A program made the translations under genes and the position numbers. This document shows, piece after piece, positions 1-58,423 of a DNA stretch of 58,423 bases; positions within the stretch are counted from its first letter, which is position 1; each line of letters opens with the position of its first letter. Under the pieces are notes generated by a model that saw only the letters and a list, made by a program, of their open reading frames with translations, did not search any database and had not been told where the DNA came from. The DNA lies in the IMG/VR virus record IMGVR_UViG_3300027822_000013, positions 1 to 58,423 of that record; one strand, given 5' to 3'. The DNA is from a virus.

Positions 1-521
1 GAATACATACCACCACCACCACCCGAATTATAACGCCCACCACCACCACCACCCCACATCTCAACCACAGCAACAGCATTTGCTGATGCCCCAGCAGGTT
101 TGAACCAGGTTCCAGAAGCCGTAAAGACATTACGAGATAACACCCCCCCGGCTGCTGGAGGGGGGTTGTTGGGAGAATAACAACGACTAGAACCACCGTC
201 CCAGCAACCAGCATCACCACGAATTTGTCCTGCTGTGTAAACCCATTTATCCCCATAAGCTCTCATATAGGTGGTATCAGACATATACCACCCACCCCCG
301 TAGGACTCCCAGTATAATCCTTTTGATGATGTACCGTTGAATCTGATCCAGTCATTGAAATACTGACTAACTGTGAAGGTGTTACTCACCCCCGCCTGGG
401 CTGAATTATTCTCTAAATCAATACCCCATTGGCGTACATCAGATTTGGGAGGGTTGTGGACCCCACTACTAGGGACCCCATCAACTACATATTGACGAAA
501 AAGTACTGCTGCTGTGGTCAT
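1..521 (-). CDS. Tail fibre / glycine-rich adhesin-like protein, 5' part (runs off the window start)
   Basis: ATG at 521 overlaps the stop of the upstream tip protein (ATGA). My translation begins MTTAAVLFRQYVV, and ends in a Gly-rich stretch (GGGGGGRYNSGGGGGMYS) that is still open at position 1. The segment FTASGTWFKPAGASANAV followed by a hydrophobic strand and MWGGGGGG is the usual lead-in to glycine-rich distal fibre or adhesin domains that bind host receptors. The remainder is the minus-strand ORF at 57987-58423, which starts with SSEAVVVGAGGSGGG and ends GARGEVIITVIG. Joined, the protein would be about 318 residues. The two parts are out of frame by one base at an A4 run (58417-58420); as given, frame one stops at 58411. 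What is seen: continuity of composition and gene order. Inference: circular genome and receptor binding. Confidence 0.85.
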   Translation of the reverse strand, partial: MTTAAVLFRQYVVDGVPSSGVHNPPKSDVRQWGIDLENNSAQAGVSNTFTVSQYFNDWIRFNGTSSKGLYWESYGGGWYMSDTTYMRAYGDKWVYTAGQIRGDAGCWDGGSSRCYSPNNPPPAAGGVLSRNVFTASGTWFKPAGASANAVAVVEMWGGGGGGRYNSGGGGGMY

Positions 522-2275
522 AGTGTAGTTACCTCTGGCGACCAATCAGATACAGCACCACCCCCTGTGACCGTCCTTATCTGACATACATAATCCGGCC
601 CGGTTTCGATTAACTCACTATATGTGGTGGTTTCTCCTGATGATGATGAAGCATATTGCCAAACATCAGAACCCACTTGTTGATATCGAATTTGGAAAGA
701 GTAACTAGCACGAAATTCATCGGCCCAGGTAAATTGTAGGATGTCCCCCGTAACAGTCCCTACGTCACGAGTTTCCTTAGTGACGGTGAAAGTAGAGGGA
801 TAAGTCAAACTCACGTCCTGGATGTCCCCTACAATAGCCGGGGGGTCCCCCTCTTCTGTGGCAGGGTTCCAATCGTCAATCTCACTCGTCAACATAGCAA
901 AATTCACTTCAACAGAAGTGCCCCCAAAAATTCTCAAACTACCTACCCCAAATGAACTTGCTATATCCAATTCGGATAGGTTCAAATCCATCATTGATTC
1001 CCCAACCAATTTTAGACCGTAAAGATTAGTGATCAATGACCCACTCCAATCTGGATTGGCCTTTAGGGTTGCGATCTTTGCTAATCTACGTGCTTGTGAA
1101 TGACTGGGAACATAACCAAATGTTACTGATTCCTCCAGTATCTCACCCCCACGAGCTATTATGTTGTCCTCATTTCTCCAAGCTTCCCCATCAACCAATT
1201 GGTAATCATGATCTGGAGATAAATACTGAATTTTCAAATAGTTGAAAAGACTCAAAACACCAGTATTTTGATTGACATTGTAGGATAGTATATGACCTTG
1301 TTCATCATTAATAGTAACTTCTGGCTGGTAAAACTTACCAACTTTTATAGCTAATTTACCTTCAGGAGTTTCAAATAAATCAGCCCCACAAGTAACTTTC
1401 ATTTTGTCCAATACATCTTTAGGGTCTTCTGAATATTTTCCATGCCGTCCCCAAGCTCTATAGCGTTTTTCACTTAAACCATTTTTTAAAGTGACCCACT
1501 CATCACAGACATCTGCGGCTGCTGCCCAGGAAGTAAGATCGAGAGTGTCGAGGTCAAATTTCATACCCTCGTCAGAGGTTAGATAGTCCATCATCACCAA
1601 CACTGAATTATCACTCCAGTGTCTTGGGTTAGTATTACGGGGGTCCAGTACTAAAGAACCTCTTAAAACAACACGAAGGGTTGGAACCCCGTTATTGAAC
1701 ATGGTTGAGAAGATTTCTGAGGGAACTTCTTCAATCACCATAACTGAATAAGCTATGCCTTTTAATTGATGGCTGCTGGTCCAAACACCAGGCCAGGCAC
1801 CAATCAGTACATCACAAGCAGCCTGATCTTCATGACCTAGATAGCTCACCACCCGGACCTTACTGACCCCCTCGTGTTGATACTTATCGTGAGTAACGTA
1901 CCCTTCAGCATCCAACTCAACCAATTGGTCCCCCAGCCAATATTCCTCAAACCCATCAATAGGTCCAGTACAATGCATAATACCTATGTAGAATTTACCT
2001 TCTGTACTATCGAAAAAGAATAAGTCCCCCCCTACTTTCGCCCTACCATACACTTGCCTACGTTCTGGGTTGGATTGACGAGACAACTGTTGCCCATCAG
2101 CCGGGTCTTGAGATGTACCACCAGTATCTACATCAGGAGTTAAGAGCGAAGATAGGTACATTGAACCCAGAGATAAGGCCCCATACACTACTATGGAACC
2201 AATCACTGCTGCTGTGGCCGCACTAAACCCGATTGAGGCAACAACTGCCGCTACTGCCGCTACTGCTGGAGGCAT
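518..2275 (-). CDS. Tail tip attachment protein (gpJ-like)
   Basis: About 585 residues. I place the start at ATG 2275 because GGAGG lies just upstream; a GTG at 2287 would add four residues. The N-terminus is hydrophobic and Ala-rich (about residues 1-45), followed by the NPERRQVYGRAKVGG signature near residue 70, which is typical of lambda gpJ / tail-tip proteins. The C-terminal 100 residues resemble a fibronectin type III module (DILQFTWADEFRASYSFQIRY, ending in a tyrosine-rich strand). In gpJ-type tails this protein forms the central tip that contacts the host and starts DNA ejection. It lies directly after the small tip genes and overlaps the fibre gene by four bases, as expected for a distal tail module. 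It is about half the length of lambda gpJ, so host recognition is probably shared with the adjacent fibre. Confidence 0.85.
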   Translation of the reverse strand: MPPAVAAVAAVVASIGFSAATAAVIGSIVVYGALSLGSMYLSSLLTPDVDTGGTSQDPADGQQLSRQSNPERRQVYGRAKVGGDLFFFDSTEGKFYIGIMHCTGPIDGFEEYWLGDQLVELDAEGYVTHDKYQHEGVSKVRVVSYLGHEDQAACDVLIGAWPGVWTSSHQLKGIAYSVMVIEEVPSEIFSTMFNNGVPTLRVVLRGSLVLDPRNTNPRHWSDNSVLVMMDYLTSDEGMKFDLDTLDLTSWAAAADVCDEWVTLKNGLSEKRYRAWGRHGKYSEDPKDVLDKMKVTCGADLFETPEGKLAIKVGKFYQPEVTINDEQGHILSYNVNQNTGVLSLFNYLKIQYLSPDHDYQLVDGEAWRNEDNIIARGGEILEESVTFGYVPSHSQARRLAKIATLKANPDWSGSLITNLYGLKLVGESMMDLNLSELDIASSFGVGSLRIFGGTSVEVNFAMLTSEIDDWNPATEEGDPPAIVGDIQDVSLTYPSTFTVTKETRDVGTVTGDILQFTWADEFRASYSFQIRYQQVGSDVWQYASSSSGETTTYSELIETGPDYVCQIRTVTGGGAVSDWSPEVTTL

Positions 2276-2670
2276 TTCAACCTCCACGCAAATCGTATGT
2301 TTATAGGACCATACACTGTGTAGCCATTCCCCATGTTTTTAACCGCCCACCCAATCGGGGTCCGCAGAGTCAACGCTGCTCCTACATTAGGCATATCTAT
2401 TACAGCTATATCTCCCAGAGCGTTTCGCCCATACACTCGATCAGCTAGGGGTGGTATTCGATCAGCTAATAAACCCTCCACCCCCTTACTTTTCACTAAT
2501 AATTTCCCACAACCCAGTTCGGTAGTGTAGGTGCCTCGAAGGTCCTTGCCGGGGTCTTCACCCGTATTAAGTTCAATCCAGTCACATACCCACAACCCAC
2601 AATCACACTGTCCCCACTCAAATTCCTTGGTGATTGTGTCTTTTAAAAACTGTTTTAATAATTCGGCCAT
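2260..2670 (-). CDS. Distal tail protein, NlpC/P60-like or DUF6950-like
   Basis: 136 residues. The N-terminal FEWGQCDCGLWVCDWI motif (about residues 17-32) is typical of a small phage tail family related to NlpC/P60 peptidases, in which a Cys within a D-C-x-x-W context is the candidate nucleophile. A later GDIAVIDMP segment matches the strand before the active-site His in such folds, but a clear catalytic His is not obvious, so enzymatic activity is doubtful. It starts after a strong AAGGAGG site, overlaps the upstream gene by 16 bases and the tip gene by 16 bases. In related tails the homologue (lambda gpK-like position) sits at the tip and may open peptidoglycan during entry. Family placement is from motif recognition only. 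Confidence 0.6.
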   Translation of the reverse strand: MAELLKQFLKDTITKEFEWGQCDCGLWVCDWIELNTGEDPGKDLRGTYTTELGCGKLLVKSKGVEGLLADRIPPLADRVYGRNALGDIAVIDMPNVGAALTLRTPIGWAVKNMGNGYTVYGPINIRFAWRLKCLQQ

Positions 2671-3224
2671 GTAACCTCCTTGTTGGCAAGTGAAGCTACC
2701 AACTCCAAACCCCTATCCCCTGGGTAACGAGCTTGTTGATCACGATCAGAAAATCTAGCACGAACTGGTCTACGTCTTCTGACAAACAATCCCTCAGCAG
2801 TTATTGACACCGTTCTCTTCTGGGCTCCTTGCCCTCGAAATCGAACTTGGTCCATAGTGCCGGCCCACAACTGAAAATAGTTGCCAACAGGTTTTTCTTC
2901 ATCCAATACTTGACCATAAACCTTAATACTGCGATTTGAGATTTCAGCAGCAGCATTTTTGGCCAACTGAACAATTTGAGTATCAACACCACTCAAGGAA
3001 AATTCTGATTGATCAGCAGCACCATCCATTGACCTACTCAGATCACTTACTTGGAGGAAGGTACCCAAGCCAAGCCATTGGTGATTGTCTTCAGTCATCA
3101 AAGTACCCGCTCCATCCCAAACCCTCATAGGTTGAGAAAGAAAATCAGCATAGATCAACCCAGCAAACTGAATTGTTTCTGCTTGCAGTATCCCATCTAT
3201 CTCTATGTTGGAAAAAAAGTTCAT
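2655..3224 (-). CDS. Tail protein, DUF2163-like (distal tail hub)
   Basis: 189 residues. Sequence features include the QFAGLIYADFLSQPMRVWDGAG opening, the WLGLGTFLQVSDLSRS stretch and a central SEFSLSGVD segment, followed by FQLWAGTMDQVRF. Alternation of short hydrophobic strands is typical of beta-rich hub proteins such as the DUF2163/minor tail L-like family. The protein lies between the tape-measure-proximal distal tail gene and the NlpC-like gene, with ATGA coupling to its upstream neighbour, the usual place of the lambda L/K pair. The C-terminus contains an Arg-rich patch (VRRRRPVRARF) that may contact DNA or other hub subunits. No catalytic motif is seen. The family assignment rests on order and general pattern. 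Confidence 0.55.
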   Translation of the reverse strand: MNFFSNIEIDGILQAETIQFAGLIYADFLSQPMRVWDGAGTLMTEDNHQWLGLGTFLQVSDLSRSMDGAADQSEFSLSGVDTQIVQLAKNAAAEISNRSIKVYGQVLDEEKPVGNYFQLWAGTMDQVRFRGQGAQKRTVSITAEGLFVRRRRPVRARFSDRDQQARYPGDRGLELVASLANKEVTWPNY

Positions 3225-3901
3225 GTCAATTCTCTCCTGTCCAACACTTCGTGAACCTTAATTACCTGTGTGCCGCCCCGGCCTTGCTGTATGGTGCCTG
3301 TAATTTTTGGTTCTATCTTGACTATTACTTGGGGGTAAAAACTTATAACATCCCCTGGTTGTGCTGCTTCTCTTAAACCAGGTCTAATATCAATCACGTT
3401 TGAGGAAACCCCCACTATGGTATGACCCCAATTGTTGATAGAAATATAACCCCCCGGTTGAATAGGTCTAACTACTGACGATAAATCAAGGGCCACTAAA
3501 CGGTCATGTTGTTCAGCAGCCAGGGCCACTTGGACTTCTGGGAACATAGAAAAAACAGAACCATCATCAAAAATACCTCCATCACCAAAGGTGGAAAATT
3601 CCTGGGTGGAATCAAATAAATACCTATGACTGTGGTGGTAAAGATCAAACATCTCCATAAGAGCAAATGATGAGTGATCCTTCAAACGGTTAATGACTGA
3701 TCTCCAGGCTGGAATAGTGTTTGAACCTTGACCCCCAAGTTCAAAGTTCAACGAAGCTTCCCATCTCCCTGCTCCAGAACTTACCGTTTGTTCGTAACCG
3801 TTGGTCGCCACTCCCCCTGACCGCAACCGGGGGTTGTATTGCCAATCTGGGTCTTTGGGTCGCAATAATTCATTGGGCCAGTTAAAAAGCTGAATCGTCA
3901 T
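3221..3901 (-). CDS. Distal tail / minor tail protein
   Basis: 226 residues, coupled to the tape measure gene by a four-base overlap and to the next gene by ATGA. The N-terminus (WPNELLRPKDPDWQYNPRLRSGG) resembles phage minor tail proteins found immediately after the tape measure protein, and the remainder alternates strand-forming segments with Gly/Asn turns, e.g. PGGYISINNWGHTIVGV. No enzymatic motif is visible. By position it should be the distal tail or baseplate ring that caps the tail tube and connects to the tip. No detailed homology can be claimed without a profile search. Confidence 0.6.
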   Translation of the reverse strand: MTIQLFNWPNELLRPKDPDWQYNPRLRSGGVATNGYEQTVSSGAGRWEASLNFELGGQGSNTIPAWRSVINRLKDHSSFALMEMFDLYHHSHRYLFDSTQEFSTFGDGGIFDDGSVFSMFPEVQVALAAEQHDRLVALDLSSVVRPIQPGGYISINNWGHTIVGVSSNVIDIRPGLREAAQPGDVISFYPQVIVKIEPKITGTIQQGRGGTQVIKVHEVLDRRELT

Positions 3902-6468
3902 CCTCTGCGCCTTTCAGCTTCCTTTACTAGGTCATAAACTTTTTTGTTATTCTCAACCAAAGCTTGTTGTACGACTTCCTCTATATTACCAGAACCACCA
4001 CCCTCAAAATGGTTATTGTACGTCACACTTATATTTGTTTGTTTACTGTTACCCCCTCCTGCTGCTTGTACCCCTAGTTTTCCGTTCTTACCGCGAGTAA
4101 GGGGTAGTATTGCTTCAGGTCCTGCTTCACCCATAAGGCCCAACCCACCGCCATGCCCAAAGAATGTTGGGGTATCAACAACACCCCCTGAAGCATAAGC
4201 GGTGAGAGGCCCAGAGGGACCGATGACACCCCCCTGTGCAAACGGGATGAAGCTAACAGCCTGAAGGAGTGCCCGCCTCATCAGCACTTTCGCCAAATCT
4301 GCTAACACAGAAGCAAGAACCTGCTTAAGACCTTGTAAGCTGATCTTACCTTCTTCAACCATGGAGGCCATGGCATCACTGATTTTACCGAACGACGAAG
4401 TCAACCAATTAGATACTTCCTGTCCAAAATTCTGGGTCATCTGATTCAGTTCAATAAGTCCTAATTTCAAACCATCAAATAAATTCCCCTGTCCTAAACC
4501 CACTTTCTGTAGATTAAGTAATTCTTGATTGTACTCTTTGAGAGAAACCTGACCCTCATCCAATAGCTGATTAAGAGCTTGCTGGTCAACCAATCTTCTA
4601 TTGTCAGCCCCTCTAAGTTTCTCCAAGATTTTATCCTTGGCTGTAAGAACCTCTAAATCTGCCACAGCACCTTTCAATGCTTCCTCTAGAACAGCAGCTT
4701 TTTCATCAGACAGCTCTATGCCTTGTTCCAGTAATTTATTCTCCAGTCTCCAGAACTCTAAAGCTGCTTGACGTTCAGTGGGGTCTATGTCAAATAGATC
4801 AATCCTTTCCTGATACTTTTTTATCAGGGCATCTACATCAAAATCAGCTGTCTTAGGTGCTCTTTGAAGACTCAATTTATTGGGGTCCTCAAAAGGTTCA
4901 TCCCCTATTTCCAACCCACGAGTCAAAGCAGCAACGATGTCATTGCCTTCCTTCTTCAATCTGTTACGTTCATTGGCCCGTTTGAGCAATTCAGCAAAGA
5001 TACTTCCGTTATTACTCAAATCACGTTTAAGGGCTACCCAAAACGAACCTAGCATGGCTCCTAAGCCATCCCCCTCTCTCAGGGCACCGTTGATGTGTTC
5101 ATCAATTGCATCCCCCGCCCCTCTCGCCCCGTCCTTAATAGCAACCCAAGCTTCATCCATGACATCCCTAAGAGTGGTACCTTGGTTGGTGGACAACACC
5201 ACACTTTCACCAAACCCGTGAACAGCAGCCACCACAGCCGGGATGGCGACCAATAAAGCTGTGAAGGGGTTGGAAAGAGCCAAAGCTGCCAAAGCTAATC
5301 CTGCTCTGTAAGCAGCTCTAACGAGAGTACCAGCCAACAAAGCTGCAAGGGAATAAATAACGGGCAGCAGGGATTCAGCATTAGCTGCTACTGTGGCCAA
5401 TACATCAGCCAAACCCCACATCATATCGGTCAAACCACGTTCCAACCCTAAATCCCCTAGGGACAACACCAATTCCTGGGCACGAGATTGAACAGACAGT
5501 ATTGCCCCGTTAAGATTATCGTTCATTTCACGAGCAACTCTGTTGGCATAACCCCCAACAGAATTCATTGCTTCACCCAATCTCCTCATTTTGGGGATTG
5601 CGTCAATCAAAACCAGAGCTGCGTTACCACCACGAGCTTCAAACAGCTTGAAGGTATCAGCCACCGATATATTTTTATCAGCTAAGGTTTGGAGTACAGG
5701 CAACAAACCTCTAGTGGATACATCTACATCACCAAGAGTTAACCCTAACTTTTTCAATACTCTTGTGGTGTTGTTAGTGGGGTTCAACAGCTTCAAGAAA
5801 AACTGTCTCAAACCAGTACCAGCCATGTCAGCCTGAAGACCGGCATCAGAGAGAACCCCGATGGCTGCTGAAGTTTCCCTCACACTCAATCCCAGTGCAT
5901 GAGACACAGGTGCTGCAAACTTCATTGCCTGACCTAATTGATCAACATTGGTGTTGGCATTATTGGCTGTAAAAGCCATCACATCGACATAATCTGAAGT
6001 TTGGGAGGCAGAAGCCCCAAACGTAATCATCACGTTGGAAACAATGTCTGCAGCCCGCCCCAGACCCAGTGCCCCGGCTTGAGCAAGAGTCAGGGTGGAT
6101 GATGTTGATTTAAGGATTTGTTGGGTATTAAAACCTGCCCGTCCCAAAAAACTCATACCTTCAGCAGCATTAGTAGCTGTGAACCGAGTGGTGGCCCCTA
6201 ATCGCCGCGCTTCCTCCCGTAGTGATTGAAAAACACTTCCGGTTGAATTAGTTATGGCTTTAACAGTGGACATTTCTTGCCCAAAGTTACGCAACACATT
6301 GATGCTTTGAAATACGGCTTGCCCAAGGGAAATAGCAGATAGGGCTGATCTAAGAGACAATACGTGAGTACGAGCCTGAGATGCAGCCCGACCAATGTTG
6401 GTTACGTCTTTACGTACCTTACCAGCCCCGGTCTGCCTAACTCTTACATTGATTTCGCGTGTGGCCAT
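3898..6468 (-). CDS. Tail tape measure protein (TP901 core type)
   Basis: 856 residues, the longest gene in the window. The N-terminal third contains the PhageMin_Tail/TP901 core signature: RLGATTRFTATNAAEGM, then MAFTANNANTNVDQLGQAM and GLSVRETSAAIGVLSDAG, about residues 85-215. A hydrophobic segment around residues 360-420 is likely membrane-active during DNA ejection, and the remainder is rich in coiled-coil-like Leu/Glu/Lys repeats. The C-terminus has a Gly/Pro-rich stretch (GPSGPLTAYASGG, FGHGGGLGLMGEAGPEAILPL) typical of these proteins. It sets tail length and is extruded on infection; by the rough rule of 1.5 angstrom per residue the tail would be near 130 nm. Start ATG overlaps the previous stop (TGATG). 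Confidence 0.95.
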   Translation of the reverse strand: MATREINVRVRQTGAGKVRKDVTNIGRAASQARTHVLSLRSALSAISLGQAVFQSINVLRNFGQEMSTVKAITNSTGSVFQSLREEARRLGATTRFTATNAAEGMSFLGRAGFNTQQILKSTSSTLTLAQAGALGLGRAADIVSNVMITFGASASQTSDYVDVMAFTANNANTNVDQLGQAMKFAAPVSHALGLSVRETSAAIGVLSDAGLQADMAGTGLRQFFLKLLNPTNNTTRVLKKLGLTLGDVDVSTRGLLPVLQTLADKNISVADTFKLFEARGGNAALVLIDAIPKMRRLGEAMNSVGGYANRVAREMNDNLNGAILSVQSRAQELVLSLGDLGLERGLTDMMWGLADVLATVAANAESLLPVIYSLAALLAGTLVRAAYRAGLALAALALSNPFTALLVAIPAVVAAVHGFGESVVLSTNQGTTLRDVMDEAWVAIKDGARGAGDAIDEHINGALREGDGLGAMLGSFWVALKRDLSNNGSIFAELLKRANERNRLKKEGNDIVAALTRGLEIGDEPFEDPNKLSLQRAPKTADFDVDALIKKYQERIDLFDIDPTERQAALEFWRLENKLLEQGIELSDEKAAVLEEALKGAVADLEVLTAKDKILEKLRGADNRRLVDQQALNQLLDEGQVSLKEYNQELLNLQKVGLGQGNLFDGLKLGLIELNQMTQNFGQEVSNWLTSSFGKISDAMASMVEEGKISLQGLKQVLASVLADLAKVLMRRALLQAVSFIPFAQGGVIGPSGPLTAYASGGVVDTPTFFGHGGGLGLMGEAGPEAILPLTRGKNGKLGVQAAGGGNSKQTNISVTYNNHFEGGGSGNIEEVVQQALVENNKKVYDLVKEAERRRG

Positions 6469-6863
6469 CAGACTATATGTGCTCCATCAATCGCATCAAT
6501 CGCTTCATGAAGAGCGATTTCCACAAACCCCGCTGGTGCTTGGGCTGATGACCCTTCGTTCAATTTCCCTATATAAGCAAGATTGTTGGTAATGTAGATA
6601 GCGTTAGTGTGGGAACCGTATTGATCTATAACAGCTTTGGATTCAACCAAAACCTGTTCAAAATCAGTACGTTCATGAGAGGTTTTTGTACGAGTGTTGA
6701 GGGTGACTGTCCAGTTAGCTCTAGCACGTCCTGTATCTACGGGGGTGGCCATAACAACTGTCTGGTCAATTCCAGTAGCGATTTGTTTCATCAAGGTATT
6801 GACGTTGGTTTCTATTTCGTCAACTAAGACATTAATCTCCCTGCTGAAGTCTTCTAAGTCCAT
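6468..6863 (-). CDS. HK97 gp10-like neck / tail completion protein
   Basis: About 131 residues from ATG 6863; a start three codons upstream (6872) is equally possible. The pattern MATPVDTGRARANWTV near residues 35-55, followed by a Tyr-rich YITNNLAYIGKLNEG segment and PAGFVEIALHEA at the end, is the hallmark of the HK97 gp10 / minor capsid family, which forms the neck or tail-completion ring at the head-tail joint. Here it sits between the tail chaperone ORF and the tape measure gene rather than among the connector genes, a rearranged position. It overlaps the T-like chaperone ORF by about 30 bases and the tape measure start by one base. Confidence 0.75.
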   Translation of the reverse strand: MDLEDFSREINVLVDEIETNVNTLMKQIATGIDQTVVMATPVDTGRARANWTVTLNTRTKTSHERTDFEQVLVESKAVIDQYGSHTNAIYITNNLAYIGKLNEGSSAQAPAGFVEIALHEAIDAIDGAHIV

Positions 6864-7143
6864 TGTCCACACCCCTGATGACCTTCACAAAATAGTCAAA
6901 TTCAAATCCCTCAATGCAGTGTCTTAGAGCATATTCGTTGATGGCTGTCCATGGAATCATTCCCACTTCCATCCCCACAGGTCTGCAAGTTTCCAATTCA
7001 TAATAAGCCACCAAATAGATTTCAAGAAACTCTGCCAATTGAGGGGCGTTAGTTATCCCATCAGGAATAGGTTGGCCCCTCTTTATGGCTGCTGATACTA
7101 TTGTTTCTTCAAATTCAAACTTTTCCCGGTGATACTCGATCAC
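6832..7143 (-). CDS. Tail assembly chaperone T-like ORF, probably made by -1 frameshift
   Basis: 103 residues as an independent ORF with a GTG start at 7143. The frame is open upstream into the end of the preceding gene and is exactly -1 relative to it. The preceding gene ends GTA AAA AAC TGA, so a canonical A-AAA-AAC slippery heptamer (7152-7158 on the minus strand) precedes the stop. Slippage there would give a fused G-T protein of about 245 residues (6832-7568). This arrangement directly before the tape measure gene is the classic tail assembly chaperone pair of siphoviruses, in which the G part binds the tape measure protein and the T part recruits tail tube subunits. The ORF contains an aromatic and acidic segment (FEFDYFVKVIRGVDN) but no known domain that I recognise. 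Confidence 0.7.
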   Translation of the reverse strand: MIEYHREKFEFEETIVSAAIKRGQPIPDGITNAPQLAEFLEIYLVAYYELETCRPVGMEVGMIPWTAINEYALRHCIEGFEFDYFVKVIRGVDNGLRRLQQGD

Positions 7144-7148
7144 CTCAA

Positions 7149-7568
7149 TCAGTTTTTTACGTCATCCCCCACCGTTTGGAATGATTCCCTGGCTGAAGCA
7201 TATTGCATAACTTCAACGAGAATATCAATGGCAGTCAAAAACTTCACCACGTTTTCTTCATTAAAACTCAGAGGTGATGTCTCATCATCTGGGTCAGGCA
7301 TTTGACCCTCACCGAATTTATTCGATCCCCACCCAATCACCACAGCTTCAGCAACGGCTTCAGCCATGATCTTTTGTTCCACCTCGTAAGGGATGGTCCC
7401 GCTTTGAATAGCTGATTGGTAGGGACGTGTACGCCGGGTCAAAGATTGTTTGTAACGGTTATTTGAACCCCCTGCCCTAAGAACAGTCAACCAAAACTCA
7501 CCAAAGTTCAGTTTGACCCCCTCTTTTTCCGCATCATGGTCCACTCTATATTGATCAAAGATACCCAT
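7149..7568 (-). CDS. Tail assembly chaperone G-like
   Basis: 139 residues. It lies between the tail tube gene and the tape measure gene, the fixed position for the tail chaperone in long-tailed phages. Sequence is hydrophilic with an alpha-helical middle (YEVEQKIMAEAVAEAVVIGW) and an acidic linker (DPDDETS), then a helix (ENVVKFLTAIDILVEVMQYA), similar to the organisation of G-type chaperones. Its last codons contain the slippery site described separately, so it should be made both alone and as the N-terminal part of a G-T fusion. Start ATG 7568 lies 18 bases after the tail tube stop. Confidence 0.75.
   Translation of the reverse strand: MGIFDQYRVDHDAEKEGVKLNFGEFWLTVLRAGGSNNRYKQSLTRRTRPYQSAIQSGTIPYEVEQKIMAEAVAEAVVIGWGSNKFGEGQMPDPDDETSPLSFNEENVVKFLTAIDILVEVMQYASARESFQTVGDDVKN
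7152..7158 (-). other. Slippery heptamer A-AAA-AAC for -1 ribosomal frameshift
   Basis: On the minus strand the chaperone gene ends GAC GTA AAA AAC TGA. The last A of GTA plus AAA and AAC form A-AAA-AAC, one of the most efficient bacterial -1 slippery heptamers, and the stop codon follows at once. The -1 frame continues CTG ATT GAG GTG into the T-like ORF without a stop. I did not identify a clear downstream pseudoknot. Programmed frameshifting at this locus is well established in lambda-like and many other siphoviruses. Confidence 0.8.
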
Positions 7569-7586
7569 TTTGATTCTCCTGTTAAA

Positions 7587-9050
7587 TTAACTTGATGCTG
7601 ATGTTGGTAAGTGAAAAAACCTCTGAATCAACAGTGTGTACCCTAGAGTGGTGTGCTCTGAAGCATCCCCTGATAAAGGCAACATCACTGGTTGATCCTT
7701 TTCAATTTTTGGTTTGCCGTTACCCAAAGAAACGAGGGGAATATCAAACAACCATCCCCCGTTCTTCTTCACAATAGCAAAATCCAACGAGACATCATCA
7801 TTGTCTCGAATAGCATGGACTGCACCAAATGTTGCGAAATAGGCTTCAATAGTTCCGCTCACTGCAAAATCACCCAGGGCCACATCAAAATTACCCAAGG
7901 TGGAAATCGCCTTCAGGGGCGTCAACCCGTTGTCAATGGTCAGTGTGTAATCTGATATATAAGAGGCCATAGTGCTTTGGGTCTCTTCATCCTGAAGGCG
8001 AATACGGGAAAAGTCATTAGAGGCATTGAACATATCCTCTTGAACCGGATCAGGTCTGGTACCTGATTTTTCAGCTACCTGGTCTGAGTGGTTACGACCA
8101 ACAAAATCCATGTTGATCGTCAATTTTTCCGATTTGGTGACTTTTAATTCAAGTTTGTTGGGGATACAACCATCAGTGTATTCAAACCCAGCGTCACCAA
8201 AAGGACGCTCAAACTGGTAAGAATGACACTTCTGTAAAAGTCGGTCTTTCTCGTTCTTGATCACACTTCCAACAAAAATCTCAATGGATTTACCCGCCCC
8301 GGTATCATCAACCATGACGTTAGGTTGACGATCAAGAACAATGGAATTAGCAACCACCGACTTTACACGAGCAAAACCGTTATTGACCTCACTGGTAAAT
8401 TTATTCGGTGTTTGGTCCCCTCCAAGGAAAACCCACTCACCTGGGATGATTCCCAAAGTGGTGAAATCAAACGAAGTGGATTCAATAGTTGCAATCCCTG
8501 ATGCCACGCTGATTTCAATATCCCCCGCTTCAGCGCGTACTCCCACTTTTTGTATTTGGGCCCCGGTTGGTGGGGAAGTTTCCACCGCCAATCCAGGAAC
8601 CGAAACGGACCCTGCTGCTACAGCAGAAACGAGCTTAACCCCGTTGTTGGCGTCGTTGAAAAATCCCGATGCTTTAATTAAATCACCCACCTCAAACCCT
8701 GTCACGTTGGTGGAATAGGATTCAATGGAGACAGTAGTTGGTTCAGCTTTTATTTTTTCATACCAATTGGAGTACATGAAACCCTCTATGAGGGGGTAAA
8801 GGGAAGTCTCAACAAAGTCCGTTTCAAACCCGGCACTGATATCCTTATCAACGATACCCCCTTTGCGGCGTTGTCGTCCCGCATTGATTGGGGTACGAGA
8901 AATTGATTTATACTCTGCCCCAAAGTCACCATAGGAATTGGGGTCAAGCGGCATCCATTCAGGAGTGTCAGGTAACACTCCTGGTGAAGTTTCCCGTGCT
9001 ACACGAAGTCCAACGATATTACTGTCAATTGAGGTTCCTGAACAACCCAT
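7587..9050 (-). CDS. Major tail tube protein
   Basis: 487 residues, long for a tail tube protein. The opening (LRVARETSPGVLPDTPEWMPLDPNSYGDFG) is typical of phage tail tube proteins, as is PINAGRQRRKGGIVDKDISAGF. A middle part (about residues 110-270) has repeated beta-strand patterns with VGDLIKASG and LGIIPGEWVFLGG, which look like inserted Ig-like or tudor-like decoration domains; this explains the length. The protein precedes the chaperone and tape measure genes in transcription order and follows the connector genes, as expected. It polymerises into the tail tube. No signal peptide. Start ATG 9050 lies immediately after the previous stop. Confidence 0.85.
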   Translation of the reverse strand: MGCSGTSIDSNIVGLRVARETSPGVLPDTPEWMPLDPNSYGDFGAEYKSISRTPINAGRQRRKGGIVDKDISAGFETDFVETSLYPLIEGFMYSNWYEKIKAEPTTVSIESYSTNVTGFEVGDLIKASGFFNDANNGVKLVSAVAAGSVSVPGLAVETSPPTGAQIQKVGVRAEAGDIEISVASGIATIESTSFDFTTLGIIPGEWVFLGGDQTPNKFTSEVNNGFARVKSVVANSIVLDRQPNVMVDDTGAGKSIEIFVGSVIKNEKDRLLQKCHSYQFERPFGDAGFEYTDGCIPNKLELKVTKSEKLTINMDFVGRNHSDQVAEKSGTRPDPVQEDMFNASNDFSRIRLQDEETQSTMASYISDYTLTIDNGLTPLKAISTLGNFDVALGDFAVSGTIEAYFATFGAVHAIRDNDDVSLDFAIVKKNGGWLFDIPLVSLGNGKPKIEKDQPVMLPLSGDASEHTTLGYTLLIQRFFHLPTSASS

Positions 9051-9051
9051 T

Positions 9052-9492
9052 TTATTCTACTCCACAATATTCAAATTGAATTGTCACATTGGTCTGATAC
9101 CATGAACCGTCAGTTCCAATTTCTCTTGCTTCTGTTTTGGTGAAAGTTACATTATCAGTACTTTTACCCCTGGTGGCCCCAACCAATACGTTGACCATAA
9201 AATCATTGACCTGAACACCACTCTTTTTCGGACCAAATAGCTGCACTATTACATAGCCTTTTTGAATGTATTTTCTTTTACCGTTTTGCGAGCCTAGTGT
9301 ATATTGATTATTAGTTGTATGTCTGAGTGTTAATCTCGCCCAAGGGACAAGCTTTGATACCTCATCAACTTTGTTTGGTTTCGATACTTCTGTGGTGGTT
9401 TCAAACAGCATTTCACAAGCCAGGGTGGTTGGGTCGTTTCTCCAAGCATGGTGTATATGGTGTAAAATTTCCTTACGCATGTCTCCATTCAT
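9052..9492 (-). CDS. Tail terminator-like protein (DUF4128-like)
   Basis: 146 residues. The middle contains the pattern WARLTLRHTTNNQYTLGSQNGKR followed by KGYVIVQLFGPKKSGVQ and ends with WYQTNVTIQFEY, which is the general pattern of phage tail terminator proteins (DUF4128/gpU-like): an early helix, a Gly-containing turn, and a closing strand. Such proteins cap the tail tube and join it to the head. The position, directly before the tail tube gene in transcription order and overlapping the previous gene by four bases, supports this. No residue-level confirmation is possible here. Confidence 0.6.
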   Translation of the reverse strand: MNGDMRKEILHHIHHAWRNDPTTLACEMLFETTTEVSKPNKVDEVSKLVPWARLTLRHTTNNQYTLGSQNGKRKYIQKGYVIVQLFGPKKSGVQVNDFMVNVLVGATRGKSTDNVTFTKTEAREIGTDGSWYQTNVTIQFEYCGVE

Positions 9493-9875
9493 AAAGTCAA
9501 CCCCAATATGTACATAATTCTAACAGTCCCCGGCTCTAATACTTTGACCCCCTTAATTGCCCACCTTGTATCCCCGTCCTGTACTCCTGAAAATTCCTCA
9601 AGCTTATTATCCCCTACTGATAAAGCAGAAACAAGGCACATTTTTTGACCGTCTGGTAAATCTGTTAAATTATATTGTTCCCCCAAAGTACGACTATCTG
9701 CGAACACCCCTTTTACGGTGATTTTGGTAGCATACTCATCTGACTCTGACTCATCATCCCCCGCCCAGGGTTCCCATTCTTTTCTTCTATCAGCAGGTTT
9801 AATTACAGTAATTTCCCGACCATTTTTGTTGATTTGGGTGTGAGCTGTGGTGGCTGCTCTTACATAATCAACCAT
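9489..9875 (-). CDS. Head closure / head-tail joining protein (position-based)
   Basis: 128 residues with many short strands (REITVIKP, ATKITVKGVFADSR, GQKMCLVSALSVGDN). It lies between the DnaT-like connector and the tail terminator-like gene. In siphovirus gene order this slot holds the head-closure or stopper protein, which is a small beta-barrel, and the strand pattern is compatible. No named family is recognisable from sequence alone. It is translationally coupled at both ends by one-to-four-base overlaps. Confidence 0.5.
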   Translation of the reverse strand: MVDYVRAATTAHTQINKNGREITVIKPADRRKEWEPWAGDDESESDEYATKITVKGVFADSRTLGEQYNLTDLPDGQKMCLVSALSVGDNKLEEFSGVQDGDTRWAIKGVKVLEPGTVRIMYILGLTL

Positions 9876-10357
9876 TACCGATACACCCCAATTGTTTCCT
9901 GTATGTAGGGGGTTAGTAACATATCTGCTTGAGGGTAAGACTTGAAGGGAGAACTGTTGATACCGTTTCGCCCATATTCAATTTCTTCTTCAATGGGACC
10001 TACTTTTTCCCGGCGTTTTATGATAGCCCCCTCCCCCATATCAGGATCAGGCACCAGTGGTGATTCAACTTCCCGTAAAGCATATTCAGCAATAGCATTT
10101 TTAAATGCTACCGGCAAGCCTAATTCTGTGCGAGGAAAGGCTAATGCTTGGGTGGTGGTTAAGGGGTCCCCTATGAACTGATCTCTCCACCTCCTGTCCA
10201 CGTAATCAGTTGCTTTAACCAAAGCAGCCACCTTGAGGGCCTCATCTGTTAGGTTTACCCAAACAGAATTAGCCCTCAAGGTGTGGTAAATGTCAGCAAA
10301 TTCAATACTGATATATGATTGGGCCCCGGTCAACCCGGTGCCGTCTTCAACTATCAT
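9875..10357 (-). CDS. Head-tail connector, DnaT-like (putative adaptor)
   Basis: 160 residues. The start MIVEDGTGLTGAQSYISIEFADIYHTLR matches a widespread phage family labelled putative DnaT-like ssDNA-binding protein, which lies in the connector region; TQALAFPRTELGLPVAFKNAIAEYALRE is the second conserved block. Despite the name, structural work on related proteins and the constant genomic position indicate a head-completion adaptor attached to the portal. Overlaps its neighbours by one and four bases, so it is part of a tightly coupled operon. Confidence 0.7.
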   Translation of the reverse strand: MIVEDGTGLTGAQSYISIEFADIYHTLRANSVWVNLTDEALKVAALVKATDYVDRRWRDQFIGDPLTTTQALAFPRTELGLPVAFKNAIAEYALREVESPLVPDPDMGEGAIIKRREKVGPIEEEIEYGRNGINSSPFKSYPQADMLLTPYIQETIGVYR

Positions 10358-10863
10358 GTGCCTTCATCAGCGGGGTTGCCCCCAACCACCTTTGCTTTAT
10401 TCCCCACCAGTTGACGTACACGGGCTGCTTCATCGAAGCTTTCCTGACGTTGTTTCTGTTGTGACGCTTGAAAAGCCTGAACCATATTTGCCTGGGTGGC
10501 TGGGGGAAACAATTCAGCCCTTCGGGCTTCTGATTTGGCCAACCGTCTTCTCAGATTCAGTCTTTGTTTTTCAAGTTTATCAACCTGGCGGTCAACTTCC
10601 TCAATTTCCCCCACCAACTGAAGGTACTCTTTATCGAAGTCATCTTCATCAACAGGACCTTCCTTGTCCGGTTGTTCCGGGGGTGGTGCGGCCACAGCCA
10701 ACTCCCGATTAAAATCAGGGGCGGCGTCATTGATTTGTTTACGGGAAACAGGTTCCCCGTAAATTTTTTCAACAGCCTCAATCCTGGGCATACCGTCAGA
10801 TGTCCATTGTTCATCGTTGGCAGGATCAAGCTTTTTAAGAGCTTCAAATACAGGGTTTGTCAT
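10354..10863 (-). CDS. Unknown coiled-coil structural-region protein
   Basis: 169 residues, strongly charged. A coiled-coil is evident around residues 75-120 (EIEEVDRQVDKLEKQRLNLRRRLAKSEARRAEL), followed by an Ala/Gln-rich helix (MVQAFQASQQKQRQESFDEA). It lies between the major capsid gene and the DnaT-like connector and overlaps both by a few bases. It could be a minor head component, decoration or assembly factor. I do not recognise a family. The opening FEALKKLDPANDEQWTSDGMPRI resembles short head-region proteins that accompany capsid genes in several phages, but this is only an impression. Confidence 0.6.
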   Translation of the reverse strand: MTNPVFEALKKLDPANDEQWTSDGMPRIEAVEKIYGEPVSRKQINDAAPDFNRELAVAAPPPEQPDKEGPVDEDDFDKEYLQLVGEIEEVDRQVDKLEKQRLNLRRRLAKSEARRAELFPPATQANMVQAFQASQQKQRQESFDEAARVRQLVGNKAKVVGGNPADEGT

Positions 10864-11909
10864 CAGTACTCTCTAGTGATCAATCGGGCCATCTTGATCT
10901 GTTTACGTTCTGGAAATACTCGTTTCCAAGAAGTTCCAGCGGCCAAGTTTGCATTACTGGGACCACCCACTACGTCTGTGGGTCCAATATAGGCATACCC
11001 AGAAGGGTGAAAAGACCAAACAACACGACTGTGGAGCATAGTTTGACCACCACCGTTACCGGCATTAGGGTCCCAGTCGGTTTCACTAGGTTTAGCGTCC
11101 GGGGTGATACCCCAACGCATGCAAGCATTACCAAACACATAAGTGTGGAAAACACCAGCTGGTGTTTGAAGAGGACCTGCCCCTGCTGGATTAGGTAGTG
11201 AATCGTCAATCACCACCACAGAATTTTGGTAAATAGAGATTGTCTGTTTACCTTCTGTGTCTACCACCACGTCTTTAATAAGGTTGTTTTTCCGCATTCG
11301 GGCTTCAACGATAGAGTGGACAAAGATAGTGCCCAACATATCTTTACTGTCACCCATGGTAACTGTGGTGTCGATATAAGCAGAACTGGAAAAATCAGTG
11401 ACCCCCGCACTGTAGGCACCACCAGACACATCAACGGTCATATCCTTCTGGATATGAGTACCATCCAAATCTGGAGCCAGGTCATTGTCCTTGAACACCC
11501 CGACAATACAAGCCATGGCAGCAAATTGCGAACGGCGTTTCCAATAGGAAGCAACCAAATCCCCAACATTTTCAAGGGGGTTTTTCCCCGCCAGAGCACC
11601 AGCTAGCTTCATTTCAGCCCAGGACTGGTGACGCTGAAGGCGCACCGAAATTTCTGTGGCAGAAGTCCGCTTTTTGTGTTCTGGTGTTTGGTCAGGATCA
11701 TCTGACTGGATGTTCTCTTCATCGTTAGATAAATCGTTGAAGCTGGGGGCATTGAACGTCAAGCCGCCTCCCTCCAACTTATCATCCATGGCAGCATCTC
11801 TGACGATCATACCGGAATCAATCAGGCGATGTTTTTCGGTCGTTTTATTGCTGACATAGGGATCATAAATCTCAGGTACAACAACATCAGCCACTTGTGT
11901 AGTGGGCAT
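10863..11909 (-). CDS. Major capsid protein (HK97-fold, Gp13/P22-coat-like)
   Basis: About 348 residues from ATG 11909, which has GGAGA eight bases upstream; a TTG five codons further upstream is less likely. The N-terminus (VADVVVPEIYDPYVSNKTTEKHRLIDSG) followed by LEGGGLTFNAPSFNDL and the SWAEMKLAGALAGKNPLENVGDLVASYW helix is the familiar pattern of one branch of phage coat proteins, and the C-terminal half holds a P-domain-like strand series with VHSIVEARMRKNNLI. It follows the scaffold gene, as expected. No extra protease domain is evident in the neighbourhood, so maturation may not involve a phage-coded protease. Confidence 0.85.
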   Translation of the reverse strand: MPTTQVADVVVPEIYDPYVSNKTTEKHRLIDSGMIVRDAAMDDKLEGGGLTFNAPSFNDLSNDEENIQSDDPDQTPEHKKRTSATEISVRLQRHQSWAEMKLAGALAGKNPLENVGDLVASYWKRRSQFAAMACIVGVFKDNDLAPDLDGTHIQKDMTVDVSGGAYSAGVTDFSSSAYIDTTVTMGDSKDMLGTIFVHSIVEARMRKNNLIKDVVVDTEGKQTISIYQNSVVVIDDSLPNPAGAGPLQTPAGVFHTYVFGNACMRWGITPDAKPSETDWDPNAGNGGGQTMLHSRVVWSFHPSGYAYIGPTDVVGGPSNANLAAGTSWKRVFPERKQIKMARLITREY

Positions 11910-11988
11910 CTCACATTTCTCCAAATCTTAAGAGTGAGATGCCACACACATCCCGGTTACGAATAAAGGGCCACACACCCTGGTTGAT

Positions 11989-12783
11989 TTAAGCCGGGGG
12001 GGCTGTAGCACCCACTTCTGACCCGGCGGCTTTTGCCATCTGATCCGCTTTTGTTTTACCGTGGGCTGTAATAACCCCGGCTTGAGCAGTCATATTCCAA
12101 TTCTCTTTTGACCAAGGGTTGTCAGGATAGGAATTTCCATCTGAGCCTTGCGATCCCCCGCCTTCAGACATAGGCCACCAATGAGGTCTTTCCTGTTTCA
12201 TGGTTTGTTCTAACCAGTCGCCAGCAGTCATTGATCCATCCTTGGTCAACACTTCTCGGTCTTCTGTGAATTCAAAGACCTTGTCACCAGCAGCCAGAAT
12301 ATCTTCAATGGCGGTAGTCTGAACCTTAGCTTCAAGAGCAGCAGCCCGAACAACATCATGAATTTGTGTGGAAGTAATTTCACCACGTAATTCACCAGTG
12401 GTAACTCGTTCTGTGTCTAATTCTTCTTTCAACTTATCCCGCTCACGTTCGATAGGAGCAAGGCGGCGTTTGATCTTCTGTTCAACCAGTTCATCAACGT
12501 CTTTATCGTCTTTATCCCCATTGGACAAACGAAGCTCTTCAAGCTCTTCAAGTTCATCGTGAACCTTGTCTGGGTCAATACCGTCAAACTGTTTCAGTTT
12601 CTGCTTGGTTTCTTTATGCTCATCCCGTTCACGCTTATTTCCTTCGCGAAGGCGATCAATGTCTGCTTGGGTCTTCATACCCTCCACACCACTGAAGTTC
12701 CACACACCATCTTTTTCAGTGTACAGTTCTACATACCCGTTTGGAATGTCGTCACGGTCATCATATTTCAGTTTTAACTTCAT
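11989..12783 (-). CDS. Scaffolding protein
   Basis: 264 residues. The N-terminus (KLKLKYDDRDDIPNGYVELYTEKDGVWNF) is typical of phage scaffold proteins of the minor structural GP20 type. A long, charged coiled-coil follows (about residues 45-140, with repeated Glu/Lys/Arg and the acidic NGDKDDKDVDEL), and then a C-terminal region with WPMSEGGGSQGSDGNSYPDNPW. Scaffolds of this kind bind coat subunits through the C-terminus. Positioned immediately upstream of the capsid gene with an 80-base gap that contains a ribosome-binding site for the capsid ORF. Confidence 0.8.
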   Translation of the reverse strand: MKLKLKYDDRDDIPNGYVELYTEKDGVWNFSGVEGMKTQADIDRLREGNKRERDEHKETKQKLKQFDGIDPDKVHDELEELEELRLSNGDKDDKDVDELVEQKIKRRLAPIERERDKLKEELDTERVTTGELRGEITSTQIHDVVRAAALEAKVQTTAIEDILAAGDKVFEFTEDREVLTKDGSMTAGDWLEQTMKQERPHWWPMSEGGGSQGSDGNSYPDNPWSKENWNMTAQAGVITAHGKTKADQMAKAAGSEVGATAPPA

Positions 12784-12814
12784 GATTTCTCTTTACCTCA
12801 TTTTCATCGGTTTA

Positions 12815-13957
12815 TCAAGTCCTATTTACAATGGCATAGAGTTGTTTGATAGTAAGTTCTTTACCATTGTGATCAACAAACTGTTCCATTCGTATTTTCC
12901 CTGATCTAAATAGGGTCATACGCTCTTTCCCCAATACATCCTGTTGGAACCATTTGGGTTGTTTTCTCATCCACTCCTCATACGTCATCTTAGCCGGAAC
13001 CCGACCAATCATTTCACGTTTTCTTTTGGAAGCAAACTGATCAAACTTACCTTTATGACCATACCCTATTTCCTGGTCAGCAGGGAAACCGTTTTTCTGA
13101 TTATATTCTTTTACCAGTTGTCTCTTGGTTGAAGCATTAAAAGGTCTATGACCCAGGACCCTATCGTTCATTAAAGCAATTCTGATTGATCTACAACTCC
13201 AATGAAGGGGAGGTTTGGGTCCCTGCCCCGTTTTATATAAATTCCCATCCAACCCAGCGCATAACAGGGTGGTACGTCTATCCAGGGTGGCGGTATACCG
13301 TTCATTGCTGATGACTTCCTGATTCTCCAGAAATATGTCTTCACGTATTCGGTTAGCAAATGTTTGTAGTCCGGTTCGAGCTATTGTATCAGCATGACGT
13401 GCTGTAATTATCGTTTGGCCGTTGGTGCCCTTCAACTGGGCTGTCCCCACTATTCGTTCTGAGGCCTCACGAGCTGTCTGACCTTCCATCATGGCTATTC
13501 GTAACTGGGAGGTAATGCGAATGATATCATCGGACACCAATTTGTTTGCCCACACAGACATAACCTGACCCTGAAGGGGGGTGGTGGTAACTATTGAGGA
13601 TATAGCTTGGGGTGTTGGTAACAGAGTTTCAAATATTACAGGCAGGGATTTCTCGATAGACCGGGCTGTATGTTGGGCTTCAAGATCAACCAACTTTTGA
13701 GCCTCATCTTCAATGAGGTGGAAAACTCCCTCCAACGTGGATTTCCGAATTTTGCTGATGGCCTGTTCCATCGCATGGTATCGAGTGGTGGAAATGTTAC
13801 TCCCCAAAACAAACTGATCTGCGATGATTTGTCGCAGATCAGTTTCCGTGTCCTGAAGGAGCGTCAGAACACGATTTTGTACATGTTTCTCGTATCTCCT
13901 AAGATAGATTTGATGACGCAACATCAAATCTATTAGGATTTCATTTGAGGTAGGCAT
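12815..13957 (-). CDS. MuF-like phage head morphogenesis protein
   Basis: 380 residues. The C-terminal half contains the SPP1 gp7 / MuF signature: RHADTIARTGLQTFANRIREDIFLENQE, then RYTATLDRRTTLLCAGLDGNLYKTGQGPKPPLHWSCRSIRI, with the conserved Cys residues and the P-P-x-H-x-x-C-R-S pattern (about residues 195-265). The N-terminal half is helical. MuF proteins bind near the portal inside the capsid and are ejected or help packaging. Here the gene is separated from the portal by the plus-strand island at 14.6-15.9 kb; usually it directly follows the portal. The C-terminal DHNGKELTIKQLYAIVNRT is a short tail without a known toxin domain. Confidence 0.85.
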   Translation of the reverse strand: MPTSNEILIDLMLRHQIYLRRYEKHVQNRVLTLLQDTETDLRQIIADQFVLGSNISTTRYHAMEQAISKIRKSTLEGVFHLIEDEAQKLVDLEAQHTARSIEKSLPVIFETLLPTPQAISSIVTTTPLQGQVMSVWANKLVSDDIIRITSQLRIAMMEGQTAREASERIVGTAQLKGTNGQTIITARHADTIARTGLQTFANRIREDIFLENQEVISNERYTATLDRRTTLLCAGLDGNLYKTGQGPKPPLHWSCRSIRIALMNDRVLGHRPFNASTKRQLVKEYNQKNGFPADQEIGYGHKGKFDQFASKRKREMIGRVPAKMTYEEWMRKQPKWFQQDVLGKERMTLFRSGKIRMEQFVDHNGKELTIKQLYAIVNRT

Positions 13958-13959
13958 TA

Positions 13960-14442
13960 TCAGCCTTTTTCTGCAGCAATCTGTTCTTTGTCCACAAACA
14001 CACGAATGTTGCCCTTGGTATCTTCTTTGACCCCGTAACCGTGGTCATAATGAAGAAACTGGATAAGGGCACGGGCTTCTGATTTATAGTGATCCTCTTC
14101 CCACAAGGTTTTACCCTTTTCTGTATGGACTTCTTTATGAAGAGCCACCACATCATCCAAAGGTTTCCCCGGACGCTTGGTCAACATCGCAACCACCCGG
14201 CCACGAAACGATACTTCACGTGGTGCTTTATAGCGATCCAGAGCAAACGGGTAATTGAAGGGCACCACCTTACGACCCTTACGACCCTTGGGGGGTGAAT
14301 CCGGTAACACTTCGCGCAATCTTTCGATCCCTTTTGTTCTGGTGGCAAATTTCTTAATCTTTTTACCAGTTACCTCGTTATAGGTATCCAGAATGGTTTT
14401 GGTTGAAATACTGGTGAAGTCTGAATCTTTATACAGTTCCAT
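13960..14442 (-). CDS. Conserved phage protein of unknown function
   Basis: 160 residues, basic. The sequence TILDTYNEVTGKKIKKFATRTKGIERLREVL near the N-terminus resembles a conserved phage motif with a tyrosine-asparagine helix and a K-K-F-x-x-R-x-x-G loop, followed by a Pro/Arg-rich linker and FNYPFALDRYKAPREVSFRGRVVAML. The second half looks like a winged-helix or similar nucleic-acid binding fold. It is the first gene of the leftward late operon, three bases upstream of the MuF gene, so a regulatory or packaging-related role is possible. I cannot assign a function. Confidence 0.6.
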   Translation of the reverse strand: MELYKDSDFTSISTKTILDTYNEVTGKKIKKFATRTKGIERLREVLPDSPPKGRKGRKVVPFNYPFALDRYKAPREVSFRGRVVAMLTKRPGKPLDDVVALHKEVHTEKGKTLWEEDHYKSEARALIQFLHYDHGYGVKEDTKGNIRVFVDKEQIAAEKG

Positions 14443-14483
14443 TTTAGTCTATCCTTGTTTCTAACAATCGTCAATCACAGCTT

Positions 14484-14515
14484 CTTTATAGTACCAGGTT
14501 CAGTGTAAGTAAAGA
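14484..14515 (-). promoter_or_regulatory. Putative late promoter, leftward
   Basis: Reading the minus strand, CTGGTACTATAAAGAAG lies about 40 bases upstream of the 14442 start. The TACTATAAAG core recurs at 22.3 kb and, with small changes (GTAATATAGAG, GTACTATAGAG), at 24.8-24.9 kb, always upstream of a first gene. A sigma-70-like minus 10 is plausible; the minus 35 is not clear. It would drive the head and tail operon. Assignment is by recurrence only. Confidence 0.45.
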
Positions 14516-14540
14516 AAAAATTCTGATTATGGTAAATTAT

Positions 14541-14581
14541 TTTTCCGTTAATCATTCTTTAACCCTTTGTCAGTAATATGG
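14541..14581 (+). promoter_or_regulatory. Putative promoter, rightward
   Basis: TTTAACCCTTTGTCAGTAATATGG precedes the plus-strand gene at 14614. The pattern TTAAY-(C/T)CTTT-N-C-GTA-ATAT recurs upstream of the plus-strand genes at 22463 and 24933, so a shared phage promoter class is likely. AT-rich DNA (AAATTATTTTTCCG) lies just upstream. Confidence 0.4.
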
Positions 14582-14613
14582 TAATCATTGAAACTTAATA
14601 GGAGAGAGAGAAA

Positions 14614-14823
14614 ATGAAACTCACACTTAAAGAGAAAAAGAACCTGATTTCAATCGGTGAAGGCCATAATGTTGACTGCCTTCCCTCTTTGAAAAAGAAA
14701 AATCTGGTGTTCCCTGACGGAACAGGTCTGACCTGTACTGGGCTTGAAGAAGCCAACCGGATTAAGGAAATGCTGGATAAAAAAGCTGACGATGTTGAAA
14801 AGAAAGTGAGGCGACATGATTAA
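14614..14823 (+). CDS. Small unknown protein
   Basis: 69 residues, ATG preceded by AGGAGAGAGAG. Mixed charge, with KEKKNLISIGEGHNVDCLPSLKKKNLVF and a short C-terminal helix of alternating Lys/Asp/Glu. No known domain recognised. First gene of the short plus-strand island inserted between the MuF gene and the portal; it overlaps the next gene by eight bases. An early or regulatory role is conceivable because it has its own promoter pointing away from the late genes. Confidence 0.7.
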   Translation: MKLTLKEKKNLISIGEGHNVDCLPSLKKKNLVFPDGTGLTCTGLEEANRIKEMLDKKADDVEKKVRRHD

Positions 14824-15679
14824 ATTTCTTGGAATAATCCTCTTCACTGTAGGACTGATTTGCGCTCTTAACGATACCTGGATGAATATCGAGTATCAAT
14901 ATGGGCTGGAAAACGAAATCAACAGTTTGGTGGTTGGTGTAATTGTGATGGCGATCATTGCCAACATTGCCTTACCAGCTATTGAATGGGGAAACCAGGC
15001 TGGGAAACGGTCTCACATCCTCCCTCTGTTGATTGTATGGATGATGGCCGGAACATTTTCGTTTCTGGCTTCTGTGGAAAGATCAGGAAGTTCAGCTGAT
15101 GCGAAAATCACCACCATCCAAAACGAGAATAAAGGACTATCCAATGCCCAATCAAAACTCAAACGGGCTGAGGCGAAACTATCTAAGTACAGAGCAGTTG
15201 CTGCCAAGGAATACGTCAAGGTTTGTGATCGTAACGGAAAAGAGAACCGGACCCAGTGCCCAAAGTACTGGACAGCCAAGGATGAGATGGGAGCTGCCCA
15301 AACAGATAAGGACGTGGCTGAGGAAAAAATTGAAAATGCCTCCGCACCGATTGAAGTACACAGTGGTGGCAGAAGGCTGGCTGCGATCCTTCCTGTGGAC
15401 GAAACAGCATTGTCACTTTATCACCCCCTGCTGATGCCTCTAACCTTACCCATGGGGGGTTATGCCTTCCTGTGGTTAGCGTCCATGATGCTCAAGGTTG
15501 AATCCACTCCCCTAGAAGTGGTGACGGTGATGGACAAAAAGCAAGCCCTGGAATGGTACCGGGTTGAAACAGCCAAGGGCAATCGCCCTATGAATAAAGA
15601 ACTGGCTCAAAAAGCCCAAGTCACACCGGGGACCGCAAGCAAGTGGCTCAAAGCTGACCGCCTACAACATGCCTATTAG
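14816..15679 (+). CDS. Membrane protein with periplasmic-type coiled coil and C-terminal HTH-like domain
   Basis: 287 residues. Three or so hydrophobic helices at about residues 4-20, 40-60 and 70-85; then a coiled-coil with many Ala/Lys (about 95-185) containing two Cys in a VCDRNGKENRTQC loop; then another hydrophobic helix (about 200-222). The last 55 residues (DKKQALEWYRVETAKGNRPMNKELAQKAQVTPGTASKWLKADR) look like a helix-turn-helix. I see no exact family. The architecture suggests a membrane anchor with an outside coil and a cytoplasmic DNA-binding tail. A similar order of parts occurs in the protein at 53506-54855. Role could be superinfection exclusion, membrane tethering of DNA or signal-dependent control; all are inference. 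Confidence 0.65.
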   Translation: MIKFLGIILFTVGLICALNDTWMNIEYQYGLENEINSLVVGVIVMAIIANIALPAIEWGNQAGKRSHILPLLIVWMMAGTFSFLASVERSGSSADAKITTIQNENKGLSNAQSKLKRAEAKLSKYRAVAAKEYVKVCDRNGKENRTQCPKYWTAKDEMGAAQTDKDVAEEKIENASAPIEVHSGGRRLAAILPVDETALSLYHPLLMPLTLPMGGYAFLWLASMMLKVESTPLEVVTVMDKKQALEWYRVETAKGNRPMNKELAQKAQVTPGTASKWLKADRLQHAY

Positions 15680-15689
15680 GAGAGAAACG

Positions 15690-15881
15690 ATGACGAACAA
15701 TATTGAATACTACAAAGCTGAAGCTGACCTGGTAGAGTGGGTGAAAGCCAATCCTGAAAAAGCTGCTGAAGTGACCGCTCATTTCCTTACCGTAATGTGG
15801 GATGCCAACATTGTACGTCTTTACCACAAACTTGCTCAGGACATTGCTCAATGTCCTGTCACAGAGCTAAACCGGGGGTGA
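15690..15881 (+). CDS. Small unknown protein
   Basis: 63 residues from ATG 15690, chosen because AGGAGAG lies six bases upstream; an in-frame ATG at 15669 overlaps the previous gene and lacks such a site. Helical, acidic N-terminus (NNIEYYKAEADLVEWVKANPEKAAEVTAHFLTVMW). Function unknown. It is the last gene of the plus-strand island, followed by an intrinsic terminator. Confidence 0.65.
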   Translation: MTNNIEYYKAEADLVEWVKANPEKAAEVTAHFLTVMWDANIVRLYHKLAQDIAQCPVTELNRG

Positions 15882-15908
15882 CTCTCTCCCACTTCCTGGT
15901 TACAGGAG

Positions 15909-15945
15909 CACCCCCAGCACAATTCGGTGTTGGGGGTGTTTTTGT
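15909..15945 (+). terminator. Rho-independent terminator for the plus-strand island
   Basis: CACCCCCAGCAC, six-base loop, GTGTTGGGGGTG, then TTTTTGT. Stem of twelve pairs with one G-T wobble, followed by a T run, 28 bases after the stop at 15881. Confidence 0.85.
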
Positions 15946-15959
15946 GTCTGAAAACGACC

Positions 15960-15988
15960 CACCCCGGCTCTGTTAGCAAGCCGGGGTG
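15960..15988 (-). terminator. Hairpin, probable terminator for portal transcripts
   Basis: CACCCCGGCT, nine-base loop, AGCCGGGGTG: a perfect ten-pair stem in the convergent region between the island and the portal gene. On the minus strand it is followed by GGTCGTTTTC, only a weak T run, so termination from the portal side is plausible but not certain. Confidence 0.55.
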
Positions 15989-16001
15989 AGGTCAGTTTCT
16001 T

Positions 16002-16117
16002 GGGGAAACTTTTCATGTGGTTCAAGTTTCCCCTCTGGGGTTAAGAAATAATAAGGAAATAATAAGGAAACTTTTAACATTTCGCCCCCACTACTATTGT
16101 ACTGTTGGGGAAACTTG
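16002..16117. repeat. Inverted and direct GGGGAAACTT repeats
   Basis: GGGGAAACTT at 16002-16011 pairs with AAGTTTCCCC at 16024-16033; a third copy, GGGGAAACTTG, is at 16107-16117. Between them is a tandem AATAATAAGGAA(A) at about 16046-16066. This lies in the non-coding stretch 15882-16163 between converging transcription units. It could be a protein-binding site or a remnant; no function can be assigned. Confidence 0.5.
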
Positions 16118-16163
16118 CAACTTTCCTAATGTTTCTTTAAAACTATAAATATTTTCCTAAGAA

Positions 16164-17621
16164 CTACTTTTCAGTTTCTTCTGATTTCTCTTCAGGTTTC
16201 TTATCGGGGTCACCTCCAAAGTTCAACAATCCGGCGATTGGTCCCTCATTGGCGATCAACTCCAACTCTTGCTCCATCGTGAATTCTGTGATGTCATGTT
16301 TGCGCATCTGGTTGTGGATAGTCTTCAACGAGATAGGTGCCCCAGTGAGTTTCGCTTGAGCATAACCTAATATCTCCTGGGCTAGCAGTTCATCGTTGAT
16401 GAAGTCCAGGTTAGGCTGTACCGATACCTCGTCAGGGTCAGCTCCCACCCACCTGGCTGCGATCTTCAAAGCCTCTTCAAGACCCTGACCCCCGGCGCGA
16501 GCGATAGTCACCAGATTGGCTGTTCTAGAGGCCATTCTGATTTTCAGAGCCTCCCCAGAGGCCCGACTTGATGACGCGCTAAAATCTAGGAGCTTGGCCC
16601 CCATATCTGCTGCTTTTTGCTTATCATTTACCAGAGCATCTTGTTGGAACTGCAATCCCGATGACCCCACACCAACATATTTGGCGTCTGCGCCAATAGG
16701 GAGATTCAACCTGGCCCCAGCTCCCACCCGGCTCTTTTTCCCCACCCCGGCTTTGCTTACTTCTGATTTGGCACCAATAACAACCAAGGTGTCTTGAGAC
16801 TGAAGATAAAGAGCCTGTCTGAAATCAGCCTCCTGACGATAGATTGCAAGACAGAGATTGCTCAAACCCGTCAGGGGAGGTCTTTGGGGATCAGGTACCA
16901 AATCTACAGAATTGATAATAACAAAAGGTAGTTCAGCAGGGGATTTTCCTGCAATGTTGTAGGGGGAATACGTGACCCCCTTTAAATCTACACTATCGGA
17001 CACCCCCTGGGTGGGGATTTCTTTGTCAAACCTGACTATTCGGAACTGGTTTTTGTCCACCCACTCGAAATGTTCTGTAGGCTGTTTTCCCGATTCATCC
17101 AGAAGTACAGCCTGAAGATGGCTGATACCTTTTTCATCGGATTTGGAAACCCAATTAACAATAGATTTGGAACTGTACAGAGATATATAGGGCAGGGCAC
17201 CGGGACCTTGCCCAGAGGCAACATCCATCATAAGTCCCAGGCGTCCTGTGGTCAACTGATGTTGATTGATCCGGCTAAGTAATGATAGAAGTGTTTCACC
17301 CTTGTTGGTGGCTTTTTTGCGCAAGGGTTCCAGCTTGGAAGGGAGTTCAATCACCGCAGGTTCCCGGTGGAGCAACCCATTCATGGTTTCAACAGCCTGA
17401 CGTACATCGTCAGGATATACAGCCCGGTCCTTATAGCGGGTATAGTCCACCACCCCCGGTTGGCCCGCCCCCATACCATCATACACCATCCCGGCGGTGG
17501 GTTTTAAATATTCCTCCCCCTTATCCTTGACAATGATCTCCCCCTCAAACGCATCCTCCAACTGTACCCACAGTCCATGATACTTGGTGAAGAGGGGGTG
17601 ATGCTTATTGGATGTAGTCAT
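16164..17621 (-). CDS. Portal protein (DUF4055 family)
   Basis: 485 residues. The N-terminal GLWVQLEDAFEGEIIVKDKGEEYLKPT and the ARAGGQGLEEALKIAARWVGADPDEV segment near residue 385 are typical for portals annotated as DUF4055, along with a FRQALYLQSQDTLVVIG segment in the middle and FQQDALVNDKQKAADMGAKLLDF, the helical stem. The last 20 residues are strongly charged (KPEEKSEETEK). It forms the dodecameric ring through which DNA is packaged. It lies five bases after the large terminase gene, the usual pairing. After it come convergent plus-strand genes, so this two-gene unit is isolated from the rest of the head operon. Confidence 0.85.
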   Translation of the reverse strand: MTTSNKHHPLFTKYHGLWVQLEDAFEGEIIVKDKGEEYLKPTAGMVYDGMGAGQPGVVDYTRYKDRAVYPDDVRQAVETMNGLLHREPAVIELPSKLEPLRKKATNKGETLLSLLSRINQHQLTTGRLGLMMDVASGQGPGALPYISLYSSKSIVNWVSKSDEKGISHLQAVLLDESGKQPTEHFEWVDKNQFRIVRFDKEIPTQGVSDSVDLKGVTYSPYNIAGKSPAELPFVIINSVDLVPDPQRPPLTGLSNLCLAIYRQEADFRQALYLQSQDTLVVIGAKSEVSKAGVGKKSRVGAGARLNLPIGADAKYVGVGSSGLQFQQDALVNDKQKAADMGAKLLDFSASSSRASGEALKIRMASRTANLVTIARAGGQGLEEALKIAARWVGADPDEVSVQPNLDFINDELLAQEILGYAQAKLTGAPISLKTIHNQMRKHDITEFTMEQELELIANEGPIAGLLNFGGDPDKKPEEKSEETEK

Positions 17622-17626
17622 CTTGT

Positions 17627-19180
17627 CTAAATTCCTTCTGCCCTACCTGTTGACATGGTTCTTACTTCCTGACGCACCCTGTATCGACTTTCATCACCAA
17701 TATGGTCTTCAGCCTTTGAGTCAACATCATCCAAATCTTTATCTGACCGGGGAAGGGAGGGGATGGTGCGCAAGAACTGCTCACAATTATCGAATACGAA
17801 CAACCCTGGGTTTTCCCTGGGACCATACTCAGGGGACATTGCATCCTTCATCATTTTACGCATCCTCTGCCAACCCTGTTTCCGGCTCCCTGAAGACTTA
17901 TCTGCTGCCTCCCACTGGATGCCTGGATAGAGCTTGCCGTCAATCCTCACCTCAGCTTCCATATCCGTGGCCACACAATTATCGTTTTGCTCATCAAAGA
18001 TTGAACCATCAGCAATCCCAATTTCCGTCCTGTGGTGAAGTCCCCACTCCAATTCCCGCTCGATTATTCCCTGGGTGATCTGGTCTGCTGTCATCCTCAA
18101 CCCTTCGTTGGGAGTTCCGTTCCAACCATACCACTCAGCCAGTCTAAATAAATCTCCTGCTACCGTACTCATGTAAGAGCCATCAGCCAACTGGACATCG
18201 GTACCATCACTTTCAGCCCACCACCCCACAGAGAAAGGCCGTGATGAACCCCAGTCAAAGGAGCGATCAATGCGCCATGAAGGAGGTATCTTGAAAGGTT
18301 TGATGACCACTTTGTCTTTCGCCTCATACCATATATCATCAAACATCCCTCCAGCAACAATGTCCCAGTCCCCGTAAACCCATGCCCGGCGTTCAGCCGG
18401 GTTACGGGCAGCAGCAGCCACTCGATTAATATATTCAGGGTCAGCAGAAAGCAAGACTTTATTTTCATGGATTGTCCCATGGATCGCAAGTCTGGTTGGT
18501 TCAGGGGTTCCATCCTCCAATTTGCTGTTGGTAATAACCGTGGTGATCATCTTTCCCGGCTTGCACGGCAACTTGTATCTCGCCTTGACCCAGTTATGCC
18601 CAATACCATAGGGATTGGCTGTGGCACGAATTTTCAGGGGGATGCCTTTCACTGTAGAACGTAGGCACGACATCATGGACTTCAAACACTGATCGTTCTC
18701 CCACGTGGTAATTTCCTCCCAGGCTATCCACGGATAAGCATGACCATGATACTTCCAATAGTCATTAGGACGCTGGAACTGTCTAAACCGTAGTGTCTCC
18801 CCATCAGGAAAAGTCCAGAAACTCTTTTGTGTATTGAATTTCGCGCCAGGGTTGAACTGGGGTATCAACTTATGGGATTTCGCAATGACATCTTCCAGGT
18901 CTGGGTAAGATTTTCTGAATAGAATACCTCGCCACTCAGCTCCCCAGCCCTTGCCCACGTCTGCCAAATAGTCTACAAGGAGACAGTCAGTCTTTCCCGG
19001 TCCCCGTGTGCCCTCATACAGCACTTCGGTGGCTGGACAAGAAAGGAATTTCACCTGACTACCAGGTTGGGGTGCCCAAGCCACAGGTTTATAGGTTATC
19101 GGCTTGGTTTGGACCTTCATGAAAGGCCTGAGGCCCACATCTGTGTTGCGCCACACCAATTGTTCAGCTAAGTTGTTCAT
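17627..19180 (-). CDS. Terminase large subunit
   Basis: 517 residues. Walker A-like YEGTRGPGKTDCLLV (about residues 54-68), an ILFRKSYPDLEDV segment, Walker B-like YPWIAWEEIT (about 149-158) and the C-terminal RNase H-like nuclease with FDWGSSRPFSVGWWAE (first catalytic Asp, about 303) and IGIADGSIFDE (second Asp, about 386). This is a packaging motor ATPase and nuclease of headful or similar type. The small subunit candidate is not adjacent but at 26986-27513. Start ATG 19180 has no strong Shine-Dalgarno sequence. Confidence 0.92.
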   Translation of the reverse strand: MNNLAEQLVWRNTDVGLRPFMKVQTKPITYKPVAWAPQPGSQVKFLSCPATEVLYEGTRGPGKTDCLLVDYLADVGKGWGAEWRGILFRKSYPDLEDVIAKSHKLIPQFNPGAKFNTQKSFWTFPDGETLRFRQFQRPNDYWKYHGHAYPWIAWEEITTWENDQCLKSMMSCLRSTVKGIPLKIRATANPYGIGHNWVKARYKLPCKPGKMITTVITNSKLEDGTPEPTRLAIHGTIHENKVLLSADPEYINRVAAAARNPAERRAWVYGDWDIVAGGMFDDIWYEAKDKVVIKPFKIPPSWRIDRSFDWGSSRPFSVGWWAESDGTDVQLADGSYMSTVAGDLFRLAEWYGWNGTPNEGLRMTADQITQGIIERELEWGLHHRTEIGIADGSIFDEQNDNCVATDMEAEVRIDGKLYPGIQWEAADKSSGSRKQGWQRMRKMMKDAMSPEYGPRENPGLFVFDNCEQFLRTIPSLPRSDKDLDDVDSKAEDHIGDESRYRVRQEVRTMSTGRAEGI

Positions 19181-19265
19181 GAAAATGGACTATAATGGGG
19201 GTGGTTGCAAATATTAACTGGTTATTAAGGTTTCAAGGTTAGGGTAGTTGGAAAAGGAGAGAACT

Positions 19266-20018
19266 ATGACAAATAATGCGCAAAAGAAACTGGTAAGAAG
19301 AATCAAGAACCTCATGGACCTGGCTGGGAACAACACTTCAGAAGCTGAAGCTGTTGCCGCCATGGCCAAGGCTAGACAATTGATGGATGAATACGGCATT
19401 TCTGTGACTGATGTCAACGAGGTCGATGAAGAGTGGGGTCAGGCAGGAGTAGAATGGACCAGTGGTAAGGCAAGACGTGCTTATCACCGCTCATACCTTC
19501 TGGGAGGAGTGATTGGTCAGGTTTGTGGAACAACTATGTACCGATGTGGTGGTGAAGTATTCTTCTTTGGGCGAAAACATGAAGTTGAAATTTCCCATTA
19601 CATGTTGATGATGGTTCGCAACCTCGTTGAGGGAGCTTATCTGGGGTGGAAGAAAACCGACCAATACATGGTTATGCGATCTAGGGGCGCGCATGCTCCC
19701 CGACTGAAGACCTCATTTGTTAATGGTATGGTCGCCAGCCTTCATCTCAAGCTTCAGGACATGATCCCCCAACCGGGGGAGGGGAGTGGACGTGACCTGG
19801 TGGTCTGTCATCAGGCCGTCATGGAGAGAAAATTGAAGGAGTTTGGTTTAGACATTAAATCCAGTCCTGTGAGTCTGGAGAAAGGTGACCTTCAAGCCGG
19901 GGTGGCTGGTTACGAAGCTGGAGAAAATGCCCAACTCAGTTCTGGTGTTGGTAAATCTGGGAAAGAGACTGGTGGTTTAACGAGTGGTGTAACTGGTGTG
20001 AAATTAATTGGGGGATAA
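19266..20018 (+). CDS. DUF2786-like protein
   Basis: 250 residues from ATG 19266, which follows AAGGAGAGAACT. The N-terminal LVRRIKNLMDLAGNNTSEAEAVAAMAKARQLMDEYGISVTDV matches the DUF2786 domain (a KI-x-x-LL-x-A-x-x-x-x-x-x-E-A-x-x-A-x-x-KAQ-x-L-x-x-x-y-x-i pattern). The centre (FFFGRKHEVEISHYMLMMVRNLVEGAYLGW and SFVNGMVASLHLKL) corresponds to the domain that follows DUF2786 in phage and bacterial homologues. The C-terminus is Gly/Ser-rich and probably disordered. The function of the family is unknown. It is the first gene of the rightward accessory block. Confidence 0.8.
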   Translation: MTNNAQKKLVRRIKNLMDLAGNNTSEAEAVAAMAKARQLMDEYGISVTDVNEVDEEWGQAGVEWTSGKARRAYHRSYLLGGVIGQVCGTTMYRCGGEVFFFGRKHEVEISHYMLMMVRNLVEGAYLGWKKTDQYMVMRSRGAHAPRLKTSFVNGMVASLHLKLQDMIPQPGEGSGRDLVVCHQAVMERKLKEFGLDIKSSPVSLEKGDLQAGVAGYEAGENAQLSSGVGKSGKETGGLTSGVTGVKLIGG

Positions 20019-20023
20019 ATCCT

Positions 20024-20098
20024 ATGTGGTGTGTTTTGTGGGTTGTTGTAGCATTTTTCTTTGGTGTGATAATTGGGTATTCCATGAAAGGGTGGTGA
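20024..20098 (+). CDS. Tiny single-pass membrane peptide
   Basis: 24 residues, my translation: MWCVLWVVVAFFFGVIIGYSMKGW. One hydrophobic helix with a small-residue face and a short basic end. It lies six bases after the DUF2786 gene and three bases before the next gene, so it sits in an operon. No strong ribosome site; GGGGGATAAATCCT precedes it. Similar to small phage membrane peptides, function unknown. Confidence 0.45.
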   Translation: MWCVLWVVVAFFFGVIIGYSMKGW

Positions 20099-20101
20099 GT
20101 T

Positions 20102-20350
20102 ATGGAGTGGTGGCTAGTATTTTGCTTTGGTTATTTCGGGGGTTATATTTGGAGGGGTTTTAGGGGAGGTCGTCAATTCTCGTATCGGGAGTATCGCCAG
20201 GTGGTGGACCTCGAATGTGAAATGAAGAGGGTTGATACACTTCTTGCCCAAAGGGAGAGGTTGGATGCGAGTGAGTTGGAACATCTTATGTGGAAAAAAG
20301 ATTATCTGGTGGGGGAAATCCTGGAGATTGTGGGAGGTAGGTTGGTGTGA
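20102..20350 (+). CDS. Small membrane-anchored protein
   Basis: 82 residues. N-terminal hydrophobic segment MEWWLVFCFGYFGGYIW (about residues 1-17), a basic stretch (RGFRGGRQFSYREYRQ) and then a helical, charged cytoplasmic part (LECEMKRVDTLLAQRERLDASELEHLMWKKDYLVGEILEIV). Looks like an anchor plus a coiled coil. Preceded by GGGTGGTGAGTT. Function unknown. Confidence 0.6.
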   Translation: MEWWLVFCFGYFGGYIWRGFRGGRQFSYREYRQVVDLECEMKRVDTLLAQRERLDASELEHLMWKKDYLVGEILEIVGGRLV

Positions 20351-21030
20351 TGGGGGACTACAGGGAGAAGGGGTGAATTGCCAGGGAAGTTTGGTGTTTG
20401 AAAATGGTGTTTGGTGAATTTTTCAGTTTTGGTAGGTATTTGGTTGTTGCGAGTTCGTGGACCATCCCGACCCCACCATAGACCACTAGGGGGTCCCACC
20501 CACCATGGTCTAATCGGCCCTATACCCCACCCCTCGCCACCATAGACCAGCGAACCTAGCACCAATCAACCCTAACTCCATTCCTATATACCCCAGCTTA
20601 TACGCCCTTAGACCCCAGCTAATAGCAATTCAACCCCCCTCGCCACCAAATTTCCCCTCGTTCCGAAATCCCAAAAGGTAAGTCTTAACAAGACCTTAAG
20701 GAAATCTCGAATAGACCCCCATAGGTAGTAAACCCTTAACCTGGGTTAGGGAGCGTTAGGGGTTATTACCAGGAGGTTAAGGCGGGGGGAAACCCGCCCT
20801 ATATTAACCATACCTTAACAATTGAACCAAACAGGAAATAAATCCCCCCTATTAACCAGGGGTTAGGGTTTGTTCTGGGCTATCTAACCCCCCTAAAATA
20901 AAACGAAATTCATTCGTTACATTAAGCTGATATTAAGGAATATACTCTATTCTTAGATTATAGAGAGTTCGGAATCACCCGGCGCTCGTTACCCCCAGGC
21001 CCCCGCGCTTGGACTTCTAAGGAGAGAATT
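20351..21030. other. Non-coding region with TTAACC repeats (possible replication or control region)
   Basis: About 680 bases with no convincing gene; the ORFs in it lack ribosome sites. It is C-rich on the plus strand. Visible elements: a 13-base direct repeat CCACCATAGACCA at 20473-20485 and 20537-20549; several TTAACC/GGTTA blocks between 20690 and 20880, including the inverted CCCTTAACC-TG-GGTTAGGG near 20730 and GGTTAGGG near 20870; and an AT-rich promoter-like stretch near 20930-20965 (ATTAAGGAATATACTC, TAGATTATAGAGAG) before the gene at 21031. Clusters of short repeats beside an AT-rich segment suit an origin or a regulatory region, but nothing decides it. Confidence 0.5.
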
Positions 21031-21255
21031 ATGACTTTTACTATTGGAACCCCCGTCACCCTCGTTAACCGCGATACGGGAATTACCTGTAAATCCACCG
21101 TTAGTCGGGTAAGTTCTGACGGTTCCTTCACTACTACCTTTTCGGCTCGTAAATATTCCCCCGCTAAAATCTGGGACGGTAAAAGCGATATGGTCCTTGC
21201 CGGATTGGCGAAAAACGTAGATTTCCGCGCTATCCAGGTTTTCCCCGCCTCGTAA
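21031..21255 (+). CDS. Small unknown protein
   Basis: 74 residues. ATG follows AAGGAGAGAATT. Strand-rich: FTIGTPVTLVNRDTGITCKSTVSRVSSDGSFTTTF, then ARKYSPAKIWDGKSDMVLAGLAKNVDF. Looks like a small beta domain. It stands alone between two non-coding stretches, with its own promoter-like sequence and terminator, and its codon choice (many C-ending codons) differs from the neighbouring genes. No family recognised. Confidence 0.7.
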   Translation: MTFTIGTPVTLVNRDTGITCKSTVSRVSSDGSFTTTFSARKYSPAKIWDGKSDMVLAGLAKNVDFRAIQVFPAS

Positions 21256-21282
21256 AATCTACTTTAGAAACCCTCTAAACTT

Positions 21283-21323
21283 GACCTTTTTCAGTTTTTC
21301 CGAGCTGAAAAAGGTCTTTTTTT
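21283..21323 (+). terminator. Rho-independent terminator
   Basis: GACCTTTTTCAG, ten-base loop, CTGAAAAAGGTC, then TTTTTTTG. A perfect 12-pair stem and seven Ts, 27 bases after the stop at 21255. Confidence 0.9.
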
Positions 21324-22068
21324 GCGAAAATTCAGGGTAATTCGATAAAAGTCGAAATACGGGAGAGGCCACAGGCGTTGGCTTCTCAAAAAGTCAACCC
21401 CCCGAAAAACAGCTGCGAAATTCTTAACGTGTTTTTAACGTGGGTCTAAAATCTTGGCTGGGTATTGGGTCGGTCATGGTTGGTTTGGTGGGTAGGGAAG
21501 GGGGAAAAGTGGGCTAGCGTCAAGATTTTTCACAGAGGGAGGGTGAGTGGGCCGTTCACGTAAAATCTGGCTATTTTCCACACAATTCACCAGGAAAACT
21601 TGGGCAAATTGGCACCAAACTCCAATATCTTTACTTTCGTTGATTGGCTTTTCACCCAAACATATACACCCCCGTTGGGGCCACATTTATATATTCTCTT
21701 AATCCCTTAACTTAATTAATTATATATAAATATATACAAAAACCGCCCTAACCGTACCCCCTCTACTCTCTATTCTCCCTGAATTTTTCATTTACCCAAG
21801 TTGCTTAAGTAAATGCCGGAACCCCCACTCCCTAGACAATAGGACGTACACCCTTGATCCCATTTGCTTAAGTAACTGCCCAAGTTGCTTAAGTAACTCC
21901 AGCTTTTCCAACCCCCACAAATACGCGCTTTTCTTTCTTCAGAGAAATCGTACCCCCTTTAACCCCCCTTTAACCCCCCTTCGTTCTAAAATCGCAAAAT
22001 CGGCAAAATCCTCACTTCTGGCAACCTGATACCCCCTTAAGAAATCGTTAAATCAGTCGAAAACACAC
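21324..22068. other. Long non-coding region with palindromic repeats
   Basis: About 745 bases without a supported gene (the minus-strand ORF at 21474-21686 has no ribosome site and odd composition). Features seen: a very AT-rich block TTAATTAATTATATATAAATAT near 21713-21735; the sequence CTACTCTCTATTCTCCC at 21763-21779, which is repeated exactly at 52118-52134; three copies of the TTGCTTAAGTAA-type palindrome at 21798-21898; and tandem TTTAACCCCCC near 21958-21980. AT-rich DNA next to repeated palindromes is a common look of phage origins. Confidence 0.55.
21798..21898. repeat. Palindromic TTGCTTAAGTAA-type repeats, locus 1
   Basis: Copies: AAGTTGCTTAAGTAA (21798-21812), TTTGCTTAAGTAACT (21863-21877) and AAGTTGCTTAAGTAACT (21882-21898). 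The core is a near palindrome (AGTTGCTTAAGTAACT). The same motif is clustered only at one other place in the window, 51992-52260. Candidate binding sites for a phage regulator or initiator. Confidence 0.7.
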
Positions 22069-22098
22069 AAAAAAGCCGGGTTTCCCCGGCTTTTTCCT
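22069..22098. terminator. Bidirectional terminator-like hairpin
   Basis: AAAAAAGCCGGG, short loop, CCCGGCTTTTTCC. A strong GC stem flanked by A and T runs on opposite sides, so it can end transcription from either strand. It follows the small minus-strand gene at 22113. Confidence 0.8.
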
Positions 22099-22112
22099 CC
22101 TATTTCCAATTA

Positions 22113-22274
22113 TTAAAGAGCAGTAAAACACTGGTCCAGATTATTTCCTATCACTTCTACCCTATACCCTGCCGCCAGCATCTGAGCTCTAACCAAAGGC
22201 AATGTCTTTTCCGATACCTGCTGAACCTGGATTATTCGGTCCTCATCCAAAACGATAAGTGTCTTATTGGGCAT
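22113..22274 (-). CDS. Small unknown protein
   Basis: 53 residues, my translation begins MPNKTLIVLDEDRIIQVQQV and ends NNLDQCFTAL. ATG at 22274 follows AAGGAGAGACAAA. Pattern: strand, helix with ATLP-like KTLPLVRAQMLAAGY, strand (RVEVIG), the look of a compact alpha/beta peptide. It is transcribed away from the plus-strand genes by a divergent promoter and is followed by a bidirectional terminator. Function unknown. Confidence 0.7.
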   Translation of the reverse strand: MPNKTLIVLDEDRIIQVQQVSEKTLPLVRAQMLAAGYRVEVIGNNLDQCFTAL

Positions 22275-22316
22275 TTTGTCTCTCCTTATTAGAGAGACAA
22301 AACCCGCCTCCCTTTC

Positions 22317-22430
22317 TACTCTTTATAGTACCTAAAAACCATTAACCCTAAGTTACTGAAACTAAATAATAAATCCCTCCCTCTTTAACCCAGTTTTAAC
22401 TCTTTTCCCGTATTCTCTTATTATAGGGCG
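22317..22430. promoter_or_regulatory. Divergent promoter region, copy 1
   Basis: The stretch 22317-22373 is nearly the same as 24790-24842 (shared ACCTAAAAACCATTAA, CTAAGTTACTGAAA, TAAATAATAAA). Reading leftward, TTTTTAGGTACTATAAAGAG precedes the small gene at 22274. Reading rightward, TTTTAACTCTTTTCCCGTATTCT then TTATTATAGGG precede the gene at 22463. Repetition of the whole divergent unit suggests duplication of a control cassette. Exact minus 35 elements are unclear. Confidence 0.55.
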
Positions 22431-22462
22431 GGACTTCCCCGACCCAAACCAAGGAGAGAGAC

Positions 22463-22588
22463 TTGAGCTTCACACAAAAAGCCATCCACATGCACCAAAT
22501 CGCGGTTATCGAGGCCAGAAGAGCCGGACAATATAGCGCGGTTTGGTACCACATTGAACAGATCGAAAAATTGGAGAAACAGCTATGA
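22463..22588 (+). CDS. Small unknown protein with TTG start
   Basis: 41 residues; TTG at 22463 lies two bases after AAGGAGAGAG-A-C, the same spacing used for ATG starts in this region, so I prefer it to the internal ATG at 22490. Translation: SFTQKAIHMHQIAVIEARR then AGQYSAVWYHIEQIEKLEKQ. Helical and amphipathic. It overlaps the next ATG by four bases. No family recognised. Confidence 0.55.
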   Translation: MSFTQKAIHMHQIAVIEARRAGQYSAVWYHIEQIEKLEKQL

Positions 22589-22791
22589 ACGACCATCAAA
22601 TCCACACATTCACCAAAACGCCAGTACGGTTCTTTATTCTTGACGAAAATCTCGAAATCCAACAGAGCCCAGAACACGAGTTCCAGGCCGCAATCAACAC
22701 AGGAGACTACACAATCTCATACGAGCGACACACGGTCAGAGAAAACGGTGTATCACAAATCTGCTTAACCGCCACCCCAAAGTGGATATAG
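22585..22791 (+). CDS. Small unknown protein
   Basis: 68 residues, ATGA-coupled to the 41-residue gene upstream. Mixed strand pattern (TPVRFFILDENLEIQQSPEHEF, then YTISYERHTVRENGVSQICLTA). No recognised domain. Ends one base before the first copy of the structured linker element. Confidence 0.65.
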   Translation: MNDHQIHTFTKTPVRFFILDENLEIQQSPEHEFQAAINTGDYTISYERHTVRENGVSQICLTATPKWI

Positions 22792-22870
22792 ACTGGTATA
22801 GCTCCCTTTGACGAAGTCATCGGGAGCTATAGGACCCAGGAACCTCACAACGAGGTCACCACAAACGAAT
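22792..22870 (+). repeat. Structured intergenic linker, type I, copy R1
   Basis: Hairpin TATAGCTCCC (22797-22806) / GGGAGCTATA (22822-22831) with inner TGAC-GAA-GTCA, then GGACCCAGG and a small hairpin CCTC-ACAAC-GAGG, followed by the ribosome site of the next gene. Almost identical to R3 and structurally equal to R5. The CAGATGCAAC prefix found in the other copies is missing here. Confidence 0.75.
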
Positions 22871-22883
22871 AGGAGAGAGAACT

Positions 22884-23318
22884 ATGAACAGAGCACTTCC
22901 AGTATCCCAGGTGATGAACTACCTGGTTGAAATCCGCAGCAAGATGAGTTGCCAGAATACGGGATCAGTCCACAGCATGAAGCACGCTAGTTTCAACCAC
23001 AGTAAGAACATGACGGACATAATAGAGGCCAGCGCAGCAGCATCCATCGCTGAAGAACTCTATAAAGAGGTCCAAGTATCAACCAAAACTTATATGAGGG
23101 TCAAGAAGGTAGGGAACGAGCGTCACAACGTAACCTTCATTGATTCCAATGTCGTTAAGGATTTGGTTGTTAAGCTCCTATTGAAATACACAGCCAGGGC
23201 TAAATCACTCTCCTTCACAATCGAAGGACTACAACATCAAGCAGAATTAAACAACCTGACCAAATTTCTCAACTCAACCATGCAAGGCACCTACAGCTTT
23301 GAGGACATGATCAAATAA
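22884..23318 (+). CDS. Unknown early protein
   Basis: 144 residues, AGGAGAGAGAACT before ATG. Mostly helical and basic (MNRALPVSQVMNYLVEIRSKMSCQN; KSLSFTIEGLQHQAELNNLTKFLNSTMQ), with an Ala-rich helix DIIEASAAASIAEELYKEVQ. No domain recognised. It is the second gene in the linker-separated array, preceded by R1 and followed by R2. Confidence 0.7.
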   Translation: MNRALPVSQVMNYLVEIRSKMSCQNTGSVHSMKHASFNHSKNMTDIIEASAAASIAEELYKEVQVSTKTYMRVKKVGNERHNVTFIDSNVVKDLVVKLLLKYTARAKSLSFTIEGLQHQAELNNLTKFLNSTMQGTYSFEDMIK

Positions 23319-23416
23319 TCCCCCACCCCCAAAACCAGATGCAACTCAACCTTCCCGGCCACTCGCCAAGGGGAGGTTGAGGCAGTAGAAAGGCCGCAAT
23401 TTCGCGGCCTTCAATC
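23319..23416 (+). repeat. Structured intergenic linker, type II, copy R2
   Basis: Begins at the stop codon context TAATCCCCC and CCAGATGCAACTC. Hairpin A: CAACCTTCCC (23347-23356) / GGGGAGGTTG (23370-23379). Hairpin B: AAGGCCGC (23390-23397), AATTTC loop, GCGGCCTT (23404-23411). Then the AGGAGAGAAACT ribosome site. Shares the prefix with types I and the whole plan with R4. An ATG in the prefix opens a 13-codon reading frame ending at 23380. Confidence 0.75.
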
Positions 23417-23428
23417 AGGAGAGAAACT

Positions 23429-23707
23429 ATGACCAGATATTTCGTCATGCCGGCCATCACGGACCCTATCGAAGGCACCAAGCTTCGTTACCTCACAGAA
23501 ACCCAGGCAAACAACGAGGAATTTCAAACCAAATTAGCTGATGAGGAATACGCTTCAATCGCTTGGTTTGACGAAGAAGGTGCAGCCCACCACCCAGGTA
23601 TAGGGGGTCAACTAATTACCATCCAACCTATTGATTTGGGCTACATTGACCCCGACATCCCCACGGCAATCGCCCTCCACGCTGTGGTGAAGTATGTCTT
23701 CACCTAA
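23429..23707 (+). CDS. Unknown early protein
   Basis: 92 residues. The sequence MTRYFVMPAITDPIEGTKLRYLTETQANNEEF reads as a small alpha/beta fold with acidic character and a C-terminal PDIPTAIALHAVVKYVFT. No recognised family. Lies between R2 and R3. Confidence 0.65.
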   Translation: MTRYFVMPAITDPIEGTKLRYLTETQANNEEFQTKLADEEYASIAWFDEEGAAHHPGIGGQLITIQPIDLGYIDPDIPTAIALHAVVKYVFT

Positions 23708-23815
23708 TAATCCCCTACCCTTAATACCAGATGCAACTGGTATAGCTCCCTTTGACGAAGTCATCGGGAGCTATAGGACCCAGGAACCTCCTAACGAGGC
23801 ATCCACAAACCAAAG
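23708..23815 (+). repeat. Structured intergenic linker, type I, copy R3
   Basis: Prefix TAATCCCC...CCAGATGCAACT, hairpin TATAGCTCCC (23741-23750) / GGGAGCTATA (23766-23775), GGACCCAGG, then CCTC-CTAAC-GAGG (loop changed relative to R1) and AAAGGAGAGAGAC. The main hairpin is identical to R1. Confidence 0.75.
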
Positions 23816-23824
23816 GAGAGAGAC

Positions 23825-24202
23825 ATGAAGAACTTTAACACCCAAGCCGCATTGATTAACCTCACCACCCTGCTTAGAGAGGCCACAGGGATGACCCTAG
23901 TGCTCAAGCTTGAACAGACTACCACTCGAAATGGTAAACCCACCTTAGAAATCACGTCTGAGGACCTTGCTGACCGCCAGGTGCCTCGAATGTTTGAAGA
24001 GCTTAGAGTCATCAACACCCACATAGACCTAGTTGAGGACCCCAAACACGGTAAGGTCTGGGCAATTCCTCTTCACTACCGATACCAACATTTTAGGGGT
24101 GGATCCAACGGCAGCGAGATCACCACAGCCTGGGTCAACGAGAAAGGTGAGATTGTTGGTTGTTACTGCCCCATGAACCCCAAGCTAGACATAAACTCAT
24201 AA
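23825..24202 (+). CDS. Unknown early protein
   Basis: 125 residues. Helical N-terminus (FNTQAALINLTTLLREATGMTLVLKLEQTT) and strand-rich C-terminus (HYRYQHFRGGSNGSEITTAWVNEKGEIVGCYCPM) ending near a CxC. No recognised family. Followed by a strong terminator, so it closes this transcription unit. Confidence 0.65.
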   Translation: MKNFNTQAALINLTTLLREATGMTLVLKLEQTTTRNGKPTLEITSEDLADRQVPRMFEELRVINTHIDLVEDPKHGKVWAIPLHYRYQHFRGGSNGSEITTAWVNEKGEIVGCYCPMNPKLDINS

Positions 24203-24207
24203 GACAA

Positions 24208-24243
24208 AAGGGGAAGGGGGTGTGTCCCCCTTCCCCTTATTTT
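24208..24243 (+). terminator. Rho-independent terminator
   Basis: AAGGGGAAGGGGG, loop TGTGT, CCCCCTTCCCCTT, then ATTTTTATT. Thirteen perfect pairs and a T-rich tail, six bases after the stop at 24202. Confidence 0.9.
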
Positions 24244-24258
24244 TATTGACCACACGAA

Positions 24259-24290
24259 AAAGGCTGGGGGAAATTCATCCCCCAGCCTTT
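24259..24290 (-). terminator. Rho-independent terminator for the minus-strand gene at 24311
   Basis: AAAGGCTGGGGG, eight-base loop, CCCCCAGCCTTT. On the minus strand the hairpin is followed by TTTTTCGTG, so it terminates the gene that ends at 24311. Confidence 0.8.
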
Positions 24291-24310
24291 CTTCTATTTA
24301 CCAATTTGAG

Positions 24311-24745
24311 TCAACGAGCTGGTTTCCCCTCTTTCTTTTTCGCTTCGGAAACAGCCTTGCCCCAAAACTTCAGGTCACTCCCCCCAATTCCCCTTGAGGG
24401 GTGAGCGATGTCGTACCACTTCTGAAACATAATCTGCCCCATGAGATTAGAAATTTGAGAAGTCGATCTGCCGACTACATCACAGGGTCTTACTTCCTCT
24501 TGGGCAATCTCACGGATCAGTTTGACTGTCCATACAGTACCTCCTTTTTGGACCCAACCTCTATACCTGTTAAGGATTTCGAGGGTGGCAGCGTTCTTCA
24601 GACTGTTATCAGCCCAACCTAATGCATGAGCAGGGTCGTTTTGTTGAAGTTTCTCGATAAAGTCCTGGTGTTCTTTTTCTGCGTATTCAATCAGAAAATC
24701 TAGCTCTTCTAACAGGTCTTTTTCGTCCAGTTCTAATTCATCCAT
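24311..24745 (-). CDS. Unknown acidic helical protein
   Basis: 144 residues from ATG 24745, which follows AAGGAGAGAAATT (a start ten codons upstream lacks such a site). The first 40 residues are very acidic (MDELELDEKDLLEELDFLIEYAEKEHQ), the remainder has a helix with VWTVKLIREIAQEEVRPCDVVG, a possible HTH-like segment STSQISNLMGQIMFQKWYD, and a basic tail. The acidic N-terminus recalls DNA-mimic or inhibitor proteins, but this is only suggestive. It is transcribed against its neighbours from a duplicated divergent promoter. Confidence 0.65.
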   Translation of the reverse strand: MDELELDEKDLLEELDFLIEYAEKEHQDFIEKLQQNDPAHALGWADNSLKNAATLEILNRYRGWVQKGGTVWTVKLIREIAQEEVRPCDVVGRSTSQISNLMGQIMFQKWYDIAHPSRGIGGSDLKFWGKAVSEAKKKEGKPAR

Positions 24746-24789
24746 AATTTCTCTCCTTAGATAGCCCAGGGACAATCCCCGGCCTTATT

Positions 24790-24892
24790 CCTCTATATTA
24801 CCTAAAAACCATTAAAACTAAGTTACTGAAATTAAATAATAAAAGTTATTTTCATTTACCTGATGTTAATCCTTTTGCCGTACTATAGAGGA
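24790..24892. promoter_or_regulatory. Divergent promoter region, copy 2
   Basis: Leftward: TTTTTAGGTAATATAGAGG before the gene at 24745. Rightward: GTTAATCCTTTTGCCGTACTATAGAGG before the gene at 24933. The stretch 24790-24842 repeats 22317-22373 with few changes. The TTAAY-CCTTTTGCCGTA-CTAT pattern is shared with the plus-strand promoter near 14560. Confidence 0.55.
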
Positions 24893-24932
24893 ATAAGAAG
24901 GCAATCACGCTTTCTACACAAGGAGAGAAACT

Positions 24933-25160
24933 ATGAGTAGATACGAAGTTCACGTTATGGATTTTGATAGCGGGTCGGGTTCTATTGGACCAGAGGTGGT
25001 GATCAAAAACCTCTCCCTGGTAAAGGCTCGCAAGATTTGTACCCGTGCGGCAAGGCGGGGATTCAACCTCTATGGGGGCAAAATCACCACAGAAAATTGG
25101 GGTGCTACGGGAGGTACACGTGGTGAACGATACCGTATGGCTGCTATCAGAATGAATTAA
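24933..25160 (+). CDS. Unknown small protein
   Basis: 75 residues. Begins MSRYEVHVMDFDSGSGSIGPEVVI with alternate strands, then a helix KARKICTRAARRGFNLYGG and a strand ending. Looks like a small alpha/beta domain. Follows AAGGAGAGAAACT. No family recognised. First gene in the second linker-separated series. Confidence 0.65.
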   Translation: MSRYEVHVMDFDSGSGSIGPEVVIKNLSLVKARKICTRAARRGFNLYGGKITTENWGATGGTRGERYRMAAIRMN

Positions 25161-25252
25161 TCCCCCACCCTCAAAAACAGATGCAACACACCTCCCCCGC
25201 TTTTGCGTAGGGAGGTTGAGGTAGTAGAAAGGCCGCAATTTCGCGTCCTTCA
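25161..25252 (+). repeat. Structured intergenic linker, type II, copy R4
   Basis: Prefix TAATCCCCC...ACAGATGCAAC. Hairpin A: ACCTCCC (25190-25196) / GGGAGGT (25210-25216) with inner CGC-TTTT-GCG. Hairpin B: AAGGCCGC (25229-25236), AATTTC, GCGTCCTT (25243-25250) with one mismatch. The inner part of hairpin A differs entirely from R2 but still pairs. A ten-codon frame starts at ATG 25181 and stops at 25210. Confidence 0.75.
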
Positions 25253-25267
25253 TTAAGGAGAGAGACT

Positions 25268-25678
25268 ATGAAAGACAAGTTTGAAGTAGGGGATCGGGTT
25301 GCCCGGTTCAGTTCATCACGTAACTACCCTCGGCGTCCAGGTGAATTCACTGAAGACCGGATTGCCAAAATCTACAAGACGGGTAAAATCATCTTGGAAA
25401 GCGACCCTAAGAAGCAATATGCGCCCTATAATTATTCCAACCGGATCGCAGCCAGACAGACCAAGGATGAGTATCATTCATCGGGTTTCTATCTTTGGGG
25501 TGAGGAAATAGATAAAGAGATCAGTGATACAGCTGCTAAAAGTGACCGCCAAACTCGATACCTAAAGATCAAGGAAAAAATCGTCAATATAGACAAATAC
25601 AGCAGCCGTTGGGATATTGACGAAGAATTGCTTCAGGGCCTTGAAGCTTTGTTTACTGAGAAAGGAGAAAAATCATGA
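25268..25678 (+). CDS. Unknown early protein
   Basis: 136 residues. The opening MKDKFEVGDRVARFSSSRNYPRRPGEFTEDRIAKIYKTGKIIL looks like a small SH3/tudor-type barrel (V-G-D-x-V) used by many nucleic-acid or protein binders, followed by a helical C-terminal half (RYLKIKEKIVNIDKYSSRWDIDEELLQGLEALF). Function unknown. Four-base overlap with the next gene. Confidence 0.65.
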   Translation: MKDKFEVGDRVARFSSSRNYPRRPGEFTEDRIAKIYKTGKIILESDPKKQYAPYNYSNRIAARQTKDEYHSSGFYLWGEEIDKEISDTAAKSDRQTRYLKIKEKIVNIDKYSSRWDIDEELLQGLEALFTEKGEKS

Positions 25679-25857
25679 TTGTAAGACGCCATACCGAACC
25701 GAACTGGAGGAAGTTCAAGGAAAGTAACGAATATGCTGATGACGCCCTCTTTTGGTGGTTGTGTGCCCAAATCGCTGTGACCCCAGCCTCAAGGGAAATT
25801 GCCCTCAAGCGATGTGAGACCCAGTTTACATTTGCGATAGACACCCTTTGGGCCTAA
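25675..25857 (+). CDS. Small unknown protein
   Basis: 60 residues, ATGA overlap with the upstream gene. Tryptophan-rich helical pattern (EPNWRKFKESNEYADDALFWWLCAQIAVTP). No family recognised. Its stop codon is part of the repeated R5 element. Confidence 0.6.
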   Translation: MIVRRHTEPNWRKFKESNEYADDALFWWLCAQIAVTPASREIALKRCETQFTFAIDTLWA

Positions 25858-25962
25858 TCCCCAGAAAGGAAAACCAGATGCAACTCCTATAGCGCCCTTG
25901 GAACCTTTCCAAGTGGCGCTATAGGACCCAGGAGCCTCACAACGAGGTCACCAGAAACTAAT
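25855..25962 (+). repeat. Structured intergenic linker, type I with compensatory changes, copy R5
   Basis: Begins at the stop codon TAATCCCC, prefix AGAAAGGAAAACCAGATGCAAC. Hairpin TATAGCGCC (25888-25896) / GGCGCTATA (25915-25923) with inner CTTGGAA (25897-25903) / TTCCAAG (25907-25913). Compared with R1 and R3 (TATAGCTCCC / GGGAGCTATA) both sides of the stem changed together, so the structure is kept. Then GGACCCAGG, CCTC-ACAAC-GAGG, and the ribosome site. A 32-base prefix is identical to 26333-26364. Confidence 0.78.
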
Positions 25963-25974
25963 AGGAGAGAAAAT

Positions 25975-26271
25975 ATGAACCTAGAGCGATTCAACCGATA
26001 CTTATTGGAGCTTGACCACCGTGTCGGGTGTCCTAAATCACATCAATTTCAGTACCTGGTGAAGCAGGTCGATACCACCACTTTCACCTTTGTATTTGAT
26101 GGTTTAGTTTGCTGTGCTATTCGTTTCAACGATGACGGGTCCGTTGACGAGAACCAAGATGTTGACCCCTCTAAACCCATCACCGAATATCACAAACATT
26201 TTGCTTCACATCGAGAATGGATCGAAAATGTATGTGAAGAACTAGCCTTGCCCATAGAGTGTAGAAGATAA
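25975..26271 (+). CDS. Unknown early protein
   Basis: 98 residues. Sequence MNLERFNRYLLELDHRVGCPKSHQFQYLVKQ with a beta strand series (DTTTFTFVFDGLVCCAIRFNDDGSV), then a helical end (ITEYHKHFASHREWIENVCEELALP). Small alpha/beta protein without known domain. Follows linker R5; terminated by the hairpin at 26295. Confidence 0.65.
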   Translation: MNLERFNRYLLELDHRVGCPKSHQFQYLVKQVDTTTFTFVFDGLVCCAIRFNDDGSVDENQDVDPSKPITEYHKHFASHREWIENVCEELALPIECRR

Positions 26272-26294
26272 CACAACACCACAAAAACTCAACT

Positions 26295-26329
26295 CCCCCT
26301 TCACCAGTAGAACGCTGGAGGGGGTTTTT
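26295..26329 (+). terminator. Rho-independent terminator
   Basis: CCCCCT (26295-26300) pairs with AGGGGG (26319-26324), with inner CCAG/CTGG, then TTTTT (26325-26329). Confidence 0.75.
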
Positions 26330-26332
26330 CTA

Positions 26333-26364
26333 TAATCCCCAGAAAGGAAAACCAGATGCAACTC
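26333..26364 (+). repeat. Linker prefix copy R6 that supplies a start codon
   Basis: TAATCCCC-AGAAAGGAAAACCAGATGCAACTC, 32 bases identical to 25855-25886. In this copy the ATG of CAGATGCAACTC is the start codon of the gene at 26356, and AAAGGAAA serves as its ribosome site. The hairpins of the full element are absent. Confidence 0.75.
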
Positions 26365-26700
26365 AACCAAATGAACCCCCACATCATCAACGATATGCTC
26401 AGGGATAGTCACCAATGGGTGACCCTTGGACACCTGGAACGAACTTGGGGGATGGTGAAACACAAATATCCCATGCTAGATGATGAAAACTATCACGAAT
26501 GGGTCCTAGAGTTGACCAAGCACCCGTCTGGCCTCCCTGATGACCTTAGACAGACTATCGTACAACTCTTGGGTAAGGGGGTGGTGTTCCGCTATAAGGA
26601 CAACCAAATTGAGGCGAAACATCCCAATTATTACTTCATCAACAATATCCAAGTGGATAAGGATGTCTATGTAAATGCCCAGGAAATATTGAACTGGTAA
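26356..26700 (+). CDS. Unknown early protein
   Basis: 114 residues, beginning MQLNQMNPHIINDMLRDSHQW. Helical, with EWVLELTKHPSGLPDDLRQTIVQLLGKGVVFRY. The first four residues come from the linker prefix (ATG CAA CTC AAC). No family recognised. Last plus-strand gene before the leftward operon. Confidence 0.65.
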   Translation: MQLNQMNPHIINDMLRDSHQWVTLGHLERTWGMVKHKYPMLDDENYHEWVLELTKHPSGLPDDLRQTIVQLLGKGVVFRYKDNQIEAKHPNYYFINNIQVDKDVYVNAQEILNW

Positions 26701-26883
26701 CTATTTGAGTTTTCTCTCAAACCGACAGGAATAAGCTATATCACCTCCTTTGCGGGGGTGGGCCTTTTCACATTGCCGTTCAAAGGCGGCTATGATTCTA
26801 GCATCCCCGTCCCTATCCCCAATCCTTTGGGCTGCTACAATCAAGGTCATCCCGATCATTACCCCAACCAAAAACTTGTACAT
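26701..26883 (-). CDS. Small membrane protein
   Basis: 60 residues from ATG 26883, preceded by GGAGGTGGGAACG; upstream in-frame starts have no such site. N-terminal hydrophobic helix MYKFLVGVMIGMTLIVAAQ, then a charged domain with two Cys (ERQCEKAHPRKGGDIAYSCRFERK), possibly a disulphide, thus perhaps periplasmic. It lies 26 bases downstream of a terminator hairpin. Function unknown. Confidence 0.6.
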   Translation of the reverse strand: MYKFLVGVMIGMTLIVAAQRIGDRDGDARIIAAFERQCEKAHPRKGGDIAYSCRFERKLK

Positions 26884-26908
26884 CGTTCCCACCTCCATCA
26901 CACATAAA

Positions 26909-26947
26909 AACAGTCCCTGGGGCGGCGTACATTCCCCAGGGACTGTT
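26909..26947 (-). terminator. Rho-independent terminator after the small terminase gene
   Basis: AACAGTCCCTGGGG / CCCCAGGGACTGTT, fourteen pairs with an eleven-base loop; on the minus strand followed by TTTTTATG. It closes the long leftward operon, with a small membrane gene beyond it. Confidence 0.85.
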
Positions 26948-26985
26948 CGGGTACTGCTGGGCAAGGGTAGTTGGGTGCCCAGCAA

Positions 26986-27513
26986 TCAGTCAACGTCTGC
27001 CCCGTTATCCTCAATCCATTCTTCCATGGAGCCTTCACCAGAAGGAACAACCAACACCCCTGTATTGACGTTAACCTGGGTAGCGTTACCATCAGTACGG
27101 TAGGCAGGGTCATGTTTCTTCAAAGCAGCCAGCAAAAGAGTATCGCTGTAGGTGGTTTTGGTACCTACTTTCTTACCACCAAAGAAGATGTCTTCATCCA
27201 CCCCCTGTAGTGCCCGGCGAAACAATTCTTGTTCCAACACAGTGTCCGTGAATATTTGAACAGCCATCACACAGGCTTCATCAAATTCCCCGTTGATTTT
27301 TCGGGTATTCTTTATCATCCACATACTAACACCACACAATACAGCAGCTGTGGTTTCGTTGCCGTACCGGGCTACAGTACGCACAAACTCATCTTGACGT
27401 TGCTTAGTGAATTTCCTCCCAGATGCGCCGGCAGGAACCGTATGACCTACAACAGTCACATACCCATCGGGAGGGGGTTGGCCCTCTTCAAGCTCAATTT
27501 CACGATCAAACAT
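26986..27513 (-). CDS. Terminase small subunit (candidate)
   Basis: 175 residues. Central block RKFTKQRQDEFVRTVARYGNETTAAVLCGVSMWMIKNTRK is a helix-turn-helix of the small terminase type, and DTLLLAALKKHDPAYRTD is the conserved block typical of that family. The acidic C-terminus (SGEGSMEEWIEDNGADVD) would contact the large subunit. Small terminases recognise the packaging site and regulate the motor. It is unusual that the gene lies 7.8 kb from the large subunit, at the end of the replication operon. Confidence 0.8.
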   Translation of the reverse strand: MFDREIELEEGQPPPDGYVTVVGHTVPAGASGRKFTKQRQDEFVRTVARYGNETTAAVLCGVSMWMIKNTRKINGEFDEACVMAVQIFTDTVLEQELFRRALQGVDEDIFFGGKKVGTKTTYSDTLLLAALKKHDPAYRTDGNATQVNVNTGVLVVPSGEGSMEEWIEDNGADVD

Positions 27514-27516
27514 TCA

Positions 27517-27720
27517 TCACCTGAAACTTAAAACATACACCATACCTGCTACGGCCCACCATCGGGTGGGTTCAAGCAGATTAGGGGATTTCCAATCTTG
27601 GATGATTTCCAAAATCAGCCGTATAACCATCACAGCTATTACTAAGTGTAGCAGAAACAAGGGGAGCCCAGGCAAACCCCCAATCACCTGATCAATCAAT
27701 TTACTTAAGTCAATTCTCAT
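27517..27720 (-). CDS. Small membrane protein (possible holin)
   Basis: 67 residues from ATG 27720, which has GGGGAG nine bases upstream; longer in-frame starts overlap a hairpin. Two hydrophobic helices: LPGLPLFLLHLVIAVMVIRLILEII and TRWWAVAGMVYVLSFR, with a short loop. The size and topology suit a small class II-like holin, but it lies far from the lysis genes and next to the small terminase, so this remains a guess. Confidence 0.5.
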   Translation of the reverse strand: MRIDLSKLIDQVIGGLPGLPLFLLHLVIAVMVIRLILEIIQDWKSPNLLEPTRWWAVAGMVYVLSFR

Positions 27721-27783
27721 CTGTACCAACTCCCCATTTATTCTCATATACCCTATACCCCCAGAAAGTAAAACTGCGATAGC

Positions 27784-27813
27784 CAGAAGCCGGGACTGGT
27801 GCCCCGGCTTCTG
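27784..27813. terminator. Hairpin, possibly a terminator
   Basis: CAGAAGCCGGG / CCCGGCTTCTG, eleven pairs with an eight-base loop, followed on the plus strand by TTTTAC. It lies between two minus-strand genes and lacks a T run on that strand, so it may act in stability or processing rather than termination. Confidence 0.45.
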
Positions 27814-27820
27814 TTTTACT

Positions 27821-27904
27821 CTACACCACCAGATTAGCAAGCCATAGGGAGCTTACTACTATCAAAGTCAAGGCGATAAAATCGCCCCAGTGTTGACGGG
27901 TCAT
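27821..27904 (-). CDS. Tiny membrane peptide
   Basis: 27 residues, my translation MTRQHWGDFIALTLIVVSSLW then LANLVV. AAAGGAAAGAAT precedes the ATG at 27904. One hydrophobic helix. One of several very small membrane proteins in this stretch. No function. Confidence 0.45.
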   Translation of the reverse strand: MTRQHWGDFIALTLIVVSSLWLANLVV

Positions 27905-27947
27905 ATTCTTTCCTTTGTATTGGTGGCCCGCCTCTTAGATATAAGCG

Positions 27948-28094
27948 TTATTTACGTCTTAAAAAAGTATCGGTGTGGATCCAGATACCTAAACCCAGTG
28001 TAAAGGACATAAACACAGCATACCACGTGGCGAATACCATGATTGGTGCCAACATAATAATTGCCACTCCTAAACGATGCAACCACTTAACCAT
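27948..28094 (-). CDS. Small membrane protein
   Basis: 48 residues, my translation starts MVKWLHRLGVAIIMLAPIM, then VFATWYAVFMSFTLGLGIWI and HTDTFLRRK. Two hydrophobic segments, basic ends. AAGGAAACACTGGA precedes the ATG. It overlaps the stop of the next upstream small gene (28087-28203) by eight bases, arguing for real translational coupling. Confidence 0.5.
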   Translation of the reverse strand: MVKWLHRLGVAIIMLAPIMVFATWYAVFMSFTLGLGIWIHTDTFLRRK

Positions 28095-28203
28095 TCCAGT
28101 GTTTCCTTATACGTTTTCCAACCCATACACTAGCGTCCATAATCAAATCGAACACCAAAAAGACTATAAAAAGACCCCCCACAGCAAGTACAGTATTCGT
28201 CAT
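28087..28203 (-). CDS. Small membrane protein
   Basis: 38 residues: MTNTVLAVGGLFIVFLVFDL, then IMDASVWVGKRIRKHWNG. One membrane helix and a basic C-terminus. ATG overlaps the stop of the NYN gene (ATGA), suggesting translational coupling. Function unknown. Confidence 0.5.
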   Translation of the reverse strand: MTNTVLAVGGLFIVFLVFDLIMDASVWVGKRIRKHWNG

Positions 28204-28727
28204 TCTCTGGACCTCCTTACTAAGTTAGTGAACTCCTTCAACTCCAAAAACACATCACATTGTCTTCTTAATTCGTCTGCCGTAGTAACCATAGTGGAAA
28301 CCACCACCACTATTTTCCCCTTTCTTTGCAGTTCTTCCACCAATGCTTTGAAATCTCCATCCCCGCTGAAGATAACCGCCACATCAATGTGGGGGGCCAG
28401 GTTCATTGCCCCCAGAACCAATTCAACATCCATATTACCTTTTCGTGTGATCTCTCCTGCCCCGTTCTCAAACTCTTTTACAGGCTTGGTGACCATTTGA
28501 AAACCGTTATACTGTAACCAATCCAACAACGGACGTAAAGAAGAATAATCGTCACCTTCAGTGACCGCAGTATAGTACAAGGCCCGAATAAAATTGGTGT
28601 TGTGTTGAAACCACTCGATCAATCCGGCATAATCCATTTCCCCGCCAAGGGCTTTAAGACTGGCGTGGAGGTTAGCCCCATCAATAAATAGGGCTGTGCG
28701 TTTGGTGTTTGATTTAAATATGTCCAT
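28200..28727 (-). CDS. NYN-domain ribonuclease-like protein (PIN superfamily)
   Basis: 175 residues. RTALFIDGANLHASLKALGGEMDY gives the first catalytic acid (FIDGANL), RKGNMDVELVLGAM the second (MDVELVLGA) and VAVIFSGDGDFKALVEELQRKGKIVVVV the S-G-D-G-D-F triad. This is the LabA/NYN pattern of metal-dependent RNases in the PIN superfamily. It could degrade RNA or act in host takeover; in bacteria some members work in toxin or RNA processing pathways. It heads a run of small membrane genes in the leftward operon, downstream of the HAD-like gene. Confidence 0.8.
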   Translation of the reverse strand: MDIFKSNTKRTALFIDGANLHASLKALGGEMDYAGLIEWFQHNTNFIRALYYTAVTEGDDYSSLRPLLDWLQYNGFQMVTKPVKEFENGAGEITRKGNMDVELVLGAMNLAPHIDVAVIFSGDGDFKALVEELQRKGKIVVVVSTMVTTADELRRQCDVFLELKEFTNLVRRSRE

Positions 28728-28728
28728 G

Positions 28729-29118
28729 TTACTTATTCCAGGGTTTAAAGTTGAGAAGATCGCTGATAGGGGGCCATGTACCGTTAAAAGTCAACGCCCG
28801 GTCATCAATCGTTACCATCGCCGGGGGTTTGGAAATAGGCCATTTAATGTGCTTATAGACTAATTCGATCACGTTGATTTCGGGGGCGTGTTCTTCAAGA
28901 CAATACTGCAACCATTCCTGCATTGCCTCAATACCCCCTGGTTGGCTTGACCTTGAGGAGTATATTTGAACATTAAAGTGTTTATGAGCCACAACCAGAA
29001 AATCCAAAGCACCTCTTACCGGGGGATCAGATATGATTGCAGCTCCACTCCACCCACTAGTGTAGCTATGAATCACCCCATCAAAGTCCAGACATAGTAT
29101 TGGTTTACGTTTTGACAT
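28729..29118 (-). CDS. HAD-superfamily phosphatase-like protein
   Basis: 129 residues. Motif I DFDGVI (KPILCLDFDGVIHSY), the second motif SRSSQPGG (YSSRSSQPGG), and motif III/IV KPPAMVTIDDRAL. This is a compact HAD phosphatase similar to the 3'-phosphatase half of phage polynucleotide kinases and to nucleotide phosphatases. Acts on a phosphate monoester, substrate unknown; given the nearby modification genes, a nucleotide is conceivable. ATG follows AAGT; one base from the NYN gene. Confidence 0.75.
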   Translation of the reverse strand: MSKRKPILCLDFDGVIHSYTSGWSGAAIISDPPVRGALDFLVVAHKHFNVQIYSSRSSQPGGIEAMQEWLQYCLEEHAPEINVIELVYKHIKWPISKPPAMVTIDDRALTFNGTWPPISDLLNFKPWNK

Positions 29119-29120
29119 AA

Positions 29121-29552
29121 TTAATTTCCTGTACGTTCGGGCACTTTAACAATAGTCCCTAGTTTACTGTCCCAGGTATAAGTCGTACGAGTATCTGCGG
29201 TGGTGATGGCTATCTCTTTGCCCTCAAACACTCGAACCTCATTCACAATATGTCGGTGACTGTTGAGATACTCCAGCATACTGCTCAGTGCCTCCACATC
29301 ATCAAAAACTCTGATTTGAGGTTCCTTGTTACTGTCCCTATAGATTACCATGTATTCGCTACTCATGTTTCCGTCCTTCTTTTCTTTCGATCTTTCTTCA
29401 TTGATACCATACACCACTTTATCCAATGTTTCTTCAGAACCTACCACCACCCCTCCCCTCAAAGTGATTTCTGTGTAAAGCCCCCGCTTGGTTCTGACCT
29501 TCCTAATTTGCCCCACAGGAACATCCACAAACCGTGGTTGAGCAAACCTCAT
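29121..29552 (-). CDS. Unknown protein, possibly two-part
   Basis: 143 residues from ATG 29552, which overlaps the primase stop (TGATG). First part is strand-rich (FVDVPVGQIRKVRTKRGLYTEITLRGGVVVG), then a helix with many Lys/Glu, and a second part MSSEYMVIYRDSNKEPQIRVFDDVEALSSMLEYLN that reads as a separate domain with its own ribosome-site-like AAGGACGGAAAC. Either one protein or one with an internal start. No family recognised. Confidence 0.55.
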   Translation of the reverse strand: MRFAQPRFVDVPVGQIRKVRTKRGLYTEITLRGGVVVGSEETLDKVVYGINEERSKEKKDGNMSSEYMVIYRDSNKEPQIRVFDDVEALSSMLEYLNSHRHIVNEVRVFEGKEIAITTADTRTTYTWDSKLGTIVKVPERTGN

Positions 29553-31852
29553 CACCAATCCCCCTTCATTCCAGTTGTTGTTTCCCACATCTCTCTACAC
29601 TCCTTCAATTCAGGCATCACGTAAAAATAGGGTCTGCGATCCTCCCATTTTTCCCAGCCTTCCTTATCAAACACCTTCACTTGGGCAGCTTTCTGGATGG
29701 TTCCTACATCACCCACCCTCTTCAAATATTTACCCAAAGTCATCTTTGTGAGCCGTTTATAAATCCCGGCATTGCGTGCCCACACAATATAGTCCTCCCA
29801 GATTTCTTCTTTCTGGACCTCCACCTCCCATTTGTCGTGATCAACCAACATACGACCTTCGCACAACTTATGGTACCACCAGGAACTTTCATGAGTCATG
29901 TTAAGCATTTTTTGTTCCTGCAATGCTCCTGTTTTGGGCACTGCTCGTATATCGAAATCAGTTAAATCATAGTTCAGTAGATACCATAACAGGTTTTCAT
30001 ATCCCCCGTTTTTTAAATCTTTGGCTAGTTGCCCAAAGTAGATGCTGTCTTGCATTACACCATCACCCACATCCAAAACAAAGTACCGTCTTTCATCCAT
30101 TCCCGCCGGGATGACCCACTCAGCGTTTGAAGCTAGAAATAGGTGAACATAGTTTGGGGCGGCAACAACATCAATGCCCTTGGCTTCAATGGCTAGCAAT
30201 TCTTCAGTCACCAGACTTTTCAAGACGCTCTCATGCTTTTTGTCCCCAGCATAGAAAGCTTCATCACCAAACAACACTACGCAGTCTCGTAAATGAGCAT
30301 TAAAACTGCCAACCAAATGTTTGGGGTCACTCACCTGAAGATAATGACGACCAAATAGCTTCCCAAAGTGTTTAACAAAGAAAGATTTACCCACTCCCTG
30401 CCTCCCCCGCATGACGACTGCCACTTGTCCGGGGGTGGCGGGGTCTTTTACACACCTAGCCAATAACCCAAGCAAATACTCGTAATACATGGTGTTGTTG
30501 TTACACACATTTCTCCTAAGGTGGGTGAGAAAGCTTTCATGTTTCGTTCCGGGTACAGCCTCCACCCCGAACCCTTTCCAAAGATTGTACACATCTCCTT
30601 TCACTTCTTTTCCTGGGTGGAAAACAATTGTTTCATATTGTCGCCGGGAAGGGTGGTCAAGCCACCATCCCCCAACAGGCTTCATTACAGGTCCATTCTT
30701 GTTCATCCCCACTTGTATTTTCTGATGAGAGTATCGGTTTTTAAAATCAGTGAAAGCTTGAAGGGTCAGTTTAGGTCTATCCAAGATGTGGTCTTCAACT
30801 TCCTCCAGTATTCTACACTTGCCACCAATGTTACCTATCACAGCATGTTTTTCGTTCAGCCTCATCAACCAGGGGTCAATTGCATCTTCTCTAGCTCGTT
30901 CTATCTGGCGCTTGGCGTACCCCTCTATGTTTGATCCTTTATCGAGTACGCTTTCACTGATCAAAAAGTCGGGATCAGTAATGACTGAAAATATAAGGTC
31001 ATCACTGCATTTTTGGCGCACCATTTCACAACATACAGCAAACAGTGCTTCAGACCTGGAACTGTATTTGTCAGGGTTATCGGGATGGACCCCCTGAACG
31101 ATGGTAGCTTTACACCAATCCGGTACGTCTTCCAACTCATCTACTGATGAAAGTCTTTCCACGTTACCTGATACCTGGACAGTACCACTATTAGTGCCCC
31201 CTTCAACCTGGACTTTAGGAGCAGGGGTGAAGATTTCTAGGGGGTATTCCTCTGCCCCGAACTTGACCAGCCTCGCCAAAGCTCTAACACGTCCTTTGGC
31301 TGCTTTCTTAGCATCAGGGATGTTAACAGTACCCGGCAACCGCATGATGCGATCAATGTTATGGCAATTATCTGCAGTAAATAAATTTTCCAAAGCAATA
31401 TTATACCGGGCAGCATCTTCAGCCAACGGTACGTTTCCCCCAATGGGAATGGGTTCCATGAGTTTCCAAAATCCTTGATAACCACCACCCGAAAACACCA
31501 CCACCGTAGGGGGTGTTTGGGCATTCTCAAGCAACAATCGTGCCCTGTCTTGTTCCTCTTCAATATTCTCCCCTATGCGAGGGTCAATATCTACGTGTAA
31601 CCACCGCACTTCAGAGATATCAGCCCTGGCTGCTTTACGATTCATAAACCGTAAAGCTGGATTTACTTGAAAATATATGTTACGTTTACCGTTCCATTTT
31701 TCCAACCAGGGACGTAATTCACTGAGTTTTAGTTGATTTGTAGCAATTGTCTTTTTATCTGGGTCAATACAGGTGAGCACAAAGGGTTCGCCCCACCGTC
31801 TGAGAAAATCAACCGCTTCCTCATTGTTCCCAATACCAGAGTAACTCATCAC
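29552..31852 (-). CDS. Primase-helicase (AEP-like primase plus SF3-like helicase)
   Basis: 766 residues. N-terminal half: VRWLHVDIDPRIGEN, then TVVVFSGGGYQGFWKLMEPI, the D-x-D and S-G-G-x-x-x-x-W pattern of archaeo-eukaryotic-type primases (about residues 75-140). C-terminal half: VVMRGRQGVGKSFFVKHFGKL (Walker A near 480), VVLFGDEAFYAG (Walker B), VHLFLASNAEWVIPAGMDERRYF (motif C and sensor/arginine finger), the D5/SF3-like helicase arrangement with a following domain. Such proteins prime and unwind DNA for phage replication. It is in the same operon as the DNA polymerase and helicases. Confidence 0.85.
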   Translation of the reverse strand: MMSYSGIGNNEEAVDFLRRWGEPFVLTCIDPDKKTIATNQLKLSELRPWLEKWNGKRNIYFQVNPALRFMNRKAARADISEVRWLHVDIDPRIGENIEEEQDRARLLLENAQTPPTVVVFSGGGYQGFWKLMEPIPIGGNVPLAEDAARYNIALENLFTADNCHNIDRIMRLPGTVNIPDAKKAAKGRVRALARLVKFGAEEYPLEIFTPAPKVQVEGGTNSGTVQVSGNVERLSSVDELEDVPDWCKATIVQGVHPDNPDKYSSRSEALFAVCCEMVRQKCSDDLIFSVITDPDFLISESVLDKGSNIEGYAKRQIERAREDAIDPWLMRLNEKHAVIGNIGGKCRILEEVEDHILDRPKLTLQAFTDFKNRYSHQKIQVGMNKNGPVMKPVGGWWLDHPSRRQYETIVFHPGKEVKGDVYNLWKGFGVEAVPGTKHESFLTHLRRNVCNNNTMYYEYLLGLLARCVKDPATPGQVAVVMRGRQGVGKSFFVKHFGKLFGRHYLQVSDPKHLVGSFNAHLRDCVVLFGDEAFYAGDKKHESVLKSLVTEELLAIEAKGIDVVAAPNYVHLFLASNAEWVIPAGMDERRYFVLDVGDGVMQDSIYFGQLAKDLKNGGYENLLWYLLNYDLTDFDIRAVPKTGALQEQKMLNMTHESSWWYHKLCEGRMLVDHDKWEVEVQKEEIWEDYIVWARNAGIYKRLTKMTLGKYLKRVGDVGTIQKAAQVKVFDKEGWEKWEDRRPYFYVMPELKECREMWETTTGMKGDW

Positions 31853-32147
31853 ACCCTATTTTTCCTGTTTCTACTAACCAAACCCATTGTTTGGTTTTCC
31901 CGATTTCTTTTCCAACCTGATCCATGGTTTTTCTACATCTACGCCTCATGATGTAGCACCGTTCAGCATGGGTGGGGGTAATATCCCCAGTCAATTTCTT
32001 TAAATCTTCAGCAACTTTCCTTTGACCCCTTTCCATTTCCCCTATGGCCCAGGGAGTGTGGGGTGGGATTTGATTGCGTGGGGTCTTAGTCCTGCGCCGC
32101 CATAGGAGCAGTTTCTCACTTGAAGTAAGAATTATGGAGTGGCTCAT
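31821..32147 (-). CDS. HTH-containing regulator-like protein
   Basis: 108 residues. C-terminal segment AERCYIMRRRCRKTMDQVGKEIGKTKQWVWLVETGKIG matches an Xre/HTH_3-type helix-turn-helix (S/T-x-x-x-L-A-x-x-x-G-x-S-x-x-x-I-x-x-x-E-x-G). A second, weaker HTH-like segment is at residues 15-40. Overlaps the primase gene by about 30 bases and the nuclease-like gene by four bases. May regulate the operon or bind the origin. Confidence 0.6.
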   Translation of the reverse strand: MSHSIILTSSEKLLLWRRRTKTPRNQIPPHTPWAIGEMERGQRKVAEDLKKLTGDITPTHAERCYIMRRRCRKTMDQVGKEIGKTKQWVWLVETGKIGCDELLWYWEQ

Positions 32148-32539
32148 CTACAATACTTTCTTAGGAATGGAGTCAACCCAGCAATACCTGTTTCGCTATA
32201 CCACACACATAGTTCTATTAATTGGGGGCGGGTTAAATCACCCACTTGCTTTACTTCGTTTCCAGGAATCAACAACCATTCTCTTTTACATTGAATCAAC
32301 AACCAAGAAACTCCCCCACTCATCCATCGTCTTCTGAGAAATAGTTTTTGTTCCAAGTTGAAATGATCCAATCTGACGGGTCCTTCCCTAACAGGCCAGG
32401 ACCGTAACCACTTCAATTCGATCCACCCGGATAAATAATTGACGTCTGGCGTGCCCGGCCAACAGGGGTTTTCTACGGCAACAGCGTGAAGGGGTTTAAG
32501 CTCCTTCACCACTCTTGACCGTTGATCTGTTTCAGCCAT
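32144..32539 (-). CDS. PD-(D/E)XK nuclease-like protein (VRR-NUC / resolvase-like)
   Basis: 131 residues from ATG 32539, following GTACT; an earlier ATG overlaps the upstream gene. VENPCWPGTPDVNYLSGWIELKWL has the P-D-x(n)-E-L-K core of restriction-endonuclease-fold nucleases (a G-T-P-D pattern followed by W-I-E-L-K), and a second conserved block FNLEQKLFLRRRWMSGGVSWLLIQ corresponds to the helix-strand after the active site in VRR-NUC/resolvase-like phage proteins. Probable structure-specific or recombination nuclease. Confidence 0.7.
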   Translation of the reverse strand: MAETDQRSRVVKELKPLHAVAVENPCWPGTPDVNYLSGWIELKWLRSWPVREGPVRLDHFNLEQKLFLRRRWMSGGVSWLLIQCKREWLLIPGNEVKQVGDLTRPQLIELCVWYSETGIAGLTPFLRKYCR

Positions 32540-33092
32540 AGTACTCTCTCCACAAATCTTCCGTGAAGGTATCGGGCACGTTTTCTTCAACCAGTTTGAT
32601 AAGTTTTTTCAGTTTGGTCGTCAATTCTTTCTCGTTTTCCGATTGGGTGTGTCGCAAAAATAACTCAGAAGGTTTTGCCCTCTTTCTTTGGCGGTTCCTA
32701 TCTCCACTTTTCTTGTAAGCTTCCTTGGCCATTTCCTTAGCAGCCAACATGGCTTCAGCGTGGTTGGAGTACAAAAGTTCTTCACGGTAAACAGAACCGG
32801 ACCCCACGCCAGTTTCTTTACACATATAGGTGACTTTATCCTCTTCACCTAATTGTTCCTGGACTTTACGTTGGCCAACGGTAAGCATCTCTACTGACGG
32901 GTCAAACTTTTCAACAATTAGACTGTGACGATTATGGATGTCAGTACACCGAGGACAATTCATTTCCAGAATTTCCCCGCCAGGGGTGGTGACTTTCCAT
33001 TTCCCAGTGTTTAGGCAATCAGGACAATCCAGAGTGTGAGCACGTCCCTCAATCACCGGGTAGTACACTTTTTGGTTCAGTTCGTACTTCAT
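32532..33092 (-). CDS. Zinc-ribbon-containing unknown protein
   Basis: 186 residues from ATG 33092 (third of three adjacent ATGs, best spaced to AAAGGA). CPDCLNTGKWKVTTPGGEILEMNCPRC is a DnaJ-like zinc binding pair (C-x2-C ... C-x2-C, residues about 22-48). The remainder is helical and basic (AKEMAKEAYKKSGDRNRQRKRAKP, then KELTTKLKKLIKLVEENV). Probably nucleic-acid or protein binding. Function unknown. Confidence 0.65.
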   Translation of the reverse strand: MKYELNQKVYYPVIEGRAHTLDCPDCLNTGKWKVTTPGGEILEMNCPRCTDIHNRHSLIVEKFDPSVEMLTVGQRKVQEQLGEEDKVTYMCKETGVGSGSVYREELLYSNHAEAMLAAKEMAKEAYKKSGDRNRQRKRAKPSELFLRHTQSENEKELTTKLKKLIKLVEENVPDTFTEDLWREYYG

Positions 33093-33306
33093 CATCATTT
33101 CCTTTCACAGGGTTCATCCATTCCAAGGCACTTTCCAGTGTTTCAATTAATTTCCTGGCTGCTTCTTGAGACATAGAAAAACTATTATCCACACCCACCT
33201 CTGGATGTAGGTGTCTCATTTTTACCATAGGTCCATATAGGGTATCATCTTTGCGGCTTACGTCCAGAAAGCTGTGTCCACTACTCAGTACTATTCTTTT
33301 TGTCAT
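33049..33306 (-). CDS. Unknown small protein
   Basis: 85 residues. MTKRIVLSSGHSFLDVSRKDDTLYGPMVKMRHLHP then a helix (SMSQEAARKLIETLESALEWM). Overlaps the neighbours at both ends (about 26 and 44 bases). No known domain. Confidence 0.55.
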   Translation of the reverse strand: MTKRIVLSSGHSFLDVSRKDDTLYGPMVKMRHLHPEVGVDNSFSMSQEAARKLIETLESALEWMNPVKGNDDEVRTEPKSVLPGD

Positions 33307-33781
33307 CCTCTTTTCCTTTCCCTAAGTTGTAGAGATTCAGGGACCTAATCTTACCCCCACTGTAAACATCCCTCATACAGGCAATCTGAACAGCCCAACC
33401 AGCTTGGTCGTGTTCAACAGGGGCGTCTTTCATCCCTGTAAAAGCATCCATGGCTGCTAGAGCAAATTGATATCCAGAACCAAGTGCTGCTGGGGCCTGG
33501 ATTTCGATAGGATGGCCGTTTGTGAATTCTCTCATAATCCCTGAATCCCAAACCCAGAATACAAATTTTACATCAGAGGGTACGGGATAGGTTGAGGGTA
33601 GCAGTTCGGTACTTAGGTACCAATCTATGCAAGGCTGAAAATAGGAAATATCGCCAGCAGAAGCAAACACACTCCCCCCTACCACCTTGATTTTCTCAAA
33701 TTCCATCTCTTCAATGGTGCCGTTACTATGAATCAACCCATCAGCAGCCAAGTTCTGTCCGTCCCAAGCAATAGTAGTCAT
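33281..33781 (-). CDS. Ntn-hydrolase, HslV/proteasome-beta-like
   Basis: 166 residues from ATG 33781 (ATGA overlap with the previous gene). MTTIAWDGQNLAADGLIHSNGT is the proteasome/HslV opening, where removal of Met exposes Thr2 as candidate nucleophile; KIKVVGGSVFASAGDISYFQPCIDWY and ALGSGYQFALAAMDAFTGMKDAPVEHDQAGWAVQIACMRDVYSGGKIRSL are the characteristic helix and strand blocks. Phage copies of this fold are known, function unclear; they might cleave a host protein or act in virion maturation. It lacks an obvious partner ATPase (HslU-like) in the window. Confidence 0.8.
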   Translation of the reverse strand: MTTIAWDGQNLAADGLIHSNGTIEEMEFEKIKVVGGSVFASAGDISYFQPCIDWYLSTELLPSTYPVPSDVKFVFWVWDSGIMREFTNGHPIEIQAPAALGSGYQFALAAMDAFTGMKDAPVEHDQAGWAVQIACMRDVYSGGKIRSLNLYNLGKGKEDDKKNSTE

Positions 33782-34053
33782 TTCACTTCCTCTTTCCATT
33801 TAAACCACAACAACCGTACCTTACCGGGTACAAGCTCAACCCATTGTTCCCCCTCAATCCAATCTGCCCAACAGGAAATCCAGCGGAACCAGTTTTCAGA
33901 AATGTCTGGAGGTATTCCATTCACCCCTGTATCGGGAATTGGACCTGTCCATTCATCAGGGCGGTGCATCCAATCGCCCTCACAATGAAGGTTCACGCAT
34001 TCCCATGTACAAGTAGTCTCGTTGTATAATTCCAGCCCCACACTTCGGGTCAT
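33778..34053 (-). CDS. Unknown Trp-rich protein
   Basis: 91 residues, tryptophan-rich (about ten Trp): ETTCTWECVNLHCEGDWMHRPDEWTGPIPD, then SENWFRWISCWADWIEGEQWVELV. Contains several Cys (CTWECVNLHC) possibly binding metal. No known domain. Overlaps its two neighbours by four bases each. Confidence 0.6.
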   Translation of the reverse strand: MTRSVGLELYNETTCTWECVNLHCEGDWMHRPDEWTGPIPDTGVNGIPPDISENWFRWISCWADWIEGEQWVELVPGKVRLLWFKWKEEVK

Positions 34054-34232
34054 ACCAGTTCCTTCTCTTCAGCCAACCATTGGGGGATAGAGAAAAAACT
34101 GAACCCTTCTTTTTTGTCAATTATCGCGACCTGTGATTTGGGCAACCACACTTCCTGGTCACCGTCACCCACCAGGTAAGCTCCATCAGTTTCTCTTACA
34201 ATTTCCAACCATATTTCTTCTACTTCGTCCAT
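34050..34232 (-). CDS. Small unknown protein
   Basis: 60 residues, acidic: MDEVEEIWLEIVRETDGAYLV, GDGDQEVWLPKSQVAII. A short beta-rich peptide resembling small phage proteins that form a W-L-P-K-S-Q-V strand motif, seen in anti-restriction-like or unknown phage proteins. Not assigned. Confidence 0.55.
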   Translation of the reverse strand: MDEVEEIWLEIVRETDGAYLVGDGDQEVWLPKSQVAIIDKKEGFSFFSIPQWLAEEKELV

Positions 34233-34250
34233 ATCATCTATCCTTTGGAT

Positions 34251-34685
34251 TTAGTGAGCTGTACCTTCAGCCTGGGGAGGGATAAAGGGTCTAAATGAAG
34301 ATAACCATTGAAAATGTTTGTACAACATTGCATCAACCTTTTCACATTGGACGTTGAATTGAGCCCCTTCCAATGTCTGTAAATTCTGATATTTGTTGTC
34401 TTGGTCTCCCCGGATTTCTACGTCTAAATTCATGAAAATTCTGGACCCAATCGCAGGCACGAAATTTGGTATGAACATATCTTCATGCCAATCAACATGT
34501 TGCATCATTCCCCCGTTCCTTTTATCCAGGGTCATAAAAGGGCTGATACCGTCCCGGCTGTTCCAAATCCATTCAATGAAACCGTCTTCAGGATTGACAT
34601 ACTTCATCAATCTATAAGCTTCTTTGAATTTGGGGTTTAGAGGGACTGGACGGGGTTCAACACAATCTGTCTTAAATTCAACCAT
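34251..34685 (-). CDS. Unknown protein
   Basis: 144 residues. KEAYRLMKYVNPEDGFIEWIWNSRDGISPFMTLDKRNGGMMQHVDWHEDMFIPNFVPAIG with His/Asp-containing loop and a W-S-S-F-R-P-F ending. The block SRDGISPF recurs in unknown phage proteins. No domain assigned. Confidence 0.6.
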   Translation of the reverse strand: MVEFKTDCVEPRPVPLNPKFKEAYRLMKYVNPEDGFIEWIWNSRDGISPFMTLDKRNGGMMQHVDWHEDMFIPNFVPAIGSRIFMNLDVEIRGDQDNKYQNLQTLEGAQFNVQCEKVDAMLYKHFQWLSSFRPFIPPQAEGTAH

Positions 34686-34686
34686 T

Positions 34687-34917
34687 TTAACTACTCCTTA
34701 CAGCTTTAAATAATCCGTCATCAGGGGTCCAATGGACCACCCACACTTCGTTGTCAATAAACACTTCTACATTATTAGGGGTAATTTCTGAGCGCGCAGC
34801 CCACCTACTTACCATTCCTTCAGCAATAGATTGATTAGTGACATTTCCTGTCATACAGTAAACCCAGGAAGGTTGTCCAAGATCAGGACACATCCATTTG
34901 TAATTTCTGGGACTCAT
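34687..34917 (-). CDS. Small unknown protein
   Basis: 76 residues. NYKWMCPDLGQPSWVYCMTGN has a C-x(13)-C pair; the remainder is strand and helix mixed. Follows ATGA coupling from the membrane gene upstream. Unknown function. Confidence 0.55.
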   Translation of the reverse strand: MSPRNYKWMCPDLGQPSWVYCMTGNVTNQSIAEGMVSRWAARSEITPNNVEVFIDNEVWVVHWTPDDGLFKAVRSS

Positions 34918-35120
34918 GAATGTCCCTCCCCCACCAACACCAATCCGGCGGTTATTAGAAAGACCACTAAAACACCAACCCCCATCATAGTTGATTCATC
35001 AGTGGTTAGACCTAGAGCAACCACCCCTAAGGCTTGTAAAGCACATAAGAATAAGATGAAGATGAGAGTAAATCCCCCCGCTACAAAAACTACACCTACC
35101 CTATACATCAGTTTCTTCAT
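34914..35120 (-). CDS. Small membrane protein
   Basis: 68 residues from ATG 35120, coupled to the next upstream gene by ATGA. Two hydrophobic helices: MYRVGVVFVAGGFTLIFILFLCALQALGVVALGL and MMGVGVLVVFLITAGLVLVG. Unknown function; one of two adjacent two-helix membrane genes just downstream of the polymerase gene. Confidence 0.6.
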   Translation of the reverse strand: MKKLMYRVGVVFVAGGFTLIFILFLCALQALGVVALGLTTDESTMMGVGVLVVFLITAGLVLVGEGHS

Positions 35121-35317
35121 TCTGGTTTCCTTTTTTGTACCAGCAGCCATCCCACCACCAGTAACAACACTGGTACCGCAACTATTATAGTTACCACTAT
35201 GTCCAAAATAGTTAGCTCATATCGTTGAAACCCTATAAGGACATATGCTGTGTAGTAAAACATAACGGCCATTAAACCCAATCCACAATATACCATAAAA
35301 TACCCAAGTTGTTTCAT
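35117..35317 (-). CDS. Small membrane protein
   Basis: 66 residues from ATG 35317, ATGA overlap with the polymerase stop. Two membrane helices: YFMVYCGLGLMAVMFYYTAYVLI and TILDIVVTIIVAVPVLLLVVGWLLV. Unknown function. Confidence 0.6.
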   Translation of the reverse strand: MKQLGYFMVYCGLGLMAVMFYYTAYVLIGFQRYELTILDIVVTIIVAVPVLLLVVGWLLVQKRKPE

Positions 35318-37206
35318 TCTATCTCTCCCCAACTAGGTCCAGTTTCAACATCTACTTTGCTGGGAACCTCAAGAGGTACACACTCCACCATTATATCGGC
35401 CAGCATCTTTGCATCCTTAGGGGAACCACTCATGTTGATTTCATCGTGTACTTGTAATTGTATTTCCAACCCAGCTTTGTCGGCTTCAACCATGGCCTGT
35501 TTTGTTTGGTCGGCACTACTACCTTGTATAAGTCGGTTAAGAGCTTTATGTGTCCAATCAAACCCACCCCCGTTAATTTGAGGAAACCTGCATTTGCGAC
35601 CCAGGATAGTTCGTATGAACCCAACACGCTTTGCTTGTGTTTCACACTTCTTTGATAACCTCTTTATGTAAGGTGCGTGGTGATTAAAAGTGTCCAGAAT
35701 GTTTTGTGCTTCGGGACCGGCCACCTCATAAACTTTTTCAAATTTCCCACTGCCTTGCCTCCTCATAGCTGTGGGCAATCCAAGGTTTCGTGCTAGTTTA
35801 GCTCCTCCCATTCCATAACAAAGGCCCAAGAAAATATCTTTCGCATAGGTTCTTTTTAGTCCTGTTAGATCAGCCATAAATTGGTGGTTGTCTAGATCAG
35901 GGTTTTCAACATAGGCTTTTACAGCTTTATCAGCCCCACCACACCTAGCCAGATAGGCATAATGGGTGGTCATACGAGGTTCTTGCTGTGAATAGTCGTT
36001 ACAAATCCACTCCCCGTGATCCGGCCTATATATACCGCGCCACTGCTTGGCGTAGGCTCCACGGGAAGGTTGTTGCTGTAGGTTGGGCTGTTCTGAACTT
36101 AACCTCCCAAAGCCTGCGCCTCCTAAGCTGCCGTCATCCTTCTGTTTCCTAAGCTGGTTGAATAAGCAATGAATACGGCCATCCACCATTCTATCCATTA
36201 TGGATTGTACAAAGGTGGTACGCAATTTGTTGTATTGACGAGCCACCAAAATCTGTTTACAAACGGGGTGATCACTTCCTTCAAGAATTGCTTTGTCAAT
36301 CTTGGGTTTCCCGGTCGGGGTTTCTCCCAAGGAAAAATTGATGGCTTTCATGACTGGTACCAGTTTGGCTGCTTTGTATACATCCCCTTCAGCCACCATC
36401 ACCCCACTCAATCGTTTTATTTCGTGCAAGGCAGCTCTTTCGGTTTCCAGTGCCATGTTTGATATTTGGGCTAATCGGTCCTGATCAATCAGCACTCCCC
36501 TCTGCCTCATCTTTAAAAGAACCGGCATAACAGCAGATTCAAGCTCGTATATTTGCCCTAATTCCTGTTTGTCGATTTCTCTTTCTTGTTTCCTCAAAAT
36601 TTGTAGAGGTAACGAAGCATCTTCTTCAGCATAAGGTCCTACATATTCTGCCGGCAAAGTCCATATTTTTCCTTTCCAGCTTCGGGTCTTTAGGTTGATA
36701 CCGTAAGATACACAGGCCTCTTTCATCAAATTCTCTTCTTTACCAGAAAACCCCCACCGTTCCGCAATTGCTTGAAGAGAGTACGATTTATGAAGTTCAC
36801 TGATTAGGGGATCAGCAATCATAACATCAAGAAATCTAGATATACCAGTAAACCGTACACTATAAGCATCAAGCCAATCAAGATCATACTGTAAATTTGC
36901 CCCACATATTATTCCTTCATAGTTTTTGGCTTGATGTCGAAGGTAGTTCATCACGTTCTCTTCAGGAAGGTTCCCCCCTCCCTTATGACCTGTGGGAAGG
37001 TAAAATGAGGGACCATCCTCAATCGCAAAGGATATTCCCGCAATGTGACTATTACCCCGGCGTGCCCCCGGCCCCATTGTAGTTAGGTCAGGATCATTGG
37101 TTTCAGTGTCTATCCCAATCCGCTTAATTCCCTTCCAATCAGGAAGGGAATTAAGGTCAGGGGCAACCCAATCGGAATCAGGTTTAAAGAGAGGCAATTG
37201 ATCCAT
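35314..37206 (-). CDS. DNA polymerase, family A, with 3'-5' exonuclease
   Basis: 630 residues. Exonuclease motifs: IGIDTETND (Asp33, Glu35), NLQYDLDWL (Asp108) and YAEEDAS (Asp196). Polymerase motifs: A, NDYSQQEPRM (Asp404; canonical IELR replaced by QEPR), B, RTYAKDIFLGLCYGMG (Arg452, Lys456, Leu460, Tyr464), C, QVHDEINM (Asp588, Glu589). No 5'-3' exonuclease domain. Leu460 corresponds to E. coli Pol I Phe762, so this is a Leu762-type phage polymerase. It is the replicative polymerase of the phage. If thymine is replaced by a modified base, it must accept that triphosphate or the modification is post-replicative. Confidence 0.93.
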   Translation of the reverse strand: MDQLPLFKPDSDWVAPDLNSLPDWKGIKRIGIDTETNDPDLTTMGPGARRGNSHIAGISFAIEDGPSFYLPTGHKGGGNLPEENVMNYLRHQAKNYEGIICGANLQYDLDWLDAYSVRFTGISRFLDVMIADPLISELHKSYSLQAIAERWGFSGKEENLMKEACVSYGINLKTRSWKGKIWTLPAEYVGPYAEEDASLPLQILRKQEREIDKQELGQIYELESAVMPVLLKMRQRGVLIDQDRLAQISNMALETERAALHEIKRLSGVMVAEGDVYKAAKLVPVMKAINFSLGETPTGKPKIDKAILEGSDHPVCKQILVARQYNKLRTTFVQSIMDRMVDGRIHCLFNQLRKQKDDGSLGGAGFGRLSSEQPNLQQQPSRGAYAKQWRGIYRPDHGEWICNDYSQQEPRMTTHYAYLARCGGADKAVKAYVENPDLDNHQFMADLTGLKRTYAKDIFLGLCYGMGGAKLARNLGLPTAMRRQGSGKFEKVYEVAGPEAQNILDTFNHHAPYIKRLSKKCETQAKRVGFIRTILGRKCRFPQINGGGFDWTHKALNRLIQGSSADQTKQAMVEADKAGLEIQLQVHDEINMSGSPKDAKMLADIMVECVPLEVPSKVDVETGPSWGEIE

Positions 37207-37666
37207 CAGACCACCCTTTTAGTTCCAAATCAAGCAGAGACCGAAACAAGTTCAACACCAAACCTGGCTTCACGTTAAACACATCCCATTTATTGACATT
37301 AAATTCTGCTGCTTGTTCAAGTAATTCCCAAGCCATGAACTGACTGTCCACAGTCATGCCTTCTGCATAGTCCAGGGGTTCATGAAGTTCATGAAGTACC
37401 AAGATTAGATACCTCCTCAAATCCCGTACATCATCCCTGATACCTTCGTCACGGTCATCATTACCCATAGCCGCCAACAAAGATCGCTGTTGGGTTTGCT
37501 GGCTAATCCGGTCCCACTTTCTAGCCAACATCATAAAGGCCCCTCCCCCTCCCCTCTTTTTCCAACTGTCCCCGTAGTCTTCAGCTTTTTTGATCAAAAC
37601 TTGAACATCGTTCTTTACAATATTCAAGGCAAGATCACCACTGATGCGGCTTAATCGAGTATCCAT
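37184..37666 (-). CDS. DUF1599-like (nucleotide modification associated domain 1)
   Basis: 160 residues. VLIKKAEDYGDSWKKRGGGGAFMMLARKWDRI matches the K-x-x-D-Y-G-x-x-W ... L-x-x-K-x-x-R pattern of the DUF1599 family, named Nmad1 because it occurs beside DNA-base modification genes; GIRDDVRDLRRYLILVLHEL follows. The family is helical and distantly like MazG-type nucleotide pyrophosphohydrolases, but catalysis is unproven. Adjacent to the polymerase and the nucleotidase and thymidylate synthase homologues, it is likely involved in shaping the nucleotide pool. Confidence 0.7.
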   Translation of the reverse strand: MDTRLSRISGDLALNIVKNDVQVLIKKAEDYGDSWKKRGGGGAFMMLARKWDRISQQTQQRSLLAAMGNDDRDEGIRDDVRDLRRYLILVLHELHEPLDYAEGMTVDSQFMAWELLEQAAEFNVNKWDVFNVKPGLVLNLFRSLLDLELKGWSDGSIASL

Positions 37667-37680
37667 TTCATTTTCCTGTT

Positions 37681-38202
37681 TTAATTAGAAGCTTCACAAA
37701 CGGGGTAATACAGAGTTTCCCAAACTCGATATGAGGGTGTTTTATCCACAGCACAGTTTTTGACAAACCAACCATCAATTTTTATCAGAAATTCCATGGC
37801 TTTAGGCCACGACATTTCGTATTGTTCAATTGCCCAGATACCAAGTTCCAGGATGTCAATTTGCTTGAGTATAAACTCCCATCCCGGTTCGAGATTGACG
37901 TGTTGAATCCACCCGTTATCAGAGTTGATCTTATGTTCGATATTTTTGATCATTCTGGCAAACTCAGGGTTGTCCCATTTAACATGAGTTGGTATATCAC
38001 CCAAATCGTATTCGGCTTGGTCGTGGTATAACAACGATAGGATGACATCACGAGGGGCTTGTGGGTAAAGTTCCAGAAGGATACAAATTGCATCGTAACT
38101 GTGTTTACCAACAGTGTAGTCCGGCCCCAAGTGGGTGTGGATGTGGCAGCGTCTTACGTTGCTGCCGTTCCTTAGTCTCCTGATCTTATTTACCTGTTCC
38201 AT
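37681..38202 (-). CDS. HD-domain 5'-deoxynucleotidase, YfbR-like
   Basis: 173 residues from ATG 38202 (GGGGTGGAAT before it; 38217 is an alternative). KHSYDAICILLEL, then LLYHDQAEYDLGDIPTHVK with H-D-x-x-E-x-x-x-G-D-(I/L)-P-T, the exact pattern of YfbR and related HD phosphohydrolases that remove the 5'-phosphate from deoxynucleoside monophosphates. Overlaps the thymidylate synthase homologue by 17 bases, so the two are coupled. In phages with replaced bases, such enzymes remove the normal nucleotide (compare DatZ for dATP and the dTMP-ase of SPO1-type phages). Here dTMP or dUMP are the plausible substrates. Confidence 0.82.
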   Translation of the reverse strand: MEQVNKIRRLRNGSNVRRCHIHTHLGPDYTVGKHSYDAICILLELYPQAPRDVILSLLYHDQAEYDLGDIPTHVKWDNPEFARMIKNIEHKINSDNGWIQHVNLEPGWEFILKQIDILELGIWAIEQYEMSWPKAMEFLIKIDGWFVKNCAVDKTPSYRVWETLYYPVCEASN

Positions 38203-39214
38203 ATTCCACCCCATCATCCTTAACCCGATTGTAAGCTTCTTGCCGGCGTCTCAACCATTCAGTACAAGCTTGCCGCCAATCCAGTGCCTTAATCGTTGAT
38301 GCCCAATACATAGCTTCATTGAAGTTTTTTGCCTTGTAGAACTTATGGGACATCTCCATAGGCTGTATTACTTGTTCAAAAAATGGTGTTGCCCACTCAC
38401 GAGGGGAAGGGTTGTCCATTGCCCACTTAAAGAAGTTTTGTAAATCAAGGTCCCATTGTGGATTTCCACTACCAAGCGGGAAGTGGGTATAATCTTCTTT
38501 TTCATAGGGGGTTCCCTTAAACACATTCACTGCCGGGTGGGCTTGTTTCTCTAACACGTCTACATAGGCGTGATAGTTATTACTGATTTGACGATAACGT
38601 CCTATTTTTACCCCGATTTGTTCAGACATGTATTCATGGAGAACAGATAGATGGACTGCGTTGGCCCCATAAGCCCCCCACACAATGTCGTTTGAGCGAT
38701 TGCAGACTGTCATGTCTAGTCGATCATCAGCTGTGATAGAGAAATAAATATGGGTATTACAGGGGGTGTCTTTTCCCTCGTATTTCAAATCAATCCAGGA
38801 ATCCCAAATCCCAAGAACAACCCGGCGGTCATTCGGGTCTTTTCTCAGTTTGTCTATAATCACTTGGATTTGGTCATAGTCAAATCTCCACCGCCAACGA
38901 CTTCCATAAGCCCCATTAAAGATTTCCCCATCATCAGAAAAGGTTTTCATCCTTTTGACGTAACGAGAAACGAATTCAACGTCTTCACGGCCCCCCAACA
39001 TCCAGAGACTTTCCATCAAATGGAAAAAGGGGTTAGCATCCCGTTTTTCATGGAATATAACTCTCTCCAAGGGTTGGTCATATACTGTAGTAACGGGTTC
39101 TGGTGCCACCACCACTTCCCCGGCCCGGCTCTTTCGTCTATCCCCTACTTGCCATAGGAGTTTAACCCCAACTGGTAAGGCTTCATGTACGTTTCTAACT
39201 CTAAGAACTATCAT
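38186..39214 (-). CDS. Thymidylate synthase family, probable dUMP hydroxymethylase
   Basis: 342 residues. EIFNGAYGSRWR (about 97-108), RRVVLGIWDSW, catalytic DTPCNTHIYFSI (Cys152), LDMTVCNRSNDIVWGAYGANAVHLS (Arg173, Ser174, Asp176, Asn185), and SNNYHAYVDV define the fold. Typical TS has P-C-H and Y-Q-R-S-x-D; here P-C-N and C-N-R-S-N-D, as in phage hydroxymethylases. Asn185 in the base-contacting position favours uracil over cytosine, so the product would be hmdUMP or dTMP. Sitting in a hypermodification gene cluster, dUMP hydroxymethylase is preferred. Confidence 0.85.
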   Translation of the reverse strand: MIVLRVRNVHEALPVGVKLLWQVGDRRKSRAGEVVVAPEPVTTVYDQPLERVIFHEKRDANPFFHLMESLWMLGGREDVEFVSRYVKRMKTFSDDGEIFNGAYGSRWRWRFDYDQIQVIIDKLRKDPNDRRVVLGIWDSWIDLKYEGKDTPCNTHIYFSITADDRLDMTVCNRSNDIVWGAYGANAVHLSVLHEYMSEQIGVKIGRYRQISNNYHAYVDVLEKQAHPAVNVFKGTPYEKEDYTHFPLGSGNPQWDLDLQNFFKWAMDNPSPREWATPFFEQVIQPMEMSHKFYKAKNFNEAMYWASTIKALDWRQACTEWLRRRQEAYNRVKDDGVEYGTGK

Positions 39215-39497
39215 CTTGGTTTTCTTTCATTTCGTTAAATATGGGGCCATCAATACAGCAGCCACGACCCAACTTGGGCATTTCAACCACCACATGTGAT
39301 ACCTGAAATTTACCATCCTGGTGTGTAAACTCAAACACTCCTTCAGGCTCTAAACCTAAAGCCATCATCAAAGGCCACTGTTGTCTTTGGAACTGTAAAG
39401 CCAATTCGACAGTTTCAAATAGAGTATTGGTGGCTGGAAAAAACACCACATTATCATTGTTGTCTTTCCATTTGGGGGTGTACCCGGTTTCATCCAT
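39201..39497 (-). CDS. Unknown small protein
   Basis: 98 residues, MDETGYTPKWKDNNDNVVFF, then a helix ETVELALQFQRQQWPLMMALGLEPEG and FEFTHQDGKFQVSHVVVEMP. Small alpha/beta fold, no family recognised. Overlaps the thymidylate synthase homologue start by 14 bases. Confidence 0.6.
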   Translation of the reverse strand: MDETGYTPKWKDNNDNVVFFPATNTLFETVELALQFQRQQWPLMMALGLEPEGVFEFTHQDGKFQVSHVVVEMPKLGRGCCIDGPIFNEMKENQDDSS

Positions 39498-39511
39498 TTT
39501 TCATTTCCTTA

Positions 39512-39616
39512 TTAATAGGTGTACCAGACCAGGTAAACACCCCAGCCAGCTACAGCCATAGCTGCTGCTAGTTTAAATATCACCATAAAAGCGGCCCAAT
39601 TAGACATAGGGGTCAT
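39512..39616 (-). CDS. Tiny membrane protein
   Basis: 34 residues, my translation MTPMSNWAAFMVIFKLAAAM, then AVAGWGVYLVWYTY. GAGGAAACACAAAC before ATG 39616. One hydrophobic helix. Inside the modification cluster; function unknown. Confidence 0.45.
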   Translation of the reverse strand: MTPMSNWAAFMVIFKLAAAMAVAGWGVYLVWYTY

Positions 39617-39666
39617 GTTTGTGTTTCCTCATCAAGTTTTAGTTGTTCTTGTATTAGGGTCAACCG

Positions 39667-39810
39667 TTACCATATTTCGTGTCGAACTTGGTTTACAGCA
39701 GCTTTATTCAATCCCAACAAACGACGGTAACGAGCTAAATCTGTGATTTCCCATTCTAACTTCATTCTTTCCTGTTTGGTTAATTGAACAGGTTTGGGTT
39801 GTGGTACCAT
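39667..39810 (-). CDS. Small unknown protein
   Basis: 47 residues, my translation MVPQPKPVQLTKQERMKLEW, EITDLARYRRLLGLNKAAVN and QVRHEIW. Basic, helical. The ATG follows the stop codon of the next upstream gene (TAA-ATG). Possibly a small DNA- or protein-binding peptide of the cluster; no family recognised. Confidence 0.5.
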   Translation of the reverse strand: MVPQPKPVQLTKQERMKLEWEITDLARYRRLLGLNKAAVNQVRHEIW

Positions 39811-40020
39811 TTAACTGTTTTCCCTGGCATTGTCCATAAGCTCTTTGAATATAAGTTCAACTTTTGGACCCACGTGGGTTTCCACGAATTCATCCATGAT
39901 GCTATTTAACAGTTCAACAGACGTTTTAATTGGTGCCCCGGCCCGATCATATTCCACCATCGCATTATGGCAAATATCCTCCAACTTTTCCTCTAACGTC
40001 ATGTCAATGTTTCCTTCCAT
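39811..40020 (-). CDS. Small unknown protein
   Basis: 69 residues, helical and acidic (MTLEEKLEDICHNAMVEYDRAGAPIKTSVELLNSIMDEF). Overlaps the 310-residue helical-domain gene by 22 bases. Unknown. Confidence 0.55.
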   Translation of the reverse strand: MEGNIDMTLEEKLEDICHNAMVEYDRAGAPIKTSVELLNSIMDEFVETHVGPKVELIFKELMDNARENS

Positions 40021-40931
40021 CTACTCCTTGGGCGTCCTTCCCCTAATTTAGCACGTTGCCATTTATCATATTCACACAGACTATGTTCAATATCTCTCAT
40101 TTCCAAAGCAGGAACCCATAGAGCAATCTTATAGACTGATTGCGCCAGTAGTTCTTGCATCTCTTCCATCAAACTGTCTATCCTCAAATTTGCGTTGATA
40201 GGACGCCCGTGGATACGATTAAGACCCCGCCTTGCTCCAGGACCGGGATTTGCCCAGGTCATGATATCGGGGGCCTCATTCAGATATCTGGTGTGTCGCA
40301 TATCCGTCACCACCTCATAAGAGGTAAACGGCCCCCACCCGTAAAACGAAGCAATATAGGTCCAGGTTTCCTCTTGTGTTTCACATGCCTCAATGACGTG
40401 AGTATGCTTTTTTATCTTGGGCCAGAACTGACCAATCAGTTTACATGCTACGTAATACTGTTTGTCATCATAAAAATCAGCAGCCCTGTCGCTCTCAGCC
40501 CGAACCATATAGGCCCCAGTATAGAGTTTCAATCTTTCCTTTTTTATGCGGTTCATCTCCTTGGCCATTTCAACAGGTTTGAAATTCTTATCGTATGGCC
40601 AGGTTTTTGGGTCCTCCATCAACCGTTCAAGAGTGGGAGGCCAATTAATGGACCTTGCTATGGCCAACATAAACCACAAATAGGGGTGATCCTTGAATGG
40701 TTCCCTGATGTGATTTTTGATCCAAACAGTGACCGTGTCCAACTCTCGAAAAACATTACAGAAACGGTACTGCTGTAGCTCCTTATCCTTGGTATACAGA
40801 CCAGGATAAGGGGAGGATGCCGTAGGCTTATTTCTCATATATCCTTCAGGGATTTCGTGACCCAAGGCCAACTCCCGTCTTAGATATATGGCGTGGCGCT
40901 CATTGATCCAATCGAATAGTGTGTGGGTCAT
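39999..40931 (-). CDS. 5-hmdU DNA kinase helical-domain or AADT-type protein (thymidine hypermodification)
   Basis: 310 residues. LQQYRFCNVFRELDTVTVWIKNHIRE (about residues 53-77) is the hallmark of the helical domain found with hydroxymethyl-uracil DNA kinases; later blocks are YGWGPFTSYEVVTDMRHTRYLNEAPD (a helix-hairpin-helix-like core) and WANPGPGARRGLNRIHGRP, followed by the WVPALEMRDIEHSLCEYDKW segment. Helical-domain proteins and amino acid:DNA transferases (aGPT-Pplase clades) share this glycosylase-like fold, and I cannot separate the two by eye; I lean to the kinase helical partner because it is coupled by four bases to the P-loop kinase gene. It likely acts on hmdU in DNA. Confidence 0.75.
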   Translation of the reverse strand: MTHTLFDWINERHAIYLRRELALGHEIPEGYMRNKPTASSPYPGLYTKDKELQQYRFCNVFRELDTVTVWIKNHIREPFKDHPYLWFMLAIARSINWPPTLERLMEDPKTWPYDKNFKPVEMAKEMNRIKKERLKLYTGAYMVRAESDRAADFYDDKQYYVACKLIGQFWPKIKKHTHVIEACETQEETWTYIASFYGWGPFTSYEVVTDMRHTRYLNEAPDIMTWANPGPGARRGLNRIHGRPINANLRIDSLMEEMQELLAQSVYKIALWVPALEMRDIEHSLCEYDKWQRAKLGEGRPRSRWKETLT

Positions 40932-41539
40932 CTTGGAAGGTACTTTCTGATGATGGTGCCCATAGATTTTTCGGGGGCTGTGTGGTCAACTATTTCTACT
41001 TTCTCGCCAGTAAATTTCAACTTGTCTCGAATACCGTTGATGGTTTTGTACTTCGCTGTAATCTGATCCGACTTTACGGGTTTGCCCCCGTTGCGATGTT
41101 GTACCCGTTCAAGACAGGTTTCAATTGGGGTGTCAAGAAATGCCCAAACAAAGGTATGGCCCTCTGCCTGCATCATCTGGGAAAACTCTAACCAAGGTTT
41201 ATAGGTGGTGCCGGCAATGATACCTTCTGCAAACACCACGTCATGTTGCTGAACTGCTGATCTCACACCTTCTTTCATATGGCGTTGGGTACTGATTCGA
41301 TCCATCCCCCCGGAATAAGTCAGGTTGGAATAGTGACCCACCGTACAAATCTCGATAGGCCAGTCAGTATAGAGAGGGGAGTTACTTGAGTCATTGGTAT
41401 TGCCTACCACCCGACCCATTTTTCCCCTATTATTCTCAAACTCCAACAACACTTCTTGTCTTGTGGGGTCTATATAATGACTGACCAGGGTGGATTTCCC
41501 ACTGCCGTTAGTACCTCTGATGTTGATGATTAAACTCAT
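40928..41539 (-). CDS. P-loop kinase, probable 5-hmdU DNA kinase subunit
   Basis: 203 residues. Walker A NIRGTNGSGKSTLVSHYI (residues about 6-23); DVVFAEGIIAGTTYKPWLEF (Walker B-like D-x-x-x-x-E-G); FVWAFLDTPIETCLERVQHRNGGKP, the lid. Similar to phage P-loop kinases that phosphorylate hydroxymethyl-dU in DNA to make a good leaving group for later substitution. Tight overlaps with both neighbours support a shared complex. Confidence 0.85.
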   Translation of the reverse strand: MSLIINIRGTNGSGKSTLVSHYIDPTRQEVLLEFENNRGKMGRVVGNTNDSSNSPLYTDWPIEICTVGHYSNLTYSGGMDRISTQRHMKEGVRSAVQQHDVVFAEGIIAGTTYKPWLEFSQMMQAEGHTFVWAFLDTPIETCLERVQHRNGGKPVKSDQITAKYKTINGIRDKLKFTGEKVEIVDHTAPEKSMGTIIRKYLPR

Positions 41540-42414
41540 ATTCTTTTCATCTCCCTTAAAAAATCATTAGCAGAATTATTTTCTTCAGCCCAATCACTTA
41601 AGCCATGACTGATCTCGTCAATGTCGTTGTTGAATGGGTAGTGGCCGTTACAGTGGGATTTCCACTTACACAGAATAGTCTCTATTTCCTGTATGTTGAC
41701 CCCTCGATCAAATACAGGGGGAGCTAGGTGGTTGGAAAATATCACCTCAAGGTGGGAAATTGCGAGTTCAATTCCCCGCTCTTTCTCCCCCGGTCTCCAA
41801 TCAAGATAGTTTGAGGATTTGAGGCTGGGGTCCACCCCCTCTTTAAGCTGCAAATACAGTCTCAATGCTGCTTCCTTGGGGTCTTTAAACATCATCACCC
41901 CGTTGGGTTGAAACTCAGTTTCATAACCAAGAACCCGTTCAGCCATGTCTGCGATCTTAAATGCAATCCAAGGACCAAACTGGGGAACTGTTTTGACCCT
42001 TTCTGTAATACCCTCCAATGTGTCAGAAGCGATCATGAAATCCACTGCTGCTTCAGGACGTTTAAACTCCATGGATACGTACTGCAAAGCGTCAAGGGCT
42101 TTTTTACCCCTGAAATGTCGCCGCTCTTTCCCTCTAGGCCATACATCTGATGCCGGGATTTCTACTGGGCACCCCCCTTGTTGGTTCAATACCAAATTAC
42201 AAGCGTGATCAAACCAATACTGGTCTTCAAAATCACTCAACCAGGAAGCAATACCACAATGGTAAAAACACCAATAACCTAACAACCACCGCTTGACCTT
42301 GTCCTGATCCCAGTCTAGTTGAGTCAGTACGTTATAAACTGGGTCAAGGTCTTGTGTCTCAAGAAGTTGAAGCCCGAAATCTTTAATGGATAGTGTTTTG
42401 TAGCGATTATGCAT
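41536..42414 (-). CDS. Amino acid:DNA transferase candidate (aGPT-Pplase-like)
   Basis: 292 residues. Core: LGYWCFYHCGIASWLSDFEDQYWFDHA (about 44-72) and VKTVPQFGPWIAFKIADMAERVLG (about 140-163), a helix-hairpin-helix of the DNA glycosylase type as described for the alpha-glutamyl/putrescinyl thymine pyrophosphorylase families. A PRGKERRHFRGKKALDALQYV linker lies between. These enzymes replace the (pyro)phosphate of activated hmdU in DNA with an amino acid nitrogen or carbon. The genes upstream (radical SAM, PLP) would then remodel that amino acid. Confidence 0.7.
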   Translation of the reverse strand: MHNRYKTLSIKDFGLQLLETQDLDPVYNVLTQLDWDQDKVKRWLLGYWCFYHCGIASWLSDFEDQYWFDHACNLVLNQQGGCPVEIPASDVWPRGKERRHFRGKKALDALQYVSMEFKRPEAAVDFMIASDTLEGITERVKTVPQFGPWIAFKIADMAERVLGYETEFQPNGVMMFKDPKEAALRLYLQLKEGVDPSLKSSNYLDWRPGEKERGIELAISHLEVIFSNHLAPPVFDRGVNIQEIETILCKWKSHCNGHYPFNNDIDEISHGLSDWAEENNSANDFLREMKRI

Positions 42415-43711
42415 TGAACGGGTCCTTGAAGTCTTTGAGCTTTAGAGCATCAGCCTGTTTCATAATTTCTGAACCACAACCCCCAGAACAAGTCAAACAA
42501 CCTGAAGGCTCACACTCCTTAACTTCTTTGAATCTCTGTGCCGCGCCCTGTCTTTTAAACATAGGTACTTTGTGTCCATGACATTGTTCCGAGGTCATGA
42601 ATTCAGGTCCTATAGAAACACACCCCGGATTAGCATCACGGTATTCATAGCATACTGAATAAGTCATCCCTAGTTTGGTGGCGCATTTTTGGTACCGTTT
42701 ATGTCCTTCCAAACGGTATTCCTGTTCAATAGTCCTTTGACCCCCTATATTCTGGGTGAATAGTTCTCTGAAGGCTGCTGATCTATTATCCCCAAATCTT
42801 TGAGTCATACGAGCTACCATGGCTGGTGCCCAAGAATAACCAGCTTCAACGAATTTTACAATCACATGGTTGGTACCACATGAGGCCAGCTTCTCAAATA
42901 GGATTTCAATTTCATCGTGATCCGTAATACCAGCAATTATTGGGTTCACCTGGATTGAAACATAAATCCCTGCTCTACGCAGCTTCTTGATTTCTTCAAA
43001 ATGGTCCTCAAGAGGTAAGGCCCCCGGTGATAGTTTTTCCCAGTCCATTTGCGTAGCACAATTGATTGACTTTTGGGCATAACTGTACTTACTCTGTTGG
43101 AGTAGGGTTATTGCCCAATCAGGATAGGACAACCGGGACAAAAAGAATATCGGCAAACCCTGCTTCACAAATTCACGTGCCGCAGTTTCGGTGTTGTGGT
43201 AATAGTCTTCAATTGGAAGAAATGGATCACTGAATGATGAGAAATATCCGGCTGCTGATGCCTTCAAGGTTCTCAACTGTTTTTTGATCTGTTCTCCATA
43301 GTGCATGGGAACGGTAGTCAGTCCACTACCTCGATAACCCCTGAAACCAGAATTTATGTAACAGAACGCGCATCCTACAGTGCAGTACCCACCGTAAGGT
43401 TCAGTGAGCATCGCTTCTGTGTAGCAAGGTCTATTACGACCCCTAGAGCCTTTATTGCTGGTTTTGGGTTGGTACCATCCCTGAAGCTGTTTTGCCTTGC
43501 CTAAACGAATATGGGGAATGGGGTCAAGAAAGATTTTAACTTCTTTCTTTTCCTTAGCATTTCTAACCATACCAATCTCGCCCGTGCGCCACCTCATATC
43601 CCGGTCGGTGAGTTCATCATAGGTGATTTGAATTGGCCCTAACCCCTCCTTGGGTTCCGGTCTCATGAAATACTTATAACCTTCTTGCTCTAACTGGTTG
43701 TCACCCGTCAT
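42407..43711 (-). CDS. Radical SAM enzyme, SPL-like, with extra Cys cluster
   Basis: 434 residues. EPYGGYCTVGCAFCYINSG gives C110-x3-C114-x2-C117, the [4Fe-4S]-SAM binding triad. FFLSRLSYPDWAI, VSIQVNPIIAGITDHDEI and HVIVKFVEAG are successive strands of the barrel. The C-terminal CEPSGCLTCSGGCGSE holds four more Cys, probably an auxiliary cluster. Related to spore-photoproduct-lyase-like radical SAM proteins, a type that includes radical SAM isomerases in thymidine hypermodification (M6-like phages). Expected to rearrange the amino acid group on the modified base. Confidence 0.85.
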   Translation of the reverse strand: MTGDNQLEQEGYKYFMRPEPKEGLGPIQITYDELTDRDMRWRTGEIGMVRNAKEKKEVKIFLDPIPHIRLGKAKQLQGWYQPKTSNKGSRGRNRPCYTEAMLTEPYGGYCTVGCAFCYINSGFRGYRGSGLTTVPMHYGEQIKKQLRTLKASAAGYFSSFSDPFLPIEDYYHNTETAAREFVKQGLPIFFLSRLSYPDWAITLLQQSKYSYAQKSINCATQMDWEKLSPGALPLEDHFEEIKKLRRAGIYVSIQVNPIIAGITDHDEIEILFEKLASCGTNHVIVKFVEAGYSWAPAMVARMTQRFGDNRSAAFRELFTQNIGGQRTIEQEYRLEGHKRYQKCATKLGMTYSVCYEYRDANPGCVSIGPEFMTSEQCHGHKVPMFKRQGAAQRFKEVKECEPSGCLTCSGGCGSEIMKQADALKLKDFKDPFNA

Positions 43712-43716
43712 CGTTT

Positions 43717-44556
43717 TTATCCTATGTTCCAGAGTAATGTGTTGCGGAAGTCATGAATACCCTTACTCATCCACCATTGAAATGCCTTCAGGTCGTAATA
43801 CTCATTACAAGGCCAGGTCGGTTTGATATCCTTCTGTGAGGCTTTATCTTTGTACTGGTACCCTTCATCAACGATGTGGAGGGGGAGTTCAGTAAGGTCT
43901 GCCCCTACTTTCTGTGAAATGTATTTGTATACAGCATCTTTTGATCTGGAATACCCCAAATGGATGATAACAATTGGGGTCATTCCCTTGGTGTACTTAG
44001 ATTCAAGAATACCCTTGATGACCCCGGACGCTATAGTGGCTGATGAAGAAGGAATCAACACTGACGAAAACGATTTCCCCTTTGAATTAAACCAAGCCTG
44101 GGTTCTCAAATACTCCTTGGCTGTTTCTTCAACTGTCTCATCCAGTTTCAGAGCGTTAGGCATCATGTAAGGTTGGTCATAATAGTCCACCAAGTGTTTC
44201 TTTGCCCCGTGGTATAACACTGCTGATCTTCCAGCAGGAAGTCCCACCAGTTTAGCTCCTAAGTCCTTTGCGTGATCCTGGGGTAGCCTATGACCGGGAT
44301 CGTTTTTATATTCGGGATAAAAGTTGATACACTTCTTACCCAAAACACTACAGGCATGAGCCACGGCCCACCCGGCTTGAGAATGAAAGGTATCTAACAC
44401 CCCAATTGAATGTTCCGGTCTTTTCTTCAGGTGGGCAAATACCCCCCTGGTTTTACTAAAGGGAGGTCCGGGTGTGGGGCTACATAAATCTTCACGCTTT
44501 ACCCATAAACCATAAGCATCAATATAGTCTTCAACAGGGGTGTTATTCTTAATCAT
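43717..44556 (-). CDS. Fold-type II PLP-dependent enzyme (ACC deaminase / cysteine synthase-like)
   Basis: 279 residues. VKREDLCSPTPGPPFSKTRGVFAHL has a Lys35 in the S-K-x-R context of the Schiff-base lysine; FHSQAGWAVAHACSVLGKKCINFYP matches the Asn-helix of tryptophan-synthase-beta-like enzymes (with His/Ser/Gln replacing the usual G-N-H); SVLIPSSSATIASGVIKG resembles the phosphate-binding Gly/Ser loop. A small, divergent member. Position in the modification cluster suggests a role on the amino acid moiety (elimination, replacement or racemisation) rather than a decarboxylase of fold I or III, as reported for other phages. Confidence 0.75.
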   Translation of the reverse strand: MIKNNTPVEDYIDAYGLWVKREDLCSPTPGPPFSKTRGVFAHLKKRPEHSIGVLDTFHSQAGWAVAHACSVLGKKCINFYPEYKNDPGHRLPQDHAKDLGAKLVGLPAGRSAVLYHGAKKHLVDYYDQPYMMPNALKLDETVEETAKEYLRTQAWFNSKGKSFSSVLIPSSSATIASGVIKGILESKYTKGMTPIVIIHLGYSRSKDAVYKYISQKVGADLTELPLHIVDEGYQYKDKASQKDIKPTWPCNEYYDLKAFQWWMSKGIHDFRNTLLWNIG

Positions 44557-45494
44557 ACCAGTTCCAATATTTTTGAGGCACGCAGTTCAATTTCTTTTCT
44601 GTTGGGCTTATCCTTGGCCCAATGAGTGGCGGCATTTAGTACGCCCCAATAGGACTCATCCTTGACTTCATCAGAAATGAGTTCTATGTGGTTTTTACCA
44701 AAACCAACCTTGCCCAGGATTTCACGCCGTTCATCAATTCCTGGGGATAATCTTTTCTTATTGGCTCCCTTCATCTGAGTGACCAGCAGTGGAAATTCGG
44801 CAATGATATCCTTGAAGGTTTCTTCAATTCGGTCACTAGACCTTACGTCAAGCAGATCAGGGATGGACATCTCACCAACAGGGTTTGGACGGGTCAAATG
44901 CATCTTAGTTAGGCCCACCACTGAACTGGGGAAGGTTAGACCGTTTTCACATTCCAGTCTGTAGAAATAGGCATTCATTCCCATCCGGGTTGACCCATCC
45001 TGGGAATTATAAAAATAGAACCCGCCTTGAACCACATCCCCTACCGACACGTCAAAGTTAAGTGAAGGGGATCGAAATGAGCAGGACATTTCCGTTTTAG
45101 AAATAGTATGCTGATCCATGATGAAATTATACTCTTCAACCATAGGACGTATGGTGACCAATAAGTCACTATCCGATACCCGGCGATAAGAGGGACTCAT
45201 TATAGCATAAATTGATGATGTGGTTTCCCTAACCATTACAGCTGTTTCTGATGAGAAAGAGGATAACCAGGTGTTGACGTTATACGCCCAAAGATCACCG
45301 TCAATGAACATGCGCCAATAGTAAGCCGGGGGGATGTTGAGAAGAGAACGAAGGTTGGAATGGGCCGATTTATCAAGCTTCTTACCGTTTAGCTGAAATT
45401 CATTATCAGCCACGAGTTCATTGGCATAAACTATTGTGTCTGTACGGCGTTTCTCAATTCCACGACACTTCTTCATTAAAGTTTCAAATTGCAT
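44553..45494 (-). CDS. DUF932 family protein
   Basis: 313 residues from ATG 45494 after AAGGAT (earlier in-frame start is poorer). LLNIPPAYYWRMFIDGDLWAYNVNTWL, SYRRVSDSDLLVTIRPMV, and FSCSFRSPSLNFDVSVGDVV-like blocks match DUF932, a common phage/plasmid family of unknown function often near DNA-processing genes. YFYRLECENGLTFPSS is the conserved N-G-(L/M) segment. May act in recombination or protection of DNA; not known. Confidence 0.75.
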   Translation of the reverse strand: MQFETLMKKCRGIEKRRTDTIVYANELVADNEFQLNGKKLDKSAHSNLRSLLNIPPAYYWRMFIDGDLWAYNVNTWLSSFSSETAVMVRETTSSIYAIMSPSYRRVSDSDLLVTIRPMVEEYNFIMDQHTISKTEMSCSFRSPSLNFDVSVGDVVQGGFYFYNSQDGSTRMGMNAYFYRLECENGLTFPSSVVGLTKMHLTRPNPVGEMSIPDLLDVRSSDRIEETFKDIIAEFPLLVTQMKGANKKRLSPGIDERREILGKVGFGKNHIELISDEVKDESYWGVLNAATHWAKDKPNRKEIELRASKILELV

Positions 45495-45521
45495 GGTAAA
45501 TATCCTTGTTTCTGATTCCCC

Positions 45522-45551
45522 TCGTTGGTACCTTAACGAAGGCACCAACGA
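45522..45551. other. Intergenic hairpin
   Basis: TCGTTGGT (45522-45529) pairs with ACCAACGA (45544-45551) in the 79-base gap between the DUF932 gene and the reductase gene. No T run on the minus strand. Could be an RNA processing or stability element. Confidence 0.4.
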
Positions 45552-45573
45552 AAGTAAACTAAATTATTCCTGG

Positions 45574-47259
45574 TCAATTACACTCTTTCACTCCCGTCAC
45601 GGGATCAACAGTGCAAGTTTCACCCCCCTCCCCTTTTTGTAACAACCCAGCACGTTTACAAGAAGGTCTGAAAACTGATACGCCTTTACATCCCCCCTTC
45701 CAGGCTTTGAAATAGAGTTGTTCAAAATCTTCCCAACTCACTTCGTCACCACAGTTTACAGTTTTAGACACAGCACTATCTACGTACTTTGATGCGGCAA
45801 TCAATACGTCCATGTGTTCCTGGGCAGTTACCTGATCGTGTGTTTTTCCTCTAACTCCTAATTCCCTGAAAGCATAATCCTGAATTGTCACAACTTTATC
45901 CCCAGTGGGGGTCCGAATTGGTCTGATCGTTTCATAATCAAACACAGGCTCTATACCTCCAGACACATTTCCGGCTGTTAAGCTGATGGTTCCTGTAGGG
46001 GCAATTGAGGTTAGGTGGGAATTACGAAGCCCGTGTGTCTCGATTGCTTTACGGGTCTTGCTGCTCAATTTCTTCCACACACGGGATTTCTTATAGTGGC
46101 CCAAATCAAACTTTGGGAAGGCACCTTTTTCCTTGGCTACCATAGCTGAAGCTCTGTAACTGTGATCCAGGATGGTGTTCAATATATCTTCCATGACTTC
46201 TATGAACAAGGGTGAACCGTAACTGAACCCCATAGCTTCGATTGTATTGGCCACCCCAGTTACTCCAATACCAATACGGCGTTTGGCTTTGGCTTCTTGC
46301 TCCATTTCGTGAAGGGGGTACTTGGATTTGTCGATAACCATATCCATAGCCCGAACTATTGAGGGGATGTCTTCTATCAACAATTCGTTATCAAAGAAGT
46401 AACCCGTGGGTGTTTTGGAGAGGTATTTTGGGAGGTTGAAACTGCCCAGGAGGCAAACACCGTTGGGTGGTAGGGGTTGTTCCCCGCAGGGATTAGTGGC
46501 CGCAATAGTTTCACAGTAGCTAAGAGCATTATTGTTGTTGATGGTGTCCAAGAATAAGATACCGGGTTCAGCCCAATCCCAAGCTGATCTCATTATCTGG
46601 TTCCATAACGTGGCAGGGTCAATCGTCTTATATACTTGACCCCCCCATTTCAAATTGAAGGGTTTACCCTTCTCCAGACATTCCATGAATTCATCAGTCA
46701 TACCGATTGAGAGATTGAACCCGGTTAATTGATCAGTGTTCTGTTTACAATGGATAAATTCTTCAATGTCTGGGTGATCTATTCGCAACACCCCCATTTG
46801 AGCACCCCGGCGGTGTCCTGATGAGGCAACACATAACCCCAACGCATTAAAGATATGCATAAAAGGAACAGGACCTGATGAATTTGAATTCAACTTTTTG
46901 ATCAAAGCTCCTTTTGGACGTAGGGTGGAGAAGTCGTAACCATTTCCACAACCCATCCTCATTATAGTGGCTGCTTCCTTGACGATGTCCATGATACAGT
47001 TTTTACCATCAACCATTGAATCTTCTATTACTGAAGAAACAGCGCAATTGAATGACGTTACTGCTTTGGTTGAACCAATTGATGATTGTACTCTCCCCGC
47101 CGGAATGAACCTCATCAATTTAAAGATATGTCTCAATTTATCATAGTGGGAGGTCTCACTGGTAAGTCCTCCAGCTATTCGATTTGCTGCCTCCCTACGT
47201 GTTTCACCATCAAGACGATGTTTTGAGGCCTGAAGCTCCTCAAAGAATTCATATGACAT
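45574..47259 (-). CDS. nrdJ: Class II (B12-dependent) ribonucleotide reductase
   Basis: 561 residues, smaller than most cellular NrdJ. SFNCAVSSV (Cys72), NPCGEQPLPPNGVC with Asn256, Cys258, Glu260 and Cys269; the C258-C269 distance of 11 matches class II enzymes (C408/C419 of L. leichmannii) rather than class I. HRRGAQMGVLRIDHPDIEEFI, FNLSIGMTDEFM and APTGTISLTAGNVSGGIEPVF complete the barrel. C-terminal CTVDPVTGVKEC is a candidate redox tail. It makes deoxyribonucleotides without oxygen or a small subunit, using adenosylcobalamin, so the host must have or import B12. Confidence 0.93.
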   Translation of the reverse strand: MSYEFFEELQASKHRLDGETRREAANRIAGGLTSETSHYDKLRHIFKLMRFIPAGRVQSSIGSTKAVTSFNCAVSSVIEDSMVDGKNCIMDIVKEAATIMRMGCGNGYDFSTLRPKGALIKKLNSNSSGPVPFMHIFNALGLCVASSGHRRGAQMGVLRIDHPDIEEFIHCKQNTDQLTGFNLSIGMTDEFMECLEKGKPFNLKWGGQVYKTIDPATLWNQIMRSAWDWAEPGILFLDTINNNNALSYCETIAATNPCGEQPLPPNGVCLLGSFNLPKYLSKTPTGYFFDNELLIEDIPSIVRAMDMVIDKSKYPLHEMEQEAKAKRRIGIGVTGVANTIEAMGFSYGSPLFIEVMEDILNTILDHSYRASAMVAKEKGAFPKFDLGHYKKSRVWKKLSSKTRKAIETHGLRNSHLTSIAPTGTISLTAGNVSGGIEPVFDYETIRPIRTPTGDKVVTIQDYAFRELGVRGKTHDQVTAQEHMDVLIAASKYVDSAVSKTVNCGDEVSWEDFEQLYFKAWKGGCKGVSVFRPSCKRAGLLQKGEGGETCTVDPVTGVKECN

Positions 47260-47270
47260 GACTACTCCTA

Positions 47271-48425
47271 TTAATTATATACCAGGGTTACTGATTCCTG
47301 GGCTCGTGTGATTGCAGTGTAGAGCCATTTCCACCTGTTATTTCTAAAGGCAGATGACTCATCGTAAATGAGCACAGAAGGCCATTGACTACCTTGAGAT
47401 TTATGGGTGGTGATTGCGTACCCATAGTCAAACTCTAAAGCATCAAATTTTTCGTGGTATGGTATTTTTTCCCCCAAGAATATCCCGCTGTGTGACCTTA
47501 CGACCTTACCCGAATCAAGCTCCATTACAACTTGTGAATAAGGGTCTTTTGAAATGATTTCTTCAACAGTGGATAACTCACCGTTGAGGATTTGGGCATC
47601 CTTATCGTTGCGAAGGCAGATGACTTTGTCCCCCTCAACGGGTAAGGTGTCCTCAATCCCCTTTATCTCCCTTACCCGGTGGTTAAAAGCACATCTCGTG
47701 ACATTACGACCAACAAGCATTTGATCGTGTTCCATCACCATTTCAGCATTCATAAAAATCCTGTCAATCACCCTGCTTTCCCCGTATTCCCCCGGTTCAG
47801 GGTGACGGTGTGACCTAACTTCTGTGGCTAACCTGATAATGGGGTTATCTTTTGCTTGACGATGAATTTCAGTCAACATTATTTCTGGGTTATTCATCAT
47901 AAAATACCCCTCCCCTTTTACTGGAGGAAGTTGAGCCGGGTCACCCATAACAAGAATTTTAGTACCAAATTGCATCAAGTCTAGAGCGATTTTCTCATTG
48001 ACCATAGAACACTCATCCAGGATCAATAGATCAGCATCACCCAACTCTGAATCAAGGTTCAGGGTGAATCCTGGTTGAGCAATATTGTCCTCTTCAATCT
48101 CAATGTCCCTCTCAAGTTCAGGGGATGGATCATGAAGAAATTCTGCTCTCAATTCCTGGAGCTTCTTTTTACTCTTCTCAAGGGGATGGTAAATCAGTGA
48201 GTGAATTGTGGATGCCTCTGGGCAACCGTTAAGCTTCATCACACTAGCAGCTTTGCCGGTGTAGGCACTAAATTTTACGTCTTTTATCCCTTCTGCTATC
48301 TTTTTAGCTAAGGTTGTTTTACCCGTTCCTGCATAACCAAATAAATGAAAGACTTGGTCATCAGACTTAAGCCAGCGAGAAATATCACACAAAGCTTTAT
48401 CTTGTTGGGGAGAGTATTTCACCAC
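47271..48425 (-). CDS. SF1 helicase, RecD2/Dda-like
   Basis: 384 residues. Walker A FGYAGTGKTTLAKKIA (about 29-44), FSAYTGKAASVM, ADLLILDECSMVNEKIA (motif II), KILVMGDPAQLPPVKG (motif III), YAITTHKSQGSQWPSVLIYDES (motif V) and WLYTAITRAQESVTLV (motif VI). A compact 5'-3' DNA helicase like phage Dda or RecD2. Probably acts in replication or recombination. Eleven bases upstream of the reductase. Confidence 0.9.
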   Translation of the reverse strand: MVKYSPQQDKALCDISRWLKSDDQVFHLFGYAGTGKTTLAKKIAEGIKDVKFSAYTGKAASVMKLNGCPEASTIHSLIYHPLEKSKKKLQELRAEFLHDPSPELERDIEIEEDNIAQPGFTLNLDSELGDADLLILDECSMVNEKIALDLMQFGTKILVMGDPAQLPPVKGEGYFMMNNPEIMLTEIHRQAKDNPIIRLATEVRSHRHPEPGEYGESRVIDRIFMNAEMVMEHDQMLVGRNVTRCAFNHRVREIKGIEDTLPVEGDKVICLRNDKDAQILNGELSTVEEIISKDPYSQVVMELDSGKVVRSHSGIFLGEKIPYHEKFDALEFDYGYAITTHKSQGSQWPSVLIYDESSAFRNNRWKWLYTAITRAQESVTLVYN

Positions 48426-48628
48426 GGTATCTCATTGCCCAATATATCGAAGCCTGACGCTTGGCAGTTTTGTCTGATGGACTCAAGGGAATGGTGTTTA
48501 GTTTCTAAGTCCAGGGAACATAAACCAGTCCCTGTATGTGTTGCAATTCTCCTGATAGTGGTTTTTAGGGATTTGATTTCTTCTTCTTGTGATTTAAATC
48601 TTTTGGCAGGTTTGTCTTCATCGGTCAT
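48419..48628 (-). CDS. Small unknown protein
   Basis: 69 residues from ATG 48628 (AAAGGTAATTACC before it; the earlier start lacks one). Charged, helical (TDEDKPAKRFKSQEEEIKSLKTTIRRIATH), then LETKHHSLESIRQNCQASGFDILG. Overlaps the helicase by seven bases. Unknown. Confidence 0.55.
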   Translation of the reverse strand: MTDEDKPAKRFKSQEEEIKSLKTTIRRIATHTGTGLCSLDLETKHHSLESIRQNCQASGFDILGNEIPW

Positions 48629-48720
48629 GGTAATTACCTTTTTAAAAATAGAAGGCAAGATGGTTGGATTGGCCAACCGTTTCAGAGGGGACATGCGCGT
48701 CATGCCGCATCTTGCCGTGT

Positions 48721-48754
48721 CTAGGTTCGGTCAAGGAGGGAACCCCGAACCTAG
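48721..48754 (-). other. Hairpin at the end of the SSB-like gene
   Basis: CTAGGTTCGG / CCGAACCTAG, ten perfect pairs with a fourteen-base loop, overlapping the stop codon region of the gene at 48751. No T run follows on the minus strand. Possible stability element. Confidence 0.45.
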
Positions 48755-49518
48755 AAGGGGGTGTCACCATCTTCTGCTTTACCGGCAGATTTGGTATCAG
48801 CATGGGCTGTACCTGAAATCACAGCTTCTTTACACATTTTGGCCGCAACGTAGAGATCATTATCAGGCATAACCATTGACCCCCTTAGATCACCATTTGC
48901 TGGAGAAATCACCATGTTGTAGAATTTACCCTTGGGGTTTTCCTGCTTGATTGAGGTCAGTTTATTGAGGTGGGAAAACAAGGGTGGTCGGACTTTACGA
49001 CCACCAGGACCAGGTACTGTAAACATTTTCAATCTTGTATTCCAGCGTTTGTAGACACCAATCTTAGTACTGGTGAATGGTATGACCACAGTGTTACCAT
49101 CGTCCAATACCCCATATACATAGAAAGTTTCCACCAGGTCATTTTCATCAGGGGTGATGTATTTCCCAAATTCCTGGTTTTCCTGACAATGTACTACTAC
49201 ATCATCACCCGGTCTATGAATGCCGGCAATTCCACCACCTTTTTCTCGTGGTATCCATTCAACAAATACATGTTCGGTATATGCTGCAACGAAGTTCACT
49301 TCATCATAAACTTCTTCAGTTACCGTATTGAGGAATTGTCCCGCTTTGCCGTTACCTTCCTCAACTGTCGGGGATAATTGCTGAAGTACGCTCAAAAACG
49401 GAATGGACATATCATCCTGGGATTGGCCTTCAAAGCCGCCCCCTACGTCATCCCCAAAATCATATTCACTTTCTGTTGCCACCTTAGTGGGTTTCTTCTT
49501 TGCTACGGCTCTTGCCAT
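48751..49518 (-). CDS. Unknown phage protein, possibly ssDNA-binding
   Basis: 255 residues. Basic Lys/Ala N-terminus (MARAVAKKKPTKVA), acidic Gly-rich linker, then DDMSIPFLSVLQQLSPTVEEG, a conserved IPFL-x-x-L-Q block widespread in phage proteins next to replication helicases, followed by NVFVEWIPREKGGGIAG-type strands. Some of these are annotated as ssDNA-binding proteins, but the evidence is weak. The C-terminus KSAGKAEDGDTPF is acidic and ends in Phe, similar to SSB tails. Confidence 0.5.
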   Translation of the reverse strand: MARAVAKKKPTKVATESEYDFGDDVGGGFEGQSQDDMSIPFLSVLQQLSPTVEEGNGKAGQFLNTVTEEVYDEVNFVAAYTEHVFVEWIPREKGGGIAGIHRPGDDVVVHCQENQEFGKYITPDENDLVETFYVYGVLDDGNTVVIPFTSTKIGVYKRWNTRLKMFTVPGPGGRKVRPPLFSHLNKLTSIKQENPKGKFYNMVISPANGDLRGSMVMPDNDLYVAAKMCKEAVISGTAHADTKSAGKAEDGDTPF

Positions 49519-49549
49519 TTTCTTTGCTCCTTAATTTTGAAATAAATTC

Positions 49550-49585
49550 GGGGTCCAACAACGATGTACCGGACTATTGGACCCC
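49550..49585. other. Intergenic hairpin
   Basis: GGGGTCCAA (49550-49558) pairs with TTGGACCCC (49577-49585), nine pairs, in the 94-base gap between two minus-strand genes. A second small hairpin ACTAGGGT/ACCCTAAT follows. No clear T run. Confidence 0.4.
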
Positions 49586-49612
49586 TGGTCAACTAGGGTA
49601 TGCGGACCCTAA

Positions 49613-50104
49613 TCAACCAATCTTGCTGCGTCTTTGTCTAAACACAGAAATCTCTGAAGGGAGTTCAATGCCCTCCCCTAACTGTTCTCGAACAAAAGCC
49701 GATAGTGTTTGGGCATGAATGCTTTTATCATCTTTATACTTCCAAGCATGAGACTGAAGAATTTCAGATAATTCTTCTGCTGCTTCCTCGTTTCCCTTAC
49801 CAAAATCCACCACCACCTTGTGTTTGATGATACCATCTTTACCTTCAGACTTCAACCAGGCAAATACTCTTGCTCTATTGTCTGGACTAATATTAGCCCT
49901 GATGGTTTCCTTAACATCAATTTTAAGGCCATCAGAAGTGGTGAAATCCTCCAACCCTAGTTGTTCCATTAATTCAGGTAAAGCTTCATCAGCGATAAGG
50001 CTCAACCGTTTCTTGGCTGCTTTTAAACCTTCCTCCATTTGGGCCACAGTCACTTCTGCCGCCTGTTGTTCATGGGCCAACTGGGACAATCGTTCCATAC
50101 TCAT
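49613..50104 (-). CDS. Unknown phage protein, helical
   Basis: 163 residues. Coiled-coil N-terminus (MERLSQLAHEQQAAEVTVAQMEEGLKAAKKRL), then IADEALPELMEQLGLEDFTTSDGLKIDVKETIRANI and VFAWLKSEGKDGIIKHKVVVDFGKG. Similar unknown proteins sit beside SSB-like and helicase genes in other phages (D-L-K-I-x-V-x-x-x-x-x-A-x-I pattern). Probably a DNA replication or recombination accessory; unproven. Confidence 0.6.
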   Translation of the reverse strand: MSMERLSQLAHEQQAAEVTVAQMEEGLKAAKKRLSLIADEALPELMEQLGLEDFTTSDGLKIDVKETIRANISPDNRARVFAWLKSEGKDGIIKHKVVVDFGKGNEEAAEELSEILQSHAWKYKDDKSIHAQTLSAFVREQLGEGIELPSEISVFRQRRSKIG

Positions 50105-50430
50105 ATTACTACTCCTATTTCCAGATATTTATTGTATTTTCCACTCCATTGCAGGAATTTTAAAAATCCCCCACTTTTACGTGACGCAATCGCCGTAGCC
50201 AAACCAATCAAACAAGGGTTTCCGGTTAACAACAGAAAATCACTTGAGGAAAAATCCTTCAATTTAAGTTTCAATTCACGCACCACCTTTTTATCGTATG
50301 GGGTGGCCTTTGGCCCAAGGAGATAAACCACCTCCCCGTACTCGTGCGCCTGATTCATGTTGAATTGAGGCACCCACTCTTCAGTGTCGTTATCCCATTT
50401 CATTTGACGCTGTATTACATATACTGTCAT
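50101..50430 (-). CDS. Unknown phage protein (conserved with replication genes)
   Basis: 109 residues. MTVYVIQRQMKWDNDTEEWVPQFNMNQAHEYGEVVYLLGP, then LKLKDFSSSDFLLLTGNPCLIGLATAIASRKSGGFLKFLQWSGKYNKYLEIGVVI. The W-S-G-K and GNP-C-L-I-G-L-A blocks occur in a phage family that is common but not characterised. Overlaps both neighbours by four bases; part of the helicase operon. Confidence 0.6.
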   Translation of the reverse strand: MTVYVIQRQMKWDNDTEEWVPQFNMNQAHEYGEVVYLLGPKATPYDKKVVRELKLKLKDFSSSDFLLLTGNPCLIGLATAIASRKSGGFLKFLQWSGKYNKYLEIGVVI

Positions 50431-51872
50431 TGAGTAAAGTCCCCGTCCACGATAGCATCAGCCACCGATTTATTTTGTCTTAGTGAATCCAGAATTTTCT
50501 GGTCATAACTATCCCGCGCTACAATGTCAATATACTTCACCGTGTGTTTCAACCCGGCCCGGTGTGCCCGATCTTCTGATTGTTCTCTTTGCCAGTTGCT
50601 GAAGCTGTTGCTGTAGTAAACCACAGTTTCTGCGGCATGAAGAGTCAATCCAGAAGCAGCAGCTGCCGGATTAGCTACAAAGAACCGGGCATCACCTTCT
50701 TGAAAACGGGTTTTATTCTCATGGCGATCAGCTGTAGGGACGTCACCATCGTATCTCACAGCCTCATTCTTAAGGTGGTCCATTATAAGATTGATGTCAG
50801 GCTTAAACCGACACCATATAATCATTTTACCAGGGTGGGTTTCAATTATTTCATCCAGGGCTTTAAGCCGGGGGTTCCTCTTTTCGAGTTGATGGACCTC
50901 ACCCCCGTCAATTTGCATAAACCCACAAGATACCTGTTGGCATCTTGTTAACCTCACAATTGCTAATTCAGCAAATACAGCTTCCTGTTTGTCATCGGCA
51001 GATTGGATGACGGTCATAAACTCTTTCTTCAGTTCTTTAAAAGCTTGGGAAGTGGCTGAAGGCATATCAAAGTAGCATTTAGAATATTGTTTGGGAGGGA
51101 GGTCCAACACATCATCCTTGCGTACTCTAGAGGTCATATCAGATACCATCACAGATAATTCCTCAAGGTTGCAGTATTTAACCAGTTTATCAAACGACTG
51201 ATTTGGTCCAACCTGGATTGGTTGCCACTCCCCAAAATAATTCTTGAAAGCATAAAAGGAATTAAGCCCGTGAGCTTTCCAAAAATCGTTGACCAAGAAT
51301 TTCATCTGTGCATATAGATCGAAGGGGGAATTGGTCACAGGAGTGCCAGTCAATACCCTTCGATAATCAGCCCGTTTACCAAAGGCTAAAAGGGACCGGG
51401 TCAGTTTGATTCCAGGTGATTTAATCTTGGTGGATTCATCCAAGATAAAAAACACTCTGTGGGTCTCAAAGAATTTAGTGATATAGGATTTACCAGCCTT
51501 GGTCATATAAGCCGAATAAGTCATAGAAAGAAATTTGAGGCCCCCTTCATACTCCATCAAGCTTTTAAACTTCTTTTTATGGGCAATGGTGGTGGCTTTA
51601 CTTGTCATCCACTCATGAGCGAGGTATGGTTGGTCGGGAGAAATATGCTCTGGGATTTCGTCCAACACCCAATTAGTATGAACTCCCTCTGGTGCTAGAA
51701 TAACCACAGCATCAATCCGGCCCTCTATAAAGAGCTTAACAGTGTTGTCGATTTCAAGCTTGGTTTTACCCGTGCCTTGCTCCCAAAACACCCCCCAATT
51801 GATTTGGTGGTAGTTCCGTTCAAGTTCCTCACGTTGGTGGGTAAAAGGCGAATGCCTTGTAGGGAAGTCCAT
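50427..51872 (-). CDS. SF2 helicase (DEAD/SNF2-like)
   Basis: 481 residues. Walker A FWEQGTGKTKLEIDN (about 29-43), VVILAPEGVHTNWV, FFILDESTKIKSP (DEST motif II), RRVLTGTPVTNSPFDLYAQMKFL (motif III), a C-terminal helicase lobe with MIIWCRFKPDINLIMDHL, then FVANPAAAASGLTLHAAETVVYYSNSFSNWQREQSEDRAHRAG (motifs V/VI). A SNF2-like phage helicase, first gene of the leftward replication/modification operon, downstream of the palindromic repeats at 51992-52260. Confidence 0.9.
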   Translation of the reverse strand: MDFPTRHSPFTHQREELERNYHQINWGVFWEQGTGKTKLEIDNTVKLFIEGRIDAVVILAPEGVHTNWVLDEIPEHISPDQPYLAHEWMTSKATTIAHKKKFKSLMEYEGGLKFLSMTYSAYMTKAGKSYITKFFETHRVFFILDESTKIKSPGIKLTRSLLAFGKRADYRRVLTGTPVTNSPFDLYAQMKFLVNDFWKAHGLNSFYAFKNYFGEWQPIQVGPNQSFDKLVKYCNLEELSVMVSDMTSRVRKDDVLDLPPKQYSKCYFDMPSATSQAFKELKKEFMTVIQSADDKQEAVFAELAIVRLTRCQQVSCGFMQIDGGEVHQLEKRNPRLKALDEIIETHPGKMIIWCRFKPDINLIMDHLKNEAVRYDGDVPTADRHENKTRFQEGDARFFVANPAAAASGLTLHAAETVVYYSNSFSNWQREQSEDRAHRAGLKHTVKYIDIVARDSYDQKILDSLRQNKSVADAIVDGDFTQ

Positions 51873-52261
51873 CTCAATTCATATCCTTGTTTCTTGACTC
51901 CTCTTATAACCCGGACCCCTTAAATACGAAACAAACAAATTTGCCCAAACGAAAAGGAGGATCAAACCAGGGAAAATTGGGTGTTCAACTTAGGTTACTT
52001 AAGCAACTGAGTCTGAACTTAAGGAGCTTACTTAAAGATTTTCGTTTTATATCAATAACTTCTTAAGCAACTTAAGCAATTTAAGTTTATAAATAAAAAT
52101 AGAGTTATAGCCCTATTCTACTCTCTATTCTCCCGGATTAAAAAACTACCCAAGTTGCTTAAGTTTTTAAGTAACTGCCTCATAACTCGTTGAACCGTAA
52201 CCAATAATCTGCCCTTAAGCAAGTGAGTTTGGGTGGGTTTTGCTTAAGTAACTTAAGTAAA
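51873..52261. other. Non-coding control region of the leftward operon
   Basis: About 390 bases with no convincing gene. AT-rich. It holds the palindrome cluster (51992-52260), the CTACTCTCTATTCTCCC block (52118-52134) shared with 21763-21779, and AT-rich AAGTTTATAAATAAAAATAG near 52083-52102. Candidate promoter and operator region for the gene at 51872 or a replication-related region. Confidence 0.6.
51992..52260. repeat. Palindromic TTGCTTAAGTAA-type repeats, locus 2
   Basis: Copies or variants: AGGTTACTTAAGCAACT (51992-52008), ACTTCTTAAGCAACTTAAGC (starting 52058), AAGTTGCTTAAG then TTTTTAAGTAACT (52152-52176), CCCTTAAGCAAGT (52212-52224), and TTGCTTAAGTAACTTAAGTA (52240-52259). Same motif as at 21798-21898. 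Orientation varies, consistent with a palindrome. Confidence 0.7.
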
Positions 52262-52537
52262 TCATTTCTCTGGTTTGGGTGATGCGGACCTTTCAACCCA
52301 CTTCTGCAGGTCCGCGAACCTATCAAGTTCAGGAGCAACCAAGGTCCGGTCGCGTGCTCTGTTTGCTTCACATTGTCGCAAATCCCCCTCAAAATCCTTT
52401 TTATAGGACTTAGGGAACCGCTTAACAGAGGTCATCAGTCGATTATCCGGCAAACCAGGGGGGAGAGAATAGGCTGTCCACTTCCCACAACCGTTCAAAC
52501 CCAACCCCAATACCCCTATCAGTAACCATTTCATCAT
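52262..52537 (-). CDS. Outer-membrane lipoprotein, probable o-spanin (Rz1-like)
   Basis: 91 residues. Start MMKWLLIGVLGLGLNGCGKW: signal peptide with lipobox L-N-G-C (Cys17). The rest is soluble, with FEGDLRQCEANRARDRTLVAPELDRFADLQKW. It overlaps the inner-membrane spanin-like gene by four bases, the usual i-spanin/o-spanin arrangement. Would link the inner and outer membranes for lysis, indicating a Gram-negative host. Confidence 0.75.
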   Translation of the reverse strand: MMKWLLIGVLGLGLNGCGKWTAYSLPPGLPDNRLMTSVKRFPKSYKKDFEGDLRQCEANRARDRTLVAPELDRFADLQKWVERSASPKPEK

Positions 52538-52866
52538 CGTATTTCTCCAATCATTTTGTTCACCTCATCTGGGGTGACGCAAGCATCACCACGTGGTGCT
52601 ATTATAAGACGAATGGTTCCCAAAAGATGGTTCCCACGTTTTAAGTCAACCTCTGACTGTACTTGGGCTAGTTTACCCATGAATTCATTTACCAATACCT
52701 TATTCTGATCGTTTTCTCTGACCAATTCAAGTGCTGCCTGGCTAACTTCTGCCCCACACACAGACTTCCCTGTTTTATAGGCCAAAAATACTACCCCAGA
52801 TAAGCCCAAAAATACTAGGGTGATGGCAGCGAGATATATTAGGGGAGAGTTGAGAAAATCTTTCAT
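52534..52866 (-). CDS. Inner-membrane spanin-like protein (Rz-like)
   Basis: 110 residues. N-terminal transmembrane helix NSPLIYLAAITLVFLGLSGVVFLAYKTG, then a periplasmic helical part (QAALELVRENDQNKVLVNEFMGKLAQVQSEVDLKRG) and RLIIAPRGDACVTPDEVN. Architecture (type II membrane anchor plus coiled coil) matches i-spanins. Overlaps the endolysin gene by four bases, and the o-spanin by four bases. Confidence 0.75.
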   Translation of the reverse strand: MKDFLNSPLIYLAAITLVFLGLSGVVFLAYKTGKSVCGAEVSQAALELVRENDQNKVLVNEFMGKLAQVQSEVDLKRGNHLLGTIRLIIAPRGDACVTPDEVNKMIGEIR

Positions 52867-53528
52867 CGCATATAAACCTTCACGTTGGAGGGGTCGTGTC
52901 GGGACATAGCCCGCTTCATCTTACGAGTGGCCCACCTCTTTATACCCCCTATTTGTTTGTACTTTTTTAAAAACACGTTATTCTTGAATACCTGCTCCCT
53001 AAGCACATTCGTTGAAATAGCATGGTTAGGGGCTGCTAAAACCTTTTTCGCATCACCCAGCCCAAGGAAATGAGCAAGATACACACTTCCTGGTGGTGGG
53101 TTAGGGTGAACCATCTTTAAACCCCGGATATTATCACGAGTAAACCTGGCCCCCGCATCTGCTTGGGCAGCAGCATCTGATTGATGGGTCAACCCGTACA
53201 TGGTCCCTGTAGAGTTGATGAATTGGAACAACCCCCTGGCTGTCCCAATAAATTTCCCAGTCTTTCTGTTTCTAGGTCTGATTTTAGGGTCAAAAGTCCC
53301 AATAGTCTCGATATCACTAATACCCAAAAGTAGGGATTGGTTGACTCCATGACGTGTGGCTGCTAACATAATGTGGTGATAGGGGGAGCCGTACTTGACC
53401 GGACGTTTAATCAAGTGTAGGGGTTCGGCAGTAAAATACAGTAACACCATACCTACCAGCCCTGCAATAAATACAGAGCTGGAGGCATTTTTGGTTATGG
53501 TCAAACTATCCAAAATACACCTTACCAT
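52863..53528 (-). CDS. Endolysin: membrane-anchored lytic transglycosylase-like
   Basis: 221 residues. Hydrophobic segment SSVFIAGLVGMVLLYFTAEPL (about 17-37) then an SLT-like domain: HIMLAATRHGVNQSLLLGISDIETIGTFDPKIRP (E-T-I-G in the E-S-G-F position, Glu about 74) and GKFIGTARGLFQFINSTGTMYGLTHQ (G-x-x-G-L-F-Q-F). Catalytic Glu and GLxQF motif identify a peptidoglycan lytic transglycosylase. The N-terminal helix could be a signal-arrest-release anchor. C-terminus is very basic. It begins within the end of the upstream gene; start codon uncertain. Confidence 0.8.
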   Translation of the reverse strand: MVRCILDSLTITKNASSSVFIAGLVGMVLLYFTAEPLHLIKRPVKYGSPYHHIMLAATRHGVNQSLLLGISDIETIGTFDPKIRPRNRKTGKFIGTARGLFQFINSTGTMYGLTHQSDAAAQADAGARFTRDNIRGLKMVHPNPPPGSVYLAHFLGLGDAKKVLAAPNHAISTNVLREQVFKNNVFLKKYKQIGGIKRWATRKMKRAMSRHDPSNVKVYMR

Positions 53529-54855
53529 CAGCGATTGACATGTCTTCTCTAGTCATTATTGCAGTGGTTACTTCTGAAATGAAATCAATCTTTGGGTATT
53601 CCACATTCCTGGAATGGTCGTTACACCAGTTAATGTAAAGGGTGTACATTTCAGACATCTTCTTTCGTTGATTGAGATAAGATGAATGTGTTTCAGCCAG
53701 AAACAAAGATAGCCCTTCATTCACTTTCACCTCTGGATCATCCAACACAAAATTGGTAACGTGTTGGTCGTTAGTCAATAAGGTGTCCCCGGCCTTAATA
53801 CCTTTGCGGCGTCTTTCAATCCTTTTCTTTACTCTAGCCACCCCCGCAGCACGGCGTTCGCCCAATTCATCCCCTATCATAAGATGAATAATGGTGGTAA
53901 GGAGAACCAAGATGGTTCCGATGATGGTCATCATATATTTTCTGAAAAAGTCCTTTGACAAACTTCCCCCGGATAACCCAGAAAGAGCTGAAGCCAGGGG
54001 GTCTTCATCCCGGCGCACCTTGATCTTACCGCTGGTGAGAGATTTGACACTCTTTCTACTACCAACCCTCAACTCATCTATCCTTTGGGCAATACCAACC
54101 CTAGATTGGTACTTTCTGACTTTCTCTTTCCAAAGCATACAACGAGGCCCACACCCACCCTTATTAGTCTCGTAAGACACTTGCCCCTGGGCATACTTCA
54201 ATTCAGCCATTTCACTTGCGACTGGTTGAATGTCTTGTTCCTGTTTTTTGACTTTAAGTTTTTTCAATTCCTCTCTACTCTCTGAAATATTATCTACTTC
54301 AGAGTTATAGTTGACCACCTGAGTGGTCTTAGAGGCACTAGAAGTGGTGGCAACTTCCCCCGTGGACCCTATTACTGATATGAAAGAAAGCATGGTGGCT
54401 AACCAAATAGCCAATCTTACCCGGATAGGTCTGGACTTACTGTACCAGTTCCCCTCCCCCGTATCGGTTTTATAGGTCATAAAGGGTAGGGAAAAGTCAG
54501 CAGCAGCAAAAAACGGTCCGATAACAATCAGCCCAAGAGCTAAACCGCCGATGGCAATACCAAACACGAAATCTAGACCAATCATGATACAACTTAAGAC
54601 CACACCAACCTTGAATAGGGGGATGTATTGAAGGTAAGGCCACCACTTTCCTGCGTCCAAAATAGCTTTTTCAAATACATCTTCAGCATCATCTTGAAGG
54701 AGGCTAGTGTAGGGATCATCTGGCACTGTCGTGACGGATTTTTTTCTTTTGAGAAAGGCACTGACCATAGTTAATACGAGAAATATGATCAAGCCAATTA
54801 GAGCGACCGCTGCCATGATGTACATGTTGCGGTCCATAGTGAAACCAAAATTCAT
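53506..54855 (-). CDS. Multi-pass membrane protein with C-terminal winged-helix-like segment
   Basis: 449 residues. Hydrophobic helices at about 12-35 (YIMAAVALIGLIIFLVLTMVS), 77-120 (GVVLSCIMIGLDFVFGIAIGG, LALGLIVIGPFFAAADFSL), 150-165 (LAIWLATMLSFISVIG), and 315-335 (YMMTIIGTILVLLTTIIHLMIG). Between them a charged coil (NISESREELKKLKVKKQEQDIQPVASEMAELKYAQ) with a GGCGPRC pair. C-terminal 60 residues (LAETHSSYLNQRKKMSEMYTLYINWCNDHSRNVEYPKIDFISEV) resemble the Y-x-x-W-C winged-helix domain found behind phage primase-helicases. Function unknown; layout parallels the protein at 14816-15679. Confidence 0.6.
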   Translation of the reverse strand: MNFGFTMDRNMYIMAAVALIGLIIFLVLTMVSAFLKRKKSVTTVPDDPYTSLLQDDAEDVFEKAILDAGKWWPYLQYIPLFKVGVVLSCIMIGLDFVFGIAIGGLALGLIVIGPFFAAADFSLPFMTYKTDTGEGNWYSKSRPIRVRLAIWLATMLSFISVIGSTGEVATTSSASKTTQVVNYNSEVDNISESREELKKLKVKKQEQDIQPVASEMAELKYAQGQVSYETNKGGCGPRCMLWKEKVRKYQSRVGIAQRIDELRVGSRKSVKSLTSGKIKVRRDEDPLASALSGLSGGSLSKDFFRKYMMTIIGTILVLLTTIIHLMIGDELGERRAAGVARVKKRIERRRKGIKAGDTLLTNDQHVTNFVLDDPEVKVNEGLSLFLAETHSSYLNQRKKMSEMYTLYINWCNDHSRNVEYPKIDFISEVTTAIMTREDMSIADGKVYFG

Positions 54856-54880
54856 CGAATGCCCCCATTAAATCAAAATG

Positions 54881-55129
54881 TTATTCTTTCCAACGACAAG
54901 CTGGCCAATTCTCATTAAACCCGCAGTTAGATTCAGACCCCCAAAGGTTGCCATACCAAGGTTTTTTGTCAGCCACCGGGGAATGATCTGTGGGAGTAAT
55001 GTCTCCTTGAGCTGGTTGCCAAGTGACAGCAATAAAAACCACCATGGGGATAAGAACCAGTAACAACATCCCCCAATTACTTTTGATGACCGCATAAACA
55101 GACCTATGTAGTTTTGATTCCTTAACCAT
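54881..55129 (-). CDS. Single-pass membrane protein
   Basis: 82 residues. One helix NWGMLLLVLIPMVVFIAVTW (about 19-38), then a periplasmic-looking part with two Cys (NLWGSESNCGFNENWPACRWKE). Start ATG overlaps the end of the previous gene by eight bases. A second frame at 54868-55095 overlaps and is less likely. Function unknown; grouped with adjacent membrane genes. Confidence 0.6.
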   Translation of the reverse strand: MVKESKLHRSVYAVIKSNWGMLLLVLIPMVVFIAVTWQPAQGDITPTDHSPVADKKPWYGNLWGSESNCGFNENWPACRWKE

Positions 55130-55421
55130 TAGATTTTATCTCCAGGTTGCGAGTGATTTTCTTGACGTTAGATACCAAATCTTGACCCATATCATTGACA
55201 GCCACTTTAGTACGTCTGAGCAATTCCTCATCAGCCACCAAATCATCGTTAGCTGCGCATTGAGCTCTAGCTGTATTACTAATGGAATAAACCAAGGTTG
55301 CCACCGCCCAACCAAAACCGTAGGCAGCGAAGGCAACGACCCCCATCAAGGTACTGTGGAGATTGCCCAAAGCATAGACAATAGGGGAGGACAAAAACAA
55401 AACCAATAAGATCACTTTCAT
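55122..55421 (-). CDS. Membrane protein with signal-like N-terminus
   Basis: 99 residues. MKVILLVLFLSSPIVYALGN (cleavable-signal-like), then a second hydrophobic helix STLMGVVAFAAYGFGWAVATLVYSI, then a hydrophilic helical tail with VADEELLRRTKVAVNDMGQDLVSNVKKI. Starts a four-gene run of membrane genes that precedes the endolysin. Could be a holin-like or a membrane complex subunit; not assigned. Confidence 0.55.
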   Translation of the reverse strand: MKVILLVLFLSSPIVYALGNLHSTLMGVVAFAAYGFGWAVATLVYSISNTARAQCAANDDLVADEELLRRTKVAVNDMGQDLVSNVKKITRNLEIKSNG

Positions 55422-55432
55422 AGCAATTTTCC

Positions 55433-55897
55433 TTAACTAACACGTTGAACAAACAGACTTGTGAAACCCCATCCCGTTGATCCTCGAAGTCTCCACACCC
55501 CAGCCAGTGCTACCATATCTGAATTGGTTGATTGAGTGGTCGCATACCCCACTAACCTCCACACCGTGCTGATTTTTTTAACATACACATAAATTCTATC
55601 GTTTGGTTGGTGTGCTGGTGAATCGTTACCTTCGGAACACAATAACGTAGTGCCAATGGGATAGCTACTGTTGTTTTGAGTAGTACCCGTGTATAAATCT
55701 ATGTTTCCGGGAGGTCCTGGACTACCAGTTAATCCGTTAGAACCATTGGAACCATCCAACCCTGGAGTACCTGGATTGCCTTGCGGACCTTGAGGGCCTG
55801 TACCACGACCATCATCAATATATTGACGGGTGGTGACCTCCCCCGTATAGACGGGAGAGAGACCACTTGCCAATAAAAGTCTCCCAAGGATTTTCAT
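55433..55897 (-). CDS. Collagen-like tail/virion protein
   Basis: 154 residues. A stretch of G-x-y triplets (GPQGPQGNPGTPGLDGSNGS, NGLTGSPGPPGN; residues about 34-66) forms a collagen-like trimer segment; the C-terminal domain (YVYVKKISTVWRLVGYATT, WRLRGSTGWGFTSLFVQRVS) is beta-rich. Such proteins are tail fibres or appendages that trimerise via the triple helix. Follows the repetitive fibre gene. Confidence 0.75.
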   Translation of the reverse strand: MKILGRLLLASGLSPVYTGEVTTRQYIDDGRGTGPQGPQGNPGTPGLDGSNGSNGLTGSPGPPGNIDLYTGTTQNNSSYPIGTTLLCSEGNDSPAHQPNDRIYVYVKKISTVWRLVGYATTQSTNSDMVALAGVWRLRGSTGWGFTSLFVQRVS

Positions 55898-55902
55898 GGT
55901 GA

Positions 55903-56904
55903 TTAACCTACTACAACACAGCGAAACGCATTTTGGAGTTGACTGGCCCCGAATGAAAGGGTGACCGTATTAAGGTCAGTAATGTCGACATCACACAGTA
56001 TCATTTCATCTGTGGTGTTATCATAGACCTGAACCACTACATCAGTAGTACCCAAAGCATGAGCCACCACAGCTGTTGTCCCCGCAGCAGAAGGACAATC
56101 AGCAGCAAACTTTTGAATCAAAGTCGGTTTGTTTGCAATGAAGTCATCAGCAGAGGTACTAGACTGATTCCAATCAGATTTGACGTTGACTTCAGCACCC
56201 GTTGCTATAGCAGCCAATTTAGATTTTTCGGCATTGGTGTAGCCATTGGTGTCAGCATTAGACTCATATTTAGTCTTGATGCTGGCTGCTGTTTCCCCAG
56301 AAACCGTTACCCGGCGCCAAAAGCCAGCACCACCAGTTTGGTCTGTAGGAGCCACGTCACCAGAAACAGCAGACACATCATAGAAATAATCAGAGGTATC
56401 ATCCTCAACATAACGTCTTTCCTTATCTGTGGCTGAAGCTTCAGGAATAGCAGCCAAGGCAACTGTATCTTGAACCGGGTCCCCATAATGAGCAGCATCA
56501 ATAGCAGCCAACTTGGATTTTTCAGCATCAGAGAAAGCATTAGTGTCTAATTCACCTTCATAGGCAGTTTTGATTTCTGAACCAGATTGGTCTCCTGTGG
56601 CCCCGGTTTCAATAGCCGCCAGCTTTACAAATGCTGCCAAAGGCATTAAACCCGCAGCAGTTCCAGAAGCCTCATCATGACTATGGGTAGCTGGAGGAAA
56701 TGAAGCAGGTTTATTCTCTACGTCATCCCAATTGGTAATACCAATCTTTTTCCAAGCAGAACCCGTATCTTCATACGTGACTCCACTAACACTAACTAAT
56801 CGTCCAGCACTTCCAAATGCTGGTAATGACCCTAGATTTTCAACCCTAAAGTTGACAATCTGATTCCCCGACATATCAATGGGGGTAAGAAACTTTTTTG
56901 CCAT
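55903..56904 (-). CDS. Tail fibre with repeated ADTNGYTNAEKSKLAAI-type motif
   Basis: 333 residues. Sequence contains repeats: AFSDAEKSKLAAIDAAHYG and GYTNAEKSKLAAIATGAEVN, as well as AAFVKLAAIETGATGDQSG, each with K-L-A-A-I-x-x-G. This is a common trimeric fibre shaft repeat. N-terminus (KKFLTPIDMSGNQIVNFRVENLGSLPAFGSAGRLV) is a tail-attachment-like domain. C-terminal domain is strand-rich (LGTTDVVVQVYDNTTDEMILCDVDI) and shares a fold-like ending with fibre tips, likely receptor or joining domain. Confidence 0.8.
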   Translation of the reverse strand: MAKKFLTPIDMSGNQIVNFRVENLGSLPAFGSAGRLVSVSGVTYEDTGSAWKKIGITNWDDVENKPASFPPATHSHDEASGTAAGLMPLAAFVKLAAIETGATGDQSGSEIKTAYEGELDTNAFSDAEKSKLAAIDAAHYGDPVQDTVALAAIPEASATDKERRYVEDDTSDYFYDVSAVSGDVAPTDQTGGAGFWRRVTVSGETAASIKTKYESNADTNGYTNAEKSKLAAIATGAEVNVKSDWNQSSTSADDFIANKPTLIQKFAADCPSAAGTTAVVAHALGTTDVVVQVYDNTTDEMILCDVDITDLNTVTLSFGASQLQNAFRCVVVG

Positions 56905-56910
56905 GATATT

Positions 56911-57228
56911 TTACGATAGCCTCGCTGTTCCGGCAAATGAAGCTGAAAAATTCAGCTGTACCTGATTTACACTTATATGGGTAACATCACCCACACACTC
57001 TTGCCCAGAAGTGTCCAACACGAACACTGAAGGGAAAAATCCTAAATTGTGGTATATGTCCCACTGTGGTGAGGGTTGGGTTTGGTCGTGATTATACACA
57101 GGGGCTGATTCCCCTTGCACTCCCTGAACGCCCCTGATCCCTTGAACACCGTCTGTGCCTTGAGGACCCCTACCCCCGGTTGAGCCGGGGATTTCAATAA
57201 CTACAGAAGCAACTTTAACGTCTGTCAT
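56911..57228 (-). CDS. Collagen-like tail protein
   Basis: 105 residues. VVIEIPGSTGGRGPQGTDGV, then QGIRGVQGVQGES: about eight G-x-y triplets in residues 15-39. The C-terminal half (HDQTQPSPQWDIYHNLGFFPSVFVLDTSGQECVGDVTHIS) is the typical small beta domain seen at the tip of phage fibres. Overlaps its upstream neighbour by four bases. Confidence 0.75.
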   Translation of the reverse strand: MTDVKVASVVIEIPGSTGGRGPQGTDGVQGIRGVQGVQGESAPVYNHDQTQPSPQWDIYHNLGFFPSVFVLDTSGQECVGDVTHISVNQVQLNFSASFAGTARLS

Positions 57229-57596
57229 TGCACTACATCAACCTCCACCGATACGAACCCACTCAAAGCTCTAAACACGTTTCCTATACTGTCTGTCAAC
57301 TCCAGTTCGTATCGCCCTGATTCCTTCAACAACGATGTTTGTTCTGGTGTCGCATTCAACCAAATTCTACCTGTACCCCCTTCATTCACAATTGATCCGT
57401 CGTCTGTTGATAAAGAGAATATCAGTTGTGATTTTTTATTTCTCACCTGGAGTTTGGCTGTCCACCCAGTTATGTCTATGGGCTCAAAGCCTCCCCAGAT
57501 AATAGCAAATCTTAAAGTTTTCCCAGCAAATATCGTCAAGTGTACGTCAGTACCATCCGGTGTCACTCGTACTCCACTGGTGGTACCAACCATCAC
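57225..57596 (-). CDS. Tail/baseplate protein (BppU-like N-terminal domain)
   Basis: 123 residues. LTIFAGKTLRFAIIWGGFEPIDITGWTAKLQVRNKKS and FSLSTDDGSIVNEGGTGRIWLNATPEQTSLL followed by RYELELTDSIGNVFRALSG are the classic blocks of a small phage structural domain (BppU N-terminal-like, D-x-T-G-x-x-a-x-x-q-v-R). Functions in tail fibre/baseplate attachment. Overlaps neighbours by four bases. Confidence 0.7.
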   Translation of the reverse strand: MMVGTTSGVRVTPDGTDVHLTIFAGKTLRFAIIWGGFEPIDITGWTAKLQVRNKKSQLIFSLSTDDGSIVNEGGTGRIWLNATPEQTSLLKESGRYELELTDSIGNVFRALSGFVSVEVDVVQ

Positions 57597-57982
57597 TCAC
57601 CATCCTGAACCGTTAAAGCATCCAATTGATCTGTGAAATCACGTGCGATCTGTTCTCGTTGATCCTCATGGGTTATAGCTTCAATACTTGCAACAATAGA
57701 AACCTTCAAAGATTTAGGAACCCTCCCCACAATCCGAATTTCAGTAGTCTGGACATAACCAGCAAAATCAGCCATCAATTCTTGACGTACTTCCTCAGTA
57801 GGTTTGGGGGGGTTTACAAAATCCCCTTCCTCGTTCCTAACCATACCTGTACCCCACACAACATCATCAGGCATGGGGATTAGAGTTTCCCCTGCCTTAA
57901 CTTTGAATTCCTTTTCGTCGTCTACAATTACCATGTTAGTAATAATGTCCTCACTAACAATTGCACATACCCGTTCAACCAT
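57593..57982 (-). CDS. Tail-associated protein
   Basis: 129 residues. First half MVERVCAIVSEDIITNMVIVDDEKEFKVKAGETLIPMPDDVVWGTGMVRN is the pattern of small tail-fibre-adjacent proteins (V-x-N-x-V-x-x-x-x-x-F; G-x-x-x-x-x-G-x-x-x-x-x-G-x-F), and the second half contains alternate strand/helix segments (YVQTTEIRIVGRVPKSLKVSIVASIEAI). Might be a fibre chaperone or baseplate component. Not assigned. Confidence 0.55.
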   Translation of the reverse strand: MVERVCAIVSEDIITNMVIVDDEKEFKVKAGETLIPMPDDVVWGTGMVRNEEGDFVNPPKPTEEVRQELMADFAGYVQTTEIRIVGRVPKSLKVSIVASIEAITHEDQREQIARDFTDQLDALTVQDGE

Positions 57983-57986
57983 ATCC

Positions 57987-58423
57987 CTATCCTATTACTG
58001 TTATTATAACTTCCCCACGAGCACCGTTACCGTAATTACCACCCCCGCCTGAAGGGATTGAGCCATGAATAGAGCCTCCGTAACCACCACCGTTACCAGC
58101 ATGTTCACTAGAACCTCCAGCCCCATAAGTGGTACCACCACCACCACCACCCATTATAGATCTACCCCCTCCTCCATAACTATCAGTTCCACCACCACCA
58201 CCACCACCCATCAGGGAGGGACCTCCATAGGATCCACCATTTGCCGTACCTGATAGACCTCCATACCCCCCTCCCCCTGCTCCACCACCACTCATAGAGC
58301 TGGTGCCCCCGTAAGAAGTTTTGCTGTTAAAAGTACTATTGCCTCCAGGGGTAGGGGTCCCCCCACCCGATCCTCCTGCCCCCACCACCACCGCCTCACT
58401 TGAGGCCAAGCTACTTAAAAGAA
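57987..58423 (-). CDS. Tail fibre / glycine-rich protein, 3' part (continues from window start)
   Basis: The ORF is open to the window end in this frame; the first usable start inside the window is TTG 58409. Gly-rich (VVVGAGGSGGGTPTPGGNST, then GGGGGGGTDSYGGGGRS and similar) with many G-G-x tripeptides and a C-terminal GGGGNYGNGARGEVIITVIG. That ending is characteristic of distal glycine-rich receptor-binding domains. It fits as the continuation of the ORF that runs off position 1. One base would have to be removed from the A4 run at 58417-58420 to keep frame (giving S-S-L-S-S-L-A-S-S-E). Together with 1-521 it gives a protein of about 318 residues. Confidence 0.8.
   Translation of the reverse strand, partial: LLSSLASSEAVVVGAGGSGGGTPTPGGNSTFNSKTSYGGTSSMSGGGAGGGGYGGLSGTANGGSYGGPSLMGGGGGGGTDSYGGGGRSIMGGGGGGTTYGAGGSSEHAGNGGGYGGSIHGSIPSGGGGNYGNGARGEVIITVIG

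Follow-up and report, generated by a model that had tools for sequence, protein, structure and literature searches.

A divergent M6-type thymidine hypermodification cluster in an uncultivated phage, with 5-NedU as its predicted product

Introduction

Does a fold-type II PLP enzyme in a phage thymidine hypermodification cluster point to a new DNA base, or to one that is already known? The question is raised by a locus in the uncultivated virus record IMGVR_UViG_3300027822_000013, of which the whole stretch analysed, 58,423 bases, is referred to here as the window. A first-pass annotation, made from the sequence alone, had described a complete-looking cluster of eight genes and had argued that, because its PLP enzyme is of fold type II, the final base may be new. 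In Pseudomonas phage M6, only part of the thymines are turned into 5-(2-aminoethyl)uracil, and Lee et al. reportedly described, in NAR in 2021, a PLP-dependent decarboxylase in the M6 pathway. The base found in M6 DNA is 5-NedU, 5-(2-aminoethyl)dU (PMC6449724), and the cassette of the M6-like phage SN1 consists of a hydroxymethylase, Nmad5, aGPT-Pplase1, a nucleotide kinase, a radical SAM protein, a PLP enzyme, and aGPT-Pplase2 (PMC9476957).

Results

All eight open reading frames are present on the minus strand at 37184-44556, with Pfam and PHROG family matches far beyond chance. The order of transcription is PLP enzyme, radical SAM protein, transferase, kinase, helical-domain protein, a group of small ORFs, thymidylate synthase (TS)-family enzyme, HD protein, and DUF1599-like protein. 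A DNA polymerase A gene follows the DUF1599-like gene, and a ribonucleotide reductase gene and a DUF932-like gene lie upstream of the cluster. Four-base overlaps, which had been described as many, occur at three junctions (DUF932/PLP, transferase/kinase, and kinase/helical protein), while the other junctions are overlaps of 8-32 bases or short gaps. The structural genes of the record, including that of a tape measure protein, are of the tailed phage type, and its GC content is 45%. The DUF932-like gene that overlaps the PLP gene by four bases is at 44553-45548; none is annotated in the M6 cassette. Elsewhere in the window, at 33281-33799, there is a homologue of HslV-family peptidases (phrog_1040, E=2e-28).

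The last three genes to be transcribed include the predicted front end of the pathway. The TS-family protein (38186..39214, 342 aa), a predicted dUMP hydroxymethylase, matches phrog_5131 at E=6e-120 and is 51% identical to M6 gp58. Its hydroxymethylase-like P-C-N motif, which had been noted from the sequence, contains Cys152 and is conserved in M6, Pam3, and Bhz59. The HD-domain protein (37681..38217, 178 aa) is a predicted YfbR-like 5′-deoxynucleotidase, with a match to PF12917 (E=6.5e-8) and 37% identity to M6 gp59 over 124 residues. The third protein (37184..37666, 160 aa) carries a DUF1599/Nmad1 label that is weak taken alone (PF07659, E=0.05; phrog_1485, E=5e-6), and it does not match M6 gp61. 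It does occupy the same slot as Pam3_54, a protein annotated as 'nucleotide modification', to which it is partly similar by eye.

Between the helical-domain and TS-family genes, where M6 and Pam3 have Nmad5, there are small minus-strand ORFs (39201..40020), including one of 98 aa at 39201-39497 and one of 69 aa at 39811-40020, with smaller ones between. Pfam, PHROG, and other profile searches with these ORFs gave no family above noise, and they are perhaps outside the pathway. By eye, a hydrophobic peptide of about 34 aa and a basic peptide of 47 aa can be read among them at 39498-39810. A search for Nmad5 across the whole record did not find it.

The next three genes belong to families named for DNA modification. 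The predicted 5-hmdU DNA kinase (40928..41539, 203 aa) has the P-loop GTNGSGKST, matches PF18748 at E=1e-15, and is 40% identical to M6 gp54. The HMUDK helical-domain protein, aGPT-Pplase1 (39999..40931, 310 aa), has the sequence RFCNVFRELD, matches PF18723 at E=3e-45, and is 48% identical to M6 gp55. The third protein (41536..42414, 292 aa) matches PF18724, the family of amino acid:DNA transferases (ADDT, aGPT-Pplase2), at E=2e-14, as well as phrog_6364 at E=1e-77, and is 42% identical to M6 gp51. All three Pfam matches are above the family cut-off, the result that profile searches of these proteins had been expected to give if they belong to the pathway. Sequence searches of the PDB gave a single weak P-loop match for the kinase and chance matches only for the helical protein. 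Since curated profiles name HMUDK_hel, 5-hmdU DNA kinase, and ADDT, and PHROG matches cover the others, the first-pass list of components was right, apart from the weakness of the DUF1599/Nmad1 label.

Thymidylate synthases, HD nucleotidases, and PLP enzymes also exist in many housekeeping forms, and these genes could in principle serve ordinary nucleotide metabolism and only look like a modification cluster. However, families PF18723, PF18724, and PF18748 lie between them, in an order as in M6, and we regard this explanation as very remote. The same matches and gene order uphold the description of a near-complete thymidine hypermodification cluster, and place it in the M6 type.

We compared the window with M6 by tblastn. 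M6 gp42-gp46, gp51-gp55, gp58-gp59, gp62-gp63, and gp66 are colinear with 32.2-50.4 kb of the window, except for the position of the transferase gene, which follows the radical SAM gene in the window but precedes the PLP gene in M6. Apart from Nmad5 and small genes, the window cluster has the gene set of M6 gp51-gp59 and gp62, and the flanking ribonucleotide reductase and DNA polymerase A are shared as well. The window phage differs from M6 in having no Nmad5 and in having the DUF1599-like protein where M6 has gp61, and it is a divergent relative of the Yuavirus group, with lower GC. The Pseudanabaena cyanophage Pam3 has the order PLP-rSAM-transferase-kinase-helical-TS-HD-DUF1599, as in the window, with PLP enzymes that are 55% identical and radical SAM proteins that are 60% identical. 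Pam3 also carries Nmad5 and additional small genes, however, and its transferase (35%) falls in a different clade. No report of the modified base of Pam3 was found in the literature searched.

The transferase is full-length homologous to a crystallised protein, PDB 8z2m, titled 'Glycinyltransferase' (E=2.8e-62), and PaMx11 gp46 contains the printed sequence of 8z2m, showing that the two are the same protein. In the transferase tree, the M6 and PaMx11 enzymes are in one fork with the window protein (93/93, not starred), and the phiW-14 enzyme lies apart, although the window protein is on a long branch of 1.88. This clade and the full-length homology predict a DNA glycinyltransferase. PaMx11, a Pseudomonas phage of the genus Abidjanvirus that uses the N-glycyl-thymidine/5-NmdU route, has homologues of the window transferase (a 40% identical glycinyltransferase), kinase, helical protein, TS, and HD protein; in place of the radical SAM and PLP enzymes it carries an FAD enzyme and an acetyltransferase. 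An FAD lyase and acetyltransferase of the PaMx11 type were sought in the window and are absent. The Delftia phage phiW-14, which makes alpha-putrescinylthymidine, has only a distant transferase homologue (27%) in a different clade, uses a different amine, and is a far larger phage.

The radical SAM protein (42407..43711, 434 aa) matches phrog_9252 at E=8e-184 and is 60% identical to M6 gp53. The extra Cys cluster reported for it is there: in addition to the CX3CX2C motif (C110-x3-C114-x2-C117), there are C354, C377, C400, C405, C408, and C412, and all of these are conserved across both the window clade and the M6 clade, which are distinguished by a single diagnostic position in this protein. 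A PDB sequence search gave chance matches only. By analogy with M6, the radical SAM protein is predicted to rearrange an N-linked glycine to a C-linked one.

The PLP-dependent enzyme (43717..44556, 279 aa) matches PALP PF00291 at E=8e-9, just over the family cut-off, and phrog_7093, labelled 'threonine dehydratase', at E=4e-67; it is 50% identical to M6 gp52. A phmmer search of the PDB with the single sequence found nothing, but a profile and a predicted structure did find relatives. The AlphaFold model (pLDDT 95.7) is nearest to the D-cysteine desulfhydrase/ACC deaminase fold, with Z 26.8 and rmsd 2.6 over 269 residues, and its matches to both of these enzymes, at Z about 26, agree with the earlier assignment to the fold-type II (ACC-deaminase) class. 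Lys35, in FSKTRG, is invariant in 35 PLP sequences and is the predicted Schiff-base Lys, by likeness to the SFKxRG of IlvA-type enzymes.

Does this fold class predict a new base? The window enzyme and M6 gp52 are of the same family over their full length, with about 70 near-invariant positions in common, and gp52 adjoins the M6 radical SAM gene. Given that M6 DNA contains 5-NedU, the fold class predicts the known base, and the argument from fold type II to a new base is not borne out. We therefore rejected fold class as a predictor of a new base.

Nevertheless, the PLP tree puts the window enzyme in a clade of 27, separate from that of M6 (100/98). Eight positions are diagnostic between the two clades, and these are mostly conservative. 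Position 60, which is Gln in the window enzyme and Lys in the M6 clade, adjoins the invariant Ser59, and a profile alignment sets Ser59 against the serine in ACC deaminase's Ser-Asn substrate loop; this pairing is tentative, because the same alignment places the catalytic Lys inconsistently. Gln60, near the predicted active site, is the only hint in the sequence of another outcome, and because of it the product could yet be a different one. The same assembly line might then end in a base other than 5-NedU, if the PLP enzyme were to eliminate, deaminate, or transaminate, or if the transferase were to use another amino acid. The nearest folds of the PLP model, which are those of eliminases and deaminases, would be in keeping with this, as would Gln60 and the long branch of the transferase. 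However, M6 makes 5-NedU with a PLP enzyme of this family, the transferase groups with those of two phages credited with glycine chemistry, and the radical SAM protein shows no comparable divergence at diagnostic positions. We consider such an outcome unlikely.

Variation among related loci was examined in 57 loci with PLP relatives, drawn from IMG/VR, cultured phages, and the window. Because the loci were chosen by their PLP enzyme, transferases without one, such as that of PaMx11, are outside the sample; within it, all loci that match the transferase profile also have the radical SAM and PLP enzymes. The PLP enzyme, radical SAM protein, transferase, and kinase occur together in 40 of the 57. 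Twelve loci, including the window and Pam3, have the gene order PLP-rSAM-transferase-kinase-helical. Eight others (L010-L012, L016, L018, L021, L030, and L042) have the order HEL-KIN-rSAM-ADDT-PLP, with kinase and helical proteins that match weakly and transferases in a distinct clade (99/82).

The absence of Nmad5 would matter if this protein were a needed accessory, since the pathway might then stop early or be partly inactive, giving mainly hmdU or N-glycyl-thymidine. However, only nine of the 40 comparable loci have an Nmad5 match, and none was found in close relatives of M6, L028 and L034 among them. With 31 of the 40 lacking a match, Nmad5 was not treated as defining the cassette, and it is probably dispensable to the M6-type pathway. 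Furthermore, the core ORFs of the window are all intact and their catalytic motifs are conserved. An early stop thus seems quite improbable.

Outside the window, ten loci (L045 and L047-L055) have PLP relatives (31-43% identity) accompanied by two radical SAM proteins, of which the longer is homologous to the radical SAM protein of the cassette (hhalign probability 100, E=1.5e-42). The two are followed by three conserved proteins and then by a large conserved protein that is a putative DNA polymerase. ADDT, HMUDK_hel, HMUDK, and thymidylate synthase were not detectable in these ten records. For one of the three conserved proteins there is a match to the C-terminal domain of MprF/LPG synthase (PF09924) at E=6e-6, below the cut-off; the structures nearest to its model (pLDDT 83) are those of DUF2156/MprF, aminoacyl-tRNA-dependent transferases, and FemX. 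This MprF/FemX-like protein is found in 36 loci of uncultured viruses, 25 of them with full flanks; of these 25, the long radical SAM protein is present in 24, the short one in 20, and the PLP enzyme in 15. At the limits used, a search of 50,697 phage records gave no relative of either the long radical SAM protein or the MprF/FemX-like protein. Example clusters, beside replication genes, are L045:9962-16659, L048:9995-16275, and L054:8919-15144, and there are others in L067-L102. These observations suggest a separate and so far undescribed modification system, possibly one of DNA hypermodification, which may load amino acids from tRNA.

Discussion

The cluster is, judged from its sequence, real and nearly complete, a divergent example of the known M6-type pathway in an uncultivated relative of the Pseudomonas phages M6 and YuA. 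What this work shows is the gene content and order, the homology, the conservation of catalytic motifs, and the PLP fold. We think it probable, with good confidence, that this cassette, whose phage is a divergent relative of the Yuavirus group with a lower GC content, makes 5-NedU by the following route.

The individual reactions, the glycine substrate, and the final base we infer from work on M6 and PaMx11. The TS-family enzyme would convert dUMP to hydroxymethyl-dUMP, the HD enzyme would probably trim the competing dTMP pool, and the phage polymerase would incorporate hmdU into DNA. Selected hmdU residues would then be phosphorylated by the DNA kinase together with the helical-domain protein, and the transferase would let glycine displace the phosphate. 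Subsequently, the radical SAM enzyme would move the bond from the glycine N to the glycine C-alpha, and the fold-type II PLP enzyme is predicted to decarboxylate the resulting DNA-bound amino acid, to give 5-NedU. The finished base may serve as a shield against restriction enzymes.

The homology of the transferase to 8z2m, its fork with M6 and PaMx11, the absence of the FAD enzyme and acetyltransferase, and the presence of the radical SAM and PLP enzymes make glycine, followed by the radical SAM/PLP route, the best inference. If the donor is glycine, every route to 5-NedU has to form a C–C bond and shed the carboxylate, and a decarboxylation must therefore fall to either the radical SAM or the PLP enzyme. 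In M6, that role is reportedly assigned to the PLP enzyme by Lee et al., and the assignment also rests on this chemical need. Against 5-NedU as the product are the separate PLP clade (100/98), Gln60, the long transferase branch (1.88), and the missing Nmad5. On the basis of the separate clade and Gln60, the last step in this phage might not be that of M6: a deamination or an elimination, for instance, would yield a thymidine derivative not yet described; we give this only an outside chance.

On the reading that we prefer, an M6-type pathway to 5-NedU, the radical SAM protein of such pathways is normally paired with a PLP enzyme of fold type II, and that fold is no sign of new chemistry. The clusters of the L045/L054 type, in which the radical SAM/PLP pair is reused with a different putative amino-acid-loading enzyme, are a better lead for new DNA chemistry than the window cluster. 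The window itself adds a divergent phage of lower GC to those with the M6-type pathway.
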